64,000 bases of DNA from the NCBI RefSeq assembly GCF_040796495.1, contig NZ_JBFNQN010000015.1:1-64000 (forward strand), given 5' to 3'. Position 1 is the first letter of the stretch. Each line of letters opens with the position of its first letter. Shown here piece by piece: positions 1 to 64,000 of the stretch. Under the pieces are notes generated by a model. It was not told the DNA's origin, ran no database searches, and worked only from the letters and a program-made list of their open reading frames with translations. The stretch is from Kineococcus endophyticus. GTDB taxonomy: Bacteria > Actinomycetota > Actinomycetes > Actinomycetales > Kineococcaceae. Both the position numbers and the translations under genes were made by a program.

Positions 1-74
1 CCCGCGGGGGCCCCCCCCCCCTCGGTTCACCCCCTCCCCCCGCATGTCCGCCTCTCGCACAGTGCAGGAGCACG

Positions 75-1061
75 ATGTCCTCGATCACCGGCCGCTCGGC
101 CGTCGAGCAGGGGCCGGGCCCGTCGGGCGACAACGCCCGTGGCCGGCGCCGCCTCGGTGACACCCTCTTCGGTGGCGGCGCCGGTCTCGCCGGCGTCATC
201 GTCATCGTCATCGTCGTCTTCACGGGGGTGTTCCTCGCGATCAGCGCCGTCCCCTCGGTCCTGGACGACAAGGTCAACTTCCTGACCTCGACCGAGTGGC
301 AGACCTCCGCGGGCAACCTGCGGTTCGGGATCCTGCAGATCCTCTGGACGACGGTCTCCATCTCGGTCATCGCCATGATCATCGCGGTGCCCCTCGGCGT
401 CGCCAACGCGCTCTTCCTCACGCAGTACGCCCCGAAGTGGCTGGCCCGGCCGGCCGCGACGGTCATCGACCTGCTCGCCGCGATCCCCTCGATCGTCTAC
501 GGCCTCTGGGGCATCCAGGTCTTCGCCCCGCACCTGACGGGGCTGCAGACGTTCCTCAACGACGTGCTCGGGTGGTTCCCGCTGTTCGCCGGCCCGGTCA
601 GCACCGGCACGGTGTTCATCGCCGGCATCGTGCTGGCCGTCATGGTCCTGCCGATCATCACCGCCATGTCGCGCGAGGTCTTCGCGCAGACCCCGGCGGC
701 GAACAAGGAGGGCGCCCTCGCCCTCGGCGCCACCAAGTGGGAGATGATCCGCACCGCCGTGCTGCCGTTCGGCCGCGCCGGTGTCATCTCCGCCGCCATG
801 CTGGGCCTCGGCCGCGCGCTCGGCGAGACGATCGCCATCACGATCATCGTCTCCTCCGTCGCGCCGGGCGCCGGGTTCTTCGCCTCCTGGCTGCAGGGCG
901 GTGAGACCTTCGCCTCGAAGATCGCCAACAACGCCGCGGAGTTCAACAACCCCGAGTCCACGGGCGCCTACATCGCCGCCGGTCTCGTGCTGTTCGTCCT
1001 GACCTTCGTGGTCAACGCCCTGGCCCGCATCGTCATCAACCGTCGGAAGGCCTTCGCATGA
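75..1061 (+). CDS. pstC: Phosphate ABC transporter permease PstC
   Basis: Inner-membrane permease of the high-affinity phosphate importer PstSCAB, which pairs with PstA to form the channel. The 328-residue product has a charged cytosolic N-terminus of about 35 residues followed by six hydrophobic segments. The EAA loop that contacts the ATPase is visible near residues 212-232 (ALGATKWEMIRTAVLP), and the family's GRALGETIA stretch lies close behind it. The ATG is preceded by AGGAG at good spacing. Its stop overlaps the pstA start (ATGA). pstS, normally first in this operon, is not in the window and probably lies just upstream. Length and order match the family, so confidence is high. Confidence 0.96.
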   Translation: MSSITGRSAVEQGPGPSGDNARGRRRLGDTLFGGGAGLAGVIVIVIVVFTGVFLAISAVPSVLDDKVNFLTSTEWQTSAGNLRFGILQILWTTVSISVIAMIIAVPLGVANALFLTQYAPKWLARPAATVIDLLAAIPSIVYGLWGIQVFAPHLTGLQTFLNDVLGWFPLFAGPVSTGTVFIAGIVLAVMVLPIITAMSREVFAQTPAANKEGALALGATKWEMIRTAVLPFGRAGVISAAMLGLGRALGETIAITIIVSSVAPGAGFFASWLQGGETFASKIANNAAEFNNPESTGAYIAAGLVLFVLTFVVNALARIVINRRKAFA

Positions 1062-1966
1062 GCGCCGTGCAGACCCCCGAGCGCGAGCTTCCGGCGGCGC
1101 TGGCCGACTCCCGCGGGCAGGGCGGCCGCAAGGTCCGCAACTCGATCGCCACCGTCGTGGTGGTGCTGGCCTTCGTCATCGCGGTCATCCCGCTCGTCTG
1201 GATCCTGTGGACCGTCATCGAGAGGGGCGCCTCGCTCCTCGTCGACTCCACGTGGTGGCTGAACTCCCAGCGCGGCATCACCCCGCGCATCGTCGGCGGC
1301 GGCGCGTACCACGCCATCGTCGGGACGCTGCTGCAGGCGCTGGCGACGGCCGTCATCGCGGTCCCGCTCGGCATCATGAGCGCGATCCTGCTCGTCGAGT
1401 ACGGCGCCAGCCGGATCGCCCGCGTCGTGAGCTTCACCGTGGACATCCTCTCGGGGCTGCCCTCGATCGTCGCCGCGCTCTTCATCTACGCGTTCTGGAT
1501 CACGACGCTCGGCTTCGACCGGTCCGGCTTCGCCGTCTCGCTCGCCCTGGTGCTGCTGATGGTCCCGGTCGTCGTCCGCTCCACCGAGGAGATGCTCAAG
1601 CTCGTCCCGAACGAGCTGCGCGAGGCGTCCTACGCCCTCGGCGTCCCGAAGTGGAAGACGATCGTCCGCATCGTCCTGCCGACCGCCTTCTCGGGGATCC
1701 TCACCGGGGTGCTGCTGGGCCTGGCCCGCATCATGGGCGAGACGGCCCCCCTGCTGATCCTCGTGGGATACACCCAGTCGATCAACATGGACCTGTTCGG
1801 CGGGAACATGGCGGCGCTGCCCCTGATGATCAACAACGACCGCCAGCAGGCGCTCGAACCGGCGGTGGAACGCGTCTGGGCCGCCGCCCTCACACTGGTG
1901 CTCATCGTGCTGGTGCTCAACATCGCCGGTCGGGCCATCGCCCGCTTCAGCTCGCTCAAGAAGTAA
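1058..1966 (+). CDS. pstA: Phosphate ABC transporter permease PstA
   Basis: Second membrane permease of the Pst phosphate importer, 302 residues. It has a basic cytosolic N-terminus and then multiple transmembrane segments. The ATPase-docking EAA loop contains [10 protein letters not shown] around residues 192-201, followed by a [12 protein letters not shown] stretch equivalent to the one in PstC. The start codon overlaps the pstC stop by four bases, which implies translational coupling, and pstB follows after ten bases. Phosphate-starvation control is expected from the family, but no clear PHO box is visible inside the window. Confidence 0.96.
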
Positions 1967-1976
1967 GGGAGATCCC

Positions 1977-2753
1977 GTGGCCAAGCGCATCGAGGTCAAG
2001 GACCTCAACGTCTACTACGGCAGCTTCAAGGCCGTCGAGGACGTGTCCATGACCGTGGAGCCCCGCTCCGTGACGGCCTTCATCGGCCCGTCCGGCTGCG
2101 GCAAGTCGACCTTCCTGCGGACGCTGAACCGCATGCACGAGGTCATCCCCGGCGGTCGCGTCGAGGGCAGCGTCATGCTCGACGACGACGACCTCTACTC
2201 CTCCAAGATGGACCCGGTGAACGTCCGCCGGACCGTCGGCATGGTGTTCCAGCGCCCGAACCCGTTCCCGACGATGTCGATCTTCGACAACGTCGCGGCC
2301 GGCATGCGCCTCAACGGCGTGCGGAGCAAGAAGGTCCTCACCGAGGCCGTCGAGAAGTCCCTGCGCGGGGCGAACCTGTGGAACGAGGTCAAGGACCGCC
2401 TCGACAAGCCCGGCGCGGGCCTGTCCGGTGGTCAGCAGCAGCGGCTCTGCATCGCCCGCGCGATCGCGGTGCAGCCGCAGGTCCTGCTCATGGACGAGCC
2501 GTGCTCGGCCCTGGACCCGATCTCGACCCTCGCCATCGAGGACCTCATCGGTGAGCTGAAGAGCTCGTTCACGATCGTCATCGTGACCCACAACATGCAG
2601 CAGGCCGCGCGCGTCAGCGACAAGACGGCGTTCTTCAACCTCGCCGCGACGGGCAAGCCGGGTCGCCTCATCGAGATCGACGACACCGCGACGATCTTCA
2701 GCAACCCCAAGCAGAAGGCGACCGAGGACTACATCTCCGGCCGCTTCGGCTGA
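1977..2753 (+). CDS. pstB: Phosphate ABC transporter ATP-binding protein PstB
   Basis: ATPase that powers the Pst phosphate importer, 258 residues, the usual length. It starts with GTG preceded by AAGGGAGAT. Walker A is GPSGCGKST (residues 37-45), the Q-loop is in VFQRPNPFP, the signature is LSGGQQQRL, Walker B is VLLMDEP and the switch histidine is in VTHNMQQA. The [10 protein letters not shown]-like stretch is characteristic of PstB among ABC ATPases. It closes the pstCAB run and is followed by two strong hairpins facing the convergent pit gene. Confidence 0.97.
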
Positions 2754-2770
2754 CCGGTCCCGCTCCGCTC

Positions 2771-2857
2771 AGGGGGGATCGTCGACGCAACCGGCTCGAC
2801 CTGCGAGCCCGGTGCGTCGACGGTCCCCCCTCGCGTCTCCCCACGGGGAGGCGCGAG
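2771..2857. terminator. Two consecutive hairpins between convergent pstB and pit
   Basis: Arms at 2771-2789 and 2813-2831 pair over 19 bases with one mismatch, and the interior (CCGGCTCG against CGAGCCCGG) extends the stem. A second hairpin at 2830-2857 pairs CTCGCGTCTCCCC with GGGGAGGCGCGAG across a two-base loop. Neither has a T-tract, as is usual for GC-rich actinobacteria. They lie between the stops of two converging genes, so they probably stop transcription from both sides. Confidence 0.75.
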
Positions 2858-2859
2858 GG

Positions 2860-3852
2860 TCAGAGGAACAGGCGGAAGACGAAGTAGAAGGCCGCGGCGA
2901 CGAGGCCGGCGGCCGGCAGGGTCAGGACCCACGCCCCCACCATCGAGCGCGCCACGCCCCAACGGACGGCCGAGAGCCGCTTGGTCGCGCCGACGCCCAT
3001 GATCGCCGACGAGATCGTGTGCGTCGTCGAGATCGGCGCGTGGAAGCCGAGCGCCGCGACGTACAGGACGACCGCCGAGACCGACTCGGCCGCGAAGCCG
3101 CGGGCCGGGTCGAGGTGGATGATCCGGCGGCCCAGGGTGCGCATGATGCGCCAGCCGCCGGAGTAGGTGCCGGCGCTGATGGCCAGGGCCGCGGACAGCT
3201 TCACCCACCACGGGATCGACTCCCCCGTGTGGAAGCCGCCGGCGACGAGCGCGAGGACGATGACGCCCATCGTCTTCTGCGCGTCCTGCAGGCCGTGGCC
3301 GAGGGCCATCGCCGCGGCCGAGACCGTCTGCAGCATCCGGAAGCGGCGGTGGGTCGGCGCGGGGGCCTTCTTCCGCACGCCCCAGAGGATGGCGACCATG
3401 ACGAGGTAGCCGAGGACGAACCCGGTGAGCGGCGAGACGATCATCGGCACGATCACCTTGTCGAGGATGACCGCCCAGTGCACCGTCGTGCTGGAGGCGA
3501 TGCCCGCGCCCGCGAGCGCCCCGATGAGGGCGTGCGAGCTGGAGGAGGGCAGCCCGAGGCGCCACGTGAGCAGGTTCCAGCCGATGGCCCCGAAGAGGGC
3601 GGCGAGGACGACGACCATCCCGTGCTGTCCGAGGCCGACGTCGACGATGCCCGAGCCGATGGTGGTCGCGACCCCGGTGCCGAGGAAGGCGCCGAGCAGG
3701 TTGAACAGCGCGGCCATGCCGAGGGCGATGCGCGGGGTGAGGGCGCGGGTGGAGACCGACGTCGCGATGGCGTTGGCGGCGTCGTGGAAGCCGTTGGTGA
3801 AGTCGAAGGTCAGGGCGACGACGATGACGACGAGGACGAGGGCGAGCTCCAC
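2860..3852 (-). CDS. pit: Inorganic phosphate transporter, PiT family
   Basis: Low-affinity, cation-coupled phosphate permease, 330 residues of almost entirely hydrophobic helices. The two PiT signature repeats are seen: DFTNGFHDAANAIATSVSTR near the N-terminus and the inverted-repeat counterpart GFHAPISTTHTISSAIMGVG in the C-terminal half. It starts with GTG two bases after the stop of the DUF47 gene, so the two are co-transcribed, as in many bacteria. It converges on pstCAB, so high- and low-affinity phosphate uptake sit side by side. Confidence 0.95.
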   Translation of the reverse strand: MELALVLVVIVVALTFDFTNGFHDAANAIATSVSTRALTPRIALGMAALFNLLGAFLGTGVATTIGSGIVDVGLGQHGMVVVLAALFGAIGWNLLTWRLGLPSSSSHALIGALAGAGIASSTTVHWAVILDKVIVPMIVSPLTGFVLGYLVMVAILWGVRKKAPAPTHRRFRMLQTVSAAAMALGHGLQDAQKTMGVIVLALVAGGFHTGESIPWWVKLSAALAISAGTYSGGWRIMRTLGRRIIHLDPARGFAAESVSAVVLYVAALGFHAPISTTHTISSAIMGVGATKRLSAVRWGVARSMVGAWVLTLPAAGLVAAAFYFVFRLFL

Positions 3853-3854
3853 GC

Positions 3855-4475
3855 TCAGGACTCCTTGACCGCGATCGTCTCCACCGTGTGCGCGACGTGC
3901 TCGAACGCGTCGGCGGCGTTCTCGAGCGTCTCGACGATCTCCTTGTGCTTCATGATCGCGATGGCGTCGTAGCCGCCGTCGAAGAGCTCGGCGAGCAGCC
4001 GCCGGTGGATCTGGTCGGCCTGGTTCTCCAGGCGGTTGATCTCGACCCAGTAGTCGGACAGGTCCGGCAGCGAGCGCAGCCGCGGCATGGCCTCGGCCGT
4101 CAGCTCGGCCTGGCGGGCGAGGACCTGGACGATCTCGCCGACAGCGCTGGGCAGCTCGGCGACCTTGTAGAGCACCATCAGGTCGACGGCGGCCTGCATG
4201 AGGTCGAGGCAGTCGTCGAGCCGGGAGGTCAGCTGGTAGATGTCCTCGCGGTCGAAGGGGGTGACGAAGGAGGAGTTGACCCGGCGCAGGACCGCGTGGG
4301 CGGCCTCGTCCCCGCGGTGCTCGATCTCCTCCATGACGGCGCCGAGCTCGACGCGGCGCGCGGGGTCGCTGCCGATGGCCTCGGTGAGGACGGTCGTGGC
4401 CTCGACGAGGATCCGGCCGGTTCCGGCGAACAGCTCGAAGAACGAGTTGTCCTGGGGGGTCAGTCGGAAACGCAC
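3855..4475 (-). CDS. DUF47 family PiT accessory protein (PhoU-like)
   Basis: Helical PhoU-related protein of 206 residues that in other bacteria partners PiT phosphate transporters, probably modulating transport. The family N-terminus RFRLTPQDNSFFELF is present right after the chosen GTG, which has GGAG six bases upstream. A longer upstream frame would add a proline-rich tail unlike the family. Further family features are the helical segments around EIEHRGDEAAHAVLRRVN and TPFDREDIYQLTSRLDD and a C-terminal helix with KHKEIVETLENAADAFEHVA. It is first in a two-gene operon with pit. A possible -10 box, TAGAGT, lies at 4529-4534 on the minus strand. Confidence 0.9.
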   Translation of the reverse strand: MRFRLTPQDNSFFELFAGTGRILVEATTVLTEAIGSDPARRVELGAVMEEIEHRGDEAAHAVLRRVNSSFVTPFDREDIYQLTSRLDDCLDLMQAAVDLMVLYKVAELPSAVGEIVQVLARQAELTAEAMPRLRSLPDLSDYWVEINRLENQADQIHRRLLAELFDGGYDAIAIMKHKEIVETLENAADAFEHVAHTVETIAVKES

Positions 4476-4571
4476 GCCAAGCTCCACAGGTGTCGGCCTC
4501 GGGCCGAGCACACGACCCGACCGGCGACTCTAGGCGGTCGCGGGACGCAGTCCCGACACCGCCCGCGTCGC

Positions 4572-4784
4572 TCAGTCCGGAGCGGGGGTCCCCTCGACGC
4601 CCAGGACGCGGTCGAGCTCACCCTCCGGCAGGGGTCCGTCGCTCTCCGACGCGGCGACGACGACGTCGGTGTAGAGCTCGATCTCCTCGGCCATGACGGT
4701 GTCGGTCAGCGCCGCGGCCGACCGCGCTGCGGGCAGGACGCCGCGGCCCGCCGCGGGAGCGGGTTCCGGTTCCTGGTTCGTCAT
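4572..4784 (-). CDS. Small conserved acidic protein, function unknown
   Basis: A 70-residue, soluble, acidic protein with an alanine/proline-rich N-terminus and a C-terminal part, MAEEIELYTDVVVAASESDG followed by a motif ending DRVLGV. I recall similar short actinobacterial proteins that end in a DxxLGV-type motif, but I cannot assign a function. The ATG follows GGTGGG at a plausible distance. It lies 53 bases downstream of the metallophosphoesterase on the same strand and may be read through from it. Codon use matches its neighbours, so it is probably real. Confidence 0.6.
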   Translation of the reverse strand: MTNQEPEPAPAAGRGVLPAARSAAALTDTVMAEEIELYTDVVVAASESDGPLPEGELDRVLGVEGTPAPD

Positions 4785-4837
4785 GATGAGCCCACCGTAC
4801 GCCGCACCCGTGCGGGCCGGGGCGGCTTCGGGCACGC

Positions 4838-6541
4838 TCACCCGCCCGGAGTGCCCGTCGGCGAGAGCGTCGTGGGCGACTCGGTGGGCGTGGGCACGAT
4901 CGGCCCGGTCGGCCCGGTCGTGGTCGTCGTCGTCGCGGTCCCCGACGTGGCCGAGGGGCTGGGGACGCTCAGCGGCGGCCGGTCCTCGGCGGTGAGGACG
5001 GTCCGCTGCAGGTTGACCTCGGCCAGGCCGAGCCCGCCGACGGTCACCTCGTCGTAGGCCAGCAGCTTGCCCTTCAGGTCCCCGGTGCGCCCGAAGTACA
5101 GCAGCGTCGCCGACAGGGGCAGCGGGGCGCCGTCGGCGAGGCGGTTGAGGCCGGCCGACGTGACCCCGGCCCCACCCGTCGTGCCCTCGACCATGATCCG
5201 CGTCCCGGAGCCGTCGAGGGTGACGGACCGCTTGTGCAGGTGCCCGGCCAGCACGAGCGGGACCCGGCCCAGCAGCGGCTGCAGACCACTGGGGTCGTGG
5301 ACGAGGGCGGCGTCGACGGGCTTGTCGGGGTTGGCGTCCTCCCACCGCTCGATGCCGTCGGCGAGGACCTCGTTGGCCTGCTCCTGCACCTGCTCGGCGC
5401 TGCCGCTGGCGCGCTCGCCCTCTCCGTCGGGGGTGAAGACGGGGTCGCCCTGGCCCGCCAGGACGAGCCCGGCGACCTCGGCGGTGGACCCCTGGTCCAG
5501 GACGATCGCGCCCTGCCCGGCGACCTCCGCCTGGGTCTGCGTGGAGTCGTGGTTGCCCCGCACCCAGACGTACGGGACGCCGAGCCCGCGGATGCGGCCG
5601 AGGTAGCTGGACTCCGCGGCGGTACCCCACGTCGTGGTGTCGCCGGTGTCGACGACGGCCTGGACCCGGAACTGCTCGACGAGGTTGTCGGTGAGGTCGT
5701 AGCCGAGCGGGTTGAGGTGCAGGTCGGAGACGTGCAGGACGGTGGTGACGTCCGCCCCCAGCCCGCTCGTGCCCGTCTGCGTGTCCCCCAGGACGGGCAG
5801 GTTCGCCGCGGCGGCGTAGAGCGTGGAGACGCTGCGGACGATGTCGGACAGGCCGCTGCGGTAGCTCTCCAGCCGGTCGAGGGCGTTCTGCGTGCTCGAC
5901 ACGACGTACGGGGCGCGCGAGAGCAGGCCGGTGAACCTCGGCTGCCGCAGCGCGGACGGGTCGAACGTCGCCCACGTCCCCGTGCCGGTCGCCACGACGA
6001 CGACGAGCAGCGTCGCGCCCGTCTGCAGGGTGCGACGGCGGCCGCGGAAGACGACGACGGCCGCGAGCAGCGCCCCGCCGAACCCGCACAGCAGGCTGTA
6101 CGTGGCCGCCCGGACGGTGGCCGCGCGGACGGTGTCGGCCGCGGTGAGCTCGAGGGCCAGCAGCTGCTGGGGCGAGCGGACCAGGCGCGCGGCGGCGTCG
6201 ACGTCGACGCTCTCGATGTTCGCCGTCACCACGATCGGCGCGCGGTGGGTGTCGAACGTGACCTTCCCGACGGGCGGGAGGTCCACCTCGACGCCGGGCG
6301 ACAGGCTCGGCCGGACCCGCACCTCCGTCTGCAGCGGGCCGACGTACGTGCTGGACCCGGGGGCGAGCGCGAAGCCGACCCCCGCCCCGGCCGCGGTGAC
6401 CAGCAGGACCGCGATCCAGGGCAGCAGGTGCCGGCGGGCGAAGCGCGGCACCGGACGCGCCGCGAAGCGCGCCCAGGCGGCGCGGCGGGCCGGCGAGGGG
6501 CGCGGCAGCCGCAGCGCGGGTGGGCGGATCCTGGCGGACAT
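4838..6541 (-). CDS. Membrane-anchored metallophosphoesterase
   Basis: Calcineurin-like metallophosphoesterase of 567 residues. The N-terminal half has a membrane segment near residues 40-65, then two more hydrophobic segments around residues 160-215. The catalytic domain follows with the full motif set: VSDLHLNP, VDTGDTT, VRGNHDS, the VHDPSG region and LAGHLHKR (GHxH). The last ~50 residues are a Ser/Thr/Pro-rich tail. The topology places the phosphoesterase domain most likely outside the membrane, but this is inferred. I chose the ATG before SARIRPPALRL because the upstream extension crosses into the promoter region shared with the divergent SDR gene. The substrate is unknown. Confidence 0.85.
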   Translation of the reverse strand: MSARIRPPALRLPRPSPARRAAWARFAARPVPRFARRHLLPWIAVLLVTAAGAGVGFALAPGSSTYVGPLQTEVRVRPSLSPGVEVDLPPVGKVTFDTHRAPIVVTANIESVDVDAAARLVRSPQQLLALELTAADTVRAATVRAATYSLLCGFGGALLAAVVVFRGRRRTLQTGATLLVVVVATGTGTWATFDPSALRQPRFTGLLSRAPYVVSSTQNALDRLESYRSGLSDIVRSVSTLYAAAANLPVLGDTQTGTSGLGADVTTVLHVSDLHLNPLGYDLTDNLVEQFRVQAVVDTGDTTTWGTAAESSYLGRIRGLGVPYVWVRGNHDSTQTQAEVAGQGAIVLDQGSTAEVAGLVLAGQGDPVFTPDGEGERASGSAEQVQEQANEVLADGIERWEDANPDKPVDAALVHDPSGLQPLLGRVPLVLAGHLHKRSVTLDGSGTRIMVEGTTGGAGVTSAGLNRLADGAPLPLSATLLYFGRTGDLKGKLLAYDEVTVGGLGLAEVNLQRTVLTAEDRPPLSVPSPSATSGTATTTTTTGPTGPIVPTPTESPTTLSPTGTPGG

Positions 6542-6627
6542 CACCACGATCTTCGCGCAGACCGCGCGTCCGCGCCGCCGACGGGGTTGCGGGCGTGACG
6601 GCACGGCGTTCGGGGTACGGGTGGAGC

Positions 6628-7473
6628 ATGACCGATCCCACCACCGGCCCCTTCCGCGACCTGCGCTCACCCGCTCCGACCGGCTCCCCCGGCCCGGCCC
6701 TCGTCACGGGATCGGAGTCCGGCATCGGCCGCGCCGTGGCCGTCGAGCTCGCGCGCCGCGGCCACGACGTCGGCGTGACGTGGTTCCGCGACGAGGCGGC
6801 CGGCGAGGCGACGGCCGGGCAGGTCCGCGCCCTGGGCCGGCGGGCCGTCGTGCACCACCTCGACCTGCGCGAGCTGCCCGGCGCGGCGGACGTCGTCGAC
6901 GCGGTGGCCGACGAGCTCGGCGGGCTGGAGGTCCTCGTCAACGACGCGGGCGTGGGGACGTCCTCGCTGCTGCTGGACCTGCCGTGGCAGGACTGGCGCG
7001 ACGTGGTGTCCGTCGACCTCGACGGGCCCTTCCTGCTGCTGCAGCGCGCGGCGCGGCGGATGGTCGCGGCGGGCCGGGGTGGTCGCGTCGTCAACGTGAC
7101 GAGCGTGCACGAGCACCAGCCACGCGTGGGATCGGGCGCCTACTGCGCCGCCAAGGGCGGCCTGGGCCTGCTGACGCGGACCGCCGCCCTGGAGCTGGCC
7201 GAGCACGGCATCACCGTCAACGCCGTCGCCCCCGGGGAGATCGCGACGCCCATGACGGGGCTGGAGGACGTCGACCCGCACACGCAGCACCGCCCGGGCG
7301 TCCCGCTGGGGCGGCCCGGCGACGCGCGCGAGGTGGCCGCCGTCGTCGCGTTCCTGTGCTCCCCCGAGGCCTCCTACGTGACGGGGTCGTCCTACGCCGT
7401 CGACGGCGGGATGCTGCAGATGGGCCCGATGGCCGGCTCGCACCTGCGCGAGGACGCCTGGCGCCGCCCCTGA
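6628..7473 (+). CDS. SDR family NAD(P)-dependent oxidoreductase
   Basis: Classical short-chain dehydrogenase/reductase, 281 residues. The cofactor motif is TGSESGIG (residues 27-34), the usual NNAG is NDAG (105-108), the catalytic Ser is at 159, and Tyr172/Lys176 form YCAAK. The C-terminal PGEIATPM and YVTGSSYAVDGGM stretches are typical, and resemble sugar- or glucose-dehydrogenase-like SDRs. The substrate cannot be named. The ATG has GGTGGAG just upstream and is divergent from the metallophosphoesterase. The gene ends before a long palindrome. Confidence 0.9.
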   Translation: MTDPTTGPFRDLRSPAPTGSPGPALVTGSESGIGRAVAVELARRGHDVGVTWFRDEAAGEATAGQVRALGRRAVVHHLDLRELPGAADVVDAVADELGGLEVLVNDAGVGTSSLLLDLPWQDWRDVVSVDLDGPFLLLQRAARRMVAAGRGGRVVNVTSVHEHQPRVGSGAYCAAKGGLGLLTRTAALELAEHGITVNAVAPGEIATPMTGLEDVDPHTQHRPGVPLGRPGDAREVAAVVAFLCSPEASYVTGSSYAVDGGMLQMGPMAGSHLREDAWRRP

Positions 7474-7500
7474 CCCCCCTTCGCCGGGGCCCCGGTCCCG

Positions 7501-7564
7501 CGTGGAAAACACTCTTTCCGCCCTCCGAGACGGCGTGTCGAGGGCGGAAAGAGTGTCTTCCACG
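7501..7564. repeat. Long intergenic palindrome (terminator-like), copy 1
   Basis: Two 24-base arms (7501-7524 and 7541-7564) pair with a single mismatch around a 16-base loop. The arm core reads ACACTCTTTCCGCCCT. It sits between convergent genes and could act as a bidirectional terminator. The same core occurs at 9452-9508, so this is a dispersed palindromic element and not a one-off hairpin. Confidence 0.8.
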
Positions 7565-7588
7565 AGGGACGGGGTCGGGCGGCGGGGG

Positions 7589-8050
7589 TCAGGAGGTGAG
7601 GGCGGCGGTGCGCTCGCGCGCGTAGGTCCGCTCGACGCCGGCGACGAGCGCGGCGTACCCGAGGCCGAGCGGGACGCCCAGCAGCAGGTTGGGCCGCTGC
7701 ACCCCCCGGGCCCGCAGCCGCGCCGGCACCCGCCGGCCGACCAGCCACAGCGGCGTCGTGGCCGCCGCGACGCCCAGGTGCCCGAGGAGGAGCGCCGTCT
7801 CCGGCGCGGCGAGCACGACGTCGTCCGCGTGGTCGTCCTCGGGCGAGGCGGTGCGGTCCCGCGTCGCCCGGGTCCACAGCGCGTCCGAGGCGGTCAGGGC
7901 GGCGCCGAGGGCGAGGCCGAGTCCGCCCCACGTCGCGGTCCGCCGGAGGCGCCGCGGATCGTCGTAGGCGGCCTGGGCCGCCAGGACCCCCACCCCGGCG
8001 AGGGCGGTGTTGACGACGGACAGGGTGCGGGCGAGCGTCAGCGGTTCCAC
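7589..8050 (-). CDS. Hypothetical membrane protein
   Basis: A protein of about 153 residues with roughly four hydrophobic helices, including TLSVVNTALAGVGVLAAQAA near the N-terminus and NLLLGVPLGLGYAALVAGVE near the C-terminus, and a charged acidic stretch (TASPEDDHADD) in the middle. I do not recognise the family. The GTG at 8050 is chosen because any longer version would overlap the HxlR-type regulator read in another frame; no convincing ribosome-binding site is visible, so the start is uncertain. It follows the regulator on the same strand by about 47 bases and might be co-transcribed with it. Confidence 0.6.
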   Translation of the reverse strand: MEPLTLARTLSVVNTALAGVGVLAAQAAYDDPRRLRRTATWGGLGLALGAALTASDALWTRATRDRTASPEDDHADDVVLAAPETALLLGHLGVAAATTPLWLVGRRVPARLRARGVQRPNLLLGVPLGLGYAALVAGVERTYARERTAALTS

Positions 8051-8097
8051 ACCGGGCCAACGAGGCCGCAGCGCGCGCCGTTCCGGGACACGGTGCG

Positions 8098-8484
8098 TCA
8101 GCGGTCGGCGTGCTCGCGCCGCGCCGCCTCGACGTCGGCCGCCGACGCTTCGAGGAGGTCGGCCAGGCCGCGCAGGCGGTCGGCGATCTGCGCGCCCAGC
8201 GGGGTCAGTTCGTACTCCACGCGCGGCGGGATCGCGGTGACGACCTCGCGGGTCACCATGCCGTCGCGCTCCAGGGACTGCAGCGTCTGCGCGAGCATCT
8301 TCTCGCTGACCCCGTCCACCTTGCGCCGCAACGCGTTGAAGCGGAACGCCCCCTCCCCCAGGGCCAGCAGGACGAGGGAGGCCCACTTGGCGGTGACGGA
8401 CTCGAAGGCCGCGCGGGACGTGCAGTCGCGGGCGAAGACGTCCGCGACGAGGTCCTGCGCTGGTCCGTCCGGGGCGTCGTCCAC
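8098..8484 (-). CDS. HxlR-family redox-sensing repressor (QorR/YtfH-like)
   Basis: Winged-helix HxlR-type regulator, about 128 residues. It carries the family's core from RDCTSRAAFESVTAKWASL through FNALRRKVDGVSEKMLAQTL to IPPRVEYELTPLG. The single Cys21 in the RDC motif matches the redox-sensing cysteine of QorR in corynebacteria. It is divergent from an NmrA-like quinone oxidoreductase gene, the same arrangement as qorR/qor2 and ytfH/ytfG, so it very likely represses both genes and is released by cysteine oxidation. The GTG start is the best family match, but no strong ribosome-binding site is present. Confidence 0.88.
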   Translation of the reverse strand: MDDAPDGPAQDLVADVFARDCTSRAAFESVTAKWASLVLLALGEGAFRFNALRRKVDGVSEKMLAQTLQSLERDGMVTREVVTAIPPRVEYELTPLGAQIADRLRGLADLLEASAADVEAARREHADR

Positions 8485-8568
8485 GGCACCAGGGTACCGC
8501 GGGAACAGAGAGCACTGCAGAATAGTTAGTGTCAGCGATCCGCACAGCACTCACCTCAGGAGACCGAC
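8485..8568. promoter_or_regulatory. Divergent promoter/operator of the HxlR-QorB pair
   Basis: This 84-base gap holds the most AT-rich stretch nearby (GCAGAATAGTTAGTGTC, 8517-8533), flanked by CACT at 8513-8516 and AGTG at 8528-8531. It is a likely -10 region and regulator site for both genes. CAGGAG upstream of 8569 is the ribosome-binding site of the oxidoreductase. Confidence 0.5.
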
Positions 8569-9432
8569 ATGACCACCTACGCCGTCACCGCCGCCACCGG
8601 CCAGCTGGGCCGCCTCGCCGTCGAGGCCCTCCTCGAGCGCGGGGTCACCCCGTCCGACGTCGTCGCCGTCGTCCGCACCCCCGCCAAGGCCGAGGACCTC
8701 GCAGCGCGCGGTGTCGTCGTCCGCGCGGGGGACTACTCCGACCGCGCCTCCCTCGACGCCGCCCTCGCCGGAGTCGACCGCCTCCTGCTCGTCTCCGGCA
8801 GCGAGGTCGGCCAGCGCGTCGCCCAGCACACCAACGTCGTCGAGGCCGCGGGGGCGGCCGGCGTCCAGCGCCTCGTCTACACCTCGCTGCTGCGCGCGGA
8901 CACGTCCGCGAGCCCGCTGGCGCCCGAGCACAAGGCCACCGAGGAGGTCATCCGCGCCTCCGGTCTGCCGCACGTCCTGCTGCGCAACAGCTGGTACTAC
9001 GAGAACTACACGGCCAACCTCGGCCAGTACCTCGGCACCGGTGAAGTCCTCGGAGCCACCCACGACGGTCGCATCAGCGCCGCGAGCCGCGCCGACTACG
9101 CCGCCGCCGCGGCGGTCGCACTGCTCGCCGACGACGAGGGCCGGGGCACCTACGAGCTCGCGGGCGAGACGTTCACCTTCACCGACCTCGCCGCGACCGT
9201 CACCGAGGTCACCGGCACCACCGTCGTCTCCCGCGACGTCTCCGGCGAGGAGTACCAGCGCACGCTCGAGGGCCACGGCCTGGACGCCGGCACCGCCGGG
9301 TTCGTCGCCGCGCTCGACGCCTCCATCGCGAACGGCGACCTGCACACCGACAGCACCGACCTCGCCGACCTCGTCGGGCGGCCCGCGTCCACCCTCCGCG
9401 ACGCCGTCGCCGCCGCGCACACCGCGTCCTGA
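8569..9432 (+). CDS. NmrA-like NAD(P)H:quinone oxidoreductase (QorB/YtfG type)
   Basis: An atypical SDR of 287 residues with the NAD(P)-binding motif AATGQLGR (residues 8-15) at the N-terminus. The body resembles QorB: YTSLLRADTS, HVLLRNSWYYENYT, ISAASRADYAAAAAVALL and a C-terminal YELAGETFTFTDLA region. QorB-type enzymes reduce quinones with NADPH. The gene has a CAGGAG ribosome-binding site and is divergent from an HxlR repressor with a conserved cysteine, which supports a redox-stress role. Ends before a palindromic repeat. Confidence 0.88.
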   Translation: MTTYAVTAATGQLGRLAVEALLERGVTPSDVVAVVRTPAKAEDLAARGVVVRAGDYSDRASLDAALAGVDRLLLVSGSEVGQRVAQHTNVVEAAGAAGVQRLVYTSLLRADTSASPLAPEHKATEEVIRASGLPHVLLRNSWYYENYTANLGQYLGTGEVLGATHDGRISAASRADYAAAAAVALLADDEGRGTYELAGETFTFTDLAATVTEVTGTTVVSRDVSGEEYQRTLEGHGLDAGTAGFVAALDASIANGDLHTDSTDLADLVGRPASTLRDAVAAAHTAS

Positions 9433-9451
9433 CGCGGTCACACCTCCCGGC

Positions 9452-9508
9452 GGGAGGTACTCCTCCCGCCCCTCTCGGGCTCGACCAGGGGCGGAAGGAG
9501 TGTTCTCC
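9452..9508. repeat. Intergenic palindrome, copy 2 of the 7501 element
   Basis: The right arm (9487-9508) reads AGGGGCGGAAGGAGTGTTCT and pairs imperfectly with 9452-9473. Its core matches the arm of the palindrome at 7501-7564 (consensus GGARAACACTCYTTCCGCCC). An alternative short hairpin overlaps the left side at 9442-9458. It lies between two co-directional genes and may terminate the upstream one. Confidence 0.65.
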
Positions 9509-9524
9509 AGGCGGGTGACGCAGG

Positions 9525-10430
9525 ATGGGGCGGGTGCGGACGGAGAACGGGCGGCGGACACCACGGGTACCGCTGAGTGCGCTCTTCCCACCCGCCCCCG
9601 GCCCGGGCGTCCCGGGTGACCCGGGCGTCTGCCCGGGCCCGCAGTTCCGCCGGGTGACGGGCGAGCGCGTCACCGTGCTCGGCGGGCCGGCGGCGATCCT
9701 GATGCAGATCGCCCACCCGCTCGTCGGCGAGGGCGTGGCCGTCCACAGCCGGTACGCCGACGGCCCGGCCCGTCGCCTCGTCGGCACCCTGCAGGCCGCG
9801 CTGACGGTGACGTTCGGGGACACCGAGCAGGCGCACGCCTCCGCCCGGCACGTCGGCCGCGCCCACGCCCCCGTCCGCGGCACGACCCGGGCCGCCGTTC
9901 CCGGCACGCCCGCCGGCACCCCCTACCGCGCCAACGACCCCGACCTGGCGCTGTGGGTCCACGCCACGCTCGTCTGGACGGCCCGACGGGTGACCGAGCG
10001 CTACGTCGGCCTGCGCCTGACCCCCGCCGAGCGGGAACGGCACTGGCAGGAGTCCAAACCCTTCGCGCGGATGTTCGCCGTCCCCGACCGCGTCCTGCCG
10101 GACACCGTCGCGGAGTTCGACGAGTACGTGCGCGAGACCGTCCGCGGCCTGGTCGTCACCGACGACGCCCGGCGCATCGGCCACGACATCCTCACCCAGC
10201 GCACCGCCCCGCCGCTGCCGGGAGCGGCGGCCGCGGCGCGGGCGGTGACGGCCGACCTGCTGCCGCCCGACCTGGCGCTCGCCTACGGCATTCCCCGCAC
10301 GCCGGCCCGCCGCGCGGCCGCCCGGGCCCTGGGCGCGACCACGACCGCCGCGAGACCGCTGCTGCCGCAACGCGTCGCGCTCTGGCCGCACGCCCGCCTG
10401 GCCGAACGCCGGACGACCGCCGCCCCCTGA
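9525..10430 (+). CDS. DUF2236 (MpaB-type oxygenase) family protein
   Basis: A 301-residue protein of the DUF2236 family, whose members include the fungal oxygenase MpaB and rubber oxygenase Lcp. Family landmarks are QIAHPLVGEGVAVHS near residue 60, TLQAALTVTFGD, the HATLVWT segment with a likely haem- or metal-binding histidine, and RMFAVPDRVLPDTVAEFDEY. Activity is not known for the bacterial members. The start is ATG at 9525 or GTG at 9534; the second has CAGGAT seven bases upstream and could be leaderless. It is the first gene of a run that continues through DUF1772 and the acyltransferase. Confidence 0.82.
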   Translation: MGRVRTENGRRTPRVPLSALFPPAPGPGVPGDPGVCPGPQFRRVTGERVTVLGGPAAILMQIAHPLVGEGVAVHSRYADGPARRLVGTLQAALTVTFGDTEQAHASARHVGRAHAPVRGTTRAAVPGTPAGTPYRANDPDLALWVHATLVWTARRVTERYVGLRLTPAERERHWQESKPFARMFAVPDRVLPDTVAEFDEYVRETVRGLVVTDDARRIGHDILTQRTAPPLPGAAAAARAVTADLLPPDLALAYGIPRTPARRAAARALGATTTAARPLLPQRVALWPHARLAERRTTAAP

Positions 10431-10483
10431 CGACGGCCCCGGCGGCCGTCGACACCGCGGCCGGACCGCGGGAGGGTGACCCC

Positions 10484-10948
10484 ATGACGTCCGTCGGCAG
10501 CCTCGTCGAGCACGCGCACCTCGGCACCACGGCCGCCCTCGTGCTCCTCGTCGCGGTCGACCCGACCTCCCGCCTGCGCGACGGCGACGGGTGGGAGACC
10601 TGGCTGCGCGGCCAGCAGCGCGTCGACCGGGTCATGCGGCGGGTGGCGCCGCCCGTGTACCAGGCCGCCGGCGTCCTCGCGGTCGCGGCCACCGTGGTCG
10701 CGGCCCGCGACCACGACCGCCGCGCGGCCGTCTGCCGGTCGGCCGCGGCGCTCTGCGTCGGCGCGTCGGTCGCGGTGACCCTGCGCGTCAACGAACCCGT
10801 CAACGCCCTGGTGCGGCAGTGGCGGCCCTTCGACGACCCCGCGCCGGGCTGGGCAGCCGCGCGCGCCCGCTGGGAGCGCAGCCACCGGGTCCGCCGCGTG
10901 CTGGCCGCCGCCGCCGGCGTCGCGGCCGTGGCCGCCCGGCGCGCATGA
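10484..10948 (+). CDS. DUF1772-like membrane protein
   Basis: A 154-residue membrane protein with four hydrophobic helices. The signature is in the second half, RVNEPVNALVRQW followed by WAAARARWERSHRVRRVL, which matches DUF1772 (anthrone-oxygenase-like) proteins, where a conserved N-x-x-x-W and W-x-x-x-H-x-x-R occur in the same places. The ATG has GGAGGGTGACCCC upstream. It follows the DUF2236 gene by 53 bases and overlaps the acyltransferase by four. The biochemical role is unknown; the family includes enzymes and uncharacterised proteins. Confidence 0.75.
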   Translation: MTSVGSLVEHAHLGTTAALVLLVAVDPTSRLRDGDGWETWLRGQQRVDRVMRRVAPPVYQAAGVLAVAATVVAARDHDRRAAVCRSAAALCVGASVAVTLRVNEPVNALVRQWRPFDDPAPGWAAARARWERSHRVRRVLAAAAGVAAVAARRA

Positions 10949-11649
10949 CCGCGGACGGACGGGTGGACCTCTACCGGCTCATGACGGACGTGGTCGTCGG
11001 CCCCCTGTGCCGCGCGCTGTACCGGCCCCGGGTGGTCGGTCTGGAGAACGTCCCCGCGTCGGGCCCGGCCCTCCTGGCGGCCAACCACCTGTCGATGATG
11101 GACCCGGTCCTCCTGCCGGTCGTCCTGCCCCGCCGGATCTCCTTCGTGGCCCGCGCGGACCTCTTCACGGGCCGCGGCCTGCGCGGCCGCGCCGTCAGCT
11201 GGTTCGTCCGGGGTGTGGGCATGGTCCCGGTGGACCGCGCCGGTGGCCGCGCCTCGCAGGCGGGCATCGACGCCGCGGTCGAGGCGCTCGCGCAGGGCCG
11301 CTGCTTCGGCATCTTCCCCGAGGGCACCCGCTCCCCCGACGGCCGTCTGCACCGGGGCCGCACCGGGGTGGCCCGCATCGCCCTGGCCTCCGGTCAGCCG
11401 GTCGTCCCGGTGGCTCTCGTGGGGACGGACCTGCTGTTCCGGCGCACGCGGCTGCCGCGCCTGCGCCGCGTCGGAGTCGTGTTCGGGGAGCCACTGGACT
11501 TCTCGCACCACCGCGGCCGCAGCACGGACCCGGAGGTGCTGCGGGCCATCACGGACGAGGTGCAGGCGGCCGTGGCCCGGCTCTCCGGGCAGGAGTACGT
11601 CGACGTCCACGCCGGGCAGACGACCGCACGGCCGGCGGCCCGGGGGTGA
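10945..11649 (+). CDS. 1-acyl-sn-glycerol-3-phosphate acyltransferase
   Basis: PlsC-type acyltransferase, 234 residues, converting lysophosphatidate to phosphatidate or acting on a related lyso-lipid. The catalytic HX4D motif is NHLSMMD (His48, Asp53). The substrate-binding motif is FPEGTRS (residues 124-130) and the VPVALVGTD block is present. The ATGA overlap with the DUF1772 gene and the GTGA overlap with the LD-carboxypeptidase gene put it in the middle of a tightly coupled operon. The organism probably has other PlsC paralogues, so this may serve a special lipid. Confidence 0.92.
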   Translation: MTADGRVDLYRLMTDVVVGPLCRALYRPRVVGLENVPASGPALLAANHLSMMDPVLLPVVLPRRISFVARADLFTGRGLRGRAVSWFVRGVGMVPVDRAGGRASQAGIDAAVEALAQGRCFGIFPEGTRSPDGRLHRGRTGVARIALASGQPVVPVALVGTDLLFRRTRLPRLRRVGVVFGEPLDFSHHRGRSTDPEVLRAITDEVQAAVARLSGQEYVDVHAGQTTARPAARG

Positions 11650-12545
11650 CCTCCCTGCCGCCGCGCCTGGTCCCGGGCGACCGGGTCGTCGTCCTGTCCC
11701 CCAGCAGCTGGCCCGAGGAACGTCGCCACCTCGACGACCTGCTGACGGTCCTTGAGTCGTGGGGCCTGCGCCCCGAGCTGAGCGCGCACGCGGAGGACCG
11801 TCGCGGGTACATGGCGGGCACCGTCGCCGACCGCCTGGCGGACCTCCACGACGCGCTGCGGGACCCCGGGGTCCGTGCGCTCGTCGCCTCGCGCGGTGGC
11901 TGCGGAGCACTCCGCCTCGTGAACGGGGTCGACCGGGAGCTCCTGGCGGGGGACCCGAAACCGCTCGTCGGGTACAGCGACATCACTGCGCTGCACCAGG
12001 TCTGGCGCCGTGCCGGTGTCCCGGTCGTCCACGGCGCCGCGCACGGCGAGCACGCGGACCTCGTGCGCGACCAGCTCCTGGGGGCGGCGACCACGACGGT
12101 GCACTCCGACCCCACCGCCCTCTCCGCCGACCTCACGACGACGGGCACCGCGAGCGGCGACCTGGTCGGCGGCAACCTCGAACTGCTCGCCCGCACGGTG
12201 GGCGTCACGGACGTCTCCTGGGACGGCTGCCTCCTGCTGGTGGAGGCGAACCGCGCCGCCGGGCTGGGCATGGTCGACCGGGCCCTCACCCAGCTGCGCC
12301 TGTCCGGAGCCCTCGACGGGGTCGCCGGCGTCGTCCTCGGCAGCTTCGAGGAGTTCACCGGGTTCACCGACCGCGGGTGGACGGTGCTGGACACCCTGCA
12401 CGACCTGCTCGACGACCTGGGCGTCCCCCTCCTCGGCGGGATCCCGACCGGGCACCTCGACGACCCCGTGCCGGTGCCCCTGGGGGTGCCGGCCGTCCTG
12501 GACGCCGACGCGGGCCGGCTCGTGGTGCAGCCCCTCGTCCGGTGA
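11646..12545 (+). CDS. LD-carboxypeptidase (peptidase family S66)
   Basis: Serine peptidase of the LdcA/MccF family, 299 residues. LdcA removes the terminal D-Ala from muropeptide tetrapeptides during wall recycling, while MccF-like members inactivate microcin C. The triad is visible: Ser111 in GYSDITALH, Glu200 in LLLVEAN and His270 in GIPTGH. The usual RGGYG is RGGCG here (residues 83-87), a small substitution. No signal peptide is seen, so it should be cytosolic. It starts with GTG overlapping the acyltransferase stop, and its own stop overlaps a possible start of the next hydrolase gene. Confidence 0.9.
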   Translation: MTSLPPRLVPGDRVVVLSPSSWPEERRHLDDLLTVLESWGLRPELSAHAEDRRGYMAGTVADRLADLHDALRDPGVRALVASRGGCGALRLVNGVDRELLAGDPKPLVGYSDITALHQVWRRAGVPVVHGAAHGEHADLVRDQLLGAATTTVHSDPTALSADLTTTGTASGDLVGGNLELLARTVGVTDVSWDGCLLLVEANRAAGLGMVDRALTQLRLSGALDGVAGVVLGSFEEFTGFTDRGWTVLDTLHDLLDDLGVPLLGGIPTGHLDDPVPVPLGVPAVLDADAGRLVVQPLVR

Positions 12546-12565
12546 CCGGCGTCTACGGTGGAGCG

Positions 12566-13924
12566 GTGCCGACCCCTCCCCCGACCAGCCGCGCGACGGT
12601 CGCGGCCGCCGCCGACGTCGCCGCGCGCTGGATGGCGTTCCGCCGCGAACGGTTGCAGGTCCCCGGAGTCCAGTTCGCCGTGCGGTTCGACGGGGACCTC
12701 GTGCACTCCAGCGCCCACGGCTGGGCCGACGTCGAGCACGGGGTGCCCCTGCGGACCGAGCACGTCTTCCGCGTCGCGTCCCACTCCAAGACGTTCACCG
12801 CCGTGGCGGTGCTGGCGCTCGCCGACGAGGAGCGCCTGCGGCTGGACGACACCCTGGCCCAGCACCTCCCGTGGGTGGCGGCAGCCGACGCCGAACTGGG
12901 CCGGGCGACGCTGCGGGAACTGCTCGGCCACGCCGCGGGCGTCACGCGCGACGGGGTGGACGGCGACTTCTGGCAGCTGGAGGGTGAGTTCCTCGACGCC
13001 GACGGGTTGCGGGGTGCGGTCGAGCGCGGCGGTTCCCTGATCCCCCGGTCCTCGCGGTTCAAGTACTCCAACATCGGGTACTCGCTGCTCGGCCTCGTCG
13101 TCGAGGCCGTCACCGGGACGTCCTACCGGGACCACCTGGCGACGCTGACGTCCCCACTCGCCCTGTCCCGCACCACGTCCGACCTGCCCGCCGCCGGTGA
13201 GCTCGCGACGGGGTACTCGGCCGCGGCGACCGGACCGCGCCGACGGTTGCGCCAGCCGTCGACCGCGGACATGGCGGCCGCGACGGGCTTCTGCTCCACC
13301 GCCGAGGACCTCACCGCCTGGTTCACCAGCCACGTCCCCGGCCGGCCCGGTCCCTTGTCGGAACACTCCCGGCGACTGGCGCTGCGCGCGGAGTGGACGG
13401 CCGACGAGGACGTGACCTACGGGCTGGGGTTCATCGGTCAGCCCTGCGGGGAGCGGCGGCTCGTCGGTCACTCCGGGGGTTTCCCGGGCCACATCACCAA
13501 GAGCGTCGTCGACCCCGCCGACGGCCTCGCCGTCACCGTCCTGACGAACTGCATCGACGGCCCGGCGACCGAGTTCGCCCTCGGGGCCGTCAAGCTCGTC
13601 GACCTGCTGCGCAAGCACTGGTCGCAGGAGGAACCGGCCGCTGACCCCGCACCGTTCTGCGGTCGGTGGGCGAACCTGTGGGGAGTCGTCGACGTCGTCC
13701 GGGCGGGGAACCGCCTGCTGGCGCTGAGCACCGACGCGACCGATCCGACGTCCTCCGCCACGGCCCTCGAAGTCGTCGACGCCGACTCCCTGCGCGTGAG
13801 CCACGACGGCGGGTTCGGCTGCTACGCCGAGACGTGGACCCGCGGGCGGCACGCGGACGGGACCCCGACGCTGCGAGGGTCCAGCGGCGTGACGATGGTG
13901 CCGCTGGACCGCTTCGCGCCGTGA
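12566..13924 (+). CDS. Beta-lactamase-family serine hydrolase
   Basis: Class C/penicillin-binding-protein-fold hydrolase, 452 residues. The SxxK nucleophile motif is SHSK (Ser72-Lys75), the YxN motif is YSN within FKYSNIGYSLLG, and the third motif is HSGG in VGHSGGFPGHI. A C-terminal ~90-residue domain follows (GRWANLWGVVDVV onwards), as in D-aminopeptidase or esterase-like members. No signal peptide is seen. I chose the GTG at 12566 because TACGGT (12554-12559) lies six bases before it, which fits a leaderless promoter; GTG at 12542, overlapping the upstream stop, is the alternative. The substrate is probably a peptide or ester, not an antibiotic. Confidence 0.87.
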   Translation: MPTPPPTSRATVAAAADVAARWMAFRRERLQVPGVQFAVRFDGDLVHSSAHGWADVEHGVPLRTEHVFRVASHSKTFTAVAVLALADEERLRLDDTLAQHLPWVAAADAELGRATLRELLGHAAGVTRDGVDGDFWQLEGEFLDADGLRGAVERGGSLIPRSSRFKYSNIGYSLLGLVVEAVTGTSYRDHLATLTSPLALSRTTSDLPAAGELATGYSAAATGPRRRLRQPSTADMAAATGFCSTAEDLTAWFTSHVPGRPGPLSEHSRRLALRAEWTADEDVTYGLGFIGQPCGERRLVGHSGGFPGHITKSVVDPADGLAVTVLTNCIDGPATEFALGAVKLVDLLRKHWSQEEPAADPAPFCGRWANLWGVVDVVRAGNRLLALSTDATDPTSSATALEVVDADSLRVSHDGGFGCYAETWTRGRHADGTPTLRGSSGVTMVPLDRFAP

Positions 13925-13927
13925 GCC

Positions 13928-14368
13928 TCAGGAGTCCAGCGACGCCTCGAGCGTGATCTCCACCCCCGTCAGCGCCTTGGAGACGGGGCACGTCTCCTTG
14001 GCGGCCTGGGCGGTCTTGGCGAAGGTGTCGGCGTCGATCCCGCTGACCTCACCGGTCACCTTCAGGGCGATGCCCGTGAGCTTGAACCCGCCCGCGGAGT
14101 CCGGCCCGAGGGAGACGTCGGCGACGACCTCGAGGTTCTCCGGCGTCCCGCCGGCCTCGGCCAGCAGCGCCGAGAACTGCATCGCGTAGCAGGAGGAGTG
14201 CGCGGCCGCGATGAGCTCCTCGGGGCTCGTCGTGCCGCCGGCGTCGTCCGCGGCCCGCTTGGGGAACGAGACGTCGTAGGTGCCGACCTTGGAGCTGGAC
14301 AGCTCGACCTGGCCCGAGCCCTGCTCCAGGGTGCCGGTCCAAGCGGTGCGTGCGGTGCGGGTGGGCAT
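13928..14368 (-). CDS. OsmC family peroxiredoxin
   Basis: Thiol-dependent peroxidase of 146 residues that reduces organic hydroperoxides. The two redox cysteines are Cys60 in AAAHSSCYAMQFS and Cys127 in KETCPVSKAL, in the positions expected for OsmC rather than Ohr. The ATG is preceded by GGAGG. It is convergent with the serine hydrolase (three bases between stops) and separated from the upstream helicase gene by a strong hairpin, so it probably has its own promoter in the 14369-14445 gap. Confidence 0.93.
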   Translation of the reverse strand: MPTRTARTAWTGTLEQGSGQVELSSSKVGTYDVSFPKRAADDAGGTTSPEELIAAAHSSCYAMQFSALLAEAGGTPENLEVVADVSLGPDSAGGFKLTGIALKVTGEVSGIDADTFAKTAQAAKETCPVSKALTGVEITLEASLDS

Positions 14369-14445
14369 GCGTCCTCCACGGTCTGGATGGTTGTTGCGGA
14401 CTCATCCTCGCCACCCCCGGCCCCCGCCGCCACCGGACGGGAACG

Positions 14446-14485
14446 CCGGAGGGGGCGGTGAGCCGAAGCTCACCGCCCCCTCCGG
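14446..14485 (-). terminator. Hairpin after the DEAD-box helicase gene
   Basis: A perfect 18-base stem (14446-14463 with 14468-14485) closes a CGAA loop, ten bases past the helicase stop. The extended stem and tight tetraloop make it a convincing intrinsic-type terminator even without a T-tract. Confidence 0.85.
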
Positions 14486-14494
14486 GTCAGTCGG

Positions 14495-16207
14495 TCAGTC
14501 GCGCGGGGCGCTCTCGCGGCGCGGGCCGCGGGAGCCCTCACCGCCGTCGCGGCGCGGGCCGCGGAAGCCCCCGTCACGACGGGGACCACCGCGGAAGCCG
14601 TCACGACGCGGGCCACCGCGACGCGGGCCACGGCCCTCGCGGTTCTCGGTCGTGCGACGCGGCTTGATCACGACGGGCTCACCGGACTCGGCGACCTCGC
14701 GGACCGTGTCGTCACCGGCCAGGACGTTCTCCACGGCGTTGGCGCTGACACCGGCGTCGCGGTGCAGCCAGCCGTAGCGGCGGACCTGGTCGGGCAGAGC
14801 GATCGCGAGGACCGTGCCCTTGGCGCCGGCGCGGGCCGTGCGGCCCGAGCGGTGCAGGTAGTCCTTGTGGTCGTTCGGCGGGTCGACGTGCACGACCAGG
14901 TCGACGTCGTCGACGTGGATGCCGCGCGCCGCGACGTCGGTGGCCACCAGGACGCGGGTCTCCCCGGCCGAGAAGGCGTCGATCGCCTTGGAACGCTGCG
15001 ACTGGCGCAGGTCACCGTGGATCGCCTCGGCGGGGGCGCCCGCCTCGCGCAGCTGGTCGGCCAGGCGCTGGGCGCCGAGCTTGGTGCGCACGAAGAAGAT
15101 CGAGCGCGCCGGACGCTGGCTGATCTCGGTGAGGATCGAGAGCTTGTCGTGCGGGCGCACGGCGAACACGCGGTGCTCCATGTGCCCGACGTCCTCGGGG
15201 TCGGCCGGGACGGCGTGGAAGGCCGGGTCCGTGAGGAAGTCCGTCACGAGGGCCTCGACACCGCGGTCCAGCGTGGCCGAGAAGAACATCCGCTGACCGC
15301 CCTGCTTGGTGCCCTCGATGATCGAGCGCACGTTGGGCAGGAAGCCCAGGTCGGCCATGTGGTCGGCCTCGTCGAGGACGGCCACGTCGACCTCGGCCAG
15401 CGAGACGGCGTCGCGCTCGATGAGGTCCACGAGGCGACCGGGGGTCGCGATGAGGACGTCGATCCCGCGCTGGAGCGCCGCGATCTGGCGGCCGTACGGG
15501 ACACCGCCGACGACCACGGACAGCCGCAGGTCGAGGGAGTCACCGAGGGGGCGCAGCGCGTCGGCCACCTGCATGGCGAGCTCGCGGGTCGGCACGAGGA
15601 CCAGACCGCGGGGGGCGCCGGTGATGCGGGCGCGCTTCTGCTGGGCCAGGCGGGCCAGCATCGGCAGGCCGAAGCCCAGCGTCTTGCCGGACCCGGTGCG
15701 GGCGCGGCCGAGGATGTCGCGGCCGGCGATGCCGTCGGGCAGCACGCGCTGCTGGATGGCGAACGGCGCGGTCATCCCGCGACGCTCGAGGGCCGCGACG
15801 AGCTCGTCGGGCAGGCCGAGCTCGGAGAAGGTCGCGTCGACGACCTCGATGCCCTCGGCCGCGGTGAGCGCCTGCTCGGTCGCGGACGGGGCGAAGGAGC
15901 GGGGGCTGCGCGGCGGGCCGTTGCGACGGGCACCACCGAAGCGGCCGCCGCCGGAACCGCCGCTGCGGCCCTGGTAGCCGCCCCCGTTGCCGCCGCTGCG
16001 GCCCTGGTAGCCACCGGAGGACCGGGGACGCTCGTCGCGGGAGTAGCCGCCACCGCCGCGGGGGCGGTCGTCACGGTCGAAGGAGCGCTCACCGCGGTCG
16101 GACCGCTCGTAGCGGTCGGTGTAGGCGCGGGAATCGCGGCGCTGGTAACCACCCTCGTCGTTGCGGGGGCGGGAGGAACGGTACGAACGGTCGTCGTACT
16201 GGGGCAT
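14495..16207 (-). CDS. DEAD-box ATP-dependent RNA helicase
   Basis: RNA helicase of 570 residues. An Arg/Gly/Tyr/Ser-rich N-terminal region of about 110 residues precedes the two RecA-like domains. It contains Q-motif FAIQQRVLP, motif I ARTGSGKT, Ia PTRELAMQ, II DEAD in VLDEADHMADLG, III SAT, and IV-VI including VATDVAARGIHVDDV and HRSGRTARAG. The C-terminus is an RGG-type basic tail with repeated RRDG and GPRR units. Such helicases remodel structured RNA, often in the cold or in ribosome assembly. A ~150-base leader and a terminator hairpin frame the gene. The disordered RGG ends suggest RNA binding or condensate formation, which is inference. Confidence 0.95.
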   Translation of the reverse strand: MPQYDDRSYRSSRPRNDEGGYQRRDSRAYTDRYERSDRGERSFDRDDRPRGGGGYSRDERPRSSGGYQGRSGGNGGGYQGRSGGSGGGRFGGARRNGPPRSPRSFAPSATEQALTAAEGIEVVDATFSELGLPDELVAALERRGMTAPFAIQQRVLPDGIAGRDILGRARTGSGKTLGFGLPMLARLAQQKRARITGAPRGLVLVPTRELAMQVADALRPLGDSLDLRLSVVVGGVPYGRQIAALQRGIDVLIATPGRLVDLIERDAVSLAEVDVAVLDEADHMADLGFLPNVRSIIEGTKQGGQRMFFSATLDRGVEALVTDFLTDPAFHAVPADPEDVGHMEHRVFAVRPHDKLSILTEISQRPARSIFFVRTKLGAQRLADQLREAGAPAEAIHGDLRQSQRSKAIDAFSAGETRVLVATDVAARGIHVDDVDLVVHVDPPNDHKDYLHRSGRTARAGAKGTVLAIALPDQVRRYGWLHRDAGVSANAVENVLAGDDTVREVAESGEPVVIKPRRTTENREGRGPRRGGPRRDGFRGGPRRDGGFRGPRRDGGEGSRGPRRESAPRD

Positions 16208-16395
16208 GGGGTACTGAACTCCACGTGGGGCTCGTCGGCCGCACGGCGGTCCGCCCCCAGGACACGCGAAAGCGCACTGATGCTGAGGGATGAGACTCAA
16301 GCGACCTCGCGGGCGGCTCGCCCGCTGAGTGGACGGCATCGACACCGTCGCCTCAAGGGTAACAGGCCTCGGCCCCGCCTTCTTCCCGCGCGCGC
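16208..16395 (-). promoter_or_regulatory. Promoter and long 5' leader of the DEAD-box helicase gene
   Basis: 188 bases separate the pta stop from the helicase ATG. On the minus strand the region contains GTTACCCTTGAGG near 16350, a possible promoter, then a GCGGGC/GCCCGC hairpin (about 16309-16325) and a GC-rich stretch up to GTGGAG, which sits 11 bases before the ATG. A structured leader of this size is common upstream of helicase genes that control their own mRNA. The promoter assignment is weak. Confidence 0.4.
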
Positions 16396-18507
16396 TCAGC
16401 CCCGGGACGCCTGGATCGCCGTGAGGGCGATCGTGTAGACGATGTCGTCCACGAGCGCACCGCGCGACAGGTCGTTGACGGGCTTCGCGAGCCCCTGCAG
16501 CATCGGGCCCACCGAGATGACGCCTGCGTTGCGCTGCACCGCCTTGTAGGTCGTGTTGCCCGTGTTGAGGTCCGGGAAGACGAACACCGTGGCGCGGCCG
16601 GCGACGGGCGAGTCCGGCGCCTTCGACGCGGCCACCGACGCCACCGCGGCGGCGTCGTACTGCAGCGGACCGTCGATGACGAGGTCCGGGTCGCGCTCGC
16701 GGGCGATGCGGGTCGCCTCGGCCACCTTGTCCACGCTCGACCCCGACCCCGAGGACCCGGTGGAGAAGCTGATCATCGCCACCCTCGGCTCGATCCCGAA
16801 CGCGCGGGCCGAGGACGCCGACTGCAGGGCGATGTCGGCGAGGTCCTCCGGACCGGGGTCGGGGTTCACGGCGCAGTCGCCGTAGATCACGACGTCGTCG
16901 GGCAGGCACATGAAGAACACGCTGGACACCAGCCGGGCACCGGGCTTGGTCCGGATCACCTGCAGCGCAGGGCGGACGGTGGCGGCGGTCGTGTGGACGG
17001 CCCCGGCGACGAGGCCGTCGACGTCCCCGGCCTGCAGCATCGTGGTGCCCAGCCAGATCGGGTCGGCGAGGGAGTCGCGGGCCACGTCCGGCTGCAGGCC
17101 CTTGTGCTTGCGGGCCTCCACGAGCACGTCGACGTACTGCTCGACGAGGTCGGCCGGGTCGAGCACCTCGACGCCGTCGGGCAGGGTCAGCCCGAGGCCC
17201 GCGGCGACGGCGGCGACCTCGTCGGGCGCGCCGAGCAGCACGGGCCGGGCGATGCCGCGCTGGGCGCAGATCGCGGCCGCCTGGACGGTGCGGGGTTCGG
17301 TGCCCTCGGGCAGGACGATGCGCTGCACCCGTTCGGCCGCCAGCGTCGTCAGACGCCGACGGAAGGCGGCGGGCGAGAGCCGCGGGCGGTGCGCCGCCGT
17401 CGGCAGCTGCGCCAGCCAGCCCGGGTCCAGGGCGTCCGCGACGGTCGCGGCGAGCGCGAGCGCCCGCTCGGCGTCGTCCGCGGGGACCTCGGGGTCGAGG
17501 CGGTTCACGGCCGTCGCGGTGGCGTACGTGCTGCGGGCCGAGCGCAGGATCGGCAGCCCGGTCGCGGCGGCCGCGGCGGTCAGCTCCCCCACCCGCGGGT
17601 CCATGCCGACCCCGGCCGTCAGCAGCAGCCCGGCGAGCCGGGTGCCGTTGAGCGCGGCCAGGCAGGTGGCCATGACGACGTCGTGCCGGTCGCCGGGGAC
17701 GAGGATGAGCCGGCCCTCGCGCAGGAGCGGCAGCATCCCGGGCACGGCCTGCGCCGCGACGACGACCTCCTTGATGCGCCGGCCCTGGTCGCCGTGGGTC
17801 AGGACCTCCATGTCGAGCTCGTGGTCGAGGTCGTGGACGAGGTCGCGCACCCGCAGCCACGTGAGGTCCCCGCGGAACGGCACGACGCCGACGAGCGGGA
17901 TCTCGTGGTGCCCCAGCGCGCCCCGCAGCGCCGCGACCCGCGCGACGGCGGTCTCGGGGTCCCCGGCGACGGGCCAGCGGGACACCACCCCGCCCACGAC
18001 GCGCAGGGCCTCCCCGGCGCGGTAAGTCCCCGCCGTGACGGCCATGTCCTCCGCGATGCGTTCGGGCGCACCGGGTTCGGCGCCGAGCAGACCCGCGGAC
18101 CCGACGAGCAGCACGTCGGCGTCCAGGGCCGTCGCGAGCGCCTGGTTGACCCGGCCGGAGAACACCTGGTCGGCCGAGGGCGCCAGCCCCTCGACGACGA
18201 CGACGTCGTGCGCGGCCAGGACCGTCTCGGCGTCCGCCACGACCTCCTCCATGAGGTCGTCGACCTCACCGCGGGAGAGCCGTTCCACGACGTGGCCCGA
18301 GGCGATCGGCTCGCTCGGGTCGAGCGTCGTGGTCAACCGGACGAGGGCGACCGAGCGGTCCGGTTCCCCCGACCGCGTCGACTGCGCGAGCGGTTTGTGG
18401 AACCCGACGTCCACGCCCCGTGCGTCGAGCGCGCGCACCAGCCCGAGGCAGGTCGAGGTGAGACCGGCGCCGTGACCGGTGGGGACGACGAGCAGCACGC
18501 GGGCCAT
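16396..18507 (-). CDS. pta: Phosphate acetyltransferase
   Basis: Converts acetyl-CoA and phosphate to acetyl phosphate; 703 residues, the long form. The N-terminal ~210 residues form a BioD-like P-loop-fold domain beginning MARVLLVVPTGHGAGLTSTC, followed by a DRTGG-type middle domain and the C-terminal PTA_PTB catalytic domain (from about residue 380: RIVLPEGTEPRTVQAA, IYGDCAVNPDP, MISFSTGSSGSG, VFPDLNTGNTTYKAVQR). The ATG is preceded by GGAGGG. ackA lies directly upstream with a 42-base gap, the classic acetate pathway pair. Confidence 0.96.
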   Translation of the reverse strand: MARVLLVVPTGHGAGLTSTCLGLVRALDARGVDVGFHKPLAQSTRSGEPDRSVALVRLTTTLDPSEPIASGHVVERLSRGEVDDLMEEVVADAETVLAAHDVVVVEGLAPSADQVFSGRVNQALATALDADVLLVGSAGLLGAEPGAPERIAEDMAVTAGTYRAGEALRVVGGVVSRWPVAGDPETAVARVAALRGALGHHEIPLVGVVPFRGDLTWLRVRDLVHDLDHELDMEVLTHGDQGRRIKEVVVAAQAVPGMLPLLREGRLILVPGDRHDVVMATCLAALNGTRLAGLLLTAGVGMDPRVGELTAAAAATGLPILRSARSTYATATAVNRLDPEVPADDAERALALAATVADALDPGWLAQLPTAAHRPRLSPAAFRRRLTTLAAERVQRIVLPEGTEPRTVQAAAICAQRGIARPVLLGAPDEVAAVAAGLGLTLPDGVEVLDPADLVEQYVDVLVEARKHKGLQPDVARDSLADPIWLGTTMLQAGDVDGLVAGAVHTTAATVRPALQVIRTKPGARLVSSVFFMCLPDDVVIYGDCAVNPDPGPEDLADIALQSASSARAFGIEPRVAMISFSTGSSGSGSSVDKVAEATRIARERDPDLVIDGPLQYDAAAVASVAASKAPDSPVAGRATVFVFPDLNTGNTTYKAVQRNAGVISVGPMLQGLAKPVNDLSRGALVDDIVYTIALTAIQASRG

Positions 18508-18549
18508 GCGCCCACCCTCCCGCACGAGGGTCCGACCGGCCCGCGGGGG

Positions 18550-19776
18550 TCAGTGCTGGTTCACGAGCGCGACGGTGTCCCGGGCGATGAGCAGTTCCTC
18601 GTCGGTCGGGACGACCATCGCCAGCGGACCGGACCCGGGCACGGTGATGCGCCCGACCGGCGTCGACCCGCGGCCGTGGTCGGCGTTGGCGGCGGGGTCC
18701 TCGACGAGGCCGAGGTGGGCGAGGCGGGCCAGCAGCATCGAGCGCACGTTGACCGCGTTCTCCCCGATCCCACCGGTCAGGACGAGGGCGTCGAGCCCGC
18801 CGAGCGAGACCGTCAGGGCGGCGACGTGCTTGGCCGCGCGGTGGACGAAGACGTCGAGCGCGAGCCGCGCGCCGGCGTGGCCCTCGGCGGCCTTGCCCGA
18901 CAGCGTCCGGACGTCGTTCGACAGGCCCGACAGCGCGAGCAGCCCGGAGGCGGAGTTCAGCTGCCGGACGATCTCGGTGACGCTCTCCCCCGTGCGGTCG
19001 GCGACGAGCTCGACGACGGCCGGGTCGAGGTCGCCCGAGCGCGTCCCCATGACCAGGCCCTCCAGCGGCGTCAGGCCCATGGTCGTGTCGACCGACCGAC
19101 CGCCCAGGACAGCCGTTGCGCTGCACCCGTTCCCGAGGTGCGCGACGACCGTCTTGAGGGTCGCCGGGTCCCGGCCGTCGGCCTCGGTGAGGATCTGGGC
19201 GGCGCGCTGGCTGACGAACCGGTGGCTCGTGCCGTGCATCCCGTAGCGGCGGACGCCGAACTCCTCGTACCAGCGCGCGGGCACCGCGTACCGGTAGTTC
19301 ACCTCGGGCATCGTCTGGTGGAACGCGGTGTCGAAGACGGCCACGTGCTCGAGGTCGGGCAGGACCGCGCGCGCGGCCTCGATGCCGGAGGCGTTGGCCG
19401 GGTTGTGCAGGGGCGCCAGCGCCGACAGCTCGTGGATCTGCCCCAGGACGCGGTCGTCGATGCGGACGGAGCCGCGGAAGACCGACCCGCCCTGCACGAC
19501 GCGGTGCCCGACGCCGAGCAGCGGCGGCAGGTCGAGGTCGAGCAGGCGCTGCAGGACGTGGGCCAGGGCGCCGCGGTGCGTCGTCGCGGCGGGCGTGATG
19601 GTGCGCGTCGTGGACTCCCCGCCCGACGTCGTCGTCATGTGCACGACGGCGTCGGGGCTGCCGATGCGCTCGCCCAGGCAGCTGAGGGCGCGCTCGCCCG
19701 TCTCCGGGTCCACGAGCGCGAGCTTGACCGACGAGCTCCCGCAGTTGACCACCACGACCGACCCGTTGCCCACCAC
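18550..19776 (-). CDS. ackA: Acetate kinase
   Basis: Interconverts acetyl phosphate plus ADP with acetate plus ATP; about 408 residues, typical length. Recognised by VVVVNCGSSSVKLALVD at the N-terminus, GHRVVQGG, VFDTAFHQTMP, RYGMHGTSHRFVSQRAA, HLGNGCSATAV and GGIGENAVNVR. GTG at 19776, with AAGGGGG just before it, is taken as the start; GTG at 19773 is equally possible. It lies 46 bases downstream of the acyltransferase/hydrolase fusion and upstream of pta, so transcription from the thiamin operon could reach it unless a terminator is hidden in the short gap. Confidence 0.96.
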   Translation of the reverse strand: MVGNGSVVVVNCGSSSVKLALVDPETGERALSCLGERIGSPDAVVHMTTTSGGESTTRTITPAATTHRGALAHVLQRLLDLDLPPLLGVGHRVVQGGSVFRGSVRIDDRVLGQIHELSALAPLHNPANASGIEAARAVLPDLEHVAVFDTAFHQTMPEVNYRYAVPARWYEEFGVRRYGMHGTSHRFVSQRAAQILTEADGRDPATLKTVVAHLGNGCSATAVLGGRSVDTTMGLTPLEGLVMGTRSGDLDPAVVELVADRTGESVTEIVRQLNSASGLLALSGLSNDVRTLSGKAAEGHAGARLALDVFVHRAAKHVAALTVSLGGLDALVLTGGIGENAVNVRSMLLARLAHLGLVEDPAANADHGRGSTPVGRITVPGSGPLAMVVPTDEELLIARDTVALVNQH

Positions 19777-19822
19777 GAGACCCCCTTCGAACGACCTGTC
19801 CCACCCCGCCACGGGAAGGCTC

Positions 19823-22054
19823 TCACGCACCCCCGACACGGCCCGGCAGCACTCCCGCCAGGGTGGTGGCGAGGTCGGGGGCGACCTCCAGCGCCCGGTC
19901 CCCCTCCGGTTGCAGGTACCCCATGACGGCCACGTGCTCGGCGGGCAGGGCGAAGGCCCCGCCCGCGTTGACGGACTGCCCCCAGCCCATGGCCCAGCGC
20001 GTGCCGTCCGGGTCCGTGCCGCACGGGCAGGACGGCCAGACGCCCAGGCCGTTGCCCAGCGGCTGCAGGTCGACGAGCTCGGCGCGGGCCTGCGGGGTCA
20101 GGACGAGGTCGGAGGAGAACAGCGCGCCCTGCCAGCGGGCCAGGTCGCCCGGGGAGGCGACGACGCCACCGGAGGAGAACCCCACCCAGCCGGGGACCTC
20201 GCGCTGCTCGACGGTCATCGTCGTGAGGCCCAGCGGTCCCGCCACGCGGTCGGCGACGAGGTCGGCGTACGGCTGTCCCGTCACCTGCTCCAGGAGCAGG
20301 CCGAGCCAGAGGAACCCGCTGTTGGAGTAGCTGACCTGCTCCCCCGGCGCGAAGAGCGGGGGTGCCTGCACGGCGAGCGCCACCAGGTCGACCGGGCTCC
20401 ACACCCGGTCGGGGTCGAAGCCCGGCGTCTGCGTGTACTGCGGCAGCCCGCCGGCGTGGTGCAGCAACTGGCGGGGCGTGACCTGCACCCCGGGCGGGAC
20501 GCCGTCGAGGTCGGGAACGGGCGCGTCGAGGTCGATCGTCCCGCGGGTCGCCTCCTGCAGGACGAGGGCGGCCGTCACGCCCTTGGTCAGCGACGCAGCG
20601 AGGACCGGTTCGCCGGCCGGCAGTCCCGTGCCGAGGGCGACCGAGCTCGTCCCCTCCCACACCGCGTCCCAGCGCTCCGCCCCGGAGGCGACGCCCACGC
20701 TGGCGGCGTCGATGCCGTCGGTGCGGGCCACCCAGTCGTCCAGCGCCTGTTGCAGGACGTCGGCGGGCAGCTCCGCCAGGGGTGCCTCGCGGGTGGGGAG
20801 CACGACGTCCGGGTCGGCGACGGCGTCGAAGGCGGACTGCTCCAGGGCGCTGCGGTCCGAGGGGCCGGGGATGGCCAGCAGTGACGGGCTGGGCCCGCCC
20901 GCGAAGGCGACGGACAGGGCGAGGCAGCCGGCGGTGACGGGCCCCAGCGCCGCGGGCAGCAGCAGCGCCGGCCGGGCGGGCCGGGCCCCTCGGACGGGCC
21001 ACCACCGGGGCGGGCGGCCGCCGGCGACGTCCTCGACCCAGCCGACGGCGAGGACCGCGACGGCGGTCAGGACCACCGAGCCGGTCACGACCAGCGGGAC
21101 CGCCGTCCACGCCCCGCCGGGCGGCCGGACCTCGTCGACGGCGGTGCGCGTCAGCACGATCGCGGCCGGGTGCCACAGGTAGATCGTCACCGCACGGGCC
21201 GTCACGCCCCGCAGGACCGCTCCCCCGCGGGCCGACCAGCGGCGCAGGGGTCCCTCGACGAGCCCGAGGGCCGCCAGCCAGCCGAGGGCGGCCAGCGCCA
21301 GCAGGAGCCACGAGGAGTTGAGCGACCCCCGGTCCAGCGGGACCACCGTCGTCAGGGCCAGCGCGCCGCCCACCCCGGTGACGGCGACGGCGGCGAGGAC
21401 GGCGCGTCCCGGCAGCGCCCGGGCACCGGCCCAGGCGGCCCCGAGCACGGCGAAGAGGCCGTAGCAGAGGGCGTCCCCGACGCCGGTGCGCAGCGCCCCC
21501 ACCGGCGTGGGCAGGCCCGCGCGCGGCCCGAGCTCCAGCAGGGCCAGCCCTGCGCAGGCGACGACGGACGCGAGCACGGGACGGCGGGCGCAGCGGACGA
21601 CGACGGGCGCGAGGGCCACGAGCCACAGGTAGTCGCTGACGTACCAGAGGTGAGAGGTCAGCCAGCCCTGCTGCCCTTCCGCCCCGACCGGTGGCAGCAG
21701 GGGCAGCGCCCAGCGCCACGCGTCGCCGAGGGCGAGCTCCTCGCCGCTGCGTCGCGCGGTGAGGGCCGTCGTGACGAGGACGGCCGCCCCGAAGACCCAG
21801 AACGGCACGAGCAGCCGCCGCGCCCGCCGCAGGGCCGTGCGCGCCCAGCCGCCGCGGTCCAGGCTCGTCGCGAGCAGCGACCCCGCGAGGAAGAACATCA
21901 CCGGCATGGCCGGGAACACCCAGGACAGCCAGGCCCACGCCAGCGCGTGCCACAGCAGCACCCGGACCAGCGCGACGGTCCGCAGACCGTCGACCAGCGG
22001 GTCGCGGGTGCGGGCGGGCGCGGGCGGCGTCAGGACCGAGCTGGGAGAGGTCAT
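19823..22054 (-). CDS. Acyltransferase-3 / beta-lactamase-fold hydrolase fusion protein
   Basis: A 743-residue two-domain protein. Residues ~10-370 form an OafA/YrhL-like acyltransferase-3 domain with about ten transmembrane helices; landmarks are LLWHALAWAWL, MPVMFFLAGSLLATSL, RRLLVPFWVFG, SHLWYVSDYLWLVALAP and VTIYLWHPAAIV. Residues ~430-743 form a serine-hydrolase domain with SLTK (SxxK) and YSN; the expected HxG motif is replaced by NAGG in WGQSVNAGGAFAL, so activity is uncertain. The domain should face outside the cell. The stop of tenA overlaps an alternative ATG at 22072, and GAGAGG favours 22054. One reading is acylation plus deacylation of an envelope glycan. Its place at the end of a thiamin operon is odd. 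Confidence 0.85.
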   Translation of the reverse strand: MTSPSSVLTPPAPARTRDPLVDGLRTVALVRVLLWHALAWAWLSWVFPAMPVMFFLAGSLLATSLDRGGWARTALRRARRLLVPFWVFGAAVLVTTALTARRSGEELALGDAWRWALPLLPPVGAEGQQGWLTSHLWYVSDYLWLVALAPVVVRCARRPVLASVVACAGLALLELGPRAGLPTPVGALRTGVGDALCYGLFAVLGAAWAGARALPGRAVLAAVAVTGVGGALALTTVVPLDRGSLNSSWLLLALAALGWLAALGLVEGPLRRWSARGGAVLRGVTARAVTIYLWHPAAIVLTRTAVDEVRPPGGAWTAVPLVVTGSVVLTAVAVLAVGWVEDVAGGRPPRWWPVRGARPARPALLLPAALGPVTAGCLALSVAFAGGPSPSLLAIPGPSDRSALEQSAFDAVADPDVVLPTREAPLAELPADVLQQALDDWVARTDGIDAASVGVASGAERWDAVWEGTSSVALGTGLPAGEPVLAASLTKGVTAALVLQEATRGTIDLDAPVPDLDGVPPGVQVTPRQLLHHAGGLPQYTQTPGFDPDRVWSPVDLVALAVQAPPLFAPGEQVSYSNSGFLWLGLLLEQVTGQPYADLVADRVAGPLGLTTMTVEQREVPGWVGFSSGGVVASPGDLARWQGALFSSDLVLTPQARAELVDLQPLGNGLGVWPSCPCGTDPDGTRWAMGWGQSVNAGGAFALPAEHVAVMGYLQPEGDRALEVAPDLATTLAGVLPGRVGGA

Positions 22055-22068
22055 CGGTACCGAGCCTC

Positions 22069-22749
22069 TCATTGCACGGGGTCGGGCCAGCCCTCCCTGC
22101 GGTGGGCGCTCTCCCAGAACAGCCACTCGTAGCGCGTCGCGACGGCGAAGGCCTCGTGCATGGCCTCCTCGAGGTCGGGCCGGGCGGCGGCGTCGACCAG
22201 GTCCCGCGCCGTGGCCGTCGCGGCGTGGAAGGCGGGGTCGTCGTACGTCGCGACCCACCGGGCGAACGGGTGGCCCTCGACGAGCCCGGCACGGGCGGCC
22301 AGCCGGCGCCCGGCGTCGGCGTAGACCCAGAAGCAGGGCAGCACCGCGGCCGCGCCCACCGCGTACGGCGCGGTGGCGGCCGTGGCGACGAGGTGCGAGA
22401 CGTACCCGAGCGTCGTCGGGGAGGCGACCGGCGCCGCCCCGTCCCCGGGCGGCAGCACCCCCGCCTCGAGCAGGTCGCCGTGCAGCGAGGACTCCACGAC
22501 GGCCGCACCGTGCGCCGAGGACGCCCAGAACCCGGCCGCCGCGGCGTCGGGTGCGCGGGCGGCCAGCAGGGACAGCGCCCTGGCGTACCCCTGCAGGTAG
22601 AGCGCGTCTTGTTCGAGGTAGTGCCGGAACACGCCCGGGTCGAGCGTGCCATCGGCGAGCTCGGCGAGGAACGCGCACCGTTCGACGGCGGCGCGCACCG
22701 CGGCGGTCCGCTCCCACGCGGTCGCGGTGAAGCTCACGACGGCGCTCAC
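22069..22749 (-). CDS. tenA: TenA family aminopyrimidine aminohydrolase (thiaminase II)
   Basis: TenA salvages thiamin breakdown products by hydrolysing aminopyrimidines to HMP. The 226-residue product has the EQD motif (YLEQDALYLQGYARALSLL, residues 44-62), the active-site Cys139 in VLPCFWVYAD and a C-terminal Glu in the MHEAFAVATRYEWLFWESA helix. Start GTG overlaps the thiD stop by four bases. Being in the same riboswitch-controlled operon as thiD, thiE and thiM confirms a thiamin salvage role. Confidence 0.93.
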   Translation of the reverse strand: MSAVVSFTATAWERTAAVRAAVERCAFLAELADGTLDPGVFRHYLEQDALYLQGYARALSLLAARAPDAAAAGFWASSAHGAAVVESSLHGDLLEAGVLPPGDGAAPVASPTTLGYVSHLVATAATAPYAVGAAAVLPCFWVYADAGRRLAARAGLVEGHPFARWVATYDDPAFHAATATARDLVDAAARPDLEEAMHEAFAVATRYEWLFWESAHRREGWPDPVQ

Positions 22750-23585
22750 CTGGCCTCCCGCAGCGCGAAGGCGTGGTCGAGGGGGCCGTGCGCACCCGGC
22801 TGTCCCGACCCGACGGCGAGGGCCCGTCCGGCGAGCAGGGCCGACTGCAGGTAGTCCCGCGCCGGCCCGGCCAGGGCGTCCCAGTCGGCCCCGGGGTGCA
22901 GCGCGGCCTGCGCGGCGAGGGCGGCGGACAGCGTGCAGCCCGTCCCGTGCGTCCCCGTGGTGTCCACGCGGGGGCGCCGCAGCACCGTCTCCCCCGCCGG
23001 CCCGACGAGGACGTCGACGCTCTCGGGGCCCCGGAGGTGGCCGCCCTTGAGCAGCACCGCGGTCCCCGTGCGGAAGAACAGCTCCCGCGCCTGGGCCCGG
23101 GCGCCGTCGAGGTCCGTGGCCGGGGCGGCGTCGAGCAGGACGGCCGCCTCCGGGACGTTCGGGGTGACGAGGTCGGCGACGGGCAGCAGGTCCTCGCGGA
23201 CGGCGGCGACGGCGGCCGGGTCCAGCAGCCGGTCCCCGCTCGTGGCGACCATCACCGGGTCCAGCACGACGGGCCCCAGGCCCCCGCGGCGCACGGCGGC
23301 GGCGACGGCGGCCACGACCTGCGCGTCGGCCAGCATCCCGATCTTCGTCGCGTGCACGGTGATGTCCTCGAGCACGGCGTCGAGCTGGTCGGTGACGAAC
23401 GCCGCGGGCACGACGTGCACCCCGCGGACCCCGCGGGTGTTCTGCGCCGTGAGCGCCGTCAGCACGCTGGTCCCGAAGACGCCGTGCGCCGCGAACGTCT
23501 TGAGGTCGGCCTGGATCCCCGCCCCGCCGCCGGAGTCGCTGCCCGCGATCGTCAGGGCCACGGGGACGGCGACCCGCGCGCTCAC
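22746..23585 (-). CDS. thiD: Hydroxymethylpyrimidine/phosphomethylpyrimidine kinase
   Basis: Phosphorylates HMP and HMP-P to supply HMP-PP for thiamin phosphate synthesis; 279 residues. The N-terminal [20 protein letters not shown] motif, the MLADAQVV region, the substrate loop [10 protein letters not shown] and the anion-hole motif [13 protein letters not shown] are all present. Starts with GTG overlapping the thiE stop and ends overlapping tenA, so it is translationally coupled on both sides. Confidence 0.96.
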
Positions 23586-24223
23586 CGGCGCTCCCCCGCC
23601 CGGTCCCACTGCGCCCGCAGGTCCCGCGCCGCCCGTTCCGGGTCCGCCGCGCCGCAGATCTCCGAGACCACGCAGAACCCGGTGATCCCCGTGCCGCACA
23701 ACCCGTCGAGGTTGTCCTGGTGGATCCCGCCGATCGCCACGCACGGCACCGGCGACGCCGCGACGACGGCCGCGACGCCGTCGGCGCCGAGTGCCGCGGC
23801 CGCGTCCGGTTTCGTCGCGGTCTCCCGCACGGGCCCGACGCCGAGGTGGTCGACGACCGCCGGGTCCACCGCCGCGGCCTGCTCCGGCGTCGAGACGGAC
23901 AAGCCCAGCAGCAGGTCCGGCGCGATCCGCCGCACCTCGTGCGCCGGCAGGTCGCTCTGCCCCAGGTGCACGCCGTCGACGCCGGCGATCAGCGCGACGT
24001 CCACGGCGTCGTTCACCAGCAAGGGAACTCCCGTGCCCCGCAGCACGTCCCGGACAGCCAGGACGAGCGCGAGGCGCTCGCGGTCGGAGCCCTCCTTGGC
24101 GCGCACCTGGACGGCGTCGACGCCACCCGCGACGGCGGCGCGGACGACGGCCGGGACGCCGCGGTCACCGCACTGGGCGGTGTCGGTGACGAGGTAGAGC
24201 GTGGGCCGGAACGGCGCTCTCAC
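23582..24223 (-). CDS. thiE: Thiamine phosphate synthase
   Basis: TIM-barrel enzyme of 213 residues joining HMP-PP and THZ-P to thiamin phosphate. Motifs: YLVTDTAQ at the N-terminus, [32 protein letters not shown] followed by [35 protein letters not shown] and AIGGIHQDN. The GTG start overlaps the thiM stop. This matches TPP biosynthesis and salvage from the same operon. Confidence 0.96.
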
Positions 24224-25047
24224 GCGAGGCGTCCGGCGCCGTCGAGGACGTCCTGCGGACCGACGGCGTCGAGTTCGTCGAGCCACGCGATCGCGAAGGA
24301 CCCGGGCCGGTCGGCCCGCGCCGCAGCGCGTTCCGCGGCGATGGCGACGTGCAGGTGCGCGGCGGCGGTCGCCACGAGCGGGTCGGGTTCGGCCGACGCG
24401 TAGGCGGCGACGAGCGCCCCGAGCGAGCACCCCGCCCCCGTCGTGCGGGTGAGCAGCACGTGCCCGCCGGCGACGCGGACGGTCCGGTCGCCGTGGACGA
24501 GGACGTCGACGGGACCCGACACGGCCACCACCCCGCCGGTGCGGGCGCTGAGCCCCCGCGCCGCCTCCAGGGCGTCCTCGGCCCCGTCGGTCGCGTCGAC
24601 CCCACGGCCGCCGGCACCCGCCCCGGCGAGGCCGAGCACCTCGGAGGCGTTGCCGCGCACCACGGTCGGTGCGTGGTCGAGCAGCTCGCGGGCGATCCGC
24701 GTGCGGAACTCCAGCCCGCCGACGGCGACGGGGTCCAGCACCCAGGGCCGTCCGTGCTCGCGCGCCGACCCCGCGGCCAGGGACATGGCCTGCGCCTTCG
24801 TCTCGTCCAGGGTCCCGACGTTGACGAGGACGGCGGAGGCGAGCGCCGCGAACGCGGCGGCCTCGTGCACGTTGTCCACCATCGCGGGGGCCGCCCCCAC
24901 GGCGAGCAGGGCGTTGGCGGTGATCGTCTGCACCACCGAGTTGGTGAGGCACTGGACCAGGGGCGCCCCCTGGGCCACGGCCTCGCGGGCGCGGGCGACG
25001 TCCTGGGCGGACACCAGCGTGGAACCGGTCGTGGAGGGTGCAGCCAT
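24220..25047 (-). CDS. thiM: Hydroxyethylthiazole kinase
   Basis: Salvage kinase of 275 residues that phosphorylates 4-methyl-5-(2-hydroxyethyl)thiazole. Recognisable blocks: [59 protein letters not shown], and the catalytic [15 protein letters not shown] with its cysteine. The ATG at 25047 follows the TPP aptamer directly and the SD-like AAGGGA is part of the aptamer's 3' end, which both decides the start and shows how translation is controlled. First gene of the thiM-thiE-thiD-tenA operon. Confidence 0.95.
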
Positions 25048-25050
25048 GCC

Positions 25051-25136
25051 GCGACATCCCTTCGTCAGCATTACCTGAATCAGGTGCGACGGGTGTGATC
25101 TCAGCTGCGCGATCCGCGCGCAGCACCCCGTGTCGC
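25051..25136 (-). ncRNA. TPP riboswitch (THI element)
   Basis: On the minus strand the region reads from a P1 arm GCGACA (25136-25131), through GGGGTGC, CTGAGA and ACCCGTCGCACCTGAT to CAGGTAATGCTGACGAAGGG, and closes with TGTCGC (25056-25051), which pairs with the first arm. These are the conserved blocks of the TPP aptamer. The ribosome-binding GGGA lies at the aptamer's 3' edge, a few bases from the thiM ATG, so ligand binding should hide it and block translation; transcriptional control is not excluded. Confidence 0.95.
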
Positions 25137-25198
25137 GGCGAACGCTACACCGCCGTCCGCCCCCGTTTGCCGGGGGTTCGCCGGGGTAGCCCCACGGC

Positions 25199-25654
25199 AT
25201 GAGCCTGAACCTGTCGGGATCGGACCTGTCGGTGCACCCGCGGACGACCGCCGGTCAGCACCTGTCGCTCGTCGTCGGGGGGCTGCTGGTGCTGTTCGGG
25301 ATCGCCGGGTTCGTCGTCTCCGGTTTCTCCGACTGGACGGGCGGCACGCAGGAGCAGCAGGTGGTCGGGTTCTCGGTGAACCCGCTCTCCAGCGCCGTGC
25401 ACCTCGTCCTGGGACTGCTGGGGCTGCTCGCCCGCACGGGGCGCCGCCGCGCCCGCTGGTACGGGGTCGTCGTGTTCCTGGCGTTCGCCGGGCTCTTCGC
25501 GTGGGGGGCGTCCAGCGACGGGTCCGGGGACACCGTGCTGAACCTGGCCTGGCCGATCACCACCGCGCACGGCGTCCTCGCCGCGGCCGGCATCGTCATC
25601 GCCCTCGTGCCGGTGACGGCCGGGCGGCGGCAGTCCACCGCCGAACTGCGCTGA
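25199..25654 (+). CDS. DUF4383 domain membrane protein
   Basis: A 151-residue membrane protein with four hydrophobic helices. The motif VVGFSVNPLSSAVHLVLGLL (residues ~56-75) is the DUF4383 signature seen in many Actinobacteria; its function is unknown. The ATG lies 60 bases from the riboswitch promoter side of the divergent thiamin operon, so the two share a short intergenic region. It ends in a hairpin that overlaps its own stop codon. Confidence 0.88.
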   Translation: MSLNLSGSDLSVHPRTTAGQHLSLVVGGLLVLFGIAGFVVSGFSDWTGGTQEQQVVGFSVNPLSSAVHLVLGLLGLLARTGRRRARWYGVVVFLAFAGLFAWGASSDGSGDTVLNLAWPITTAHGVLAAAGIVIALVPVTAGRRQSTAELR

Positions 25655-25674
25655 CCCCGACGGGGTCAGCGCAG
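25646..25674. terminator. Hairpin between the convergent DUF4383 and aldo/keto reductase genes
   Basis: A perfect 13-base stem (CTGCGCTGACCCC with GGGGTCAGCGCAG) closes a GAC loop and includes the DUF4383 stop codon. It lies just past the stop of the opposing gene and can serve both strands. Confidence 0.8.
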
Positions 25675-25685
25675 CCCAGGGGCCC

Positions 25686-26729
25686 TCAGGCCTCGCCGCC
25701 CTCGCGGACGCCGGCCCACAGGTCGACGCCGGAGTCGACGGCGAACTCCTCGATCGCGCTCAGTTCGGAGTCGGTGAACTCCAGGTTCTGCACCGCGGCC
25801 ACGTTGTCCTCGACCTGCTGCACCGAACTGGCGCCGATGAGAGTCGTGGTCACGCGCCGGTCGCGCAGGGTCCAGGCCAGGGCGAGCTGCGCGAGCGTCT
25901 GGCCGCGGCCCTCGGCGATCTCCTGCAGGCCGCGGATGCGGCGCAGCGTCTCGTCGTTCAAGATCGACGGGTCGAGGGACTTGCCCTGCGCCGCACGGGA
26001 GTCCTCCGGGATCCCGTTGAGGTAGCGGTTCGTCAGCAGCCCCTGCGCGAGCGCGGTGAAGGGGATGCACCCGACGCCCTCGGCCTCCAGGACGTCCAGC
26101 AGCCCGGACTCGATCCAGCGGTTGAACATCGAGTACGACGGCTGGTGGATCAGCAGCGGGGTGCCGAGGTCGCGCAGGATCCGCGAGGCCTGCAGCGTGC
26201 GTTCCGGGCCGTAGGAGGAGATCCCGACGTACAGCGCCTTGCCCGAGCGGACGATGGCGTCGAGCGCCCCCATCGTCTCCTCGAGCGGGGTGTCCGGGTC
26301 CGGACGGTGGTGGTAGAAGATGTCGACGTGGTCCAGGCCCATGCGCTGGAGCGACTGGTCCAGGGAGGCCGTCAGGTACTTGCGCGACCCGCGGTCCCCG
26401 TACGGCCCGGGCCACATGTCCCAGCCGGCCTTGGAGGAGATGACGAGTTCGTCGCGGTAGGGCTTGAAGTCCTCGCGGAACAACCGCCCGAAGTTCGTCT
26501 CGGCGGTGCCGTAGGGCGGGCCGTAGTTGTTCGCGAGGTCGAAGTGGGTGATGCCCAGGTCGAACGCGCGGCGGGTGATGTCGCGCTGGGTCTGGAACGG
26601 CTTGTCGTCGCCGAAGTTGTGCCAGAACCCGAGCGAGAGCGCCGGGAGTTCCAGGCCGCTGCGTCCGCAGCGGCGGTAGGGCATGGACTCGTACCGTCCA
26701 GCGTCTGCGGTGTACGTGGTGGGGCTCAC
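25686..26729 (-). CDS. Aldo/keto reductase (glyceraldehyde-3-phosphate reductase-like)
   Basis: NADPH-dependent aldo/keto reductase of 347 residues, closest in look to the YghZ/Mgr L-glyceraldehyde-3-phosphate reductase group. Motifs: LGFWHNFGDD, THFDLANNYGPPYGTAE (Asp and Tyr of the catalytic tetrad), ISSKAGWDMWPGPYG (Lys), HVDIFYHHRPDP (His), then GISSYG and the cofactor-binding GASSVQQVEDNV. It starts with GTG overlapping the stop of the KDPG aldolase by four bases, so the two make a sugar-acid or methylglyoxal-type module; the exact substrate is not determinable. Confidence 0.92.
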   Translation of the reverse strand: MSPTTYTADAGRYESMPYRRCGRSGLELPALSLGFWHNFGDDKPFQTQRDITRRAFDLGITHFDLANNYGPPYGTAETNFGRLFREDFKPYRDELVISSKAGWDMWPGPYGDRGSRKYLTASLDQSLQRMGLDHVDIFYHHRPDPDTPLEETMGALDAIVRSGKALYVGISSYGPERTLQASRILRDLGTPLLIHQPSYSMFNRWIESGLLDVLEAEGVGCIPFTALAQGLLTNRYLNGIPEDSRAAQGKSLDPSILNDETLRRIRGLQEIAEGRGQTLAQLALAWTLRDRRVTTTLIGASSVQQVEDNVAAVQNLEFTDSELSAIEEFAVDSGVDLWAGVREGGEA

Positions 26730-27364
26730 GTCGGCGATCCTGCCACGCGCAGCGCCGCGGCGGCACGGGCCAGTTCCTCGACGCGGGCGAAGTCCCCCGC
26801 GGCGAGGGCGTCCGCCGGGGTGAGCCAACTGCCGCCCACGCACCCCACGTTCGAGAGGGCGAGGTACTCCGCCGCGTTCGCCGGGGAGATCCCCCCGGTC
26901 GGGCAGAACCGCACCTGCGGCAGGACCGTGCGCAGCGCTGCGAGGAACGGGGCACCGCCGGACTGCTGGGCGGGGAAGAACTTCAGCTCGTGGACCCCGA
27001 GTTCCAGCGCCACCAGGGCTTCGGAGACCGTCGCGACCCCCGGCAGCAGCGGGACGCCGCGGTCGCGGGCGGCCCCGACGATCGAGGGTGTCGTGCCCGG
27101 GCTGACGAGGAACTGCGCGCCCGCGTCGACGGCGCGGGCGACGTCGTCGGCCGACGTGCAGGTGCCGACGCCGAGCAGGATGTCGGGGACCTCCGCGGCG
27201 ACGGCCCGCACGGCGTCGAGCGCGACGGGCGTCCGCAGGGTCAGCTCGACCACCCCGACGCCGCCCGCGAGCAGCGCGCGGGCCAGCGGGACGGCCGTGG
27301 CGACGTCCTCGACGACGACGACGGGCACGACCGGGGAGACGTCGAGAACACTGGCTGGCGACAC
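26726..27364 (-). CDS. eda: Bifunctional KHG/KDPG aldolase
   Basis: Class I aldolase of 212 residues that splits 2-keto-3-deoxy-6-phosphogluconate or 4-hydroxy-2-oxoglutarate. The catalytic Glu is in VELTLRTP, the Schiff-base Lys in LKFFPAQQSGG, and the phosphate-binding loop in FCPTGGISPANAAEYL. The usual GAGTV is GVGTCTS here. The GTG has GAGGAGGAG upstream. Its stop overlaps the aldo/keto reductase start. No other Entner-Doudoroff gene is in the window, so it may serve sugar-acid breakdown. Confidence 0.93.
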   Translation of the reverse strand: MSPASVLDVSPVVPVVVVEDVATAVPLARALLAGGVGVVELTLRTPVALDAVRAVAAEVPDILLGVGTCTSADDVARAVDAGAQFLVSPGTTPSIVGAARDRGVPLLPGVATVSEALVALELGVHELKFFPAQQSGGAPFLAALRTVLPQVRFCPTGGISPANAAEYLALSNVGCVGGSWLTPADALAAGDFARVEELARAAAALRVAGSPT

Positions 27365-27409
27365 GGGGGGCTCCTCCTCGAGGTCCGGGTGGGCCCCACT
27401 GTCCCAGCC

Positions 27410-28150
27410 TCAGCCGACGCGGACCGCGCTGGGGGTGACCGTCCCGGTGACGACGAGACCGTCGTCGGCGACCTGCAGGCCCTCCAGCCGCACCTGCGGC
27501 GGGACCCCCTCGAGGGGGAAGGTGAAGCCGCCGAACCCCGCGGCCTCGAGCAGCTGCTCGGCGCGGCCGAGCGGCACCGAGGCCCCCGCCAGCTGAGCGC
27601 TCACCGGTTCCAGCCGGACGTCCGAGCCCTCCAGGACGGGCTTGCCCGTGACGGCGAGGTCGACGCCGAGCCCGAAGACGCGGACGGTCGCCCCCGCGCG
27701 GACGGCGTCCCCGTCGCGGGTGAGCGTCACGTCGAGGGCGCCGACGGAGGCCTTCTGCGCGAGGTCGGCGTAGGCCACCTCCGCCCGGACGGTGCCACCG
27801 GCGACGTCGACCGTCCCGGCACCACCGGTGAGCACGCTCGAGGGGACGTCCACCTCGGGCAGCCGCACGCGCACGTCCCGGACGACGAGGTCGTCCTCGG
27901 TCGTCATGCGGGGCACCGTCACGGTCACGTCCTCGAAGCGTCCCCGCACGGCCTGCCAGAGGAACGAGCCGCCCGCGAGGGTGACCTCGGGGTCCTGCGG
28001 GAGCCGGTACTCGCTGCGCAGCTGGGAGGCGACGCGGTCGGTCGCGTAGGTGCGGGCGGCCAGGTCGGCCGCCACGGCGATGACCGCGAGCGCCACGAGC
28101 GTGACGAGCACGCGGACGAGGGGACGGCCGGAGCGGCGGGCGGACGACAC
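27410..28150 (-). CDS. DUF2993 (LmeA-like) phospholipid-binding protein
   Basis: A 246-residue protein anchored by one N-terminal hydrophobic helix (residues ~12-30), followed by a beta-rich extracytoplasmic domain containing SFLWQAVRGRFEDVTVTVP, VTLTRDG, and repeated amphipathic strands up to VTGTVTPSAVRVG. DUF2993 includes LmeA, a periplasmic protein that supports lipomannan elongation in mycobacteria. It lies 33 bases downstream of the phosphotransferase gene, on the same strand as the glycosyltransferase operon, and could be its last member. Confidence 0.82.
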   Translation of the reverse strand: MSSARRSGRPLVRVLVTLVALAVIAVAADLAARTYATDRVASQLRSEYRLPQDPEVTLAGGSFLWQAVRGRFEDVTVTVPRMTTEDDLVVRDVRVRLPEVDVPSSVLTGGAGTVDVAGGTVRAEVAYADLAQKASVGALDVTLTRDGDAVRAGATVRVFGLGVDLAVTGKPVLEGSDVRLEPVSAQLAGASVPLGRAEQLLEAAGFGGFTFPLEGVPPQVRLEGLQVADDGLVVTGTVTPSAVRVG

Positions 28151-28183
28151 CCCACCACTGTCCCAGGACGGGTCCGCCGGGGA

Positions 28184-29179
28184 TCACCCCGACCCGAGCA
28201 GTGCGGCGGCCACGTCGTCGGGCATCCCCCGGAACGCGTGCACCGCCGCGATCCGGCACCGCGCGACGCGCCGCAGCACGGCGACGCGGTCGGCGCGGGC
28301 CCCGTCCCAGGCGGCCAGCACACCGCGCTCGACGGCCGCGGCCGCGGCGCGGTGACCGCGCGCCGCGGCGAGGTCGAGGTGCGCGAGCAGGTTCGCGACG
28401 TCGAGCGCCGGGTCGGCGAGCGCCGCGGTGTCGACGTCCAGGAGCGTCACCCGCCGCCCCAGCAGCACCTGCCCGTCGTGCAGGTCACGGTGCGCGGGGA
28501 CGGGCGCGGCCGGAGGCAACCGGCGCAGGGCCGCGGTCGCCGCGTCCGCCGCCGCACGGAGCCCGGGCGCGGCGACGCCGAAGGCGAGGGCGTCGGCGAC
28601 CCACCGGTCCAGGACGGCGGCCTCGGCGGCGGTGTCGTGCACCGGCAGGTCGTCCGCCCCGGACGCGGCGAGCGCGGTGACGGCGGCGCCCGTGCGCCGG
28701 CCCGCCTCCTGGCAGGCGCCCACCTCCCCCGTGCGCAGGACGTCGGTCATCTCGACGCCGTCCGCGGCCCGCAGCTCCAGCCGTCCCGGGGCGCTCGCCG
28801 CGACGTCGACGAGGTCGGGGGCGTCCGACGTCCGCCCGCGGACCGGCACCAGGGCCGCGTCCAGCACGGCGTGCCGGTGCAGCGCGGTGCGCGTCGCGGC
28901 CGGGGAGGCGAGCTTGACGAAGGTGTCGCCGCGACGCAGGACGGCCCGCTTGCCGAAGCGGTGCGCGAGGAGCCGCCCGGGCAGGGCGTGCACGTCCCCG
29001 AGCCGCGGGTCCTGCGCGCGGAGGCGGACGGGGCCGCCGACCGAGGCCGCGGTCCCGGCGACGACCCGGCCCGCCGCGTCCCGGCCCTCGAGCGCGAGGC
29101 CGGCCTCCGGTCGTCCGCCCCGCCGCGGCCACACCCGCGTCCAGACGGGGGGCGTGCCCGGGGTCGGCTCCGCGGTCAC
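28184..29179 (-). CDS. Phosphotransferase family protein (kinase fold) 1
   Basis: APH-type kinase-fold protein of 331 residues. The catalytic loop is VPAHRDLHDGQVLL, with the HxD aspartate present but Gln where Asn is usual. The metal-binding segment is VTLLDVDTAALADPALDVAN (DxD). The N-terminal lobe has FGKRAVLRRGDTFVKLASP with a likely ATP-binding Lys. It starts with GTG overlapping the stop of the next phosphotransferase by four bases. Its neighbours (glycosyltransferases and an exporter) suggest a small-molecule or sugar kinase in the same pathway, or a self-protection enzyme; the substrate is unknown. Confidence 0.75.
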   Translation of the reverse strand: MTAEPTPGTPPVWTRVWPRRGGRPEAGLALEGRDAAGRVVAGTAASVGGPVRLRAQDPRLGDVHALPGRLLAHRFGKRAVLRRGDTFVKLASPAATRTALHRHAVLDAALVPVRGRTSDAPDLVDVAASAPGRLELRAADGVEMTDVLRTGEVGACQEAGRRTGAAVTALAASGADDLPVHDTAAEAAVLDRWVADALAFGVAAPGLRAAADAATAALRRLPPAAPVPAHRDLHDGQVLLGRRVTLLDVDTAALADPALDVANLLAHLDLAAARGHRAAAAAVERGVLAAWDGARADRVAVLRRVARCRIAAVHAFRGMPDDVAAALLGSG

Positions 29180-30318
29180 GCGCTCACCGCCCGCGCGGCG
29201 ACGTCGAGGAGACGGCGCGTGGCGCCGGCCCAGCCCGGCCGACGGCGCCGGAACGGTTCCGGGGCGCGCAGCAGGGCCGCGGCCGCCCGCAGGACGCCCG
29301 GCACCTCCTCGCCCGGTTCCCCGGGGTCCGCGTCCTGGGCGACGACGGCGGCGTCCCAGGACGCGAGGTCCCACCCGGCGGGGGCGCGGCAGGCGCGGTC
29401 GACGTCGAGCACGACCCAGCCGTGCGCGGTGTGCAGCAGCTGGTCCGGGGAGAGGTCACCGTGCGCGAACACCACCGGGTCCAGGTCCGCCGCGTCGGCC
29501 TCGGCGGCCGCGGCCCAGCGGTGGGCCGTGCGCCGCAGCCGGTCCGCGAAGCCGGTGTCGAGGACGACGGTCCCCCGGACGGCCTGGTCCACGGCCCGCT
29601 GCAGTCCCGCGCGGTCGAGCACGGGCAGGCGGCCGGCGTCGGTGCGCGCCCAGCCCCGCACGAGGGCGGACACGGCGGCGCGGTCGGCGGCCGTGGCGGC
29701 CCGCCCCGGCAGCCACGGCGTCCGCACGCCGTGCCGGCCGAGCGGTCCGGCGGACGGGGTCGCGATCCCCGCCGCGCTCAGGGCGCGGGCGGCGTGGACG
29801 CTGCGCACCGCGGTGCCGGCGTCGGCGTGGACCTTGCGGCACTCCCCCGACGCCCCGTGGCGCAGGACGGCCCGCCGGGCCGGGTTGTGCGCCACCGTCC
29901 GGGCACCGCGGGCGGCCTCGGCCAGGTCCGGCAGGGCCCGGTCGGTGAGGGCGGGGACCCGCACGAGCCGCAGCCCCTCGTCGAGGACGGCTGCCCCACC
30001 GGCGGCGCGGACGTCCTTGCCGACCTTGCGCCACGACGCCGCCGAGTGGGCCGTCACCAGCCACCACGGACCGCCGTCGCCGGGGTCGACGGCGGCGCGC
30101 AGCGAGGTGGACGGCTTGTAGCGCAACCGGTCGACCCGCGCGGCCGGCATCCCCGTCCACCGGCGCAGGAGCACCTCGTCCAGGACGGTCAGCACCCCCG
30201 GGACGCCGGGGTCGGCGTGCGCGAGCCGGGCGTCGACCCGCAGCTCCTCGGTGGGCGGGAATCCGGTCACGGGGTCGGTCACGGGGTCGGTCACGGGGTC
30301 GGTCACGGGGTCGGTCAC
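29176..30318 (-). CDS. Phosphotransferase family protein (kinase fold) 2, with repeat-encoded start
   Basis: APH-type kinase-fold protein, up to 380 residues. The C-terminal lobe has FAHGDLSPDQLL (catalytic Asp; Gln in place of Asn) and VVLDVDRACRAPAGWDLASW (DxD). The N-terminal part contains RLRYKPSTSLRAAV and RRAVLRHGASGECRKVHADA, with a possible ATP-binding Lys. The N-terminus is encoded by five 12-base repeats, giving VTDP four times and then VTG, so five in-frame GTG codons (30318, 30306, 30294, 30282, 30270) can start it. The first overlaps the exporter stop (GTGA). The product is related to, but clearly divergent from, the downstream kinase. Confidence 0.75.
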   Translation of the reverse strand: MTDPVTDPVTDPVTDPVTGFPPTEELRVDARLAHADPGVPGVLTVLDEVLLRRWTGMPAARVDRLRYKPSTSLRAAVDPGDGGPWWLVTAHSAASWRKVGKDVRAAGGAAVLDEGLRLVRVPALTDRALPDLAEAARGARTVAHNPARRAVLRHGASGECRKVHADAGTAVRSVHAARALSAAGIATPSAGPLGRHGVRTPWLPGRAATAADRAAVSALVRGWARTDAGRLPVLDRAGLQRAVDQAVRGTVVLDTGFADRLRRTAHRWAAAAEADAADLDPVVFAHGDLSPDQLLHTAHGWVVLDVDRACRAPAGWDLASWDAAVVAQDADPGEPGEEVPGVLRAAAALLRAPEPFRRRRPGWAGATRRLLDVAARAVSA

Positions 30319-30324
30319 GGGGTC
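30265..30324. repeat. Five perfect 12-bp tandem repeats over the start codon of the phosphotransferase gene
   Basis: The unit GGTCACGGGGTC occurs five times without mismatch. On the minus strand each unit supplies GTG ACC GAC CCC, in frame with the phosphotransferase, and the first unit also contains the exporter stop. Copy-number change would keep the frame but change N-terminal length and the number of start codons. Confidence 0.95.
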
Positions 30325-32060
30325 ACTGCCAGAGCGCGTCGAGTGGTGGGCACGGGGTGGAACCGGCCCTCGCGCACCTCGACCACCCGGTCGCACCGTG
30401 CGAGCAGCGTGGGGTCGTGCGTCACCAGGAGCGTCGTCCGCCCGTCGGCGAGCCGGTCGAGGGCTTCGAGCACGGTGTCCGCGGACGCGGCGTCGAGCCC
30501 GGTCGTGGGTTCGTCCAGCAGCAGCAGCCCGGGGTCGCGCAGCAGGGCCCGGGCGATGGCCAGCCGCTGCCGCTGCCCGCCGGAGAGCGAACTGCCCCGC
30601 TCGGCGACGACCGTGTCGTAGCCCTGGGGCAGCGCGGCGACGAAGTCGTGCGCGCCGACGTCCCGGACGGCACGTTCCACGGCCTCGTCGTCGGCGTCCG
30701 GACGGCCGAGCCGGACGTTGTCCCGCACGGTGCCGGCGAAGAGGAACGGTTCCTGCAGGACGACCGCGACGTGGTCGCGCACGTCCTTGCGGCGCAACGT
30801 CGTCAGGTCGTGACCGTCGAGCAGGACGCGGCCCGCGCTCGGGTCGAGCAGGCGCAGGAGCAGGTGCAGGGCGGTCGACTTGCCCGACCCGCTGGGGCCG
30901 ACGACGGCGATCCGCTCGCCGGGGTGCACGACGAGGTCGGCCCCGTCGAGGACCCGTCGCCCGGGGCCGCGCTCGACGACGACGCCCTCGAAGCGGACCG
31001 AGCCCCGCAGCCGCCGCAGCGACGTGGCGTCCGGGGCCTCCGGCAGGGGTTCGGCGCGGCGCAGGCAGTCCAGGACGCGTTCGCCCGAGGCCGCCGCCCG
31101 CGCGATGCGCCCGGTGTGCTTGGCCAGGTCGCGCACCGGCTTGAACGCGGCCTTGAGGTAGGTGAGGAAGACGACGAGCTCCCCGACGCTCAGGGCGCCC
31201 CCGCTGACGCGCAGCGCCCCGACGACGAGGACGACGGCCGTCGCCAGGCCGACGAGGACGTCGACGCGCCGTTCGAGGCCGGCGGCGAGCCGGCGCGCGC
31301 GGACCCCGTCGCGCAGGCTGCCGTCGTTGGCGGTGCGGAACGCCTGCGACCGGTGCTCCTGCAGGTCGTAGGCCTGGACGAGCCCGATCCCGGAGAACGC
31401 CTCGGAGGTGTCGGCGGCCAGGACGCCCTCGCGGCGGCGCTGGTCGCGGCTGGCGTCGGTGATGCGCCGCCCGCTGCGCCGGCCCGAGAGCAGCATCAGC
31501 GGGGCGACGGCGACCACGGCGAGCGCCAGGAGCGGGTCGAGCACGACCATGACGACGGCCATCGCGAGGAACGTCACGACGCTGCCGACGAGCGGCAGCC
31601 CGGCCGTGATCGCGGCCTCCTGGACCCGGCCGACGTCGGAGACGACGCGCGTGACCAGGTCGCCGGCCCGGGAGCCGGCGTGGAAGGACGGCGCGGCGTG
31701 CAGCAGCCGGGAGTGGACCTCGGCCCGCAGCCTGGTCGTGGTGCGAGAGCCCACGACGGCGAACGCCGTGGCCGTCAGGTACGCGCACAGCGCCCGGCCC
31801 GCGGCGAGCAGCACCACGGCCAGCCCGGCGAGGACGACGACCCGCAGCGTGCTCGGGGCAGCCCCCGCCGCGGGGTCGGCGGCCAGGGGCACGACGTGGT
31901 CGACGACGACCTTCAGGGGCCAGGGTTCGGCGAGCCGGAACGCGACCTCACCGAAGAGGGCCAGCAGGCCCCCGGCGGCGATGCGCCGCGAGCCGCGGGT
32001 GTGCGGGGCGACGAGGGCGACGGTGTGCCGCAGGGCCTGCTGGTCGACCGGCGTGCTCAC
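30315..32060 (-). CDS. ABC transporter, fused permease-ATPase (exporter type)
   Basis: Half-size exporter of the MsbA/LmrA type, 581 residues. Residues ~20-310 hold six transmembrane helices with an EAA-like GDLVTRVVSDVGRVQEA coupling region. The ATPase domain has Walker A VGPSGSGKST, Q-loop VVLQEPFLFAGT, signature SLSGGQRQRLAIARAL, Walker B LLLLDEPTTGLD and H-loop VTHDPTLL. It would act as a homodimer to move a lipid-linked or hydrophobic product outwards. Starts with GTG overlapping the glycosyltransferase stop. In this operon it is the likely exporter of the glycosylated product. Confidence 0.92.
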   Translation of the reverse strand: MSTPVDQQALRHTVALVAPHTRGSRRIAAGGLLALFGEVAFRLAEPWPLKVVVDHVVPLAADPAAGAAPSTLRVVVLAGLAVVLLAAGRALCAYLTATAFAVVGSRTTTRLRAEVHSRLLHAAPSFHAGSRAGDLVTRVVSDVGRVQEAAITAGLPLVGSVVTFLAMAVVMVVLDPLLALAVVAVAPLMLLSGRRSGRRITDASRDQRRREGVLAADTSEAFSGIGLVQAYDLQEHRSQAFRTANDGSLRDGVRARRLAAGLERRVDVLVGLATAVVLVVGALRVSGGALSVGELVVFLTYLKAAFKPVRDLAKHTGRIARAAASGERVLDCLRRAEPLPEAPDATSLRRLRGSVRFEGVVVERGPGRRVLDGADLVVHPGERIAVVGPSGSGKSTALHLLLRLLDPSAGRVLLDGHDLTTLRRKDVRDHVAVVLQEPFLFAGTVRDNVRLGRPDADDEAVERAVRDVGAHDFVAALPQGYDTVVAERGSSLSGGQRQRLAIARALLRDPGLLLLDEPTTGLDAASADTVLEALDRLADGRTTLLVTHDPTLLARCDRVVEVREGRFHPVPTTRRALAVTP

Positions 32061-33238
32061 GCGGGGACCTCCTGCCGGGTGGTGACCGGGGACAGGCCGG
32101 CGAGGGAGCGGTCGACGACGCGGGTCCACGTGCCGCGCTCGACGACGGCCCGGCGGCCGGCGGCCCCCAGGGCGGCGCGCAGCGACGGGGTCGTCCGGAG
32201 CCGTTGCAGCGCAACGGCCAGGGCGTCGACGTCGCCCGCGGGGACGAGGAGCAGCTCGGTCCCATCGCGGTAGGTGGTCGCCAGGTCCCCGACGGTGGCG
32301 GCGACGGTCGCGGTCCCGCACGCGAGGTACTCGGCCACCTTCAGCGGGGAGAAGTACCGTGCCCCCGCGGGGTACGGCGCCACCGCGACGTCGGCGCGGG
32401 CCAGCAGGGCCGGGACCTGCGCGGGGTCGACGGCGCCGGGAGCCTGGACCGCCAGGCCCAGCTCGGCGGCACGGGCCAGGGCGGCGGCGCGTTCGGGCCC
32501 GTCGCCGACGAGCAGCAGCTCGAGGGCCGGCCCGGGCTGCGCGCGCAGCCGCCCGACCGCCTCGACGAGCAGGTGGACGCCGTGCCAGGGGCGGAAGGCG
32601 CCGACGAAGGCGATCCGCAACGGCGCCGCGGCGCCGGTCCGGCCGGGGTCCCCGGCGGGCCGGAACCGGTCGACGTCGACCCCGTTGGCCACCACCCTCA
32701 CGTCCGCCCCGGGCGCGAGGTCGCGGATCCAGTCGGCCACGGCCGAGCTCACCGCGACGACCCGGCGCGCCGCGACGAGGGCCCGCCGGGTGCGGTCCCA
32801 GGCCGTCGCGACGTCGTGCAGGCTGCGGTGGCGGGCCTGCTCGACGGGCAGCGGGGCGTTGACCTCCAGGACGGCGGGCACGCCGAGCTCGGCGGCGACC
32901 TCCTGTGCGGCGCAACCGAACAGCGCGTACCGCTCGTAGACGAGGGCGCCTGCGTCGGCGCCGGCGACGAGCTCCCGGACCAGAGCGGCGACCTGCCCGT
33001 CGGCGGCCACGAGGTCCTGCTCGCGCTCGGCCCGCGAGCGCCCGCCGGGCAGGTGGACCGGGTGCGTGCGCACGCCCGCCAGGCCCGCGCCGGGCTCCCC
33101 GCCGGGCCGGGTCGTCACCACGTGCACGTCGTGGCCGGCGGCGAGCAGGACGCGCAGGACCTCCTGGACGTGCACGGAGCAGCCCTTGCCGCCGAAGACG
33201 GGCACCCCGGGGTCGAGGCTGACGACGACGACGCGCAT
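32057..33238 (-). CDS. Glycosyltransferase family 4 protein 1
   Basis: GT-B fold glycosyltransferase, 393 residues. N-terminal domain: SLDPGVPVFGGKGCSVHVQE, with the glycine-rich loop typical of GT4. C-terminal donor-binding domain: VVANGVDVDRFRP, IAFVGAFRPWHGVHLLVEAV, LLVGDGPER and the acidic-pair region in ARYFSPLKVAEYLACGTA. No signal peptide or membrane helix is seen, so it works on the cytosolic face. It overlaps the upstream glycosyltransferase by one base (TGATG) and the exporter by four. Substrates are unknown. Confidence 0.88.
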   Translation of the reverse strand: MRVVVVSLDPGVPVFGGKGCSVHVQEVLRVLLAAGHDVHVVTTRPGGEPGAGLAGVRTHPVHLPGGRSRAEREQDLVAADGQVAALVRELVAGADAGALVYERYALFGCAAQEVAAELGVPAVLEVNAPLPVEQARHRSLHDVATAWDRTRRALVAARRVVAVSSAVADWIRDLAPGADVRVVANGVDVDRFRPAGDPGRTGAAAPLRIAFVGAFRPWHGVHLLVEAVGRLRAQPGPALELLLVGDGPERAAALARAAELGLAVQAPGAVDPAQVPALLARADVAVAPYPAGARYFSPLKVAEYLACGTATVAATVGDLATTYRDGTELLLVPAGDVDALAVALQRLRTTPSLRAALGAAGRRAVVERGTWTRVVDRSLAGLSPVTTRQEVPA

Positions 33239-34482
33239 CAGCGCACCCCCGCCGGCTGCAGCGCCGGAGCCTGCGGCGACGCGACGGCGGTGGAGACGGC
33301 GGTGGAGAGGTCCCGCAGCCGGGCCGCCTGGGTGCGTACGTCGAAGAACTGCTCGACGCGGGTGCGGGCGGCCCGCGCGTACCGCCGGCCGAGCTCGGGG
33401 TCGTCGAGGAGCCGGCGCAGCGCCGCCGCCAGCGCGACCGGGTCCGCCTCGGGGACGAGGGTGCCGGTGATGCCGTCCAGCACGGCCTCGGGGATGCCCG
33501 TCACCGGGGTGGACACGACGGGGGTGCCGAGGGCCATCGCCTCCAGCAGCACCGTCGGCAGGCCGTCGCGGTCCCCGTCGGGGGCGACGACGCACGGGGC
33601 CGCGAACACCGCGGCCCGGCGCAGCAGGGCGGCGACCTCGTGCTGGGGCAGCGCCCCGGCGAACTCGACGGCGTCGCCGAGGTCCCGGGCCCGCTCCCGC
33701 AGGGACGTCTCCAGCCGTCCGCTGCCGGCGAGGACGAGGCGGACGGGATCGCCTGCGGCGCGCAGGATCCGGACCGCGTCGAGCAGGTCCTCGAAACCCT
33801 TCTTCTCCACGAGGCGGCCCACGGCCGCGACCACGCGGTCCCGCCGGAGGGGGGCGTGGTGCTCGAGGGCGTCGAGGTCCAGGCCGTTGTGGACGCGGAC
33901 GACGTTCGCCGCGGGGTGGTGACGCTGCAGGTGCCGCAGGTTGTAGTCGCTGACGGTGACCACGGCGGCGGCGTCGGTCAGCACACGGTCCAGCAGGGCC
34001 GGGTCGGCCGGTGGCACGTAGATGTCCTTGGCGTGCGCGGTGAGGGTGTAGCCGGTGCCGAGCAGCGCCGCGGCCAGCCGCGTGGTCCGTCCCGGCAGCG
34101 TGGCGAAGTGGGCGTGCAGGTGGGTGACCGCGTTCTCGCGGGCCCACAGCGCGACCCCGACGGCCTGGGCCGCGACGGCGACCTCCTCGGCCAGCAGCTC
34201 GGGCAGCGTCGCGGCGAAGCCCGGGAGGTGCTCCGCCCGGCGCAGGGCCGCCCACAGCGCGCCGCTGGACCGGCCGGCGGTCTCCTCGATCCAGGTGACG
34301 GGGGCGTCGACGCCCGCCAGCAGCGCGTGGAACCGCGGGTCGGTGGGGGCCCGCAGGCTCGCGACGGCGATCCGCTCGCCCTGCGCTTCCCGGGCGGCGA
34401 TCTCCCGGACGACGAACGTCTCGGAGAACCGCGGGTACATCTTCACGACGTAGCCCGTGGTGGGGGTGGTGTCAGCTCGCAC
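33238..34482 (-). CDS. Glycosyltransferase family 4 protein 2
   Basis: GT-B fold glycosyltransferase, 414 residues. N-terminal domain: YVVKMYPRFSETFVVREIAA and THLHAHFATLPGRTTRLAA, a form seen in colanic-acid-type or WcaL/EpsE-like transferases. C-terminal domain: VVRVHNGLDLDALE, VGRLVEKKGFEDLLDAV, LAGSGRLETSL and DGLPTVLLEAMALGTPVVST. It overlaps the GT28-like gene upstream by 11 bases in another frame. This is a second, distinct GT4 protein and is not a duplicate of its neighbour. Together with the other two it could build a short oligosaccharide. Confidence 0.88.
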   Translation of the reverse strand: MRADTTPTTGYVVKMYPRFSETFVVREIAAREAQGERIAVASLRAPTDPRFHALLAGVDAPVTWIEETAGRSSGALWAALRRAEHLPGFAATLPELLAEEVAVAAQAVGVALWARENAVTHLHAHFATLPGRTTRLAAALLGTGYTLTAHAKDIYVPPADPALLDRVLTDAAAVVTVSDYNLRHLQRHHPAANVVRVHNGLDLDALEHHAPLRRDRVVAAVGRLVEKKGFEDLLDAVRILRAAGDPVRLVLAGSGRLETSLRERARDLGDAVEFAGALPQHEVAALLRRAAVFAAPCVVAPDGDRDGLPTVLLEAMALGTPVVSTPVTGIPEAVLDGITGTLVPEADPVALAAALRRLLDDPELGRRYARAARTRVEQFFDVRTQAARLRDLSTAVSTAVASPQAPALQPAGVR

Positions 34483-35674
34483 GGCGGGACTCCGTTCGGG
34501 GGGAGGTGGGGGTGCGGAAGAGGTGGCCGGCCCGGTGCTGGACGGCCCGCAGGCCGTCGAGGGGGCTGCGGCGGCGCGCGGCCGCGTGGTGCACGTCGCC
34601 CCGCACGGCGCGGGCGATCCAGTCGGCCAGCGCGGCCGGATCGGGGTCGGTGAGGTGGTCGAGCATCCCGCGCCGGGACATGGCCCGGGCCCGGACGAGC
34701 TGTTCGCGGCGCGGACGCGTGCGCGGCACGACGAGGGCCGGGGTGGAGGTGGCCAGCACCTCGGCGACGGTGTTGTAACCGCCCATGCAGACCACGGCGT
34801 CGGCGTCCGCCGCCCAGTCGGGGAAGGCGTCGGTGAAGGCGACGACGTCGAGGTCGGTGCGGGCGCGCTCGGCCCGGTCGAGGTCGGCGAGCAGGTCGGC
34901 CGCCGCGAACGGCCCGGGCAGCAGGACGAGCCGCGTCCGCGGCGGCAGCGGGGTGGCGAGCAGCGCCCGGGTCAGGTCGGCCCCGTCGACACCCCCACCC
35001 ACCGCGGCCAGGACGGTGCGCTCCCCCGCCCGGCCCACCGGCTCGACGCCGTGGCGGCGACCGTCGGCGAGGTAGCCGAGGAAGCGGGTGGAGCGGGCCA
35101 GGTGCGGGGGCAGCCCGAGGTCGGCCCGCACGTCGTGGACCGCGGGGTCCCCGTAGACCCACACCTCGTCGTACCAGCGGTCCAGGGCGGCCTCCCCGCC
35201 GTCGCGCTGCCACTCGCGCCGCGCGGTCGCCGGCCCGTCCAGGACGTCCCGCAACCCCAGCACGACGCGGGTGCCGCCCCGCGTCCGCAGGTCCTCCAGC
35301 GCCGGCTCGAGCTCGCCGTGGAAACCCCGCGGGACCTTGTCGACGACGAGCAGGTCCGGCTGCCACGCGGCCAGGGCCCCGGTGAGGACGGCCGAGCGCA
35401 GGCCGACGACGACCTCGAGGGGGACGTCGAGCGCCCCCGCCTCGTACCGACCGGAACCGTCCTTGGTGATGGTGGGCAGCACGAGCAGTTCCACCCCCTC
35501 GGGGCGCTCGAACCGTTGCGCGGCAGGAGAACCGGTGACGACGAGGACGTCGGGCCGCTCGTCGCCGGCCCGCAGGGCGGCCGCCAGCGCCAGGTTGCGC
35601 CGCAGGTGGCCCAGTCCGCACGTGTCGTGCCCGTAGAGGGCGACCCGCGGACGCGGTGGGGAGGACTTCGTCAC
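34472..35674 (-). CDS. GT28/MurG-like glycosyltransferase
   Basis: 400-residue GT-B protein of the GT28-like group. The N-terminus RVALYGHDTCGLGHLRRNLA has the HxxGxG-like loop, and the C-terminal CMGGYNTVAEVLATSTPALV followed by PRTRPRREQLVRA is the donor-site block shared with MurG and related transferases. It begins with GTG preceded by GAGGAG. It is the first gene of a six-gene operon (GT28, two GT4, exporter, two phosphotransferases). The promoter must lie in 35675-35821, shared with the divergent two-component operon. Confidence 0.85.
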   Translation of the reverse strand: MTKSSPPRPRVALYGHDTCGLGHLRRNLALAAALRAGDERPDVLVVTGSPAAQRFERPEGVELLVLPTITKDGSGRYEAGALDVPLEVVVGLRSAVLTGALAAWQPDLLVVDKVPRGFHGELEPALEDLRTRGGTRVVLGLRDVLDGPATARREWQRDGGEAALDRWYDEVWVYGDPAVHDVRADLGLPPHLARSTRFLGYLADGRRHGVEPVGRAGERTVLAAVGGGVDGADLTRALLATPLPPRTRLVLLPGPFAAADLLADLDRAERARTDLDVVAFTDAFPDWAADADAVVCMGGYNTVAEVLATSTPALVVPRTRPRREQLVRARAMSRRGMLDHLTDPDPAALADWIARAVRGDVHHAAARRRSPLDGLRAVQHRAGHLFRTPTSPRTESRRAS

Positions 35675-35771
35675 GGCAGGCTCCTCGGGGGTGGGCTGAC
35701 CGGCTGGTTGCCGACGGGTGACGACGCTAGGGACGGAGCGTGAGGGGGACGTGAGCCGACGATGAGGGGGT

Positions 35772-35815
35772 TCTCATCCACGCCTCATGACCGGGGCCGC
35801 CCCGGCGGCGACACT
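35772..35815 (+). promoter_or_regulatory. Promoter with 11-bp direct repeats, two-component operon
   Basis: CTCAT occurs at 35773-35777 and again at 35784-35788, exactly 11 bases apart, in a TCTCATCCACG/CCTCATGACCG setting. That is the spacing of OmpR-family regulator half-sites. A -10-like GACACT sits at 35810-35815, six bases before the GTG at 35822, so the transcript is probably leaderless. An inverted copy (ATGAG, 35762-35766) lies just upstream. Autoregulation by the response regulator encoded downstream is likely. Confidence 0.6.
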
Positions 35816-35821
35816 GGAGCG

Positions 35822-36202
35822 GTGCGAACTCCTGCGGTCGTGGGTCTCCTGGGGGCGGGTGCCGTCGGCGTCCTGGCCGTCGGCTTGTCGATGGCGTGGG
35901 CCGACGAACCGGCCGAGGACTACGGCGGTCCCGTCCTCGCCTCACCCGGCGCCCCCGCGCCCACCCCGTCCGGGCAGGTCTCCCCGACCGGAGCCGTCCC
36001 GGCCCCGACCTCCCCCGCCCTCACGCTCGCCCCGGTCTCCCCCGCGGCCCCCTCGAGCCCCACGCGGGTCGGCGGCGGCCTGGTGACCGTGCCCCCGCCC
36101 GGCGCCGTCCAGCTCGACGACGACGACGCCCCTGACGACGGGGACGACGACAGCGACGACGACGAGGCGGACGAGGCGGACGAGGCGGACGACGACGAGT
36201 GA
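35822..36202 (+). CDS. Small secreted acidic protein upstream of a sensor kinase
   Basis: A 126-residue protein. Residues ~5-26 are hydrophobic and end near AWADEPAED, which fits a signal peptide or anchor. A Pro/Ser/Thr/Ala-rich linker of ~65 residues follows, and the last ~28 residues are almost wholly Asp/Glu with Ala. It has no recognised family. The gene is leaderless at GTG 35822 and its stop overlaps the sensor kinase start (GTGA), so the proteins are made together. The acidic tail could bind divalent metal or cationic molecules outside the cell and feed the sensor; this is inference. Confidence 0.7.
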   Translation: MRTPAVVGLLGAGAVGVLAVGLSMAWADEPAEDYGGPVLASPGAPAPTPSGQVSPTGAVPAPTSPALTLAPVSPAAPSSPTRVGGGLVTVPPPGAVQLDDDDAPDDGDDDSDDDEADEADEADDDE

Positions 36203-37701
36203 GGCCCCGTCCACCCCGCCGCCCGCTCCTGCGCACCGTCCGCGCCAAGGTCCTGGCCGCCGTGCTGGCGGCCGCCGGGTTCGGCCTCGTGCTCACCGGC
36301 GCCGTGTCCGTCCTGGTCCAGCGCGGCACCACCGACCAGCGCGTCGACGCCTCGATCGGCCAGGAGGTCCAGGAGCTGCGCGTGTTCGCCGCCACCGGCG
36401 TCGACCCGCGCACGGGCCGGCCCTTCGCCTCCGTCGTCGACCTGCTGCGGGCGAAGATCGAGAGCGACGTCTCGGACGAGTACGAGACGGCGCTCGGCAT
36501 CGTGCGCGGGGGACCCACCTACGCCTCCGCGGTGCGCCCCTTCGACCTCAACACCCCTGCGGTGCGGGCGTTCGCGCTGGGGCTGACGCCCGACGCCCCA
36601 GCCACCACGACGTTCGTGACGACCGCCGAGGGACGCATGCAGGTGACGGCGGTGCCGGTGGCCCTGACGCCGGCCGACCCGGCCCAGCCGTCGGAGGGCG
36701 TCTACGTCGTCGGCCACGACCTGTCGCCGGAGTACCGGCTCGTCGACGAGAACACCCGCAACTTCGCGGTCACGGCCGTCGGCGCGCTGCTGCTCGTCGC
36801 GGCCGTCGGGTACCTCGTGATCGTGCGCCTGCTGCGCCCGCTGGACCACCTGCACGCGGCCGCCGTCGGGGTGGGCGCCGACGACCTCTCCCACCGCGTG
36901 CCCGTGCACGGTGACGACGACGTGGCCGACCTGGCCCGCGGCTTCAACGGGATGCTGGAGCGGCTGGAGTCCTCCTTCGAGAGCCAGCGGCAGTTCCTGG
37001 ACGACGCCGGGCACGAGCTGCGGACGCCGCTGACGATCGTGCAGGGGCACCTGGAGCTGCTGGACGTCGCCGACGAGCGGGACGTCGCCGAGACGCGCGC
37101 GCTGGTGCTCGACGAGCTGGCCCGCATGACGCGCCTGGTCGACGACCTGACGCTGCTGGCCAAGGCCCGCCAGCCCGACTTCGTGCGGCTGGCGCCCGTG
37201 GAGGTCGGTCAGCTCGTCGACGAGGTGTTCGACAAGGTCGTGCCGCTCGGCGAGCGGGACTGGCGCGTCGACGAACGCACCGAGGTGACCGTGGCGGCCG
37301 ACGCCCAGCGGCTCACGCAGGCCGTCGTCCAGCTCGTGTCCAACGCCGTGAAGTTCACCCGGCCCGGCGACCTCGTCGCCCTGGGCAGCGCCGTGCACGA
37401 CGGGGAGCTGCGCCTGTGGGTGCGCGACGACGGCCCCGGCGTCCACCCCGACGACCTCGAACGGATCTTCGAGCGCTTCGGCCGCGCCGCGACGGGACGG
37501 GGTGTCGAGGGGTCCGGCCTGGGCCTGTCGATCGTCACCGCCATCGCGGAGGCGCACGCAGGTCGCGTGGACGTGCGCAGCGCCCCCGGCCAGGGCGCCG
37601 TCTTCACCCTCGTCCTGCCGCTGGCCGCCCCGGCGGAGACCGCCGCCACGGGCGCGACCCCCGCCGGGCTCCGTCCACCCGCCCCCCAGGAGGTCCCGTG
37701 A
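36199..37701 (+). CDS. Sensor histidine kinase
   Basis: Membrane sensor kinase of 500 residues. Transmembrane helices lie near residues 15-40 and 188-212 around an extracytoplasmic domain of ~145 residues of no recognised type. HAMP follows (LRPLDHLHAAAVGVGADDLS), then the HisKA motif DDAGHELRTPLT with His272, and HATPase_c with N-box QLVSNAVKFT, G1 VRDDGPGVHP, F-box FERFGRA and G2 GSGLGLSIV. Overlaps the secreted acidic protein gene upstream and the response regulator downstream by four bases. A PhoQ/BaeS-like envelope-stress role is plausible. Confidence 0.92.
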   Translation: MRPRPPRRPLLRTVRAKVLAAVLAAAGFGLVLTGAVSVLVQRGTTDQRVDASIGQEVQELRVFAATGVDPRTGRPFASVVDLLRAKIESDVSDEYETALGIVRGGPTYASAVRPFDLNTPAVRAFALGLTPDAPATTTFVTTAEGRMQVTAVPVALTPADPAQPSEGVYVVGHDLSPEYRLVDENTRNFAVTAVGALLLVAAVGYLVIVRLLRPLDHLHAAAVGVGADDLSHRVPVHGDDDVADLARGFNGMLERLESSFESQRQFLDDAGHELRTPLTIVQGHLELLDVADERDVAETRALVLDELARMTRLVDDLTLLAKARQPDFVRLAPVEVGQLVDEVFDKVVPLGERDWRVDERTEVTVAADAQRLTQAVVQLVSNAVKFTRPGDLVALGSAVHDGELRLWVRDDGPGVHPDDLERIFERFGRAATGRGVEGSGLGLSIVTAIAEAHAGRVDVRSAPGQGAVFTLVLPLAAPAETAATGATPAGLRPPAPQEVP

Positions 37702-38360
37702 CGAGCATCCTCATCGCCGAGGACGAGACCCGCATCGCGGCCTTCGTCGAGAAGGGACTGCGCGCCGGCGGCTACGCGACGACCATCGCGACGGACGGGC
37801 GCACCGCCCTGGACCTGGCGAGCACGGGCCTGTTCGACCTGCTCGTGCTCGACATCGGCCTGCCCGGGATGGACGGCTTCGAGGTGCTGCGGCGGCTGCG
37901 GGCCGACAAGCACGGCCTGCCGGTCGTCATCCTCACCGCACGCGACGCCGTCGACGACACCGTCGCGGGCCTGGACGGAGGCGCCGACGACTACGTCACC
38001 AAGCCGTTCCGCTTCGAGGAGCTGCTGGCCCGCATCCGGCTGCGGCTGCGCGACGACCGGTCGGCGGAGGTGACCGTCCTGAGCGCCGGGGAGCTGCAGC
38101 TGGACCTGCTGACGCGCACGGCCGCCGTCGGGGGGCGGTCGGTGGCGCTGTCGAGCCGGGAGTTCTCCCTCGCCGAGGCCTTCCTGCGCCACCCCGGCCA
38201 GGTCCTGTCCCGCGAGCAGCTCCTCAGCTCCGTCTGGGGCTACGACTTCGACCCCGGGTCCAACGTGGTCGACGTCTACGTGCGCTACCTGCGCAAGAAG
38301 CTGGGCGCCGACCGCTTCGAGACGGTGCGCGGCATGGGGTACCGGCTCCTGGAGCGGTGA
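37698..38360 (+). CDS. OmpR-family response regulator
   Basis: 220-residue DNA-binding response regulator, partner of the preceding kinase. The receiver domain has acidic Glu8-Asp9, the phosphoacceptor Asp52 (LLVLDIGLPG), Thr in VVILTARDA and Lys in YVTKPFRFEE. The winged-helix output domain carries LSSREFSLAEAFLRHPGQVL, REQLLSSVWGYDF and VDVYVRYLRKKLG. The start GTG has AGGAGG upstream and overlaps the kinase stop. The 11-bp direct repeats upstream of this operon are its likely target. Confidence 0.95.
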   Translation: MTSILIAEDETRIAAFVEKGLRAGGYATTIATDGRTALDLASTGLFDLLVLDIGLPGMDGFEVLRRLRADKHGLPVVILTARDAVDDTVAGLDGGADDYVTKPFRFEELLARIRLRLRDDRSAEVTVLSAGELQLDLLTRTAAVGGRSVALSSREFSLAEAFLRHPGQVLSREQLLSSVWGYDFDPGSNVVDVYVRYLRKKLGADRFETVRGMGYRLLER

Positions 38361-38408
38361 GCGGGCGCCGACGGGAAGCTTCGGGCGCCGGGTCTGGTTG
38401 TGCTGTCC

Positions 38409-38858
38409 ATGAGCACTCAGGCACTGACCCTGGAGACGCACGACGAGACCGTGAAGGACGGGATCGTCCTCATCGACTTCTGGGCCGACTGGTGCGGGCC
38501 GTGCAAGCAGTTCGCTCCCGTCTTCGAGCAGGCCTCCGAGCAGCACGACGACATCACCTTCACCAAGGTGGACACCGAGGAGCAGCAGCAGCTCGCCGCC
38601 CGCTACGGCATCACCTCGATCCCGACGCTGGTCGCCTACCGCGACGGCATCCCGGTCTTCGGCCAGCCGGGCGCCCTGCCCGGGCCCGCCCTGGAGGACC
38701 TCATCCAGCAGGTGAAGTCGCTGGACATGGACCAGGTGAAGCAGCAGTACGCCCAGGCCCTCGAGGCCCAGCAGCAGCAGGCCCAGGAGCAGGCGCAGCA
38801 GCAGGCCGCGCCGCAGCGCCAGGGTGTGCGCGCCGGGACGGACCCCGCCGCCTTCTGA
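38409..38858 (+). CDS. Thioredoxin with glutamine-rich C-terminal extension
   Basis: Cytosolic thioredoxin of 149 residues. The thioredoxin fold occupies residues ~5-108, with active site WCGPC (Cys29, Cys32), FWADWCGPCKQ context and cis-Pro in SIPTLVAYRDG. An unusual tail of about 40 residues follows (MDQVKQQYAQALEAQQQQAQ and beyond), nearly all Gln and Ala, ending in TDPAAF. Typical thioredoxins are ~105 residues. The tail looks like a helical or coiled-coil extension. The ATG at 38409 is favoured over one three codons upstream. A strong terminator follows. Confidence 0.9.
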   Translation: MSTQALTLETHDETVKDGIVLIDFWADWCGPCKQFAPVFEQASEQHDDITFTKVDTEEQQQLAARYGITSIPTLVAYRDGIPVFGQPGALPGPALEDLIQQVKSLDMDQVKQQYAQALEAQQQQAQEQAQQQAAPQRQGVRAGTDPAAF

Positions 38859-38879
38859 CGATCCACCGCGATCCACCGT

Positions 38880-38912
38880 GAGAGCCCCCGTCCGCACCGG
38901 ACGGGGGCTCTC
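38880..38912 (+). terminator. Terminator hairpin after the thioredoxin gene
   Basis: A perfect 15-base stem (38880-38894 with 38898-38912) around a CAC loop, 22 bases past the thioredoxin stop. The lack of a T-tract is normal in this genome. Confidence 0.88.
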
Positions 38913-38935
38913 GCGCGTTCGGGCAGGATCGCGCC

Positions 38936-39057
38936 GTGGACCGAGGACACCTGCACCACCTCGAGCTGTGGCGCGACGACGCCACGGCGCCCGACGGCCC
39001 GTGACCCTGGCTGCTCACCCGCCTCGCCTGGGCCCGCCCCGACGACTGGCACGTTCG
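38936..39057 (+). pseudogene. Remnant of a glyoxalase/VOC-family gene
   Basis: From GTG 38936 the frame reads VDRGHLHHLELWRDDATAPD-GP, then a TGA, then PWLLTRLAWARPDDWH before the match fades. This is the start of a VOC-family protein (LHHLELW...WPWLLTRLGW type) with the tryptophan codon apparently replaced by TGA. Only ~40 codons remain, and no downstream VOC half is seen, so it is a degraded gene and not a selenoprotein. Start and end are approximate. Confidence 0.55.
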
Positions 39058-39058
39058 G

Positions 39059-39109
39059 GCACGAGGTCACCCCGCGCCCGGTCATCGAGCACGAGGTCAC
39101 CCCGTGCCC
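39059..39109. repeat. Pair of 21-bp direct repeats, 30 bp apart
   Basis: GCACGAGGTCACCCCG begins at 39059 and again at 39089, each followed by [C/T]GCCC, so the copies match over 21 bases with one difference. They lie at the end of the glyoxalase remnant and before the RibD-like gene. They may mark an old recombination or duplication point. Confidence 0.75.
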
Positions 39110-39127
39110 AGCACCACACCGCACGCC

Positions 39128-39742
39128 TCAGGACGCGCGGCGGTAGCGCACGTGCGTCGACCGCGGCGACGTCACGACCTCCACGGGCGTGAAACCGAAC
39201 GTCTCCACCCCGTCGAACAACCGCTCGCCCCCGCCCAGCAGCACCGGTGCGACGTCGAGCGTCAGCTCGTCGACGACCCCGGCCCGCAGCGCCTGCCGCG
39301 CCGTGGACGCACCACCGGCGATGTCCACCCCGCGCCCGTCCGCCGCCTCCACGGCCGCGGCGTACGCGGCGTCGAACCCGTCGGTGACGAAGTGGAACGT
39401 CGTCCCGCCCGCCTTCTCGACCGGGTCGCGCGGGTGGTGCGTCAGCACGAACACCGGCGCGTGGTACGGCGGTTCCTCACCCCACCAGCCGGTCCAGTCC
39501 ACCCCGTCGACGGGTGCCCACTCCCCGCGCACCGGCCCGAACATGTTGCGGCCCATGACGTACGCACCGCGGGGTCGCATGAGCCAGCCGACGGCCGTGC
39601 GGTCGGCGTCGTGGTCGGGTTCGCCGAGGTGCCAGCGGTGCAGCTCCACACCGCCGCGGCCCAGCGGGTCCGCCAGGCTCTGGTCCGGACCGGCGACGTA
39701 GCCGTCGAGGGAGAGGGACAGGTGGCAGGTGGTGTCCGTCAT
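39128..39742 (-). CDS. Dihydrofolate reductase/RibD C-terminal-like family protein
   Basis: 204-residue protein of the RibD_C/DHFR-like superfamily, NADPH-dependent reductases of unknown substrate in stand-alone form. Features: HLSLSLDGYVAGPDQSLADP at the N-terminus, AYVMGRNMFGPV, VFVLTHHPRDPVEKAGGTTF, the cofactor loop VDIAGGASTARQAL, and VDELTLDVAPVLLGGGERLF near the end. The ATG is at 39742. It is divergent from the damaged glyoxalase-type frame with only a short gap, so its promoter lies inside or next to that remnant. Confidence 0.88.
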   Translation of the reverse strand: MTDTTCHLSLSLDGYVAGPDQSLADPLGRGGVELHRWHLGEPDHDADRTAVGWLMRPRGAYVMGRNMFGPVRGEWAPVDGVDWTGWWGEEPPYHAPVFVLTHHPRDPVEKAGGTTFHFVTDGFDAAYAAAVEAADGRGVDIAGGASTARQALRAGVVDELTLDVAPVLLGGGERLFDGVETFGFTPVEVVTSPRSTHVRYRRAS

Positions 39743-39790
39743 CGCGCCAGCCTCGACCCCGCCCGGGCCCGGTGCCAACCTGTCGACGGC

Positions 39791-40174
39791 CCGACGTGGC
39801 CTGCCGCCCGTGCCCTGCGCCGCGACCTCGCCGCGCTCGGGCTGGACGTGAGCCACTCGGCGGCGCTGGAGTTCCACACCGCCGTGCTGGGGTTCAAGTG
39901 CTCGTGGGAGCACCGCCCCCGACCCGACCTGCCGCTGCACGCCCGGGTCCGCCGCGACGACGCGGAGCTCGACCTGTCCGAGCACCACGGCGACGGCACC
40001 CCGGGGACGGTCGTGCGGGTGCCCGTCCGGGACGTCCGCGCCCTGCGTCGCGAACTCTCACCGCGGTTGGCCCCCCGGCAGTTCCCGGGGGTCGAGGACG
40101 ACGCGCCGGGTGGCCCGACGATGACCGTCCTCGACCCCTCCGGGAACTCCCTGCGGTTCTGCCGGCAGGGCTGA
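39791..40174 (+). pseudogene. Glyoxalase-superfamily gene with apparent internal deletion
   Basis: The frame reads WPAARALRRDLAALGLDVSH-SAALE and is joined directly to FHTAVLGFKCSWEHRP, followed by SEHHGDGTPGTVVRV, VRDVRALRRELS and LDPSGNSLRF. In related intact proteins a short N-terminal helical domain ending in SHSxALE is followed by ~40 more residues before the VOC domain's LGFxxxWEHR. That link is missing. No good start precedes 39848 (GTG), which would give only the truncated VOC part (108 residues). It may be a pseudogene or a shortened functional protein. Confidence 0.55.
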
Positions 40175-40179
40175 ACCCC

Positions 40180-41694
40180 TCAGGCGTCGGTGGTGCTGCG
40201 CCCCACCACGAGCGACTCCCCGCGGAAGAACCCGGGACGTCGCGCGTACTGCACGGCCATGACGAGGAGGCCCAGGCCCAGCACCCCGATGCCGAGGATG
40301 AACACGAGCCCGACGCCGCCGATCTCCGAACCCGACCCGTAGGAGGGGTCCATCGAGTCGACCGCGGTCTGCACGAAGAACACCAGCAGCAGCAGGCCGC
40401 CGACGAGGGGGGCCAGGCAGGTGGTGAGGAACGCCTTGGCGTTCCCGCCCCAGCTGCCGCGGAAGTACCAGACGCAGGCGAGGGCCGTGACGCCGTAGTA
40501 GAAGCAGACCATCATGCCGAGGGCGGTGATGGTGTCCGACAGGACGTTCACCGAGACCACGCGCATGACCGCGTAGAACACCGACGCCACGACGGCGGCG
40601 ACGACGGTGGCGTACCCGGGCGACTGGAACCGCCGGCTCACCTGCGCGTACCGCGGCGGCAGGGCGCCGTAGTGCCCCATGGCCAGCATCGTGCGCGCCG
40701 GGCCGATGAACGTCGACTGCAGCGAGGCCGCCGAGGAGGCGAGGACGCACAGGGACATGAGGATCGCGAAGGGCCCCATGACCGGGCCGGCGAGCGCGGC
40801 GAAGATGTTCTCCTGGATGTCGGCGTTGCCCATCCCGAACTCGTCCGCACCGGTGCCGGAGAACGACAGGACCGCGAGGGCGATGGTCAGGTAGAGGACG
40901 ACGATGACGGCGATCGTGGACAGCGCGGCGCGGCCGGGCGTGGTGCGCGACCCCTGCGTCTCCTCGTTCATCGTCAGGACGACGTCCCAGCCCCAGTAGA
41001 TGAACACCGAGAGCGAGATGCCGGCGGCGAAGGCGGAGAACGACTCCACGCCGAGCGGGTTGAACCAGCCGGGGTCGATGCTCAGGCCCGCCGGGGCGCT
41101 GCCGTCGGCGACCTTGCTGAACGCCGCGACCGCGAACCAGCCGAGGACCAGGAGCTGGAACCCGACGAGCACGTACTGCACCGTCTTGGTCGCCTCCAGG
41201 CCCCGGTAGGACACCCAGCAGGCCAGCGCCATGAACACCAGGCAGGTCACGACGTTGACGGGAACGTTCGCGGCGAGGTCGGCGATGCCCTCGTTCCCGG
41301 TGAGCTGGGCGAGCATGAGGTAGAAGAAGTCGACGGCGATGCCCGCGAGGTTCGACAGGACGAGGATCGTGGCGGCGAGCAGCCCCCACCCGCCCATCCA
41401 CCCGATCCAGGGGCCGAACGCGCGGGAGCTCCAGGTGAACGTCGTCCCCGCGTCGGGCATGGCGTTGTTCAGGGCCCGGTACCCGAGGGCGACGAGCAGC
41501 ATGGGGACGAAACCCACGATGAAGATCGCGGGCAGGTGGTCGCCGACGGCCGAGGCCGTCGGGCCGAGGGCCCCGGTCAGGGTGTACGCCGGGGCGATCG
41601 TCGAGACGCCGATGACGACGGCGCCGAGCAGGCCGACCTGCCCGCCGCTGAGGCCCTTGGCCTCCTGGGTGGAGCCCTCGGGCGTCGCGCTCAC
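40180..41694 (-). CDS. APC-family amino acid/amine permease
   Basis: Permease of the amino acid-polyamine-organocation family, 504 residues, ~12-14 hydrophobic helices. The family N-terminus QVGLLGAVVIGVSTIAPAYT and the helix I unwinding GVSTIAPAY are clear, as are MPDAGTTFTWSSRAFGPWIG and WGWDVVLTMNEETQGSRTTP. The last hydrophobic stretch is GLVFILGIGVLGLGLLVMAV. The GTG overlaps the Usp stop. It is last in a monoamine oxidase-Usp-permease operon, so uptake of an amine or amino acid for oxidation is likely. Confidence 0.92.
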   Translation of the reverse strand: MSATPEGSTQEAKGLSGGQVGLLGAVVIGVSTIAPAYTLTGALGPTASAVGDHLPAIFIVGFVPMLLVALGYRALNNAMPDAGTTFTWSSRAFGPWIGWMGGWGLLAATILVLSNLAGIAVDFFYLMLAQLTGNEGIADLAANVPVNVVTCLVFMALACWVSYRGLEATKTVQYVLVGFQLLVLGWFAVAAFSKVADGSAPAGLSIDPGWFNPLGVESFSAFAAGISLSVFIYWGWDVVLTMNEETQGSRTTPGRAALSTIAVIVVLYLTIALAVLSFSGTGADEFGMGNADIQENIFAALAGPVMGPFAILMSLCVLASSAASLQSTFIGPARTMLAMGHYGALPPRYAQVSRRFQSPGYATVVAAVVASVFYAVMRVVSVNVLSDTITALGMMVCFYYGVTALACVWYFRGSWGGNAKAFLTTCLAPLVGGLLLLVFFVQTAVDSMDPSYGSGSEIGGVGLVFILGIGVLGLGLLVMAVQYARRPGFFRGESLVVGRSTTDA

Positions 41695-42578
41695 GCCGCA
41701 CCTCCGGACGTGCTCACCGAGGTGGAGCGCGGCACGACGACGACGGGGACGGGCACGTGGCGCAGGATGCGCGCGGCCGTCGGCCCGAGGAAAGTCTGCC
41801 GCCCCTGCGCCAGCCGGGAGGACCCGACGATCAGCAGACCGCCTGCCGCCCAGTCGATCGAACCCACTGCCTCCGCCATGGTGCGTCCTCGCCCCATCTC
41901 CACGCTCACCGGCACGGCCGCCGAGCGCGACCGCACGTCCTCGACCAGGGCCTGCACCCGGGTCACCGCGTCCGGGTCCGCCCCGGCCGCGGTGTCGGAC
42001 GCGGCGCGGTCGACCTCGACGAGGTTCACCACGTGCAGGGGCAGCCCGTTGCGGGCAGCAGCCTGCCACGCCTCGGCCAGGACCGCGGCGGCTCCGGGCC
42101 GGGTGCCCACCGCGACGTACAGGTGGTCCACCCGTTCGGGCGTCTCACGTCGCGGAACGAGCAGCACCGGCACGGGCGAGGCGTGCAGCAGCGCCCGGGC
42201 GACCGACCCCACGCCGAGGGGGTTCACTCCCCCGTCGGCGCCGACGACGACGGCGGCCGCGCCGGTCTCCGTCGCCGCGTCGAGCAGGCCCTCGGCGACG
42301 GACCCGGCGGTCCGGACGTCGGCCCGCGCGTCCACGCCGGGGCCGATGGCCGCGAGCGCCTCGTCGGCCCAGCCGCGGGCCTGTTCGGTGATGACGCCCG
42401 TGACGTCCCCGACGGGCGGGTAGACGCCGCTGAAGGGGTCGTCGCTGCGGACGACCACGACGACGTCGAGCCCGACGCCGAGCGAGCGGGCCAGCACGGC
42501 CGACCAGCGCAGCGCGTCGCGGCCGCGGTCGCCCCCGTCGTAGGCGACGACGTAGCGCGGCCCCTCCGTGGTCGTCAC
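41691..42578 (-). CDS. Tandem universal stress protein (UspA family)
   Basis: 295 residues with two UspA domains. Domain 1 starts YVVAYDGGDRGRDALRWSAV and has the ATP-binding motif VGADGGVNPLGVGSVARALL, followed by HASPVPVLLVPR. Domain 2 starts DHLYVAVGTRPGAAAVLAEA and has VGSSRLAQGRQTFLGPTAAR then HVPVPVVVVPR. The first domain's G-2X-G-9X-G(S/T) motif is intact in form, so nucleotide binding is likely. GTG start overlaps the monoamine oxidase stop and its own stop overlaps the permease, so it is co-translated with a transport system; coupling of permease and Usp genes is common in Actinobacteria. Confidence 0.92.
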   Translation of the reverse strand: MTTTEGPRYVVAYDGGDRGRDALRWSAVLARSLGVGLDVVVVVRSDDPFSGVYPPVGDVTGVITEQARGWADEALAAIGPGVDARADVRTAGSVAEGLLDAATETGAAAVVVGADGGVNPLGVGSVARALLHASPVPVLLVPRRETPERVDHLYVAVGTRPGAAAVLAEAWQAAARNGLPLHVVNLVEVDRAASDTAAGADPDAVTRVQALVEDVRSRSAAVPVSVEMGRGRTMAEAVGSIDWAAGGLLIVGSSRLAQGRQTFLGPTAARILRHVPVPVVVVPRSTSVSTSGGAA

Positions 42579-43936
42579 GCCAGGGCCGCGGTGACGTCGG
42601 CGGCCGCGGCGCGGCCGGAGCGCAGGGCGCCGTCGACGTGCTGGTAGCCCTCGGCCGCCAGGTCCGAGCACGCCCAGTGGATGCGGCCGACGGGGGTGCG
42701 CTGGTCGGCGCCGTACCGGGCGAGGCCGCCGAGGTCGAAGCTCGCGGCGTACGCCCCGCGCGTCCACTCCTCGCTGCCCCAGTCCGACTCGTAGTAGGCG
42801 ATCGGCGCGAGGGCCTGCTCGCCGAGGAACTGCGCGATGGACTCCAGGATCCGCGCCCGGCGCTCCTCCTCGGGCAGGGCGAACACCGCGTCCGCCTTCT
42901 CGTCGGCGACGAAGGCGACGAGGGTCCCGCGGTCGTCGCCGTGGATGGTGTTGTCGTACACCTCCTGCACGAGCGTGCTCGTGCCGAACCCCGTGCCGGA
43001 CAGGCCGTCGTGCCGCCAGAACGGCGTCGCGTACGTGGCGTGCACCTTGATGACGAGGCCCATCGACAGGTGCTGGTGCATCTGGTGCTGGCGGCGCGGC
43101 AGCGGCGGGTCGTAGCTGATGCGGGAGAACAGCGGCGGCGGCACGGCCACGACGACGCGCTGGGCGCGGACGGTGACGCGGTCGGACTCGACGACGACAC
43201 CGTCCTCCCCGTGCCGGATCGTGCGGACGGGCGTGTCCAGGTGCACGCGGTCACCGAGGTCGGCGGCCAGCCGCTCGGAGACCGACTGCATCCCGCCGAT
43301 GACGCGGCGGTCGAGGATGAAGCACTCGTCCGTGAGGTGCGTGAAGGACCCGGCGGAGGCGGCCATGAGGACGGCTTGCAGCGTCGAGAACGCGTGGGCG
43401 GGCTTGGTGAGCATGGCCCCGGCGATGAAGAGGGCGATGGTCGTGCACGCCTCCTCGTCGTCGGACTGCCGGCGCAGCCAGTCCCCGAAGGAGATGGTGT
43501 CGAGCTCGCGGGCCCGCGGGTGCGCCCAGGGTTCGGTGGCCCCGACGGCGGCGACGAGGTCGTCCATGAGCTCGGTGAGCCGGGCGATCTCCTTGGCGGT
43601 GGAGTCCGAGACGGGGAAGACGTCCCCGCGGTAGGTGCGACGGACCCCGTCGGCGCCGATGTGGACGTTCTCGCCCTCGCGGTAGCGGGGGTAGGTCTCC
43701 ATGCCGAGCTCGTCGAGCAGGCCGAGCAGCTCGGTCTGGTCCGGGGAGACCCACTGGCCGCCGATCTCCAGGGTCACGCCGTCGCGCTCGTCGGTCCAGG
43801 TGCGGCCACCGACGCGGTCGCGCGCCTCCAGGACGACGACGTCGTGACCGGCGGCGACGAGGTGGCGGGCGGTGTTCAGCCCGGCCGGTCCGGCACCGAC
43901 GACGACCACGTCGGCGCTGAGTTCAACGGGGTTCAC
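42575..43936 (-). CDS. Flavin monoamine oxidase family protein
   Basis: FAD-dependent amine oxidase, 453 residues. The dinucleotide motif is VVVGAGPAGLNTARHL (residues 11-26), followed by VVLEARDRVGGRTWT and the MAO hallmark LEIGGQWVSPDQTELL. The C-terminal FAD-binding segment is IHWACSDLAAEGYQHVDGAL followed by RSGRAAA, which takes the place of the familiar W-x-G-x(A)GA stretch. It oxidises a primary or secondary amine to the aldehyde plus H2O2. GTG 43936 is preceded by GGAGG. First in a three-gene operon with Usp and permease, and divergent from a TetR regulator likely to sense the amine. Confidence 0.92.
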   Translation of the reverse strand: MNPVELSADVVVVGAGPAGLNTARHLVAAGHDVVVLEARDRVGGRTWTDERDGVTLEIGGQWVSPDQTELLGLLDELGMETYPRYREGENVHIGADGVRRTYRGDVFPVSDSTAKEIARLTELMDDLVAAVGATEPWAHPRARELDTISFGDWLRRQSDDEEACTTIALFIAGAMLTKPAHAFSTLQAVLMAASAGSFTHLTDECFILDRRVIGGMQSVSERLAADLGDRVHLDTPVRTIRHGEDGVVVESDRVTVRAQRVVVAVPPPLFSRISYDPPLPRRQHQMHQHLSMGLVIKVHATYATPFWRHDGLSGTGFGTSTLVQEVYDNTIHGDDRGTLVAFVADEKADAVFALPEEERRARILESIAQFLGEQALAPIAYYESDWGSEEWTRGAYAASFDLGGLARYGADQRTPVGRIHWACSDLAAEGYQHVDGALRSGRAAAADVTAALA

Positions 43937-43987
43937 GGGGACCTCCGGGTCCGGATCGACGGTGACTGCCTGGAAGTGAACAGGCTT

Positions 43988-43995
43988 CATTAATG
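43988..43995. promoter_or_regulatory. AT-rich palindrome in the divergent TetR/monoamine oxidase promoter
   Basis: CATTAATG is a perfect 8-base palindrome inside GGCTTCATTAATGGCCC, an isolated AT-rich spot in a very GC-rich region. It lies between the two divergent starts (43936 and 44040) and is a likely -10 element or regulator site, with GTGAAC nearby. Confidence 0.45.
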
Positions 43996-44039
43996 GCCCT
44001 GACCGAGCCCCTGTCAAGGGTGTGGGCCACGATGACCGC

Positions 44040-44705
44040 GTGCCCACCGCCGCCTCCTCCCCCGCCCCGCGCCGGGGGCGCGGGCGTCCCAGCCGCCCGG
44101 TGCTGACGGCGGACGGCATCACCACCGAGGCCGTCGCGCTCCTGGAGGAGCGGGGTCAGGACGGGCTGACGATGGCGGCCCTGGCCCGTCGCCTCGGGGT
44201 CGCTCCCAGCGCGCTCTACAACCACGTCGCGACGAAGCAGGACGTGCTGCGCGCGGTGCAGGACGACGTCAACCGCGGGATCGACTGCTCGGGGTTCGGC
44301 CGGCTGCCGTGGGACGCGGCCCTCGCCGACTGGGCCCGCTCCTACCGCGACGCCTACGAACGCCACCCCGCGCTCGTCCCGGTGATGGCGGTGACGCCGG
44401 TGCGCAGCGCGCCGCACACCGTCGAGATGTACGAACGGGTCAGTTCCGGGCTGCTGGCGGCGGGCTGGCCCGCGCACCTCGTGACGAACGTCGTCGTGGC
44501 CGTGGAGTCGTTCGTGCTCGGGTCCGCCCTCGACACCGAGGCCCCCGCGGACATCTTCGACCCCGGCGACCTCGCCGCCAGCGCACCGGGGGTCACGACG
44601 GCGAACGCCGCCCGGCCGGAGGGTGACACGGCACGCGCAGCGTTCGAGCTGGGGCTGAGCGCCCTGTTGACGGGGTTGCGGGGCCTGCTCGCCGCACCGG
44701 GGTGA
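44040..44705 (+). CDS. TetR family transcriptional regulator
   Basis: 221-residue TetR-type repressor. The N-terminal helix-turn-helix is in LTADGITTEAVALLEERGQD, LTMAALARRLGVAPSALYNH (the typical SxLYxH recognition-helix stretch) and VATKQDVLRAV. The C-terminal half is an all-helical ligand domain with no assigned ligand. GTG 44040 is chosen; CACGAT lies six bases upstream, fitting a leaderless start, and GTG 44022 is the alternative. It is divergent from the monoamine oxidase operon and probably controls it. Confidence 0.85.
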   Translation: MPTAASSPAPRRGRGRPSRPVLTADGITTEAVALLEERGQDGLTMAALARRLGVAPSALYNHVATKQDVLRAVQDDVNRGIDCSGFGRLPWDAALADWARSYRDAYERHPALVPVMAVTPVRSAPHTVEMYERVSSGLLAAGWPAHLVTNVVVAVESFVLGSALDTEAPADIFDPGDLAASAPGVTTANAARPEGDTARAAFELGLSALLTGLRGLLAAPG

Positions 44706-44738
44706 GAGGTGCGCTCAGGTCCCCGGCCGGGAAGTCGT

Positions 44739-44774
44739 GCAACAACCGGGGGTGCTGATCGCGTCGTTCCTGCT
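44739..44774 (+). promoter_or_regulatory. Candidate ECF-type promoter of the sigma factor gene
   Basis: GCAACAAC (44739-44746), like the AAC-containing -35 of ECF promoters, is followed after 15 bases by CGTCGTT (44762-44768), like their CGTC -10. The GTG of the sigma gene starts six bases further on, so the transcript would be leaderless. Self-transcription by this ECF factor is the natural reading. Confidence 0.5.
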
Positions 44775-45446
44775 GTGACCCCTCCAGCCGGCGGTGCCGA
44801 GCACCCCAGCGCCACCCCGCCGAGGAGCCCGCACGACCCGACGACAGGAGCGACCCTGAGCGACCACGGGGCCTGCCCCGTCCACGTCGAGGAGCGACCC
44901 GCCGCATCACCCCGCAGTGACGGGGACCTGGAGTCCCTGGTGGCGTGGAAGGGCCCGCAACTGGTCCGGCTGGCCCGGACGCTGCTGCGCGACGAGCACC
45001 AGGCCGAGGACGTCGTCCAGGACGTCCTCGCCACCTGCGTGCTCAAGTGGAGCCGCATCCAGGCCGTCGAGAACCCCTCGGCCTACCTCAACCGCATGCT
45101 CGTGAACGCGGTCACCACGTCCCGACGACGCCCCTGGCGACGGGAGCACGCCGCCGACCCCGTGGACCTGCCCCAGCTCACCGAGCAGGCCCAGCACCGC
45201 CTCGCCACAGCTGGTGGGAGTGACGTCGCCGGCTCGCACGCCGAGCGTCAACGATGCCTGGAACTGCTGCGCCGACTGCCGGACAAGCAACGCGTCGCCG
45301 TCGTCCTGCGCCTGTACGAAGGACTGCCCGACAACGAGATCGCCGACCTCATGGACTGCTCGACCGCCACCGTGCGCAGCAACGCCCACCGCGGGCTGGC
45401 CACGCTGCGCCGACTGCTCACCGAGGAGGGCATCACCCGTGCCTGA
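44775..45446 (+). CDS. ECF RNA polymerase sigma factor (SigE family)
   Basis: Small sigma-70-type factor. Region 2 runs through LVRLARTLLRDEHQAEDVVQ, DVLATCVLKWSRI and the helical NPSAYLNRMLVNAVTTSRRR; region 4 has RLPDKQRVAVVLRLYEGLPD, NEIADLMDCSTATVRSNAHR and GLATLRRLL. The length and motif set fit the actinobacterial SigE family. GTG 44775 gives 223 residues with a Pro/Ala-rich N-terminal extension; it is supported by the ECF-like promoter just before it. A CTG at 44857 with GGAG before it would give a more usual length. It overlaps the next gene by eight bases. Confidence 0.88.
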   Translation: MTPPAGGAEHPSATPPRSPHDPTTGATLSDHGACPVHVEERPAASPRSDGDLESLVAWKGPQLVRLARTLLRDEHQAEDVVQDVLATCVLKWSRIQAVENPSAYLNRMLVNAVTTSRRRPWRREHAADPVDLPQLTEQAQHRLATAGGSDVAGSHAERQRCLELLRRLPDKQRVAVVLRLYEGLPDNEIADLMDCSTATVRSNAHRGLATLRRLLTEEGITRA

Positions 45447-46320
45447 CCGCCCCGACCACCTCCGCGGCCCCGGAGCCGACGGGTCCCAGGACCCGGCGAT
45501 CGAGCTGCTGCTGGCCGCTTTCGACCGGGACGTCCGCACCCGGCCCGTGAACGAACCACGCCTCGCCGCCGGGACCCGTGCTCGACTGCGCCACCGCCGC
45601 CGGGTGCGGCGGGTGCAGATCGCTGCCACGGCCCTCGCCGTCGCCGCGTCCGTGGGGGTTGCCGTGAGCCTGTGGCCCGGGTCGACACCGACGGTCTCGA
45701 CCACTCCGATCGCGCAGTCCCCCAGCGAGAGCCCGGCCGGGGAAGCACGCATGGACGTGGTGGCCTACGACCTCCCGGACATGTCCAGGGCCCGTGCGGT
45801 CCTGCCCAGTGGTGGAACACTGACGAACCTCGGAGGCGTGGCGGACCAGTCGCGCGCGGAGACGCCGCTGGCGGGTCCGGTGATGTGCTCCGGGGACTCC
45901 GGCGAAAGTTTCGCCGTGCAGGACTGGGGCATCGCCGGACGGCAGTTCCAGTGGCACGACGACACCGTGGCGCAACGCGAGGACACCCTCGTGGTCAGCG
46001 GGTGGCCGACCGGCACCGGCGCTGACGTGTTCCGGGCCGCCACCGCCGGCTCGCTGCCGTGCGAGATGTCCGGGCAGCTCACACCGGTGGACCTGGCGGT
46101 CCCCGGCGCGGAGCAGACCTGGGCAGCGGTCGCCGACCTGGGGGGCCCAGCCGCCTACCTGACCGGGTCGGTCCAGGTGGGCGACCTGATCGTCAGCGCC
46201 TCCCTGCCCGCGGCCACGCCCCTCGCGGCGACCGCGCGTTCCGGGGAACTCTCGGCGGTGCTCCGCGCTGCGGTGGACGACCTGCGGGCGAGCGACCTGC
46301 CCGCCGTCGACGGCCGGTGA
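45439..46320 (+). CDS. Membrane protein coupled to the ECF sigma factor
   Basis: 293-residue single-pass protein. The ~55-residue cytosolic N-terminus is charged (ELLLAAFDRDVRTRPVNEPR), a helix follows at ~55-75 (AATALAVAASVGVAVSLW), and the remaining ~215 residues lie outside the cell with a Ser/Pro-rich linker and no recognised domain. Two extracytoplasmic cysteines (MCSG and PCEM) could form a disulphide. The start is GTG with GAGGAGGG upstream and overlaps the sigma gene by eight bases. It may be an anti-sigma factor, but no ASD/zinc motif (HxxxCxxC) is present, so that is only suggested by position. Confidence 0.75.
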   Translation: MPDRPDHLRGPGADGSQDPAIELLLAAFDRDVRTRPVNEPRLAAGTRARLRHRRRVRRVQIAATALAVAASVGVAVSLWPGSTPTVSTTPIAQSPSESPAGEARMDVVAYDLPDMSRARAVLPSGGTLTNLGGVADQSRAETPLAGPVMCSGDSGESFAVQDWGIAGRQFQWHDDTVAQREDTLVVSGWPTGTGADVFRAATAGSLPCEMSGQLTPVDLAVPGAEQTWAAVADLGGPAAYLTGSVQVGDLIVSASLPAATPLAATARSGELSAVLRAAVDDLRASDLPAVDGR

Positions 46321-46677
46321 GCCGGGTGCTCCACGCTTCCCGGGGAACGGCATGACGTCGCGGGAGTTTCGTCGGGCCTCGTGGGCCTCGTGGGCCCGCG
46401 TGGGCCGGCGTTCCGGTGGCCGTGGTGTCGCTCGTGCGCGGTCGCGCCTCAGGGAGCGAGGCACCTGCCGACGTCTTCGATCAGGGCGACCTCCCGGCAA
46501 TGGACAGTTCCGGGTAGGCCCGAAGCCGTTCCCGGAGACCGGACACGCTCCCGCCACGGAAGCCGCACGCGGCGATGCCGACTGGCACCACGCATCACAG
46601 TCCACAGTTCGCAACACGTTGCGTCGCATAAAGTTACGGTGGTCCTACCCTTTCGACACAGGGGTTGTTCGACTAGT
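46321..46677. other. 357-base intergenic region without a gene
   Basis: No convincing coding frame is seen. It contains a short GGGCCTCGT tandem stretch around 46375-46400, a more AT-containing part near its right end with TTGCGT (46618-46623) and TACCCT (about 46646-46651) that could be a promoter, and then a TGTTC/GAACA inverted repeat at the start of the 13E12 gene. The right 80 bases look like the control region of that gene. Confidence 0.5.
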
Positions 46678-48126
46678 ATGGAACACGTGAAAACCGGCGC
46701 CCAGTCCGCAGCCCAGGACGCTCTCACGCGCCTGAGTTCCGTCCTGGACGACCTCAACGCTCTGCCGTTGGGAACCCTCGACCGCGACGACGTCGACCAC
46801 CTCACCCGCTCGCTCTACGCCCTCGGCAACCGCCTCGACGCCGCCAAACTCCACGCGGTGCGCCGCGCCCTCGAGCACGCCCCCGAGAGCGCCGTCGTCG
46901 ACCTGCTCGCCACCAACCCCGTCAACCTCTCCCGCACCCTGGCCCGCAAGGACGTCGCCGCCGCCCGGCACACCGACCCGACGGTTCACTGGGACGGGAG
47001 GATCGGTGGACTCGACGGCGACCGCGGCTCCCTCGCCCGCACCGGTGAGCAACTGGCGGCCGGGAACACCACCCTGCACCACGTCCACGGCGCCGTCACC
47101 GCACTGCAGTCCATCCCCACCCCCCTGCGCCGCGGCACCGTCGACATCGACGTGCAGATGGACACCGGCGAGCGGGTCTGGACCACCCAACGCCGCGCCG
47201 ACCTCATCGACGGGCACTTCGCCACCGTCAGCGGCACCCAACCGCTGGGCACCGCGACCCACCTGAGCGAAGAACTCCTCACCCGCCTGGACCCCGAACG
47301 CGTGGACCGGCACGTCCGCGACCTCGAACCGGACTCCGCCAGCCGCCGCACCCTCACCTTCACCCGCCGCCACGGCATGCTGCGCATGACCGTCGACCTC
47401 GACGAGGCCGCCGCCGTCGTCGTCCGCTCCGCCCTCGAAGCCGCCGCCAAACCCCTGCCCACGGCATCAGGTGACGACACCCGCTCGCTCGGGCAACGCC
47501 GCCACGACGGCCTCGTCGACCTCGTCACCACCGGCGCCCACCACCCCGCCAGCAGCACCGACCCGGTCGTCGCGCACAAGGCCACCGTCGTCCTGCGCGC
47601 CACCCTCGACGACACCGGCGCCCTGCAGTCCGGCACCGCCACCGCCGACACCCACGGCCCCGTCACCGACGCCACCCTGCGCGCCGCCTCCTGCGACGGC
47701 GACGTCACCGTCGCCGTCATGGACCGCCTCGGCCGACCCCGCTCCCTGCACACCCTGGACCGGCACGCCAGCGACAACCAACGCCTCATCGTCGCCGAAC
47801 GCGACCGCGGCTGCATCGCCCCCGGCTGCGGAGCCCCGGCCTGGGCCTGCCACCTGCACCACGTCGTCCACTGGGCCGACGGAGGACCCACCAGCGTCGA
47901 CAACCTCGTCCTCCTCTGCGGCAGGGACCACCGAGCCCTCCACGCCGGCCGCCTCGAAGCCCGGTTCGGCGAGGACGGGTTACCGGAAACCAGACGCCTC
48001 CAACGCGACCTGGGCCAGCTCATGACCCCCGGACCCTGGACGCGCAACGACCACCCCACCCTGCTGCAGAGGACGCGGAAACTCGCCCGCGCCCTCGAAC
48101 AGGACGACCTCACCCTCAGGAAGTGA
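46678..48126 (+). CDS. 13E12/DUF222 repeat family HNH endonuclease protein
   Basis: 482-residue protein of the DUF222 + HNH family, which is spread in many copies across actinobacterial genomes. The DUF222 region fills residues ~10-330 (SSVLDDLNALPLGTLDRDDV, helices RRALEHAPESAVVDLL). The HNH domain is near residues 375-425: DRGCIAPGCGAPAWACHLHH followed by VVHWADGGPTSVDNLVLLCG and RDHRALHAG, with two CxxC-like zinc-binding sites (C-x4-C, C-x4-H) and the HH-N-H catalytic set. Probably a DNA endonuclease or mobile-type element; biological role unknown. The ATG at 46678 lies inside an inverted repeat. Confidence 0.88.
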   Translation: MEHVKTGAQSAAQDALTRLSSVLDDLNALPLGTLDRDDVDHLTRSLYALGNRLDAAKLHAVRRALEHAPESAVVDLLATNPVNLSRTLARKDVAAARHTDPTVHWDGRIGGLDGDRGSLARTGEQLAAGNTTLHHVHGAVTALQSIPTPLRRGTVDIDVQMDTGERVWTTQRRADLIDGHFATVSGTQPLGTATHLSEELLTRLDPERVDRHVRDLEPDSASRRTLTFTRRHGMLRMTVDLDEAAAVVVRSALEAAAKPLPTASGDDTRSLGQRRHDGLVDLVTTGAHHPASSTDPVVAHKATVVLRATLDDTGALQSGTATADTHGPVTDATLRAASCDGDVTVAVMDRLGRPRSLHTLDRHASDNQRLIVAERDRGCIAPGCGAPAWACHLHHVVHWADGGPTSVDNLVLLCGRDHRALHAGRLEARFGEDGLPETRRLQRDLGQLMTPGPWTRNDHPTLLQRTRKLARALEQDDLTLRK

Positions 48127-48132
48127 GCGGTT

Positions 48133-48155
48133 GCTGACGCGCGCAGAGCGTCAGC
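48133..48155. terminator. Hairpin between the convergent 13E12 and CoA-transferase genes
   Basis: GCTGACGC (48133-48140) pairs with GCGTCAGC (48148-48155) across a seven-base loop. It sits six bases past the HNH stop and five before the opposing stop. Confidence 0.75.
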
Positions 48156-48159
48156 CGGG

Positions 48160-48819
48160 TCAGCGCCCCCGCAGCACCAGGTCGGGCAGCTTCGCCTGGA
48201 GTTCGGCGACCGTCGTCCCCCACGTCTCCTCGACGACGACCTCGCCGCCCCCCAGGGACAGCACGGCCTCCTCGCTGTAGACGCGCGAGACGCAGCCGAC
48301 CCCGGTGAGGGGGTACGTGCACTCCCGCACCAGCTTCGGGGACCCGTCGCGCCCGAACAGCGGCATGACGACGAACACGGCCTTCGCCCCCGTCGCGAGG
48401 TCCATCGCCCCGCCGACGGCCGGGATCGCGTCGGGCGCACCCGTGTGCCAGTTGGCGAGGTCCCCGTTCGCGGCGACCTGGTAGGCGCCGAGGACGCAGA
48501 CGTCGAGGTGGCCGCCCCGCATCATGGCGAAGCTGTCGGCGTGGTGGAAGTACGACGCCCCCGGGGTCTCGACCACCGGGATCTTGCCGGCGTTCACGAG
48601 GTCGGGGTCGATCTCGTCCCCCACGGCCGCCCGGCCCATCCCGAGCATCCCGTTCTCGGTGTGCAGAACGACCCCGGACTCCGGGGTCAGGTGGTCGGCG
48701 ACCAGCGTCGGCCGGCCGATGCCGAGGTTCACGTAAGCGCCCTCGGGGATGTCGCGGGCGACCCGCGCGGCCAGCTCGTCCTTCGACAGGGGACCCCGGT
48801 CGGTGTTCTGGACCGTCAC
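48160..48819 (-). CDS. 3-oxoacid CoA-transferase subunit B
   Basis: Beta subunit (219 residues) of a family I CoA-transferase that moves CoA from succinyl-CoA to a 3-oxo acid. The catalytic glutamate is Glu55 in LHTENGMLGMG. YVNLGIGRPTLVADHL, GKIPVVETPGASYFHHADSF, MMRGGHLDVCVLGAYQVAAN and GDLANW are characteristic. GTG start overlaps the A subunit stop. With the adjacent thiolase it fits 3-oxoadipate degradation (PcaJ), though acetoacetate (ScoB) use cannot be excluded. Confidence 0.92.
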   Translation of the reverse strand: MTVQNTDRGPLSKDELAARVARDIPEGAYVNLGIGRPTLVADHLTPESGVVLHTENGMLGMGRAAVGDEIDPDLVNAGKIPVVETPGASYFHHADSFAMMRGGHLDVCVLGAYQVAANGDLANWHTGAPDAIPAVGGAMDLATGAKAVFVVMPLFGRDGSPKLVRECTYPLTGVGCVSRVYSEEAVLSLGGGEVVVEETWGTTVAELQAKLPDLVLRGR

Positions 48820-49490
48820 GCCGCCACCCCCACGCGCACGACGCGGTCGACGTAGATCGCCGGCGTCACGACGTCCTCGGGGTCCAGCGAGCCCGTCGGC
48901 ACGACGTCGGAGACCTGCACGACGCTCGTCCTCGCGGCCGCCGCCATGACGGGTCCGAAGTTCCGGGCCGTCTTGCGGTACACCAGGTTCCCGAACTCGT
49001 CGGCGAGGTGCGCCTTGACGAGGGCCACGTCGCCGTGGATCGGGAACTCCAGCAGGTGCTCTCGCCCGTCGATCACGCGGGTCTCCTTCCCCTCGGCCAA
49101 CGGGGTGCCGGCACCCGTCGGGCAGTAGAACGCGCCGATGCCGGCCCCGGCGGCCCGCAGCCGCTCGGCCAACGTGCCCTGCGGCACGAGTTCGAGCTCG
49201 ATCCGTCCGGCCCGGTACAGCTCGTCGAACACCCAGGAGTCGCTCTGCCGTGGGAACGAGCAGACGATCTTGCGGACGCGGTCCGCGGCCAGCAGGGCCG
49301 CGAGCCCGACGTCGCCGTTCCCGGCGTTGTTGTTGACGACGGTGAGGTCCTTCGCACCCTGCCGCAGCAGGGCGTCGATGAGTTCCACGGGCTGGCCGGC
49401 CGCGCCGAAACCCCCGATGAGGACGGTCGCCCCGTCGGCGACGTCCGCGACGGCCGCGTCGGCGTCGGCGGCGAACTGCGTGCGACTCAA
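48816..49490 (-). CDS. 3-oxoacid CoA-transferase subunit A
   Basis: Alpha subunit (224 residues) of the CoA-transferase. The CoA-binding glycine loop GATVLIGGFGAAGQPVELID is near residues 20-40, and other family blocks are LTVVNNNAGNGDVGLAALLA, FYCPTGAGTPLAEGKETRVI and the FPIHGDVALVKAHLADEFGN region. The start is TTG at 49490, supported by a four-base overlap with the thiolase stop (TTGA). It acts with the B subunit in the last step before thiolysis; the thiolase lies directly upstream. Confidence 0.92.
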   Translation of the reverse strand: MSRTQFAADADAAVADVADGATVLIGGFGAAGQPVELIDALLRQGAKDLTVVNNNAGNGDVGLAALLAADRVRKIVCSFPRQSDSWVFDELYRAGRIELELVPQGTLAERLRAAGAGIGAFYCPTGAGTPLAEGKETRVIDGREHLLEFPIHGDVALVKAHLADEFGNLVYRKTARNFGPVMAAAARTSVVQVSDVVPTGSLDPEDVVTPAIYVDRVVRVGVAA

Positions 49491-50701
49491 CGGACTCCTG
49501 CCTCCTGCGCGTCGGTGTTCTCCAGGACGACGGCGAGCCCCTGCCCGACGCCGATGCAGATCGCCGCCACGCCCCAGCGGACGCGCTCGGCGCTCATCCG
49601 GGCCACCAGGGTTCCCACGATCCGGCCCCCGGACGCCCCGAGCGGGTGCCCCAGCGCGATGGCCCCGCCCCGGGTGTTCACCAGGCCCGGGTCGACGCCC
49701 CAGGCGTCGACGCAGGCGAGCGACTGGACGGCGAACGCCTCGTTCAGCTCGACCGCGCCCACGGCGTCCCAGCCGATCCCGGCACGGGCCAGCGCCCGGT
49801 TCGCGGCCTCGACGGGGGCGAACCCGAAGTCCTGCGGGTCGAGCGCGAACGTGCCGCGGCCGGCGACGCGGGCGAGCGGGTCGTGCCCGACGGCGGCGGA
49901 GGCCCCGGCCGTCCCGAGCAGCACCGCGGAGGCGCCGTCGGACAGCGGCGAGGCGTTCCCGGCCGTGATGGTGCCGGCCGGGTCGAACGCGGGCTGCAGC
50001 CCGGCGAGCCGTTCGACGGTCGTGCCGGGCCGGATCCCCTCGTCCTTCGTCACCTCACCCACCGGCACGACGAGGTCGTCGTAGAAACCCTCGGCCCACG
50101 CCGCGGCGGCGCGCTCGTGCGAGCGGACGGCGAACTCGTCCTGGCGCGTGCGGGAGATGCCGAACCGCTGCTGCAGCAGCTCGTTCGCGCCGCCGAGGCT
50201 GACGGTCCACTCCTTCGGCATCCGCGGGTTCACCAGCCGCCAGCCCAGCGTCGTCGAGACCGCCGTGACGTCCCCCGCCGGGAACGCGCGGGAGGGCTTG
50301 GGCAGCACCCACGGTGCCCGCGACATCGACTCCACGCCGCCCGTGAGGACGACCTGCGCGTCGCCGGTCTCCAGGGCGCGCGACCCGGCGAACAGCGCGT
50401 CGAGCCCGGAACCGCAGAGCCGGTTGACCGTGCTGCCGGGCACGGACGTCGGCATCCCGGCGAGCAGCACGGCCATCCGGGCGACGTTGCGGTTGTCCTC
50501 GCCGGCACCGTTGGCCAGGCCCAGGTGCACCTCGTCGACGGCCTCGGCGGGCAGCTGCGGAGAGCGGTCGAGGGTCGCGCGCACGACGGCGGCGGCCAGG
50601 TCGTCCGGGCGGGCCTCGGCGAGCGCGCCGCCGAACTTGCCGAAGGGAGTGCGGACGGCGTCGTAGACGTACGCCTCGGGTCGAGCCTCGGATCCAGCCA
50701 T
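49487..50701 (-). CDS. pcaF: Acetyl-CoA C-acyltransferase (beta-ketoadipyl-CoA thiolase-like)
   Basis: Thiolase of 404 residues that cleaves 3-oxoadipyl-CoA to succinyl-CoA and acetyl-CoA, or a similar 3-oxoacyl-CoA. The nucleophile is Cys96 in VNRLCGSGLDAL. The remaining active-site blocks are ELNEAFAVQSL, the GGAIALGHPLGASGGR loop and the second cysteine in AAICIGVGQGLA. A LysR regulator is divergent and the CoA-transferase genes follow with overlap, which is the usual pcaF-I-J arrangement. No upstream aromatic genes are within the window. Confidence 0.88.
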   Translation of the reverse strand: MAGSEARPEAYVYDAVRTPFGKFGGALAEARPDDLAAAVVRATLDRSPQLPAEAVDEVHLGLANGAGEDNRNVARMAVLLAGMPTSVPGSTVNRLCGSGLDALFAGSRALETGDAQVVLTGGVESMSRAPWVLPKPSRAFPAGDVTAVSTTLGWRLVNPRMPKEWTVSLGGANELLQQRFGISRTRQDEFAVRSHERAAAAWAEGFYDDLVVPVGEVTKDEGIRPGTTVERLAGLQPAFDPAGTITAGNASPLSDGASAVLLGTAGASAAVGHDPLARVAGRGTFALDPQDFGFAPVEAANRALARAGIGWDAVGAVELNEAFAVQSLACVDAWGVDPGLVNTRGGAIALGHPLGASGGRIVGTLVARMSAERVRWGVAAICIGVGQGLAVVLENTDAQEAGVR

Positions 50702-50722
50702 GACCCCAGCCTGGCCCCGCCA

Positions 50723-50778
50723 CGCCCATACGTCCAACATCCGTTGCGGACCGGCGCGGTACTCAGGGAGTATGGGCG
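50723..50778. promoter_or_regulatory. Inverted repeat in the LysR/thiolase promoter
   Basis: CGCCCATAC (50723-50731) and GTATGGGCG (50770-50778) form a perfect nine-base inverted repeat with 38 bases between them, filling the divergent gap. Each arm places a TATGGG box facing one gene. It may be paired half-sites for the LysR regulator or symmetrical promoter elements. Confidence 0.5.
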
Positions 50779-50779
50779 G

Positions 50780-51691
50780 GTGACGTTGCGCCGCCTGGAG
50801 TACTTCGTCGCCGTGGCCGAGGAGCAGTCGTTCACGGGGGCCGCCCGCGCGCTGCACATGGCCCAGCCACCGCTGTCCAGCCAGGTGCGTGCCCTCGAGC
50901 GCGAGCTCGGGGCGGAACTGTTCGACCGCAGCGGTCGCACTCCCGTCCTCACCCCCGCCGGCCGGGCCCTCCTGCCGGAGGTCCGTCGTCTGCTCGCCGC
51001 CTACGCCCGGTTCCCCGCCACCGCGCAGCAGGCCCGCGACGGCAGCGTCGGACGGTTGCGGGTGGGCCTGGTCCCCTCGGCCGTGGCGGGCGGGCTCCCG
51101 GAGGTGCTGCGCCGCGTCCGCACCGAGCTGACCGGGCTGGAGGTGGCCCTGGTCGAAGGACGGCCCGCCGACCTGCTGCGCCGCCTCGACCTCGACGACC
51201 TCGACGTCGTCCTGCTCTACGCCGCCCCGGACGGTCCCGCGCTGGCCTCGCAGGTCCTCGCGGACGAACCCCTGGTGCTTGCCCTGCCCCGCGGCCACCG
51301 GCTGACGGCGCGCCCCGCGGTCGCCGTGGCCGACCTCGAGCACGAACCGCTCCTGATGCCCGCCCGGCACGGCGACGACGGCCTGCGGGAGCGGACGTCG
51401 GCGCTGCTCGCCGGCGTCCACGTCCGGGTCGCACAGGACGACCTGTGGATGGTGCAGACGATGGTCGCCCTCGTCGCCGCCGGTCTCGGCTGTGCGGTCG
51501 TGCCGGCCTCGACGACGGGGCTGCGGCCGGACGCCGTCGAGTACCGCCCGTTCACCGGCGCCGTCCCGGGCCTGGAACTGGTCGCGACGTGGCGCGAGGA
51601 CCGGGACCACCCGCCGGTGGCCCGGTTCCTCGCGCTCTGGCCGACGGTCCGACCGACGGGGGGTCGGACTAGCGTCGGCGACCGGCGATGA
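50780..51691 (+). CDS. LysR family transcriptional regulator
   Basis: 303-residue LysR-type regulator. The N-terminal helix-turn-helix is TLRRLEYFVAVAEEQSFTGA followed by RALHMAQPPLSSQVRALERE, and the effector-binding domain runs from about residue 90 (GRLRVGLVPSAVAGGLPEVL) to the end. It is divergent from the thiolase/CoA-transferase operon and probably activates it in response to a pathway intermediate, as PcaQ- and CatR-type regulators do. GTG 50780 matches the LysR start consensus. Its 3' end overlaps the opposing permease gene by 23 bases. Confidence 0.92.
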   Translation: MTLRRLEYFVAVAEEQSFTGAARALHMAQPPLSSQVRALERELGAELFDRSGRTPVLTPAGRALLPEVRRLLAAYARFPATAQQARDGSVGRLRVGLVPSAVAGGLPEVLRRVRTELTGLEVALVEGRPADLLRRLDLDDLDVVLLYAAPDGPALASQVLADEPLVLALPRGHRLTARPAVAVADLEHEPLLMPARHGDDGLRERTSALLAGVHVRVAQDDLWMVQTMVALVAAGLGCAVVPASTTGLRPDAVEYRPFTGAVPGLELVATWREDRDHPPVARFLALWPTVRPTGGRTSVGDRR

Positions 51692-52724
51692 CCTTCTGCA
51701 GGACGACGAACGCGAGCAGCACGGCCCCGATGAACACCCGCGTCCACCAGGAGTCGAGGTCCTCGCGGGCGATGAGCACCTGGATGAGGCCGTACACGAG
51801 CACCCCGGCCCCGGTGCCCAGGACGAACCCGACGCCACCGGACAGCAACGTCCCGCCGATGACGACGGCCGCGATGGCGTCCAGCTCCATCCCGATGCCC
51901 GTGAGGTTGAACCCCGACTTCGTGTAGAGCGCGAACAGGATGCCCGCGAGGCCCGCGCAGGTGCCGGAGATGACGTACACCCCGATGCGGGTGCGGGCCG
52001 GACGCAGCCCCATGAGTTCCACGGCCGCGCCGCGGTCCCCCGCACCCAACCCGTAGACCGTCCGGCCGAAGCGCGTGTAGTGCAGGACGTACACGGCCAG
52101 GAGCAGGACGCCGACCGCGATGAGCATGCTGGCGTTGATGCGCCAGGTCTCGCGGCCCTCCCCGAACTTCAGGCTCCACGAGGCCAGCGCCGAGAACCCG
52201 TCGTCGTCGATCTTCAGGGAGTTCGTGCTGACGACGTTCGCCAGCCCGCGGGCCAGGAACATCACGGCGAGGGAGGCGATGAACGGCTGGATGTCGAACA
52301 CCTGCACCATGACGCCGATGAGCAGCCCGCAGCACGTCCCGATGAGGACGCCGAGGACGAGCACCACGGGCAGCGGAGCGCCGGCCGTGAACAGCTTCGC
52401 CGTCACCAGCCCGACGAGGGCCACCACGGCCCCGACCGAGAGGTCGATGCCCCCGGCGAGGACGACGAACGTCATGCCCACGGCGAGGACGAGCAGGTAG
52501 GAGTTGTCCAGCAGCAGGTTCGACAGCAGCCGCATGCTGAGGAAGTCGCTGCGGGCGGTGCTGTACCGCTGCTGGCCCACGCCCAGCATCACGACGAGGG
52601 TGACGAGGGTGCCGACGACCGGCAGGAAGCGGCGGTCGACGCGGTCCACGAGGGCGCGGACCCGCCGGGTGCTCGGCCGCGGCGGCGCGCCCGAGGGCGC
52701 CTGGGGTGACAGTCCCGTGCTCAT
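51669..52724 (-). CDS. yjfF: Galactofuranose-type ABC transporter permease YjfF
   Basis: Sugar ABC permease, 351 residues, with eight to ten hydrophobic helices. From NLLLDNSYLLVLAVGMTFVV onwards it follows E. coli YjfF closely: LAGGIDLSVGAVVALVGLVT, LANVVSTNSL, GRTVYGLGAGDRGAAVELMG, GMELDAIAAVVIGGTLLSGG and a C-terminal DSWWTRVFIGAVLLAF. The ATG overlaps the YtfT-like stop by four bases. It is the last gene of the four-gene importer operon, and its 3' end runs 23 bases into the opposing LysR gene. Confidence 0.9.
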   Translation of the reverse strand: MSTGLSPQAPSGAPPRPSTRRVRALVDRVDRRFLPVVGTLVTLVVMLGVGQQRYSTARSDFLSMRLLSNLLLDNSYLLVLAVGMTFVVLAGGIDLSVGAVVALVGLVTAKLFTAGAPLPVVLVLGVLIGTCCGLLIGVMVQVFDIQPFIASLAVMFLARGLANVVSTNSLKIDDDGFSALASWSLKFGEGRETWRINASMLIAVGVLLLAVYVLHYTRFGRTVYGLGAGDRGAAVELMGLRPARTRIGVYVISGTCAGLAGILFALYTKSGFNLTGIGMELDAIAAVVIGGTLLSGGVGFVLGTGAGVLVYGLIQVLIAREDLDSWWTRVFIGAVLLAFVVLQKVIAGRRR

Positions 52725-53791
52725 GCGGCCACCTCCGTCGCCACGGGCCGGCGCGTGCGCGGCGGCCGGCTCCTCCACCGGGAACGCAGCGCCGGGGACG
52801 CGGCGACGCAGACCGCGATGAGGACCAGCGCCTTGAACAGCGGCGTGGTCTGGCTCGGCAACTCAAAGACGATGACCGCCCGTTCCAGGGTCGACAGCAG
52901 CAGCGCCCCCACGACGAGCCCGCCGAGGTGGAAGCGCCCGCCGTCCAGCCGGGTGCCACCGAGGACGACGACCATGATGGCGTCGAGTTCCTTGAGCAGG
53001 CCGATGTTGTTCGCGTCGGCGGCCATCGTGGGTGCGCCGTAGACGATGCCGGCCAGGGCTGCGAGGAGGCCCGCGAGGACGTAGACGACCCACGTCGTGG
53101 AGCGGGCACCGACGCCCGCCAGGCGACTGGCCTCGCGGTTGGTGCCGACGGCCTCGAGGAACATCCCCAGAGCGGTCCGGCGCACGGCCAGCGCCACGAG
53201 CACGAACACCGCCCCGGCGATGACGACGGGAACGGGGACGCCGAGGACGAAACCCGATCCGATGGACTTGAACGGCGGGCTGGTCACCGTGGTGATCTGC
53301 CCCTTGGTGATGAGCATGGCGATCCCGCGCCCGGCCACCATGAGGATCATCGTGGCGATGAACGGCTGGATCCCCAGCGCGGTCACCATGAACCCGTTGA
53401 AGGCCCCGATCACCACCCCGAGGACGAGTCCCAGCACGACGGCCGTCGCGACGGCGCCGGGCGCCGACGGGTCCGGCACGCTCGCGAGGTGGGTCAGCGA
53501 CACCGCCAGGGAGATGGCCATGACGGCGCCCACGGACAGGTCGATGCCGCCCGTGGCGATGACCAGGCACATGCCCAGGGCCAGCAGCAACGGAGTCGCG
53601 CTGTTGCGCAGCAGGTCGATCAGCTGGCCGTAGAGGTTGCCGTCGCGGGTGGCGACGTCCAGGAACCCCGGGCTCTTCAGCCCGCAGGCCAGCAGCAGGA
53701 CGACGAGCGCGAGCACGGGCCACAGCAGGCCGTGCTGGGAGACGCGCTGGAACAGCGTCGCCGGGTTCGTGCCGCGGGCGGACGCGTTCAC
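52721..53791 (-). CDS. ytfT: Galactofuranose-type ABC transporter permease YtfT
   Basis: Sugar ABC permease, 356 residues. It matches E. coli YtfT in the N-terminal RDGNLYGQLIDLLRNSATPL region, in LVIATGGIDLSVGAVMAISL, MILMVAGRGIAMLITKGQIT, GMFLEAVGTNREASRLAGV and ADANNIGLLKELDAIMVVVL. YtfT and YjfF form the heterodimeric channel of the YtfQRT-YjfF importer. Starts with GTG overlapping the ATPase stop and overlaps YjfF at its end. Confidence 0.92.
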   Translation of the reverse strand: MNASARGTNPATLFQRVSQHGLLWPVLALVVLLLACGLKSPGFLDVATRDGNLYGQLIDLLRNSATPLLLALGMCLVIATGGIDLSVGAVMAISLAVSLTHLASVPDPSAPGAVATAVVLGLVLGVVIGAFNGFMVTALGIQPFIATMILMVAGRGIAMLITKGQITTVTSPPFKSIGSGFVLGVPVPVVIAGAVFVLVALAVRRTALGMFLEAVGTNREASRLAGVGARSTTWVVYVLAGLLAALAGIVYGAPTMAADANNIGLLKELDAIMVVVLGGTRLDGGRFHLGGLVVGALLLSTLERAVIVFELPSQTTPLFKALVLIAVCVAASPALRSRWRSRPPRTRRPVATEVAA

Positions 53792-55365
53792 GACGCCCTC
53801 ACCTCCGAGTTCGCGATGGCTTCGAGGACGGTGTCGGTGGTGACCGACGCGTCGTTGGTGATCTCGGCGACCTTGCGACGGTCGCGCATGACGACGACGC
53901 GCTGGCTGAGCCGCAGCACCTCCTCCAGCTCGGAGGAGATGAAGACGATGGACATGCCGTCGGCGGCGAGGTCGGCGACGAGGCGCTGGATCTCGGTCTT
54001 GGCGCCGATGTCGATGCCACGGGTGGGTTCGTCCAGCACGAGCAGGCGCGGGGCCGTGGCCAGCCACCGCGCCAGCAGCACCTTCTGCTGGTTGCCCCCG
54101 GACAGGTTGCGGATGAGCGCGTTCGGGTTCGGCGGGTTGATGTTCAGCACGACGACGTACTTCTGCACGATCTCGTCGAGCTCGCGGCGAGGGATGCGCC
54201 GCCACGGACCGCGCCCGGCCTGAAGGGCCAGGGCGATGTTCTCGCGGACCGTGAGGTCGCCGATGATGCCCTCCTTCTTGCGGTCCTCGCTCGACATCGC
54301 CAGGTGCCGGCGGAGCGCGGCCAGCGGCGTGGGCAGCCTGACCGGCCGCTCGTCGAGGGAGAGCTCCCCCCGGTCGGGGCGGTCCGCCCCCACCAGCAGC
54401 CGCGCCAGTTCGGAGCGTCCCGACCCCAGCAACCCGGCGAGCCCGACGATCTCGCCCGGGTACAGCGAGAGGTCGAAGGGTTCCACGGCACCGTCGCGGC
54501 CGACCCCGAGGGCCGTCATGAGCGGGGTCTCGCGCGGGGAGTGCGGGGTGATGGACCGCTTCGCCTGTTCCTCGATCCCGGCCAGCGCGGCCCCGGAGCG
54601 GCCGATCATGTGCCCGACCAGTTCGCGGCGCGGGAGGTCGGTCGTGACGAACTCGCCGACGAAGCGGCCGTTGCGCAGCACGGTCATCCGGTCCGACAGG
54701 TCGTAGACCTGCTCGAGGAAGTGCGAGACGAAGAGGATCGCCACCCCCTCGTCGCGCAACCGGCGCACGACGCGGAACAGTTCGGCCACCTCGGCCCGGT
54801 CCAGGCTCGACGTGGGTTCGTCGAGCACGAGGACCTTGGCGTCCACGACCAGCGCTCGGGCGATGGCGCACAACTGCTGCACGGCGATGCTGTGGGACGA
54901 CAGCTGCGAGCGGACGTCGACGTCGAGGTTCAGGCGCTGCAGGAAACCCCGGGCCGCGCGGCGCGTCGCGGGCCAGTCGATGAAGGGCCCGCGGCGTACC
55001 TCGTGGCCCAGCATGACGTTCTCCGCGACCGTGAGGTTCGCGCAGAGGTTGACCTCCTGGTAGACGGTGCTGATCCCGGCCGCCTGGGCCTGGCTGGGTC
55101 CGCTGAACCGCACCTCCCGGCCCTCGACGGCGATCCCGCCGTGGTCGATCCGGTGGACCCCGGTGAGGGCCTTGATGAGGGTCGACTTGCCGGCCCCGTT
55201 CTCGCCCATGAGCGCGTGGACCTCACCGCGGCGCAGGACGAGGTCCACGCCGTCGAGGGCCTTGACGCCCGGGAACGTGATGGTGATGCCCGTCATGCGG
55301 ACGACCGCGTCCGGCGGGGGTGCGGCCGGGTCCCCGGGCGCTCGGGTGTTCGTCGTGTCGGACAT
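53788..55365 (-). CDS. ytfR: Galactofuranose-type ABC transporter ATPase YtfR
   Basis: Double-cassette sugar ABC ATPase of 525 residues, as for YtfR, RbsA and XylG. The first cassette has Walker A MGENGAGKST, Q-loop VYQEVNLCANLTV, a degenerate signature SIAVQQLCAIARAL and Walker B VLVLDEPTSSLD. The second has Walker A-like GLLGSGRSELARLL, signature NLSGGNQQKVLLARWL and Walker B LLVLDEPTRGID, with VFISSELEEVLRLS. It starts at ATG 55365, 38 bases after the binding-protein gene. It energises uptake of the sugar bound by YtfQ. Confidence 0.93.
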   Translation of the reverse strand: MSDTTNTRAPGDPAAPPPDAVVRMTGITITFPGVKALDGVDLVLRRGEVHALMGENGAGKSTLIKALTGVHRIDHGGIAVEGREVRFSGPSQAQAAGISTVYQEVNLCANLTVAENVMLGHEVRRGPFIDWPATRRAARGFLQRLNLDVDVRSQLSSHSIAVQQLCAIARALVVDAKVLVLDEPTSSLDRAEVAELFRVVRRLRDEGVAILFVSHFLEQVYDLSDRMTVLRNGRFVGEFVTTDLPRRELVGHMIGRSGAALAGIEEQAKRSITPHSPRETPLMTALGVGRDGAVEPFDLSLYPGEIVGLAGLLGSGRSELARLLVGADRPDRGELSLDERPVRLPTPLAALRRHLAMSSEDRKKEGIIGDLTVRENIALALQAGRGPWRRIPRRELDEIVQKYVVVLNINPPNPNALIRNLSGGNQQKVLLARWLATAPRLLVLDEPTRGIDIGAKTEIQRLVADLAADGMSIVFISSELEEVLRLSQRVVVMRDRRKVAEITNDASVTTDTVLEAIANSEVRAS

Positions 55366-55403
55366 CGTGCGGCACAGCCCTTCCGGAGACGTCGGGTCGG
55401 TGG

Positions 55404-56387
55404 TCAGTACTTCCGGGCGTCCACGTCGGCCTGGGTCGTCGTCTGGTCGAAGGCCTGGTCCTGGACGATCGTCTCCTTCGGCACCTCCTTGCCCGCCGCG
55501 ACGTCCTTGACGAGCGTCGCGAGCTGGTCGCCGAAGACGGGGTTGCACTCCACGACGTAGTTGAACTTGCCGTCGACGAGAGCCTGCAGCCCGTCGCGCA
55601 CCCCGTCGACCGAGACGATCTGGACGTCCTTGCCCGGCACCTTGCCGGCGGCCTCGATGGCCTCGACGGCCCCGAGCCCCATGTCGTCGTTGTGGGTGAA
55701 GATGAGGTTCGTCTCGGGGTAGGTCTGCAGGGCGGCCTCGACCGCCGTCTTGCCCTCGGCGCGCGTGAAGTTCCCGCTGGCCTTCCCGACGACCTGCTGG
55801 CCGACGACGCCGTCGAAACCCTTCTCGCGGTCGACCTGCGCGCCCGAGCCGAGCGTTCCCTGGAGCTCGAAGACCTTGGCGTCGGGCGCGTTCTTCGCGA
55901 CCCACTCCCCGGCGGTCTTGCCCTCCTGCTCGAAGTCGGCGCCGATCCACGTCGCGTACGGGTCCTGGACCGAGGTGTCCACCGTGCGGTCCACCAGGAC
56001 GACGGGGATCCCGGAGTCCTTGATCTCCTGCAGGACCTCGTCCCAGCCCGTCTCGATGACCGGGGAGAACGCGATGACGTCGACGTCCTGGGTGATGAAG
56101 TCGCGCAGCGCCTTGATCTGGTTCTCCTGCTTCTGCTGGGCGTCGACGAACTTCAGGTCGATGCCGTTGGCGGCGGTGAGCGCGGACTTCACCGACTCGG
56201 TGTTCGCGGTGCGCCACCCGGACTCGGCCCCCAGCTGGGAGAAGCCGACGGTGATGGTGTCCCCGCCACCGCCGGCGGCGGTCTCGCTGCCCGCGGCGTC
56301 GCCGCCGCCGCAGGCGGTCAGGCCCCAGAGGGCGGCGACGCCGAACGCGGCGACGATGGAACGGCGGGTGGTCCTGGGAGACGACAT
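55404..56387 (-). CDS. ytfQ: Galactofuranose-type sugar-binding lipoprotein YtfQ
   Basis: Solute-binding lipoprotein of 327 residues. The signal peptide ends in a lipobox (WGLTACGG), with Cys as the anchor. The mature part matches E. coli YtfQ: TVGFSQLGAESGWRTANTES, FVDAQQKQENQIKALRDFIT, VVLVDRTVD, FELQGTLGSGAQVDREKGFD and IFTHNDDMGLGAVEAIEAAG. YtfQ binds galactofuranose. The ATG is preceded by GAGGAGGAG. A palindrome at 56437-56452 upstream is a strong LacI-family operator candidate. Confidence 0.92.
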   Translation of the reverse strand: MSSPRTTRRSIVAAFGVAALWGLTACGGGDAAGSETAAGGGGDTITVGFSQLGAESGWRTANTESVKSALTAANGIDLKFVDAQQKQENQIKALRDFITQDVDVIAFSPVIETGWDEVLQEIKDSGIPVVLVDRTVDTSVQDPYATWIGADFEQEGKTAGEWVAKNAPDAKVFELQGTLGSGAQVDREKGFDGVVGQQVVGKASGNFTRAEGKTAVEAALQTYPETNLIFTHNDDMGLGAVEAIEAAGKVPGKDVQIVSVDGVRDGLQALVDGKFNYVVECNPVFGDQLATLVKDVAAGKEVPKETIVQDQAFDQTTTQADVDARKY

Positions 56388-56436
56388 GGGCTCCTCCTCG
56401 AGCGTGGGTGCCGACTGCGGTGTCGGGCTGTCCAGA

Positions 56437-56452
56437 TTGTGAGCGCTCACAA
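56437..56452. promoter_or_regulatory. Perfect LacI-type operator palindrome upstream of ytfQ
   Basis: TTGTGAGCGCTCACAA is a 16-base perfect palindrome, identical to the core of the ideal symmetric lac operator. It lies 50 bases upstream of the ytfQ start and 60 bases past the end of the lacI-type gene, so the encoded repressor most likely binds here to control the sugar importer. Confidence 0.9.
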
Positions 56453-56511
56453 CATCGGGGGTCAAGAGGGTGTTCGGCAACGAGCGGGTCACGGTCGCCC
56501 GCAGGGGTGGT

Positions 56512-57576
56512 TCAGGCCCGCGGAGCGGCACTGCTCGAGCGGACGACGAGCCGGGCCCCCACGAGGACGCCCTCGGCCGGTTGCCGTTCGATGGCGGCCG
56601 CCATGCGCTCCAGGCACCGTCGGCCCAGGGCCGCCCAGTCCGGCCGCACCGTCGTGAGCGGCGGGAAGAAGTGCTCGGAGCCCTCGACGTCGTCGAAACC
56701 CACCACCGACACCTCGCGCGGGACGTTCACCCCGGCGTCCGCGAACGCGTGCAGGAGACCGAGAGCGAGTTGGTCGTTCGCGGTGAACACGGCTGTGGGC
56801 AGCGGGGTTTCGTCGCGTCGACCGAGCAGCGAACGCCCGATCGCGAAACCCGCCGACGCCGTCCAGTCCCCCTGGACCGGCTCCGCCGGCCGGATGCCCG
56901 CCTGCAGCACCGCGTCCTGCCACCCCCGTTCCCGCGCACGGGCGTCCAGCCACACCGAGGGCCCCCGCACGTGCAGGACGTCGCGGTGCCCGAGGTCGAG
57001 GAGGTGCCCCACCGCCAGGCTCGCCCCGGCGTACTGGTCCACGGCGACGGTGTGGATGTGACCGCTCACCTGGCCGGGGCCGACCATGACGACGGGGAGC
57101 TTGCGGCTGTAGTCCTTCACGGCGCGCACGGCCTCGTCGTGGGAGGCGATGACGACGACGCCGTCCACGCCCTGGTCGAGGAAGTGCTCGAGGGTGGCCT
57201 GCACAGAGTCGACCTCCCACCGGGTGACGGTGGCGACCGAGACGTACGTCCCCTGGCTGCGCGCCGCGTTCTCGACCGCGATGAGCGTCATGGTCGGCCC
57301 GAAGAGGGGCGAGTCCTCGGTGATGACGCCGATGGCGCCGGTCCGCCGCGTCACGAGCGCCCGCGCAGCCTCGTTGCGGCGGTAGCCGAGTTCGGTGATC
57401 GCGCTCTGCACACGCTCGCGCGTCGAAGCCTTGACGTTGGGGTGGTCGTTGAGGACCCGCGAGACGGTCTGGTGGGACACCCCGGCGAGCTTGGCGACGT
57501 CGCTCATGGCCGGCGGACGCGGCAGGGCGGCGCCGGCCCGTTCCCCGGTCCCCGCGTCAGCCACGGCAGGCACCAC
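56512..57576 (-). CDS. LacI family transcriptional regulator of the sugar importer
   Basis: 354-residue LacI-type regulator. The N-terminal HTH is MSDVAKLAGVSHQTVSRVLN with the VSxxTVSRVL recognition helix, followed by the hinge YRRNEAARALVTRRTGAIGV. The periplasmic-binding-protein-like sensor domain includes FGPTMTLIAVENAARSQGTY, HLLDLGHRDVLHVRGPSVWL, FTANDQLALGLLHAF and VVGFDDVEGSEHFFPPLTTV. It starts with GTG at 57576 (GTG codons at 57573 and 57564 and ATG 57507 are alternatives). It lies directly upstream of the importer operon and between two operators, so it is very likely its repressor. Confidence 0.93.
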   Translation of the reverse strand: MVPAVADAGTGERAGAALPRPPAMSDVAKLAGVSHQTVSRVLNDHPNVKASTRERVQSAITELGYRRNEAARALVTRRTGAIGVITEDSPLFGPTMTLIAVENAARSQGTYVSVATVTRWEVDSVQATLEHFLDQGVDGVVVIASHDEAVRAVKDYSRKLPVVMVGPGQVSGHIHTVAVDQYAGASLAVGHLLDLGHRDVLHVRGPSVWLDARARERGWQDAVLQAGIRPAEPVQGDWTASAGFAIGRSLLGRRDETPLPTAVFTANDQLALGLLHAFADAGVNVPREVSVVGFDDVEGSEHFFPPLTTVRPDWAALGRRCLERMAAAIERQPAEGVLVGARLVVRSSSAAPRA

Positions 57577-57607
57577 CGCTGGCGCTGGGCATCGGATCCT
57601 CCGTCGG

Positions 57608-57624
57608 ATTGAGAGCGTTCACAT
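57608..57624. promoter_or_regulatory. Second, imperfect LacI-type operator upstream of the lacI-type gene
   Basis: ATTGAGAGCGTTCACAT matches the ytfQ operator core at TGAGNGCGNTCACA positions, with three deviations from symmetry. It lies 32 bases upstream of the regulator start, so negative autoregulation is likely. Confidence 0.65.
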
Positions 57625-57625
57625 C

Positions 57626-58801
57626 CTAGGGCGGCGTCACCGTCCTGGGAAGACCGAGCGACCGGAGGAGCTCACCCACCCCGGACGTCCACGGCGGCAG
57701 GTCCTCGGTGGCCAGCACGGTGTTCTCCAGCGTCCCCAGCTGCGGGCAGCTGATGCGCACGACGTCCCCGACGTGGTGCGTGAACCCCTGCCCCGGCTCG
57801 TCCCGGTCCGTCGTCGGGGCGAAGAGGGTGCCCGTGTAGAGGACGAACCCGTCGGGGTACTGGTGGTGCGGCCCCACGGTGGCCGCGACGAGTTCCTCGA
57901 ACGGCCGGCTGATGCGCCGCAACGAGTTCCGGCCGTGCAGGAGGAAACCGTCGGTCCCGCGCACCTCGAGGTCGACGTCGACCTCCCTCAGCGCGTCGAG
58001 GGTGAGGGAGTCGTCGAGGAGGCGGACGAACGGACCCAGTGCGCTGGAGGCGTTCGCGTCCTTGGCCCGGCCGAGCAGCAACGCCGACCGGCCCTCGACG
58101 TCCCGCAGGTTGACGTCGTTGCCCAGCGTCGCCCCGACCACCTCGCCGCGGGAGGTCACGACGAGCACGAGCTCGGGTTCTGGGTTGTTCCACCGCGACC
58201 ACGACGGCACGCCGACCGCCGCCCCGTGCCCGACCGAGGCGAGGACCGGCGCCTTGGTGAACACCTCGGGGTCGGGACCGAGGCCCACCTCGAGGTACTG
58301 CGACCACCAGCCCCGCGCCTGCAGCACGTCCTTGACGCGCGCCGCCTCGGGCGACCCCGGCCGCACGGACGCCAGCGTGCCACCGAGCACGTCCGCCACC
58401 TCGGCCCGCACGGCGGCGGCCCGGGCCGGGTCACCGCCCGCGCGTTCCTCGATGACGCGTTCGGCGAGGCTGTCGGCGAACGTCACGCCGCACGCCTTGA
58501 CGACCTGCAGGTCCACGGGCGCGAGCAGGTGCGCCGACTCCCGGGACCCCACGGTCGCGGCGAGGAGCTCCCGCGTCCACCACCGCGGCTCAGAGGCCAG
58601 GGCGGCCCGCACGACCGCGATCCGGTCGTCCCGTTCGAGCAGTCCCGAGACGGTGGGTGCGAGCGCGGTCAGGTCGTGCACGCCCCAGCCGTCGTCTCCC
58701 GGGGGTTCCGCGGTGTCGAGGGCCACCACGCGGGGGCCACCCGTCGAGGGGTCCTGCACCCGGCCGAGCAGGACAGCCCCCGCCGGCAGCACGTCGTCCA
58801 C
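57626..58801 (-). CDS. Fumarylacetoacetate hydrolase family protein
   Basis: FAH-superfamily protein of 391 residues, with a ~190-residue N-terminal part before the FAH fold. The metal-binding acidic pair is in NNPEPELVLVV, followed by GNDVNLRDVEGRSALLLGRA and KDANASSALGP, and the C-terminal DGFVLYTGTLFAPT. Longer FAH members of this type occur in sugar-acid or keto-acid degradation (AraD1-like), which fits the sugar importer next door, but the reaction is not assignable. GTG 58801 lies 15 bases after the stop of a small cysteine-rich peptide gene and is probably coupled to it. Confidence 0.85.
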   Translation of the reverse strand: MDDVLPAGAVLLGRVQDPSTGGPRVVALDTAEPPGDDGWGVHDLTALAPTVSGLLERDDRIAVVRAALASEPRWWTRELLAATVGSRESAHLLAPVDLQVVKACGVTFADSLAERVIEERAGGDPARAAAVRAEVADVLGGTLASVRPGSPEAARVKDVLQARGWWSQYLEVGLGPDPEVFTKAPVLASVGHGAAVGVPSWSRWNNPEPELVLVVTSRGEVVGATLGNDVNLRDVEGRSALLLGRAKDANASSALGPFVRLLDDSLTLDALREVDVDLEVRGTDGFLLHGRNSLRRISRPFEELVAATVGPHHQYPDGFVLYTGTLFAPTTDRDEPGQGFTHHVGDVVRISCPQLGTLENTVLATEDLPPWTSGVGELLRSLGLPRTVTPP

Positions 58802-58816
58802 GCGTCGGCCCGTCCG

Positions 58817-58918
58817 TCAGTCGGTCTCGGGACCGCAGCAGTAGAAGCAGTCCCCCTCGCACCGTCCTCCGCCGTCCACGACCGCGAGGTCCTCGGTCCG
58901 CTCCACCACGACCGTCAT
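58817..58918 (-). CDS. Cysteine-rich 33-residue peptide
   Basis: A small gene encoding MTVVVERTEDLAVVDGGG then RCEGDCFYCCGPETD and TGA. Four cysteines lie in a C-x3-C-x2-CC pattern, and the N-terminal 18 residues have a leader-like Val/Glu/Asp makeup. The ATG has GGAGG six bases upstream, better than many longer genes here. It is 15 bases from the FAH-family gene and read in the same direction. Small metal-binding protein, cofactor-like maturation peptide or RiPP-type precursor are possible. I do not recognise a family and no maturase is nearby. Confidence 0.65.
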   Translation of the reverse strand: MTVVVERTEDLAVVDGGGRCEGDCFYCCGPETD

Positions 58919-59055
58919 GCCCGTCCTCCGTCACCGCCCGCCCCGGCGACCTGCCGGTGCACCCCTCCACCGTGCCCCCGGACCGCGGTCCGCGGTGCCG
59001 GACGCGCCGCACGTCCCCCACTTCTCCACCGATCGCGTCACCCCGGTCCACAGTC

Positions 59056-59077
59056 GTGAAGACAGGCCCTTCTTCAC
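59056..59077. promoter_or_regulatory. Inverted repeat in the divergent FAH/TPP-enzyme promoter region
   Basis: GTGAAGA (59056-59062) and TCTTCAC (59071-59077) form a perfect 7-base inverted repeat with an eight-base spacer, in the more AT-containing part of the gap between the divergent small-peptide and TPP-enzyme genes. A likely regulator site; no matching regulator can be named. Confidence 0.5.
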
Positions 59078-59153
59078 AGTCGGGCAACAACGGGGGAAAC
59101 ATCCCGAGGTGCGACGGGTGCAGGACCGCGGAGCGCGCCTAGCGTCCCTGGTC

Positions 59154-60836
59154 GTGACCGAACTTCTCCCGGCACCCGCAGCCGCACTCGACACCCCGCC
59201 CGTCCCCGTCCGCAGCGCCGGCCACGCGATCGTCGAGGCCCTTGCGCTGCACGGGGTGCAGCGCACCTACGTCGTCCCGGGCGAGAGCTACCTCGACGTC
59301 CTCGACGGACTCGTCGACTCCGGCATCGAGACGGTCGTGTGCCGCCACGAGGGCGGCGCGGCGTACATGGCCGAGGCCGACGGGAAGATGCACCGCCGTC
59401 CCGGCATCGCCATGGTGACGCGGGGCCCGGGGGCGGCGAACGCGCACGTCGGCCTGCACACGGCCTGGCAGGACTCGACCCCCATGGTCCTGTTCGTCGG
59501 CCTCATCCCGTTCGACCACCGCGACCGCGAGGCGTTCCAGGAGTTCGACGTCAAGGCGTGGTTCGACACCGGCGCCAAGCGCGTCATGGTCCTCGACAAC
59601 GCCGAGCGCGCCTCCGAGATCGTCGCCGAGGCGATGTTCGCGGCGAGCAGCGGTCGCCCCGGCCCCGTCGTCGTGGGTCTGCCCGAGGACGTCCTGCGGC
59701 ACACCGTGCACGGCCCGGCCCACCCGCCGATCCCCGTCGCGACGGGCGGCATGACCGCGCGGGACGTGGACGCGCTGCGGGAGGCCCTGGCCGGGTCCGT
59801 CAAACCCCTCTTCGTGACCGGCGGCAACGACTGGACACCGGAGGCGGCGCAGCAGCTCACGCGGTGGCTGGAGCGGCACCGCATCCCCGCCGCGGCCGAG
59901 TGGCGCACCGAGGGCACGGTCCCGTTCGACTCCCCCAGCTACGTCGGCCCGATCGGCTACGGCCGACCGAAACCCACCTACGACCTCCTCGAGGAGACCG
60001 ATCTGCTGGTCTTCGTCGGGACCGTCCCGGGCGACACCATCACCGACGGGTTCGTCGTGCGGCAGGACTGGTCGAGGAAGAACTTCCTCGTGACGATGGA
60101 CCCCTCCCTCCGCGGCCGCAGCGGTGCCGTGTCCTACCAGATCGTCGCGAAACCCGACGTCTTCGTCCGCGACCTCGCGGGCATCGAGCTCGACGTGCGT
60201 CCCGAGTGGACCGCGTGGACGGAGCGGATGCGGGGGGAGCAGGAGAGGTTCGCGGCGCTCCCCCCGGCCACCCCCACCCCGGGCCCGGCGCGGATGGACA
60301 CGTTCATGGCGAACCTCGTCCCCACGCTGCCGCGCGACGCGGTCGTGACGTTCGGCGCCGGCGAGCACACGAACTGGGCGCACCGGTACTTCCCGACGAT
60401 GGAGTACGCCTCGATGCTCAGCGCCCGCAACGGGTCGATGGGCTACTCGATCCCGTCCGCCGTGGCCGCTTCGCTGGCCCGTCCCGGCCGCCGGGTCGTC
60501 ACCGTCGCGGGCGACGGGGAGTTCCTCATGAACGGCCAGGAACTCGCCACGGCCGCGCAGTACGGCGCGACCCCGCTCGTGGTGGTCGTCGACAACGCCG
60601 AGTACGGGACGATCCGGACCCACCAGGAGCGGCACTACCCGGGGCGGGTCAGCGGCACCCAGCTGAAGAACCCCGACTTCGCCCTCATGGCGCAGGCGTT
60701 CGGGGGGTTCGGGGTCCGCGCCGAGCGGGACGAGGACGTCCCCGGCGCCCTCGCCGCCGCCCTGCGCGCGATCGACGAGGACCACGTGTTCGCCCTCGTC
60801 CACCTCGTCGTCGAGCAGCGGACCCGCGCCTACTGA
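59154..60836 (+). CDS. Thiamine pyrophosphate-dependent enzyme (acetolactate synthase-like)
   Basis: TPP-enzyme of 560 residues with the three-domain layout of acetolactate synthase and related decarboxylases. The N-terminal PYR domain has the activating glutamate in VVCRHEGGAAYMAEADGK and VTRGPGAANAHVGLHTAWQD. The C-terminal PP domain has VVTVAGDGEFLMNGQELATA and VVVVDNAEYGTIRTHQ, the GDG-N TPP/Mg motif. The substrate is unknown. The GTG is preceded by TAGCGT (59140-59145), so it may be leaderless. Divergent from the FAH/small-peptide genes, hence probably part of the same sugar- or keto-acid pathway. The operon thi genes elsewhere supply its cofactor. Confidence 0.9.
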   Translation: MTELLPAPAAALDTPPVPVRSAGHAIVEALALHGVQRTYVVPGESYLDVLDGLVDSGIETVVCRHEGGAAYMAEADGKMHRRPGIAMVTRGPGAANAHVGLHTAWQDSTPMVLFVGLIPFDHRDREAFQEFDVKAWFDTGAKRVMVLDNAERASEIVAEAMFAASSGRPGPVVVGLPEDVLRHTVHGPAHPPIPVATGGMTARDVDALREALAGSVKPLFVTGGNDWTPEAAQQLTRWLERHRIPAAAEWRTEGTVPFDSPSYVGPIGYGRPKPTYDLLEETDLLVFVGTVPGDTITDGFVVRQDWSRKNFLVTMDPSLRGRSGAVSYQIVAKPDVFVRDLAGIELDVRPEWTAWTERMRGEQERFAALPPATPTPGPARMDTFMANLVPTLPRDAVVTFGAGEHTNWAHRYFPTMEYASMLSARNGSMGYSIPSAVAASLARPGRRVVTVAGDGEFLMNGQELATAAQYGATPLVVVVDNAEYGTIRTHQERHYPGRVSGTQLKNPDFALMAQAFGGFGVRAERDEDVPGALAAALRAIDEDHVFALVHLVVEQRTRAY

Positions 60837-60846
60837 CCGGGGCCCC

Positions 60847-60885
60847 GACCGGGTCCGCGCCTCCCCTCCGGGCGCGGACCCGGTC
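60847..60885. terminator. Hairpin between the convergent TPP-enzyme and secreted-protein genes
   Basis: A perfect 14-base stem, GACCGGGTCCGCGC (60847-60860) with its complement at 60872-60885, around an 11-base loop. It lies ten bases past the TPP-enzyme stop and 12 before the opposing stop. Confidence 0.85.
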
Positions 60886-60897
60886 CGGGCCGTGGCC

Positions 60898-61614
60898 TCA
60901 GCCGCGCGGGATCGACAGCGTGAGGGTGTAGCGGCTGCCGGCCGGCGCCTGGACGGAGAGCCGGTAGCCGCCGGTGCTCGGCAGCTGGACGGTGACGTCG
61001 CGCTGCTGCTGCGTCATCGTCGTGTGCAACGGGCTGCCGTCCGGCGCCACCAGCGTCCACGCGCCCTGCGCGCTGGTGTCGGTGAAGTGCACCGTGGCGC
61101 GCTGTCCGGCGCGGGCGTCGAACGTGTAGTCGCGCGACCCGGTGCCCTTGACGGTGGTCGCGGTCCCGCCGACCGGGAACGTGATCTTCGACGACGACGA
61201 CGCCGTGGTGGCGGCCGGGATCGACAGCGAGAGGTCGTAGGTCGCGGCACGGCTCGAGACGACGTCGACGTAGTACGTCCCCGACTCCGGCAGCGTGTAC
61301 GTGAAGTCGCTCTGCCGGGGGCTGTGGGCGTTGTGCACGGAGGGGCCGGTCGGGCCGACGAGGGCCCACGTCATCGCCGAGGTGCTGCGGGACAGGTGGA
61401 ACGTGGCGGTCTGCCCGGCGCGGGCCTGGAACGTGTAGCGGCGGTCCCCGCCGGCGGCGACGTGGCCGCTCACGTGGCTGGAGGTGGCGCCGCGGGCGAA
61501 GTGCAGGGGCGTCGCGGTCGGGATGCTCGGCGAGGCGGCCGACGCGACCCCGGCGCCGGCGACGCCGGCGGCGGTCAGCAGGGCGGCGGCGGTTGCGATC
61601 ATCTTGCCACGCAT
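60898..61614 (-). CDS. Secreted protein with two PPC-like beta-sandwich repeats
   Basis: 238 residues with a signal peptide (residues 1-~26: MRGKMIATAAALLTAAGVAG then ends AGVASA-AS). Two related repeats follow, ~38-133 and ~143-236, each containing Y-T-F-x-A-R-A-G-Q, W-x-L-V-x-P-x-G, LPxxGxYxxxV and YxLxLSIP. They resemble bacterial pre-peptidase C-terminal (PPC) domains. No catalytic domain is attached, so it may be a cell-surface or binding protein. The ATG has a GAGGAG site. It lies 153 bases downstream of the sensor kinase gene on the same strand. Confidence 0.82.
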   Translation of the reverse strand: MRGKMIATAAALLTAAGVAGAGVASAASPSIPTATPLHFARGATSSHVSGHVAAGGDRRYTFQARAGQTATFHLSRSTSAMTWALVGPTGPSVHNAHSPRQSDFTYTLPESGTYYVDVVSSRAATYDLSLSIPAATTASSSSKITFPVGGTATTVKGTGSRDYTFDARAGQRATVHFTDTSAQGAWTLVAPDGSPLHTTMTQQQRDVTVQLPSTGGYRLSVQAPAGSRYTLTLSIPRG

Positions 61615-61767
61615 GGGGTTCTCCTCAGGGAGTGCGTTTCCGGGTCTGTGCTTCCGGTCTTGTCCGCGGCCGCTCCCGCGGCCGCACCTCGAACCTACGG
61701 ACCCGGTGTGGCACCCGGGTGTCGGCGCGGCAACCGTTCCGGGACAGCGTGTGTCGAGATGGACACG

Positions 61768-62757
61768 TCACTCCGGCGGCGCCGCCGGGAGGTGGACCCG
61801 CACCACGGTCCCCTGCCCCTCGCGGCTGTCGGCGGCGACCGTCCCGCCGTGCCGTTCGACCACGGCGCGGACCAGGGGGAGGCCGAGCCCGCTGCCGGCG
61901 ACGGTCCGCGCCGACGGGCTGCGGAACAACTCGTCCCAGACGTGCGGGAGGTCCTCGGCGGGGATCCCCTGCCCCGTGTCGGCCACCTCGACGAGGACGC
62001 CTCCTGCGTCCTCGCGGGCCCGCACCTCGACGTTCCCGCCCTCCGGCGTGTACTTCACGGCGTTGTCGACGAGGTTCACCAGGGCCAGCGCGAGCAGGTC
62101 CCCGTCCCCGTCGACGGCCGGCAGCGGCCAGGGCGCCCGCGGCACGTCGAGGTCGAGACGGCGACCGGCCGCCCGGGGTTGTTCTCCCACCACCTCGACG
62201 GCCTCCTCCAGGAGCGCCGTGAGGTCCACGCGCCGGAACGTGAGGGGGTTCGTCTGGACGTCGGCGATCTTGCGCAGGTCGGCGGTGAGGCGGCTGAGCC
62301 GCAGCACCTGCTCCTCGATGCTGCGCAGGCCCCGGCTGCGCTGGTCCGGGCTCGCGTCCTCGGCCGCGGCGTTCGCCAGCGCCAGGCGGATGGCCGTCAG
62401 CGGGTTCTTCAGCTCGTGGTCGAGCCGGCCCAGCAGGAGCTGCCGGTCCCGCGCGGCCCCTGCCGCGACAGCCGCCACGGCCTCCCGCTCGGCACGCCAC
62501 CGGTTCCGGCGGACCCGGGCGAGGAGGGCCAGCACGACGGCCGCGACGACGGAGACGAGCACCCCCAGGGTGAGCACCCAGTCCTGGGTCTGCGCCCCGA
62601 GGCGCACCTCGACGAACTCGGCACCCCCGCCCAGACGCCCTGCGCGCCAGAGGGTCCAGGCGGCCAAGCCCACCAGCGCCGGCACGACCGCGAGCACGGC
62701 GGCGACGACGGCGCGGGTGCTGCCCGGACGTGCGCGGGGCCCGGTCACGTCGCCCAC
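61768..62757 (-). CDS. Sensor histidine kinase
   Basis: Membrane histidine kinase of 329 residues with two N-terminal helices (~17-36 and ~60-80) and a short extracytoplasmic loop, so probably a small-ligand or envelope sensor. HisKA: LLGRLDHELKNPLTAIRLAL with His114. HATPase_c: N-box ALVNLVDNAVKYT, G1 VADTGQGIPAEDL, F-region and G2 AGSGLGLPLVRAV. GTG 62757 starts one base after the response regulator stop, with AAGG before it; the two are co-translated. Confidence 0.92.
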   Translation of the reverse strand: MGDVTGPRARPGSTRAVVAAVLAVVPALVGLAAWTLWRAGRLGGGAEFVEVRLGAQTQDWVLTLGVLVSVVAAVVLALLARVRRNRWRAEREAVAAVAAGAARDRQLLLGRLDHELKNPLTAIRLALANAAAEDASPDQRSRGLRSIEEQVLRLSRLTADLRKIADVQTNPLTFRRVDLTALLEEAVEVVGEQPRAAGRRLDLDVPRAPWPLPAVDGDGDLLALALVNLVDNAVKYTPEGGNVEVRAREDAGGVLVEVADTGQGIPAEDLPHVWDELFRSPSARTVAGSGLGLPLVRAVVERHGGTVAADSREGQGTVVRVHLPAAPPE

Positions 62758-62758
62758 G

Positions 62759-63466
62759 TCACGCCTTCTCGACCGGACCGGCGAACCGGTACCCCGACCC
62801 CAGCACCGTGGCGATGAGCCGCGGGCTGGCGGAGTCGTCCTCGAGTTCTCGGCGCAGTTCCGCGATCCGGGTGTCGACGGAGCGGGTGCTCGTCTGGAAC
62901 GTCCACCCCCACACCGCCTCCAGCAGGCGTTCTCGGGTCATGACCTCGTCGGGGTGGGTCATGAGGTAGGACAGCAACGCCGTCGCGCGCGGCGTCAGGA
63001 CGACCTCGCGGCCGTCCTTCCACACCCGCTGGGAGACGCGGTCCAGCACGACCGACCCCGACCGCAACCGCTGGAACTGCCCGGGCCCGCCCGTCCGGTC
63101 GCCGTCGCGGCGGCGCAGCACCGCCCGGATGCGGGCCGTGAGTTCCTGGGGGTCGAAGGGTTTGTTGAGGTAGTCGTCCGCCCCCTCCTCCAGCGCCATC
63201 GCGCGCTCGCTGGACTCCCCCACCTGCGTCAGCAGGATGACGGGGGTCGAGGACCCCTCCTGCCGCAGGCGGCGCAGCACCGCCCGGCCGTCCATCCTCG
63301 GCATCATGACGTCGAGGACGACGAGGTCCGGGTCCTGCGCCCGGACGCGGTCGAGGGCCTCCTGGCCGTCGTGGGCGACGACCACGTCGAAACCCGCCCG
63401 CGTCAGCAGCGGCGCGAGGTTGTCGGTGATGGCGCTCTCGTCGTCGGCGAGCAGGATGGTCGGCAC
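62759..63466 (-). CDS. OmpR-family response regulator
   Basis: 235-residue response regulator. The receiver has Asp8-Asp9, phosphoacceptor Asp52 (LVVLDVMMPRMDG), LLTQVGES and Lys in YLNKPFDPQE. The winged-helix domain shows RVWKDGREVVLTPRATALLS, REVLTRERLLEAVWGW-like segments and STRSVDTRIAELRREL. GTG 63466 is chosen as CATCAT lies six bases upstream, consistent with leaderless transcription. First gene of the two-gene operon with the kinase; divergent from the DUF4232 lipoprotein. Confidence 0.92.
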   Translation of the reverse strand: MPTILLADDESAITDNLAPLLTRAGFDVVVAHDGQEALDRVRAQDPDLVVLDVMMPRMDGRAVLRRLRQEGSSTPVILLTQVGESSERAMALEEGADDYLNKPFDPQELTARIRAVLRRRDGDRTGGPGQFQRLRSGSVVLDRVSQRVWKDGREVVLTPRATALLSYLMTHPDEVMTRERLLEAVWGWTFQTSTRSVDTRIAELRRELEDDSASPRLIATVLGSGYRFAGPVEKA

Positions 63467-63592
63467 CCCCCGATGATGCCCGCCCCCCAAGGCCTCCGGC
63501 AGCCCCGGTGCCCCCGCTGTGCCGGAACGGTTGCCGGTGTGTCCGTCCTGTCACAGCCGCCGGTCGCGGCGCCCGCCGTCCGCCGGGGTTCC

Positions 63593-63598
63593 TAGACT
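63593..63598 (+). promoter_or_regulatory. Leaderless -10 element of the lipoprotein gene
   Basis: TAGACT lies six bases before the GTG at 63605, matching the TANNNT-6-start pattern of leaderless actinobacterial genes. No clear -35 is seen. Confidence 0.6.
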
Positions 63599-63604
63599 GG
63601 GTGG

Positions 63605-64000
63605 GTGCGTGCCCCCGTGTCCCGTCCGCTCGTCCTCGCGGTGCTGGCGGTCACGGGAGTGGCCCTCGCGGGGTGCTCGTTCCGCGGCGGGGTCAGCGTC
63701 GGGGCACCGGCGACGACGAGCTCGCGTCCTCCGACCTCGGCCGCCTCCAGCCCCACCACGACGAACCCCACGCCCGCACCGTCGACTCCCACCCCCACCG
63801 CGACGACCCCGGTCCCGACGACCCCGATCCCGACGACGCCCGTCCCGACGACGCCCACCCCCAGCGCGCCACCGACCACGGTCGGCGTCTGCACCTCGGC
63901 CCAGCTCGTCGCGGCGCTCGCCCCGGCCGACGCGCCGGCCGGCAGGGGCGCCGCGCTCCTGACGCTGACGAACACCGGTCGCTCGGCGTGCCACCTCAAG
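63605..64000 (+). CDS. DUF4232-type lipoprotein (cut by the window edge)
   Basis: The 132 visible codons encode a lipoprotein signal peptide with lipobox LAGCS (Cys ~22), a long Pro/Thr/Ser linker of ~65 residues (TPVPTTPIPTTPVPTTPT and similar, from 15-base near-repeats in the DNA), then the start of a DUF4232-like domain, VGVCTSAQLVAALAP and LLTLTNTGRSACHLK, with two cysteines. DUF4232 proteins are anchored actinobacterial surface proteins of unknown function. It is incomplete: the 3' end lies beyond the window. Divergent from the two-component system, which may control it. Confidence 0.85.
   Translation, partial: MRAPVSRPLVLAVLAVTGVALAGCSFRGGVSVGAPATTSSRPPTSAASSPTTTNPTPAPSTPTPTATTPVPTTPIPTTPVPTTPTPSAPPTTVGVCTSAQLVAALAPADAPAGRGAALLTLTNTGRSACHLK

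Follow-up and report, generated by a model that had tools for sequence, protein, structure and literature searches.

A 12-bp segment that spans the overlapping stop and start codons of an ABC exporter gene and a phosphotransferase gene is present in five perfect tandem copies in Kineococcus endophyticus. We consider it likely that the array is a neutral minisatellite expansion across a coupled junction, and that the overlap itself makes such an expansion tolerable.

The array and the junction that it covers

The array lies on the minus strand at 30264..30324 of the window, the whole 64,000-nucleotide stretch of DNA that was analysed, and consists of five perfect units plus one base. Its unit reads GGTCACGGGGTC on the plus strand and GACCCCGTGACC, five times over, in the sense direction on the minus strand. 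TRF gives a period of 12, 5.1 copies and 100% identity over 30264-30324, with the highest score among the 58 TRF rows of the window. A two-unit probe searched against the 5.04 Mb assembly matched inside this tract only, at one genomic place, and the array reported in the initial annotation is accordingly real. The chance of such a run in 5 Mb, estimated from composition only, is about 4e-19; ranking against other real arrays is a fairer yardstick, and by that measure the array stands fourth in score among 22 arrays from 1.66 Mb of its own genome. With tandem units of a length divisible by three, situated at the margin of an open frame, it is an in-frame coding minisatellite. An imperfect 8-nt piece, GTGACCCC (30319..30326, minus strand), abuts the array upstream and codes part of the exporter's last residues, VTP. 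Adjacent 21-bp and 15-bp tandem repeats also occur near the end of the window (63747-63852; TRF scores 65 and 83).

Genes were called with a simple codon-usage caller, whose starts are approximate. In these calls the exporter and the phosphotransferase overlap by 4 nt within a run of minus-strand genes. The exporter (30315..32060, start by gene caller) contains the ABC_membrane and ABC_tran domains and is 83% identical to its counterpart in a second Kineococcus genome, G004. Three glycosyltransferase-type genes lie upstream of it (32057..35674, also minus strand), and downstream of the phosphotransferase is a second kinase-like gene (28184..29179), which has a GTGA overlap at its start too. 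The phosphotransferase itself (29176..30318) has 380 residues when read from the first GTG, with the N-terminus VTDPVTDPVTDPVTDPVTG, also given as VTDPVTDPVTDPVTDPVTGFPPTEELRVDARLA.

The HxDxxxxN/Q and DxD motifs mark APH/choline kinase-like phosphotransferases. Residues H286, D288, Q293, D305 and D307, which make up HxDxxxxQ and DxD, are invariant in six aligned rows. The window protein gave no Pfam match even at E<=5, the APH model PF01636 included. Two of four related proteins scanned do match PF01636 (L015, E 2.7e-20; L024, E 1.9e-15); it is absent from the other two, L011 and the second kinase-like protein of the window. The phosphotransferase assignment made earlier is thus backed indirectly, by these relatives and by the invariant motifs. 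A structure model built on two sequences had a mean pLDDT of 42.9 and is poor; its residues 1-21 form a low-confidence segment. The sole PDB profile rows, 11 in number, were all to aerolysin at E 0.34 or worse and were taken as spurious.

The exporter ends in ...RRALAVTP, and its stop codon TGA (30317-30315) lies inside the first unit. This stop overlaps the first GTG of the phosphotransferase (GTG1, 30318-30316) in the four bases GTGA (30315..30318, minus strand). Stop and start overlap as RTGA on one strand, which makes this a -4 nt gene pair; the GTGA overlap with the exporter had been noted before, and it is present in G004 as well. Further GTGA overlaps follow on the same strand at 30303..30306, 30291..30294, 30279..30282 and 30267..30270, placing GTG2, GTG3, GTG4 and GTG5 at 8, 20, 32 and 44 nt past the exporter stop. 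The first bases of the five GTGs (30318, 30306, 30294, 30282 and 30270) are all in the phosphotransferase frame (29176-30318), as claimed for the multiplied start codon. A period divisible by three also brings TGA back in the exporter frame in every unit, so that all units are full GTGA stop/start overlaps. The initial annotation placed the exporter stop in the first unit; it is there, but not there alone, since all five units carry an exporter-frame TGA.

Since both signals are present in every duplicated unit, no copy number breaks either frame. When units are gained or lost, the first stop, the first start and the 4-nt overlap stay as they are, and only the (VTDP)n tail of the phosphotransferase is predicted to change. 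The expected frame neutrality of unit changes therefore holds, and a variable N-terminal length is borne out in principle. The array differs from a phase-variable contingency locus, in which a change in unit number shifts the frame: a period of 12 preserves both the frame and the first overlap.

Relatives of the junction and origin of the array

The phosphotransferase has a narrow distribution. It was found in two of 11 genus genomes and two of 12 family genomes, its own included, and these two are G000 (the window's genome) and G004, with 62% identity between the proteins. Across the order, 22 of 198 genomes match the phosphotransferase, and outside G000 and G004 the matches are distant, at E 2.6e-23 or weaker. 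Two scans of genome contigs for phosphotransferase relatives, from which the own genome was possibly left out, gave no confirmed match. Exporter matches at E<=1e-60 occur in all 12 family genomes; an orthologue (83%) is found only in G000 and G004, and the remaining exporter matches, among the matches listed, are 31-38% identical. Orthologues of the exporter and the phosphotransferase together thus occur in only two of the 12 family genomes, a patchy distribution of the pair. A 24-base probe taken from just downstream of the array matched 13 of 19 genomes, in every case with mismatches apart from the exact match to the window.

At the G004 junction cgGTGA occurs once, preceded by GGAGGAGG; Shine-Dalgarno pairing is strong there, and an array is lacking. 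This junction is the sole orthologous one found, and it comes from one species. The G000 and G004 proteins align from a TEE-R-DARLA segment onward, past the repeat tail, which is absent in G004. L011, a distant homologue, starts four residues before DARLA, and its ATG overlaps the stop as TGATG after GGAGGAG; the sequence preceding it is, as read by eye, the end of an ABC ATPase. Because the G004 and L011 junctions lack the tail and yet overlap, the exporter overlap appears to predate the array, and the phosphotransferase does not have the tail as a conserved part. Identical units in all relatives, the outcome that the initial annotation had named as counting against it, were not found: the one orthologous junction is without an array. 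The homology pattern, with G004 as the single orthologous junction, suggests a gain in G000 rather than a loss in G004.

We therefore favour the following course of events as the likely one. A 12-bp segment spanning the GTGA overlap of exporter and phosphotransferase would have been multiplied to five copies in the G000 lineage, probably by replication slippage or by unequal recombination between short direct repeats. The array would have been tolerated because each unit is a complete stop/start module. The exporter would always end at the first TGA, and the phosphotransferase GTG that overlaps this stop would stay in frame through the later units. Termination-reinitiation, presumably mainly at GTG1, would then give the protein a flexible tail, (VTDP)n, that is no part of its conserved domain, and gain or loss of units would alter the length of this tail and keep the geometry of coupling. 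The mutational route, the use of GTG1 and the neutrality of the expansion are all inferred.

Start codon use and translational coupling

Pairing energies were predicted with an assumed anti-Shine-Dalgarno tail sequence. The values are -4.7 kcal/mol for GTG1 and -2.4 kcal/mol for each of GTG2 to GTG5, against -15.3 kcal/mol for the G004 start. The weak pairing at GTG1 relative to G004 counts against the favoured explanation. It is also ordinary in this genome: the 1.66 Mb sample of G000 holds 229 called -4 pairs, their median pairing is -6.6 kcal/mol, and in 24% of them pairing is equal to that of GTG1 or weaker.

Gene pairs that overlap as GTGA or ATGA (-4 nt) are described as coupled by termination-reinitiation (PMC10666635, PMC6728339). 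The distance dependence of such coupling was measured in H. volcanii and E. coli, and that study reports that a spacing of about 20 nt between stop and start nearly abolishes coupling (PMC10666635). For E. coli, the same source gives a reduction of 80-90% in two pairs and a complete loss in a third at 38 nt, and variable, pair-specific outcomes at 2 and 14 nt (PMC10666635). GTG2 to GTG5 follow the stop at 8-44 nt and have little Shine-Dalgarno pairing, so GTG1 is probably the favoured start. Since the shorter distances gave pair-specific results in E. coli, GTG2 may be used as well. Copy number is expected to affect the tail alone and to leave coupling as it is, because the first stop/start pair is the same at any unit number.

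An alternative is that initiation takes place at GTG5 or another late GTG, leaving the larger part of the array untranslated, as a spacer between the two genes. A protein begun at GTG5 would have nearly the length of the G004 protein, with nine residues to the shared EE compared with 11 in G004. The last GTG is also the called start in a separate 11-mer array of the genus, L291, which is described below. However, the sequence before GTG5 pairs as weakly as that of any start in the array and GTG5 is the start farthest from the exporter stop, and we regard initiation this late as unlikely.

Slightly less probable, in our judgement, is a contingency locus that tunes expression, in which unit number would set the start codons open to post-termination ribosomes, and with them the level of phosphotransferase, in place of a lost Shine-Dalgarno sequence. 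The strong pairing in G004 and the weak pairing on the array side fit such a replacement. The array mRNA is less folded than shuffled versions (z = +2.22), and GTG2 is just 8 nt past the stop. Against tuning, GTG3 to GTG5, at 20-44 nt, are at or beyond the published coupling range and pair poorly, weak pairing of this degree is commonplace among local -4 pairs, and the placement of the array is not above chance, as set out below. The earlier proposal that translation level changes with unit number is probably wrong: the first overlap is constant and GTG2 to GTG5 are weakly paired, from which we infer no such change.

Placement and recurrence of arrays at gene starts

Arrays were surveyed with fixed criteria in 1.66 Mb (33%) of G000 and 0.4 Mb of G004. 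In the G000 sample one of 22 arrays, that of the window, touches a called start, compared with 1.19 expected by random placement; in G004 none of 15 does, compared with 0.73 expected. The most frequent period in G000 is 12, with 13 of the 22 arrays. We also counted how often different classes of position fall in tandem duplications. In G000 the counts are one of 229 -4 junctions (that of the window), one of 1254 other starts, eight of 2616 internal codons and 17 of 3240 intergenic positions; the corresponding counts in G004 are 0/56, 1/258, 1/550 and 43/800. These junction counts (1/229 and 0/56) rule out -4 junctions as hot spots of tandem duplication in the two samples. The position of the array is not demonstrably special, and its placement is at chance level. 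In a separate observation, of the 15 arrays that the 400 kb of G004 yielded, 10 lie in the first 20 kb of one contig (L114, G004:C2:1-20000); nine of these 10 are outside called genes, and five have periods that are not multiples of three.

A pattern of four RTGA words at fixed spacing was searched for in the 12 family genomes, and the matches were sorted with the gene caller. The outcome was 53 near-perfect arrays, with 24 at period 12, eight at period 9, 11 at period 15, six at period 11 and four at period 13. Left out of this number were 17 loose rows with unit identity below 0.85 (nine of period 12, three each of periods 9 and 15, and two of period 11), one of which, the period-12 row L139, has an upstream stop inside the array. 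Also left out was L171, an identical copy of L142: these two loci (G009:C1:126960 and 360310) carry the same eight-unit ATGACGCCGGGC array on opposite strands and are identical over 548 bases before the array and 1110 from the array start on, which points to a duplicated element. Period-12 RTGA arrays are not mostly start-codon arrays, as only two of the 24 near-perfect ones in the family touch a same-strand start; the others lie within genes, at their ends or in stretches with no called gene. Across the order, at least 116 of 198 genomes matched the RTGA search, and 30 loci among the matches listed (L064-L093) included six near-perfect arrays, none of which touches a same-strand start.

Seven of the 53 family arrays touch a same-strand start: the window's, L256, L267, L291, L141, L254 and L260. 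Three have the exact build of the window, with the upstream stop and the downstream start in the first unit. Besides the window these are L256 (G002:C179:4463-4493), a 9-mer array at the junction of a Phos_pyr_kin (ThiD-type) gene and a TENA_THI-4 gene, and L267 (G010:C216:3114-3162), a 15-mer array at the junction of a KDPG aldolase gene and a PfkB kinase gene; the GTGA overlap is repeated in both. L291 (G002:C907:9474-9510) is an 11-bp GTGAGCGCCCG array in which the upstream gene stops in unit 1 and a methyltransferase is called from the last GTG. It is a natural frame-breaking version of the window's build, and this arrangement fits tolerance and not selection for frame. At L141 the array, of 12-mers, stands at the start of a phosphopantetheinyl transferase gene, and the upstream stop ends 20 nt before it. 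For L254 and L260 the nearest upstream called genes are on the opposite strand, and L260 is a weak 63-codon call. The initial annotation had called such an array uncommon. This was half right: a similar build exists at other junctions of the genus (L256 and L267), and these are few.

Seven of 53 arrays at starts is a proportion above the roughly 5% of the survey and counts against chance placement, with the proviso that the RTGA requirement favours junctions by construction, a bias that is only partly modelled. For arrays of at least four copies over a -4 junction, about 2.9 are expected in 12 genomes and three exact ones plus L291 were seen, a rough comparison because the expectation is extrapolated from one genome's densities at all periods and the observed arrays are RTGA arrays of five periods. 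RTGA matches in the family outnumber reversed-pattern matches by 78:7 at period 12, 16:1 at period 9, 12:1 at period 11, 5:0 at period 13 and 23:18 at period 15, in counts of overlapping matches rather than arrays. The RTGA word occurs about three times as often as its reversed form in the family genomes, so this control is unmatched and decides nothing. Start arrays recur on unrelated genes with unrelated units, in roughly the number that chance placement would give.

Three of these arrays give repeat tails at the starts of congener proteins: VNPVNP.. on TenA (L256), VSGDG.. on PfkB (L267) and VTQD.. on the phosphopantetheinyl transferase (L141). Matches to the L256 TenA protein begin beyond the VNP tail, at residue 36 for Pfam, at residues 34-36 in 10 of 11 PDB rows and at residue 26 in one. 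An N-terminal tail whose (VTDP)n length is selected, for instance for contact with a membrane or partner, and tuned by unit changes would suit these congener tails and the perfect, in-frame units of the window, but is the least probable of the alternatives and very doubtful, as the congener tails show no sequence relationship and belong to unrelated enzymes, where they precede the matched domains, and the (VTDP)n tail has no counterpart in the G004 orthologue.

The array has features in common with several known systems. It shares its 4-nt overlap with plain -4 nt coupled pairs, of which the G004 relative is an example, and differs from them in having the overlap five times in tandem. Like the tetranucleotide contingency loci of Haemophilus influenzae (PMC2651432), it has its repeat at or just after the translation start and a repeat peptide confined to the N-terminus; unlike those loci, in which 4-nt length changes shift the frame, its period of 12 keeps the frame, and its unit number is known here from one genome. 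The TAACTGA heptamers upstream of start codons in Beggiatoaceae are likewise short direct repeats at translation starts. All 169 sets of them share the one heptamer and for the most part stand immediately before the start (PMC4679880), whereas the arrays considered here each have their own unit and cover the start codon. Likenesses within the genus are L256, L267 and L291, where RTGA tandem units begin exactly at the upstream stop and the downstream start is within the array; these differ from the window in genes, units and periods (9, 15 and 11), and L291 starts at its last unit. We recognised no report of tandemly multiplied stop/start overlaps in the titles and abstract openings of the records listed, a scope that takes in few subscription journals.

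For the genus as a whole, it is conceivable, though we think it improbable, that expansion of RTGA modules is a recurrent and tolerated route to in-frame N-terminal tails, or to spacers where the period breaks the frame, and that unit number may adjust reinitiation where Shine-Dalgarno pairing is weak. The array of the window illustrates by what means a -4 nt overlap can persist when it is duplicated in tandem. Together, the junctions with periods of 9, 11, 12 and 15 are natural variants for how far a post-termination ribosome moves and which start it takes. That one genus holds such naturally varied junctions, each with its own period, is the unusual and testable part of the finding.
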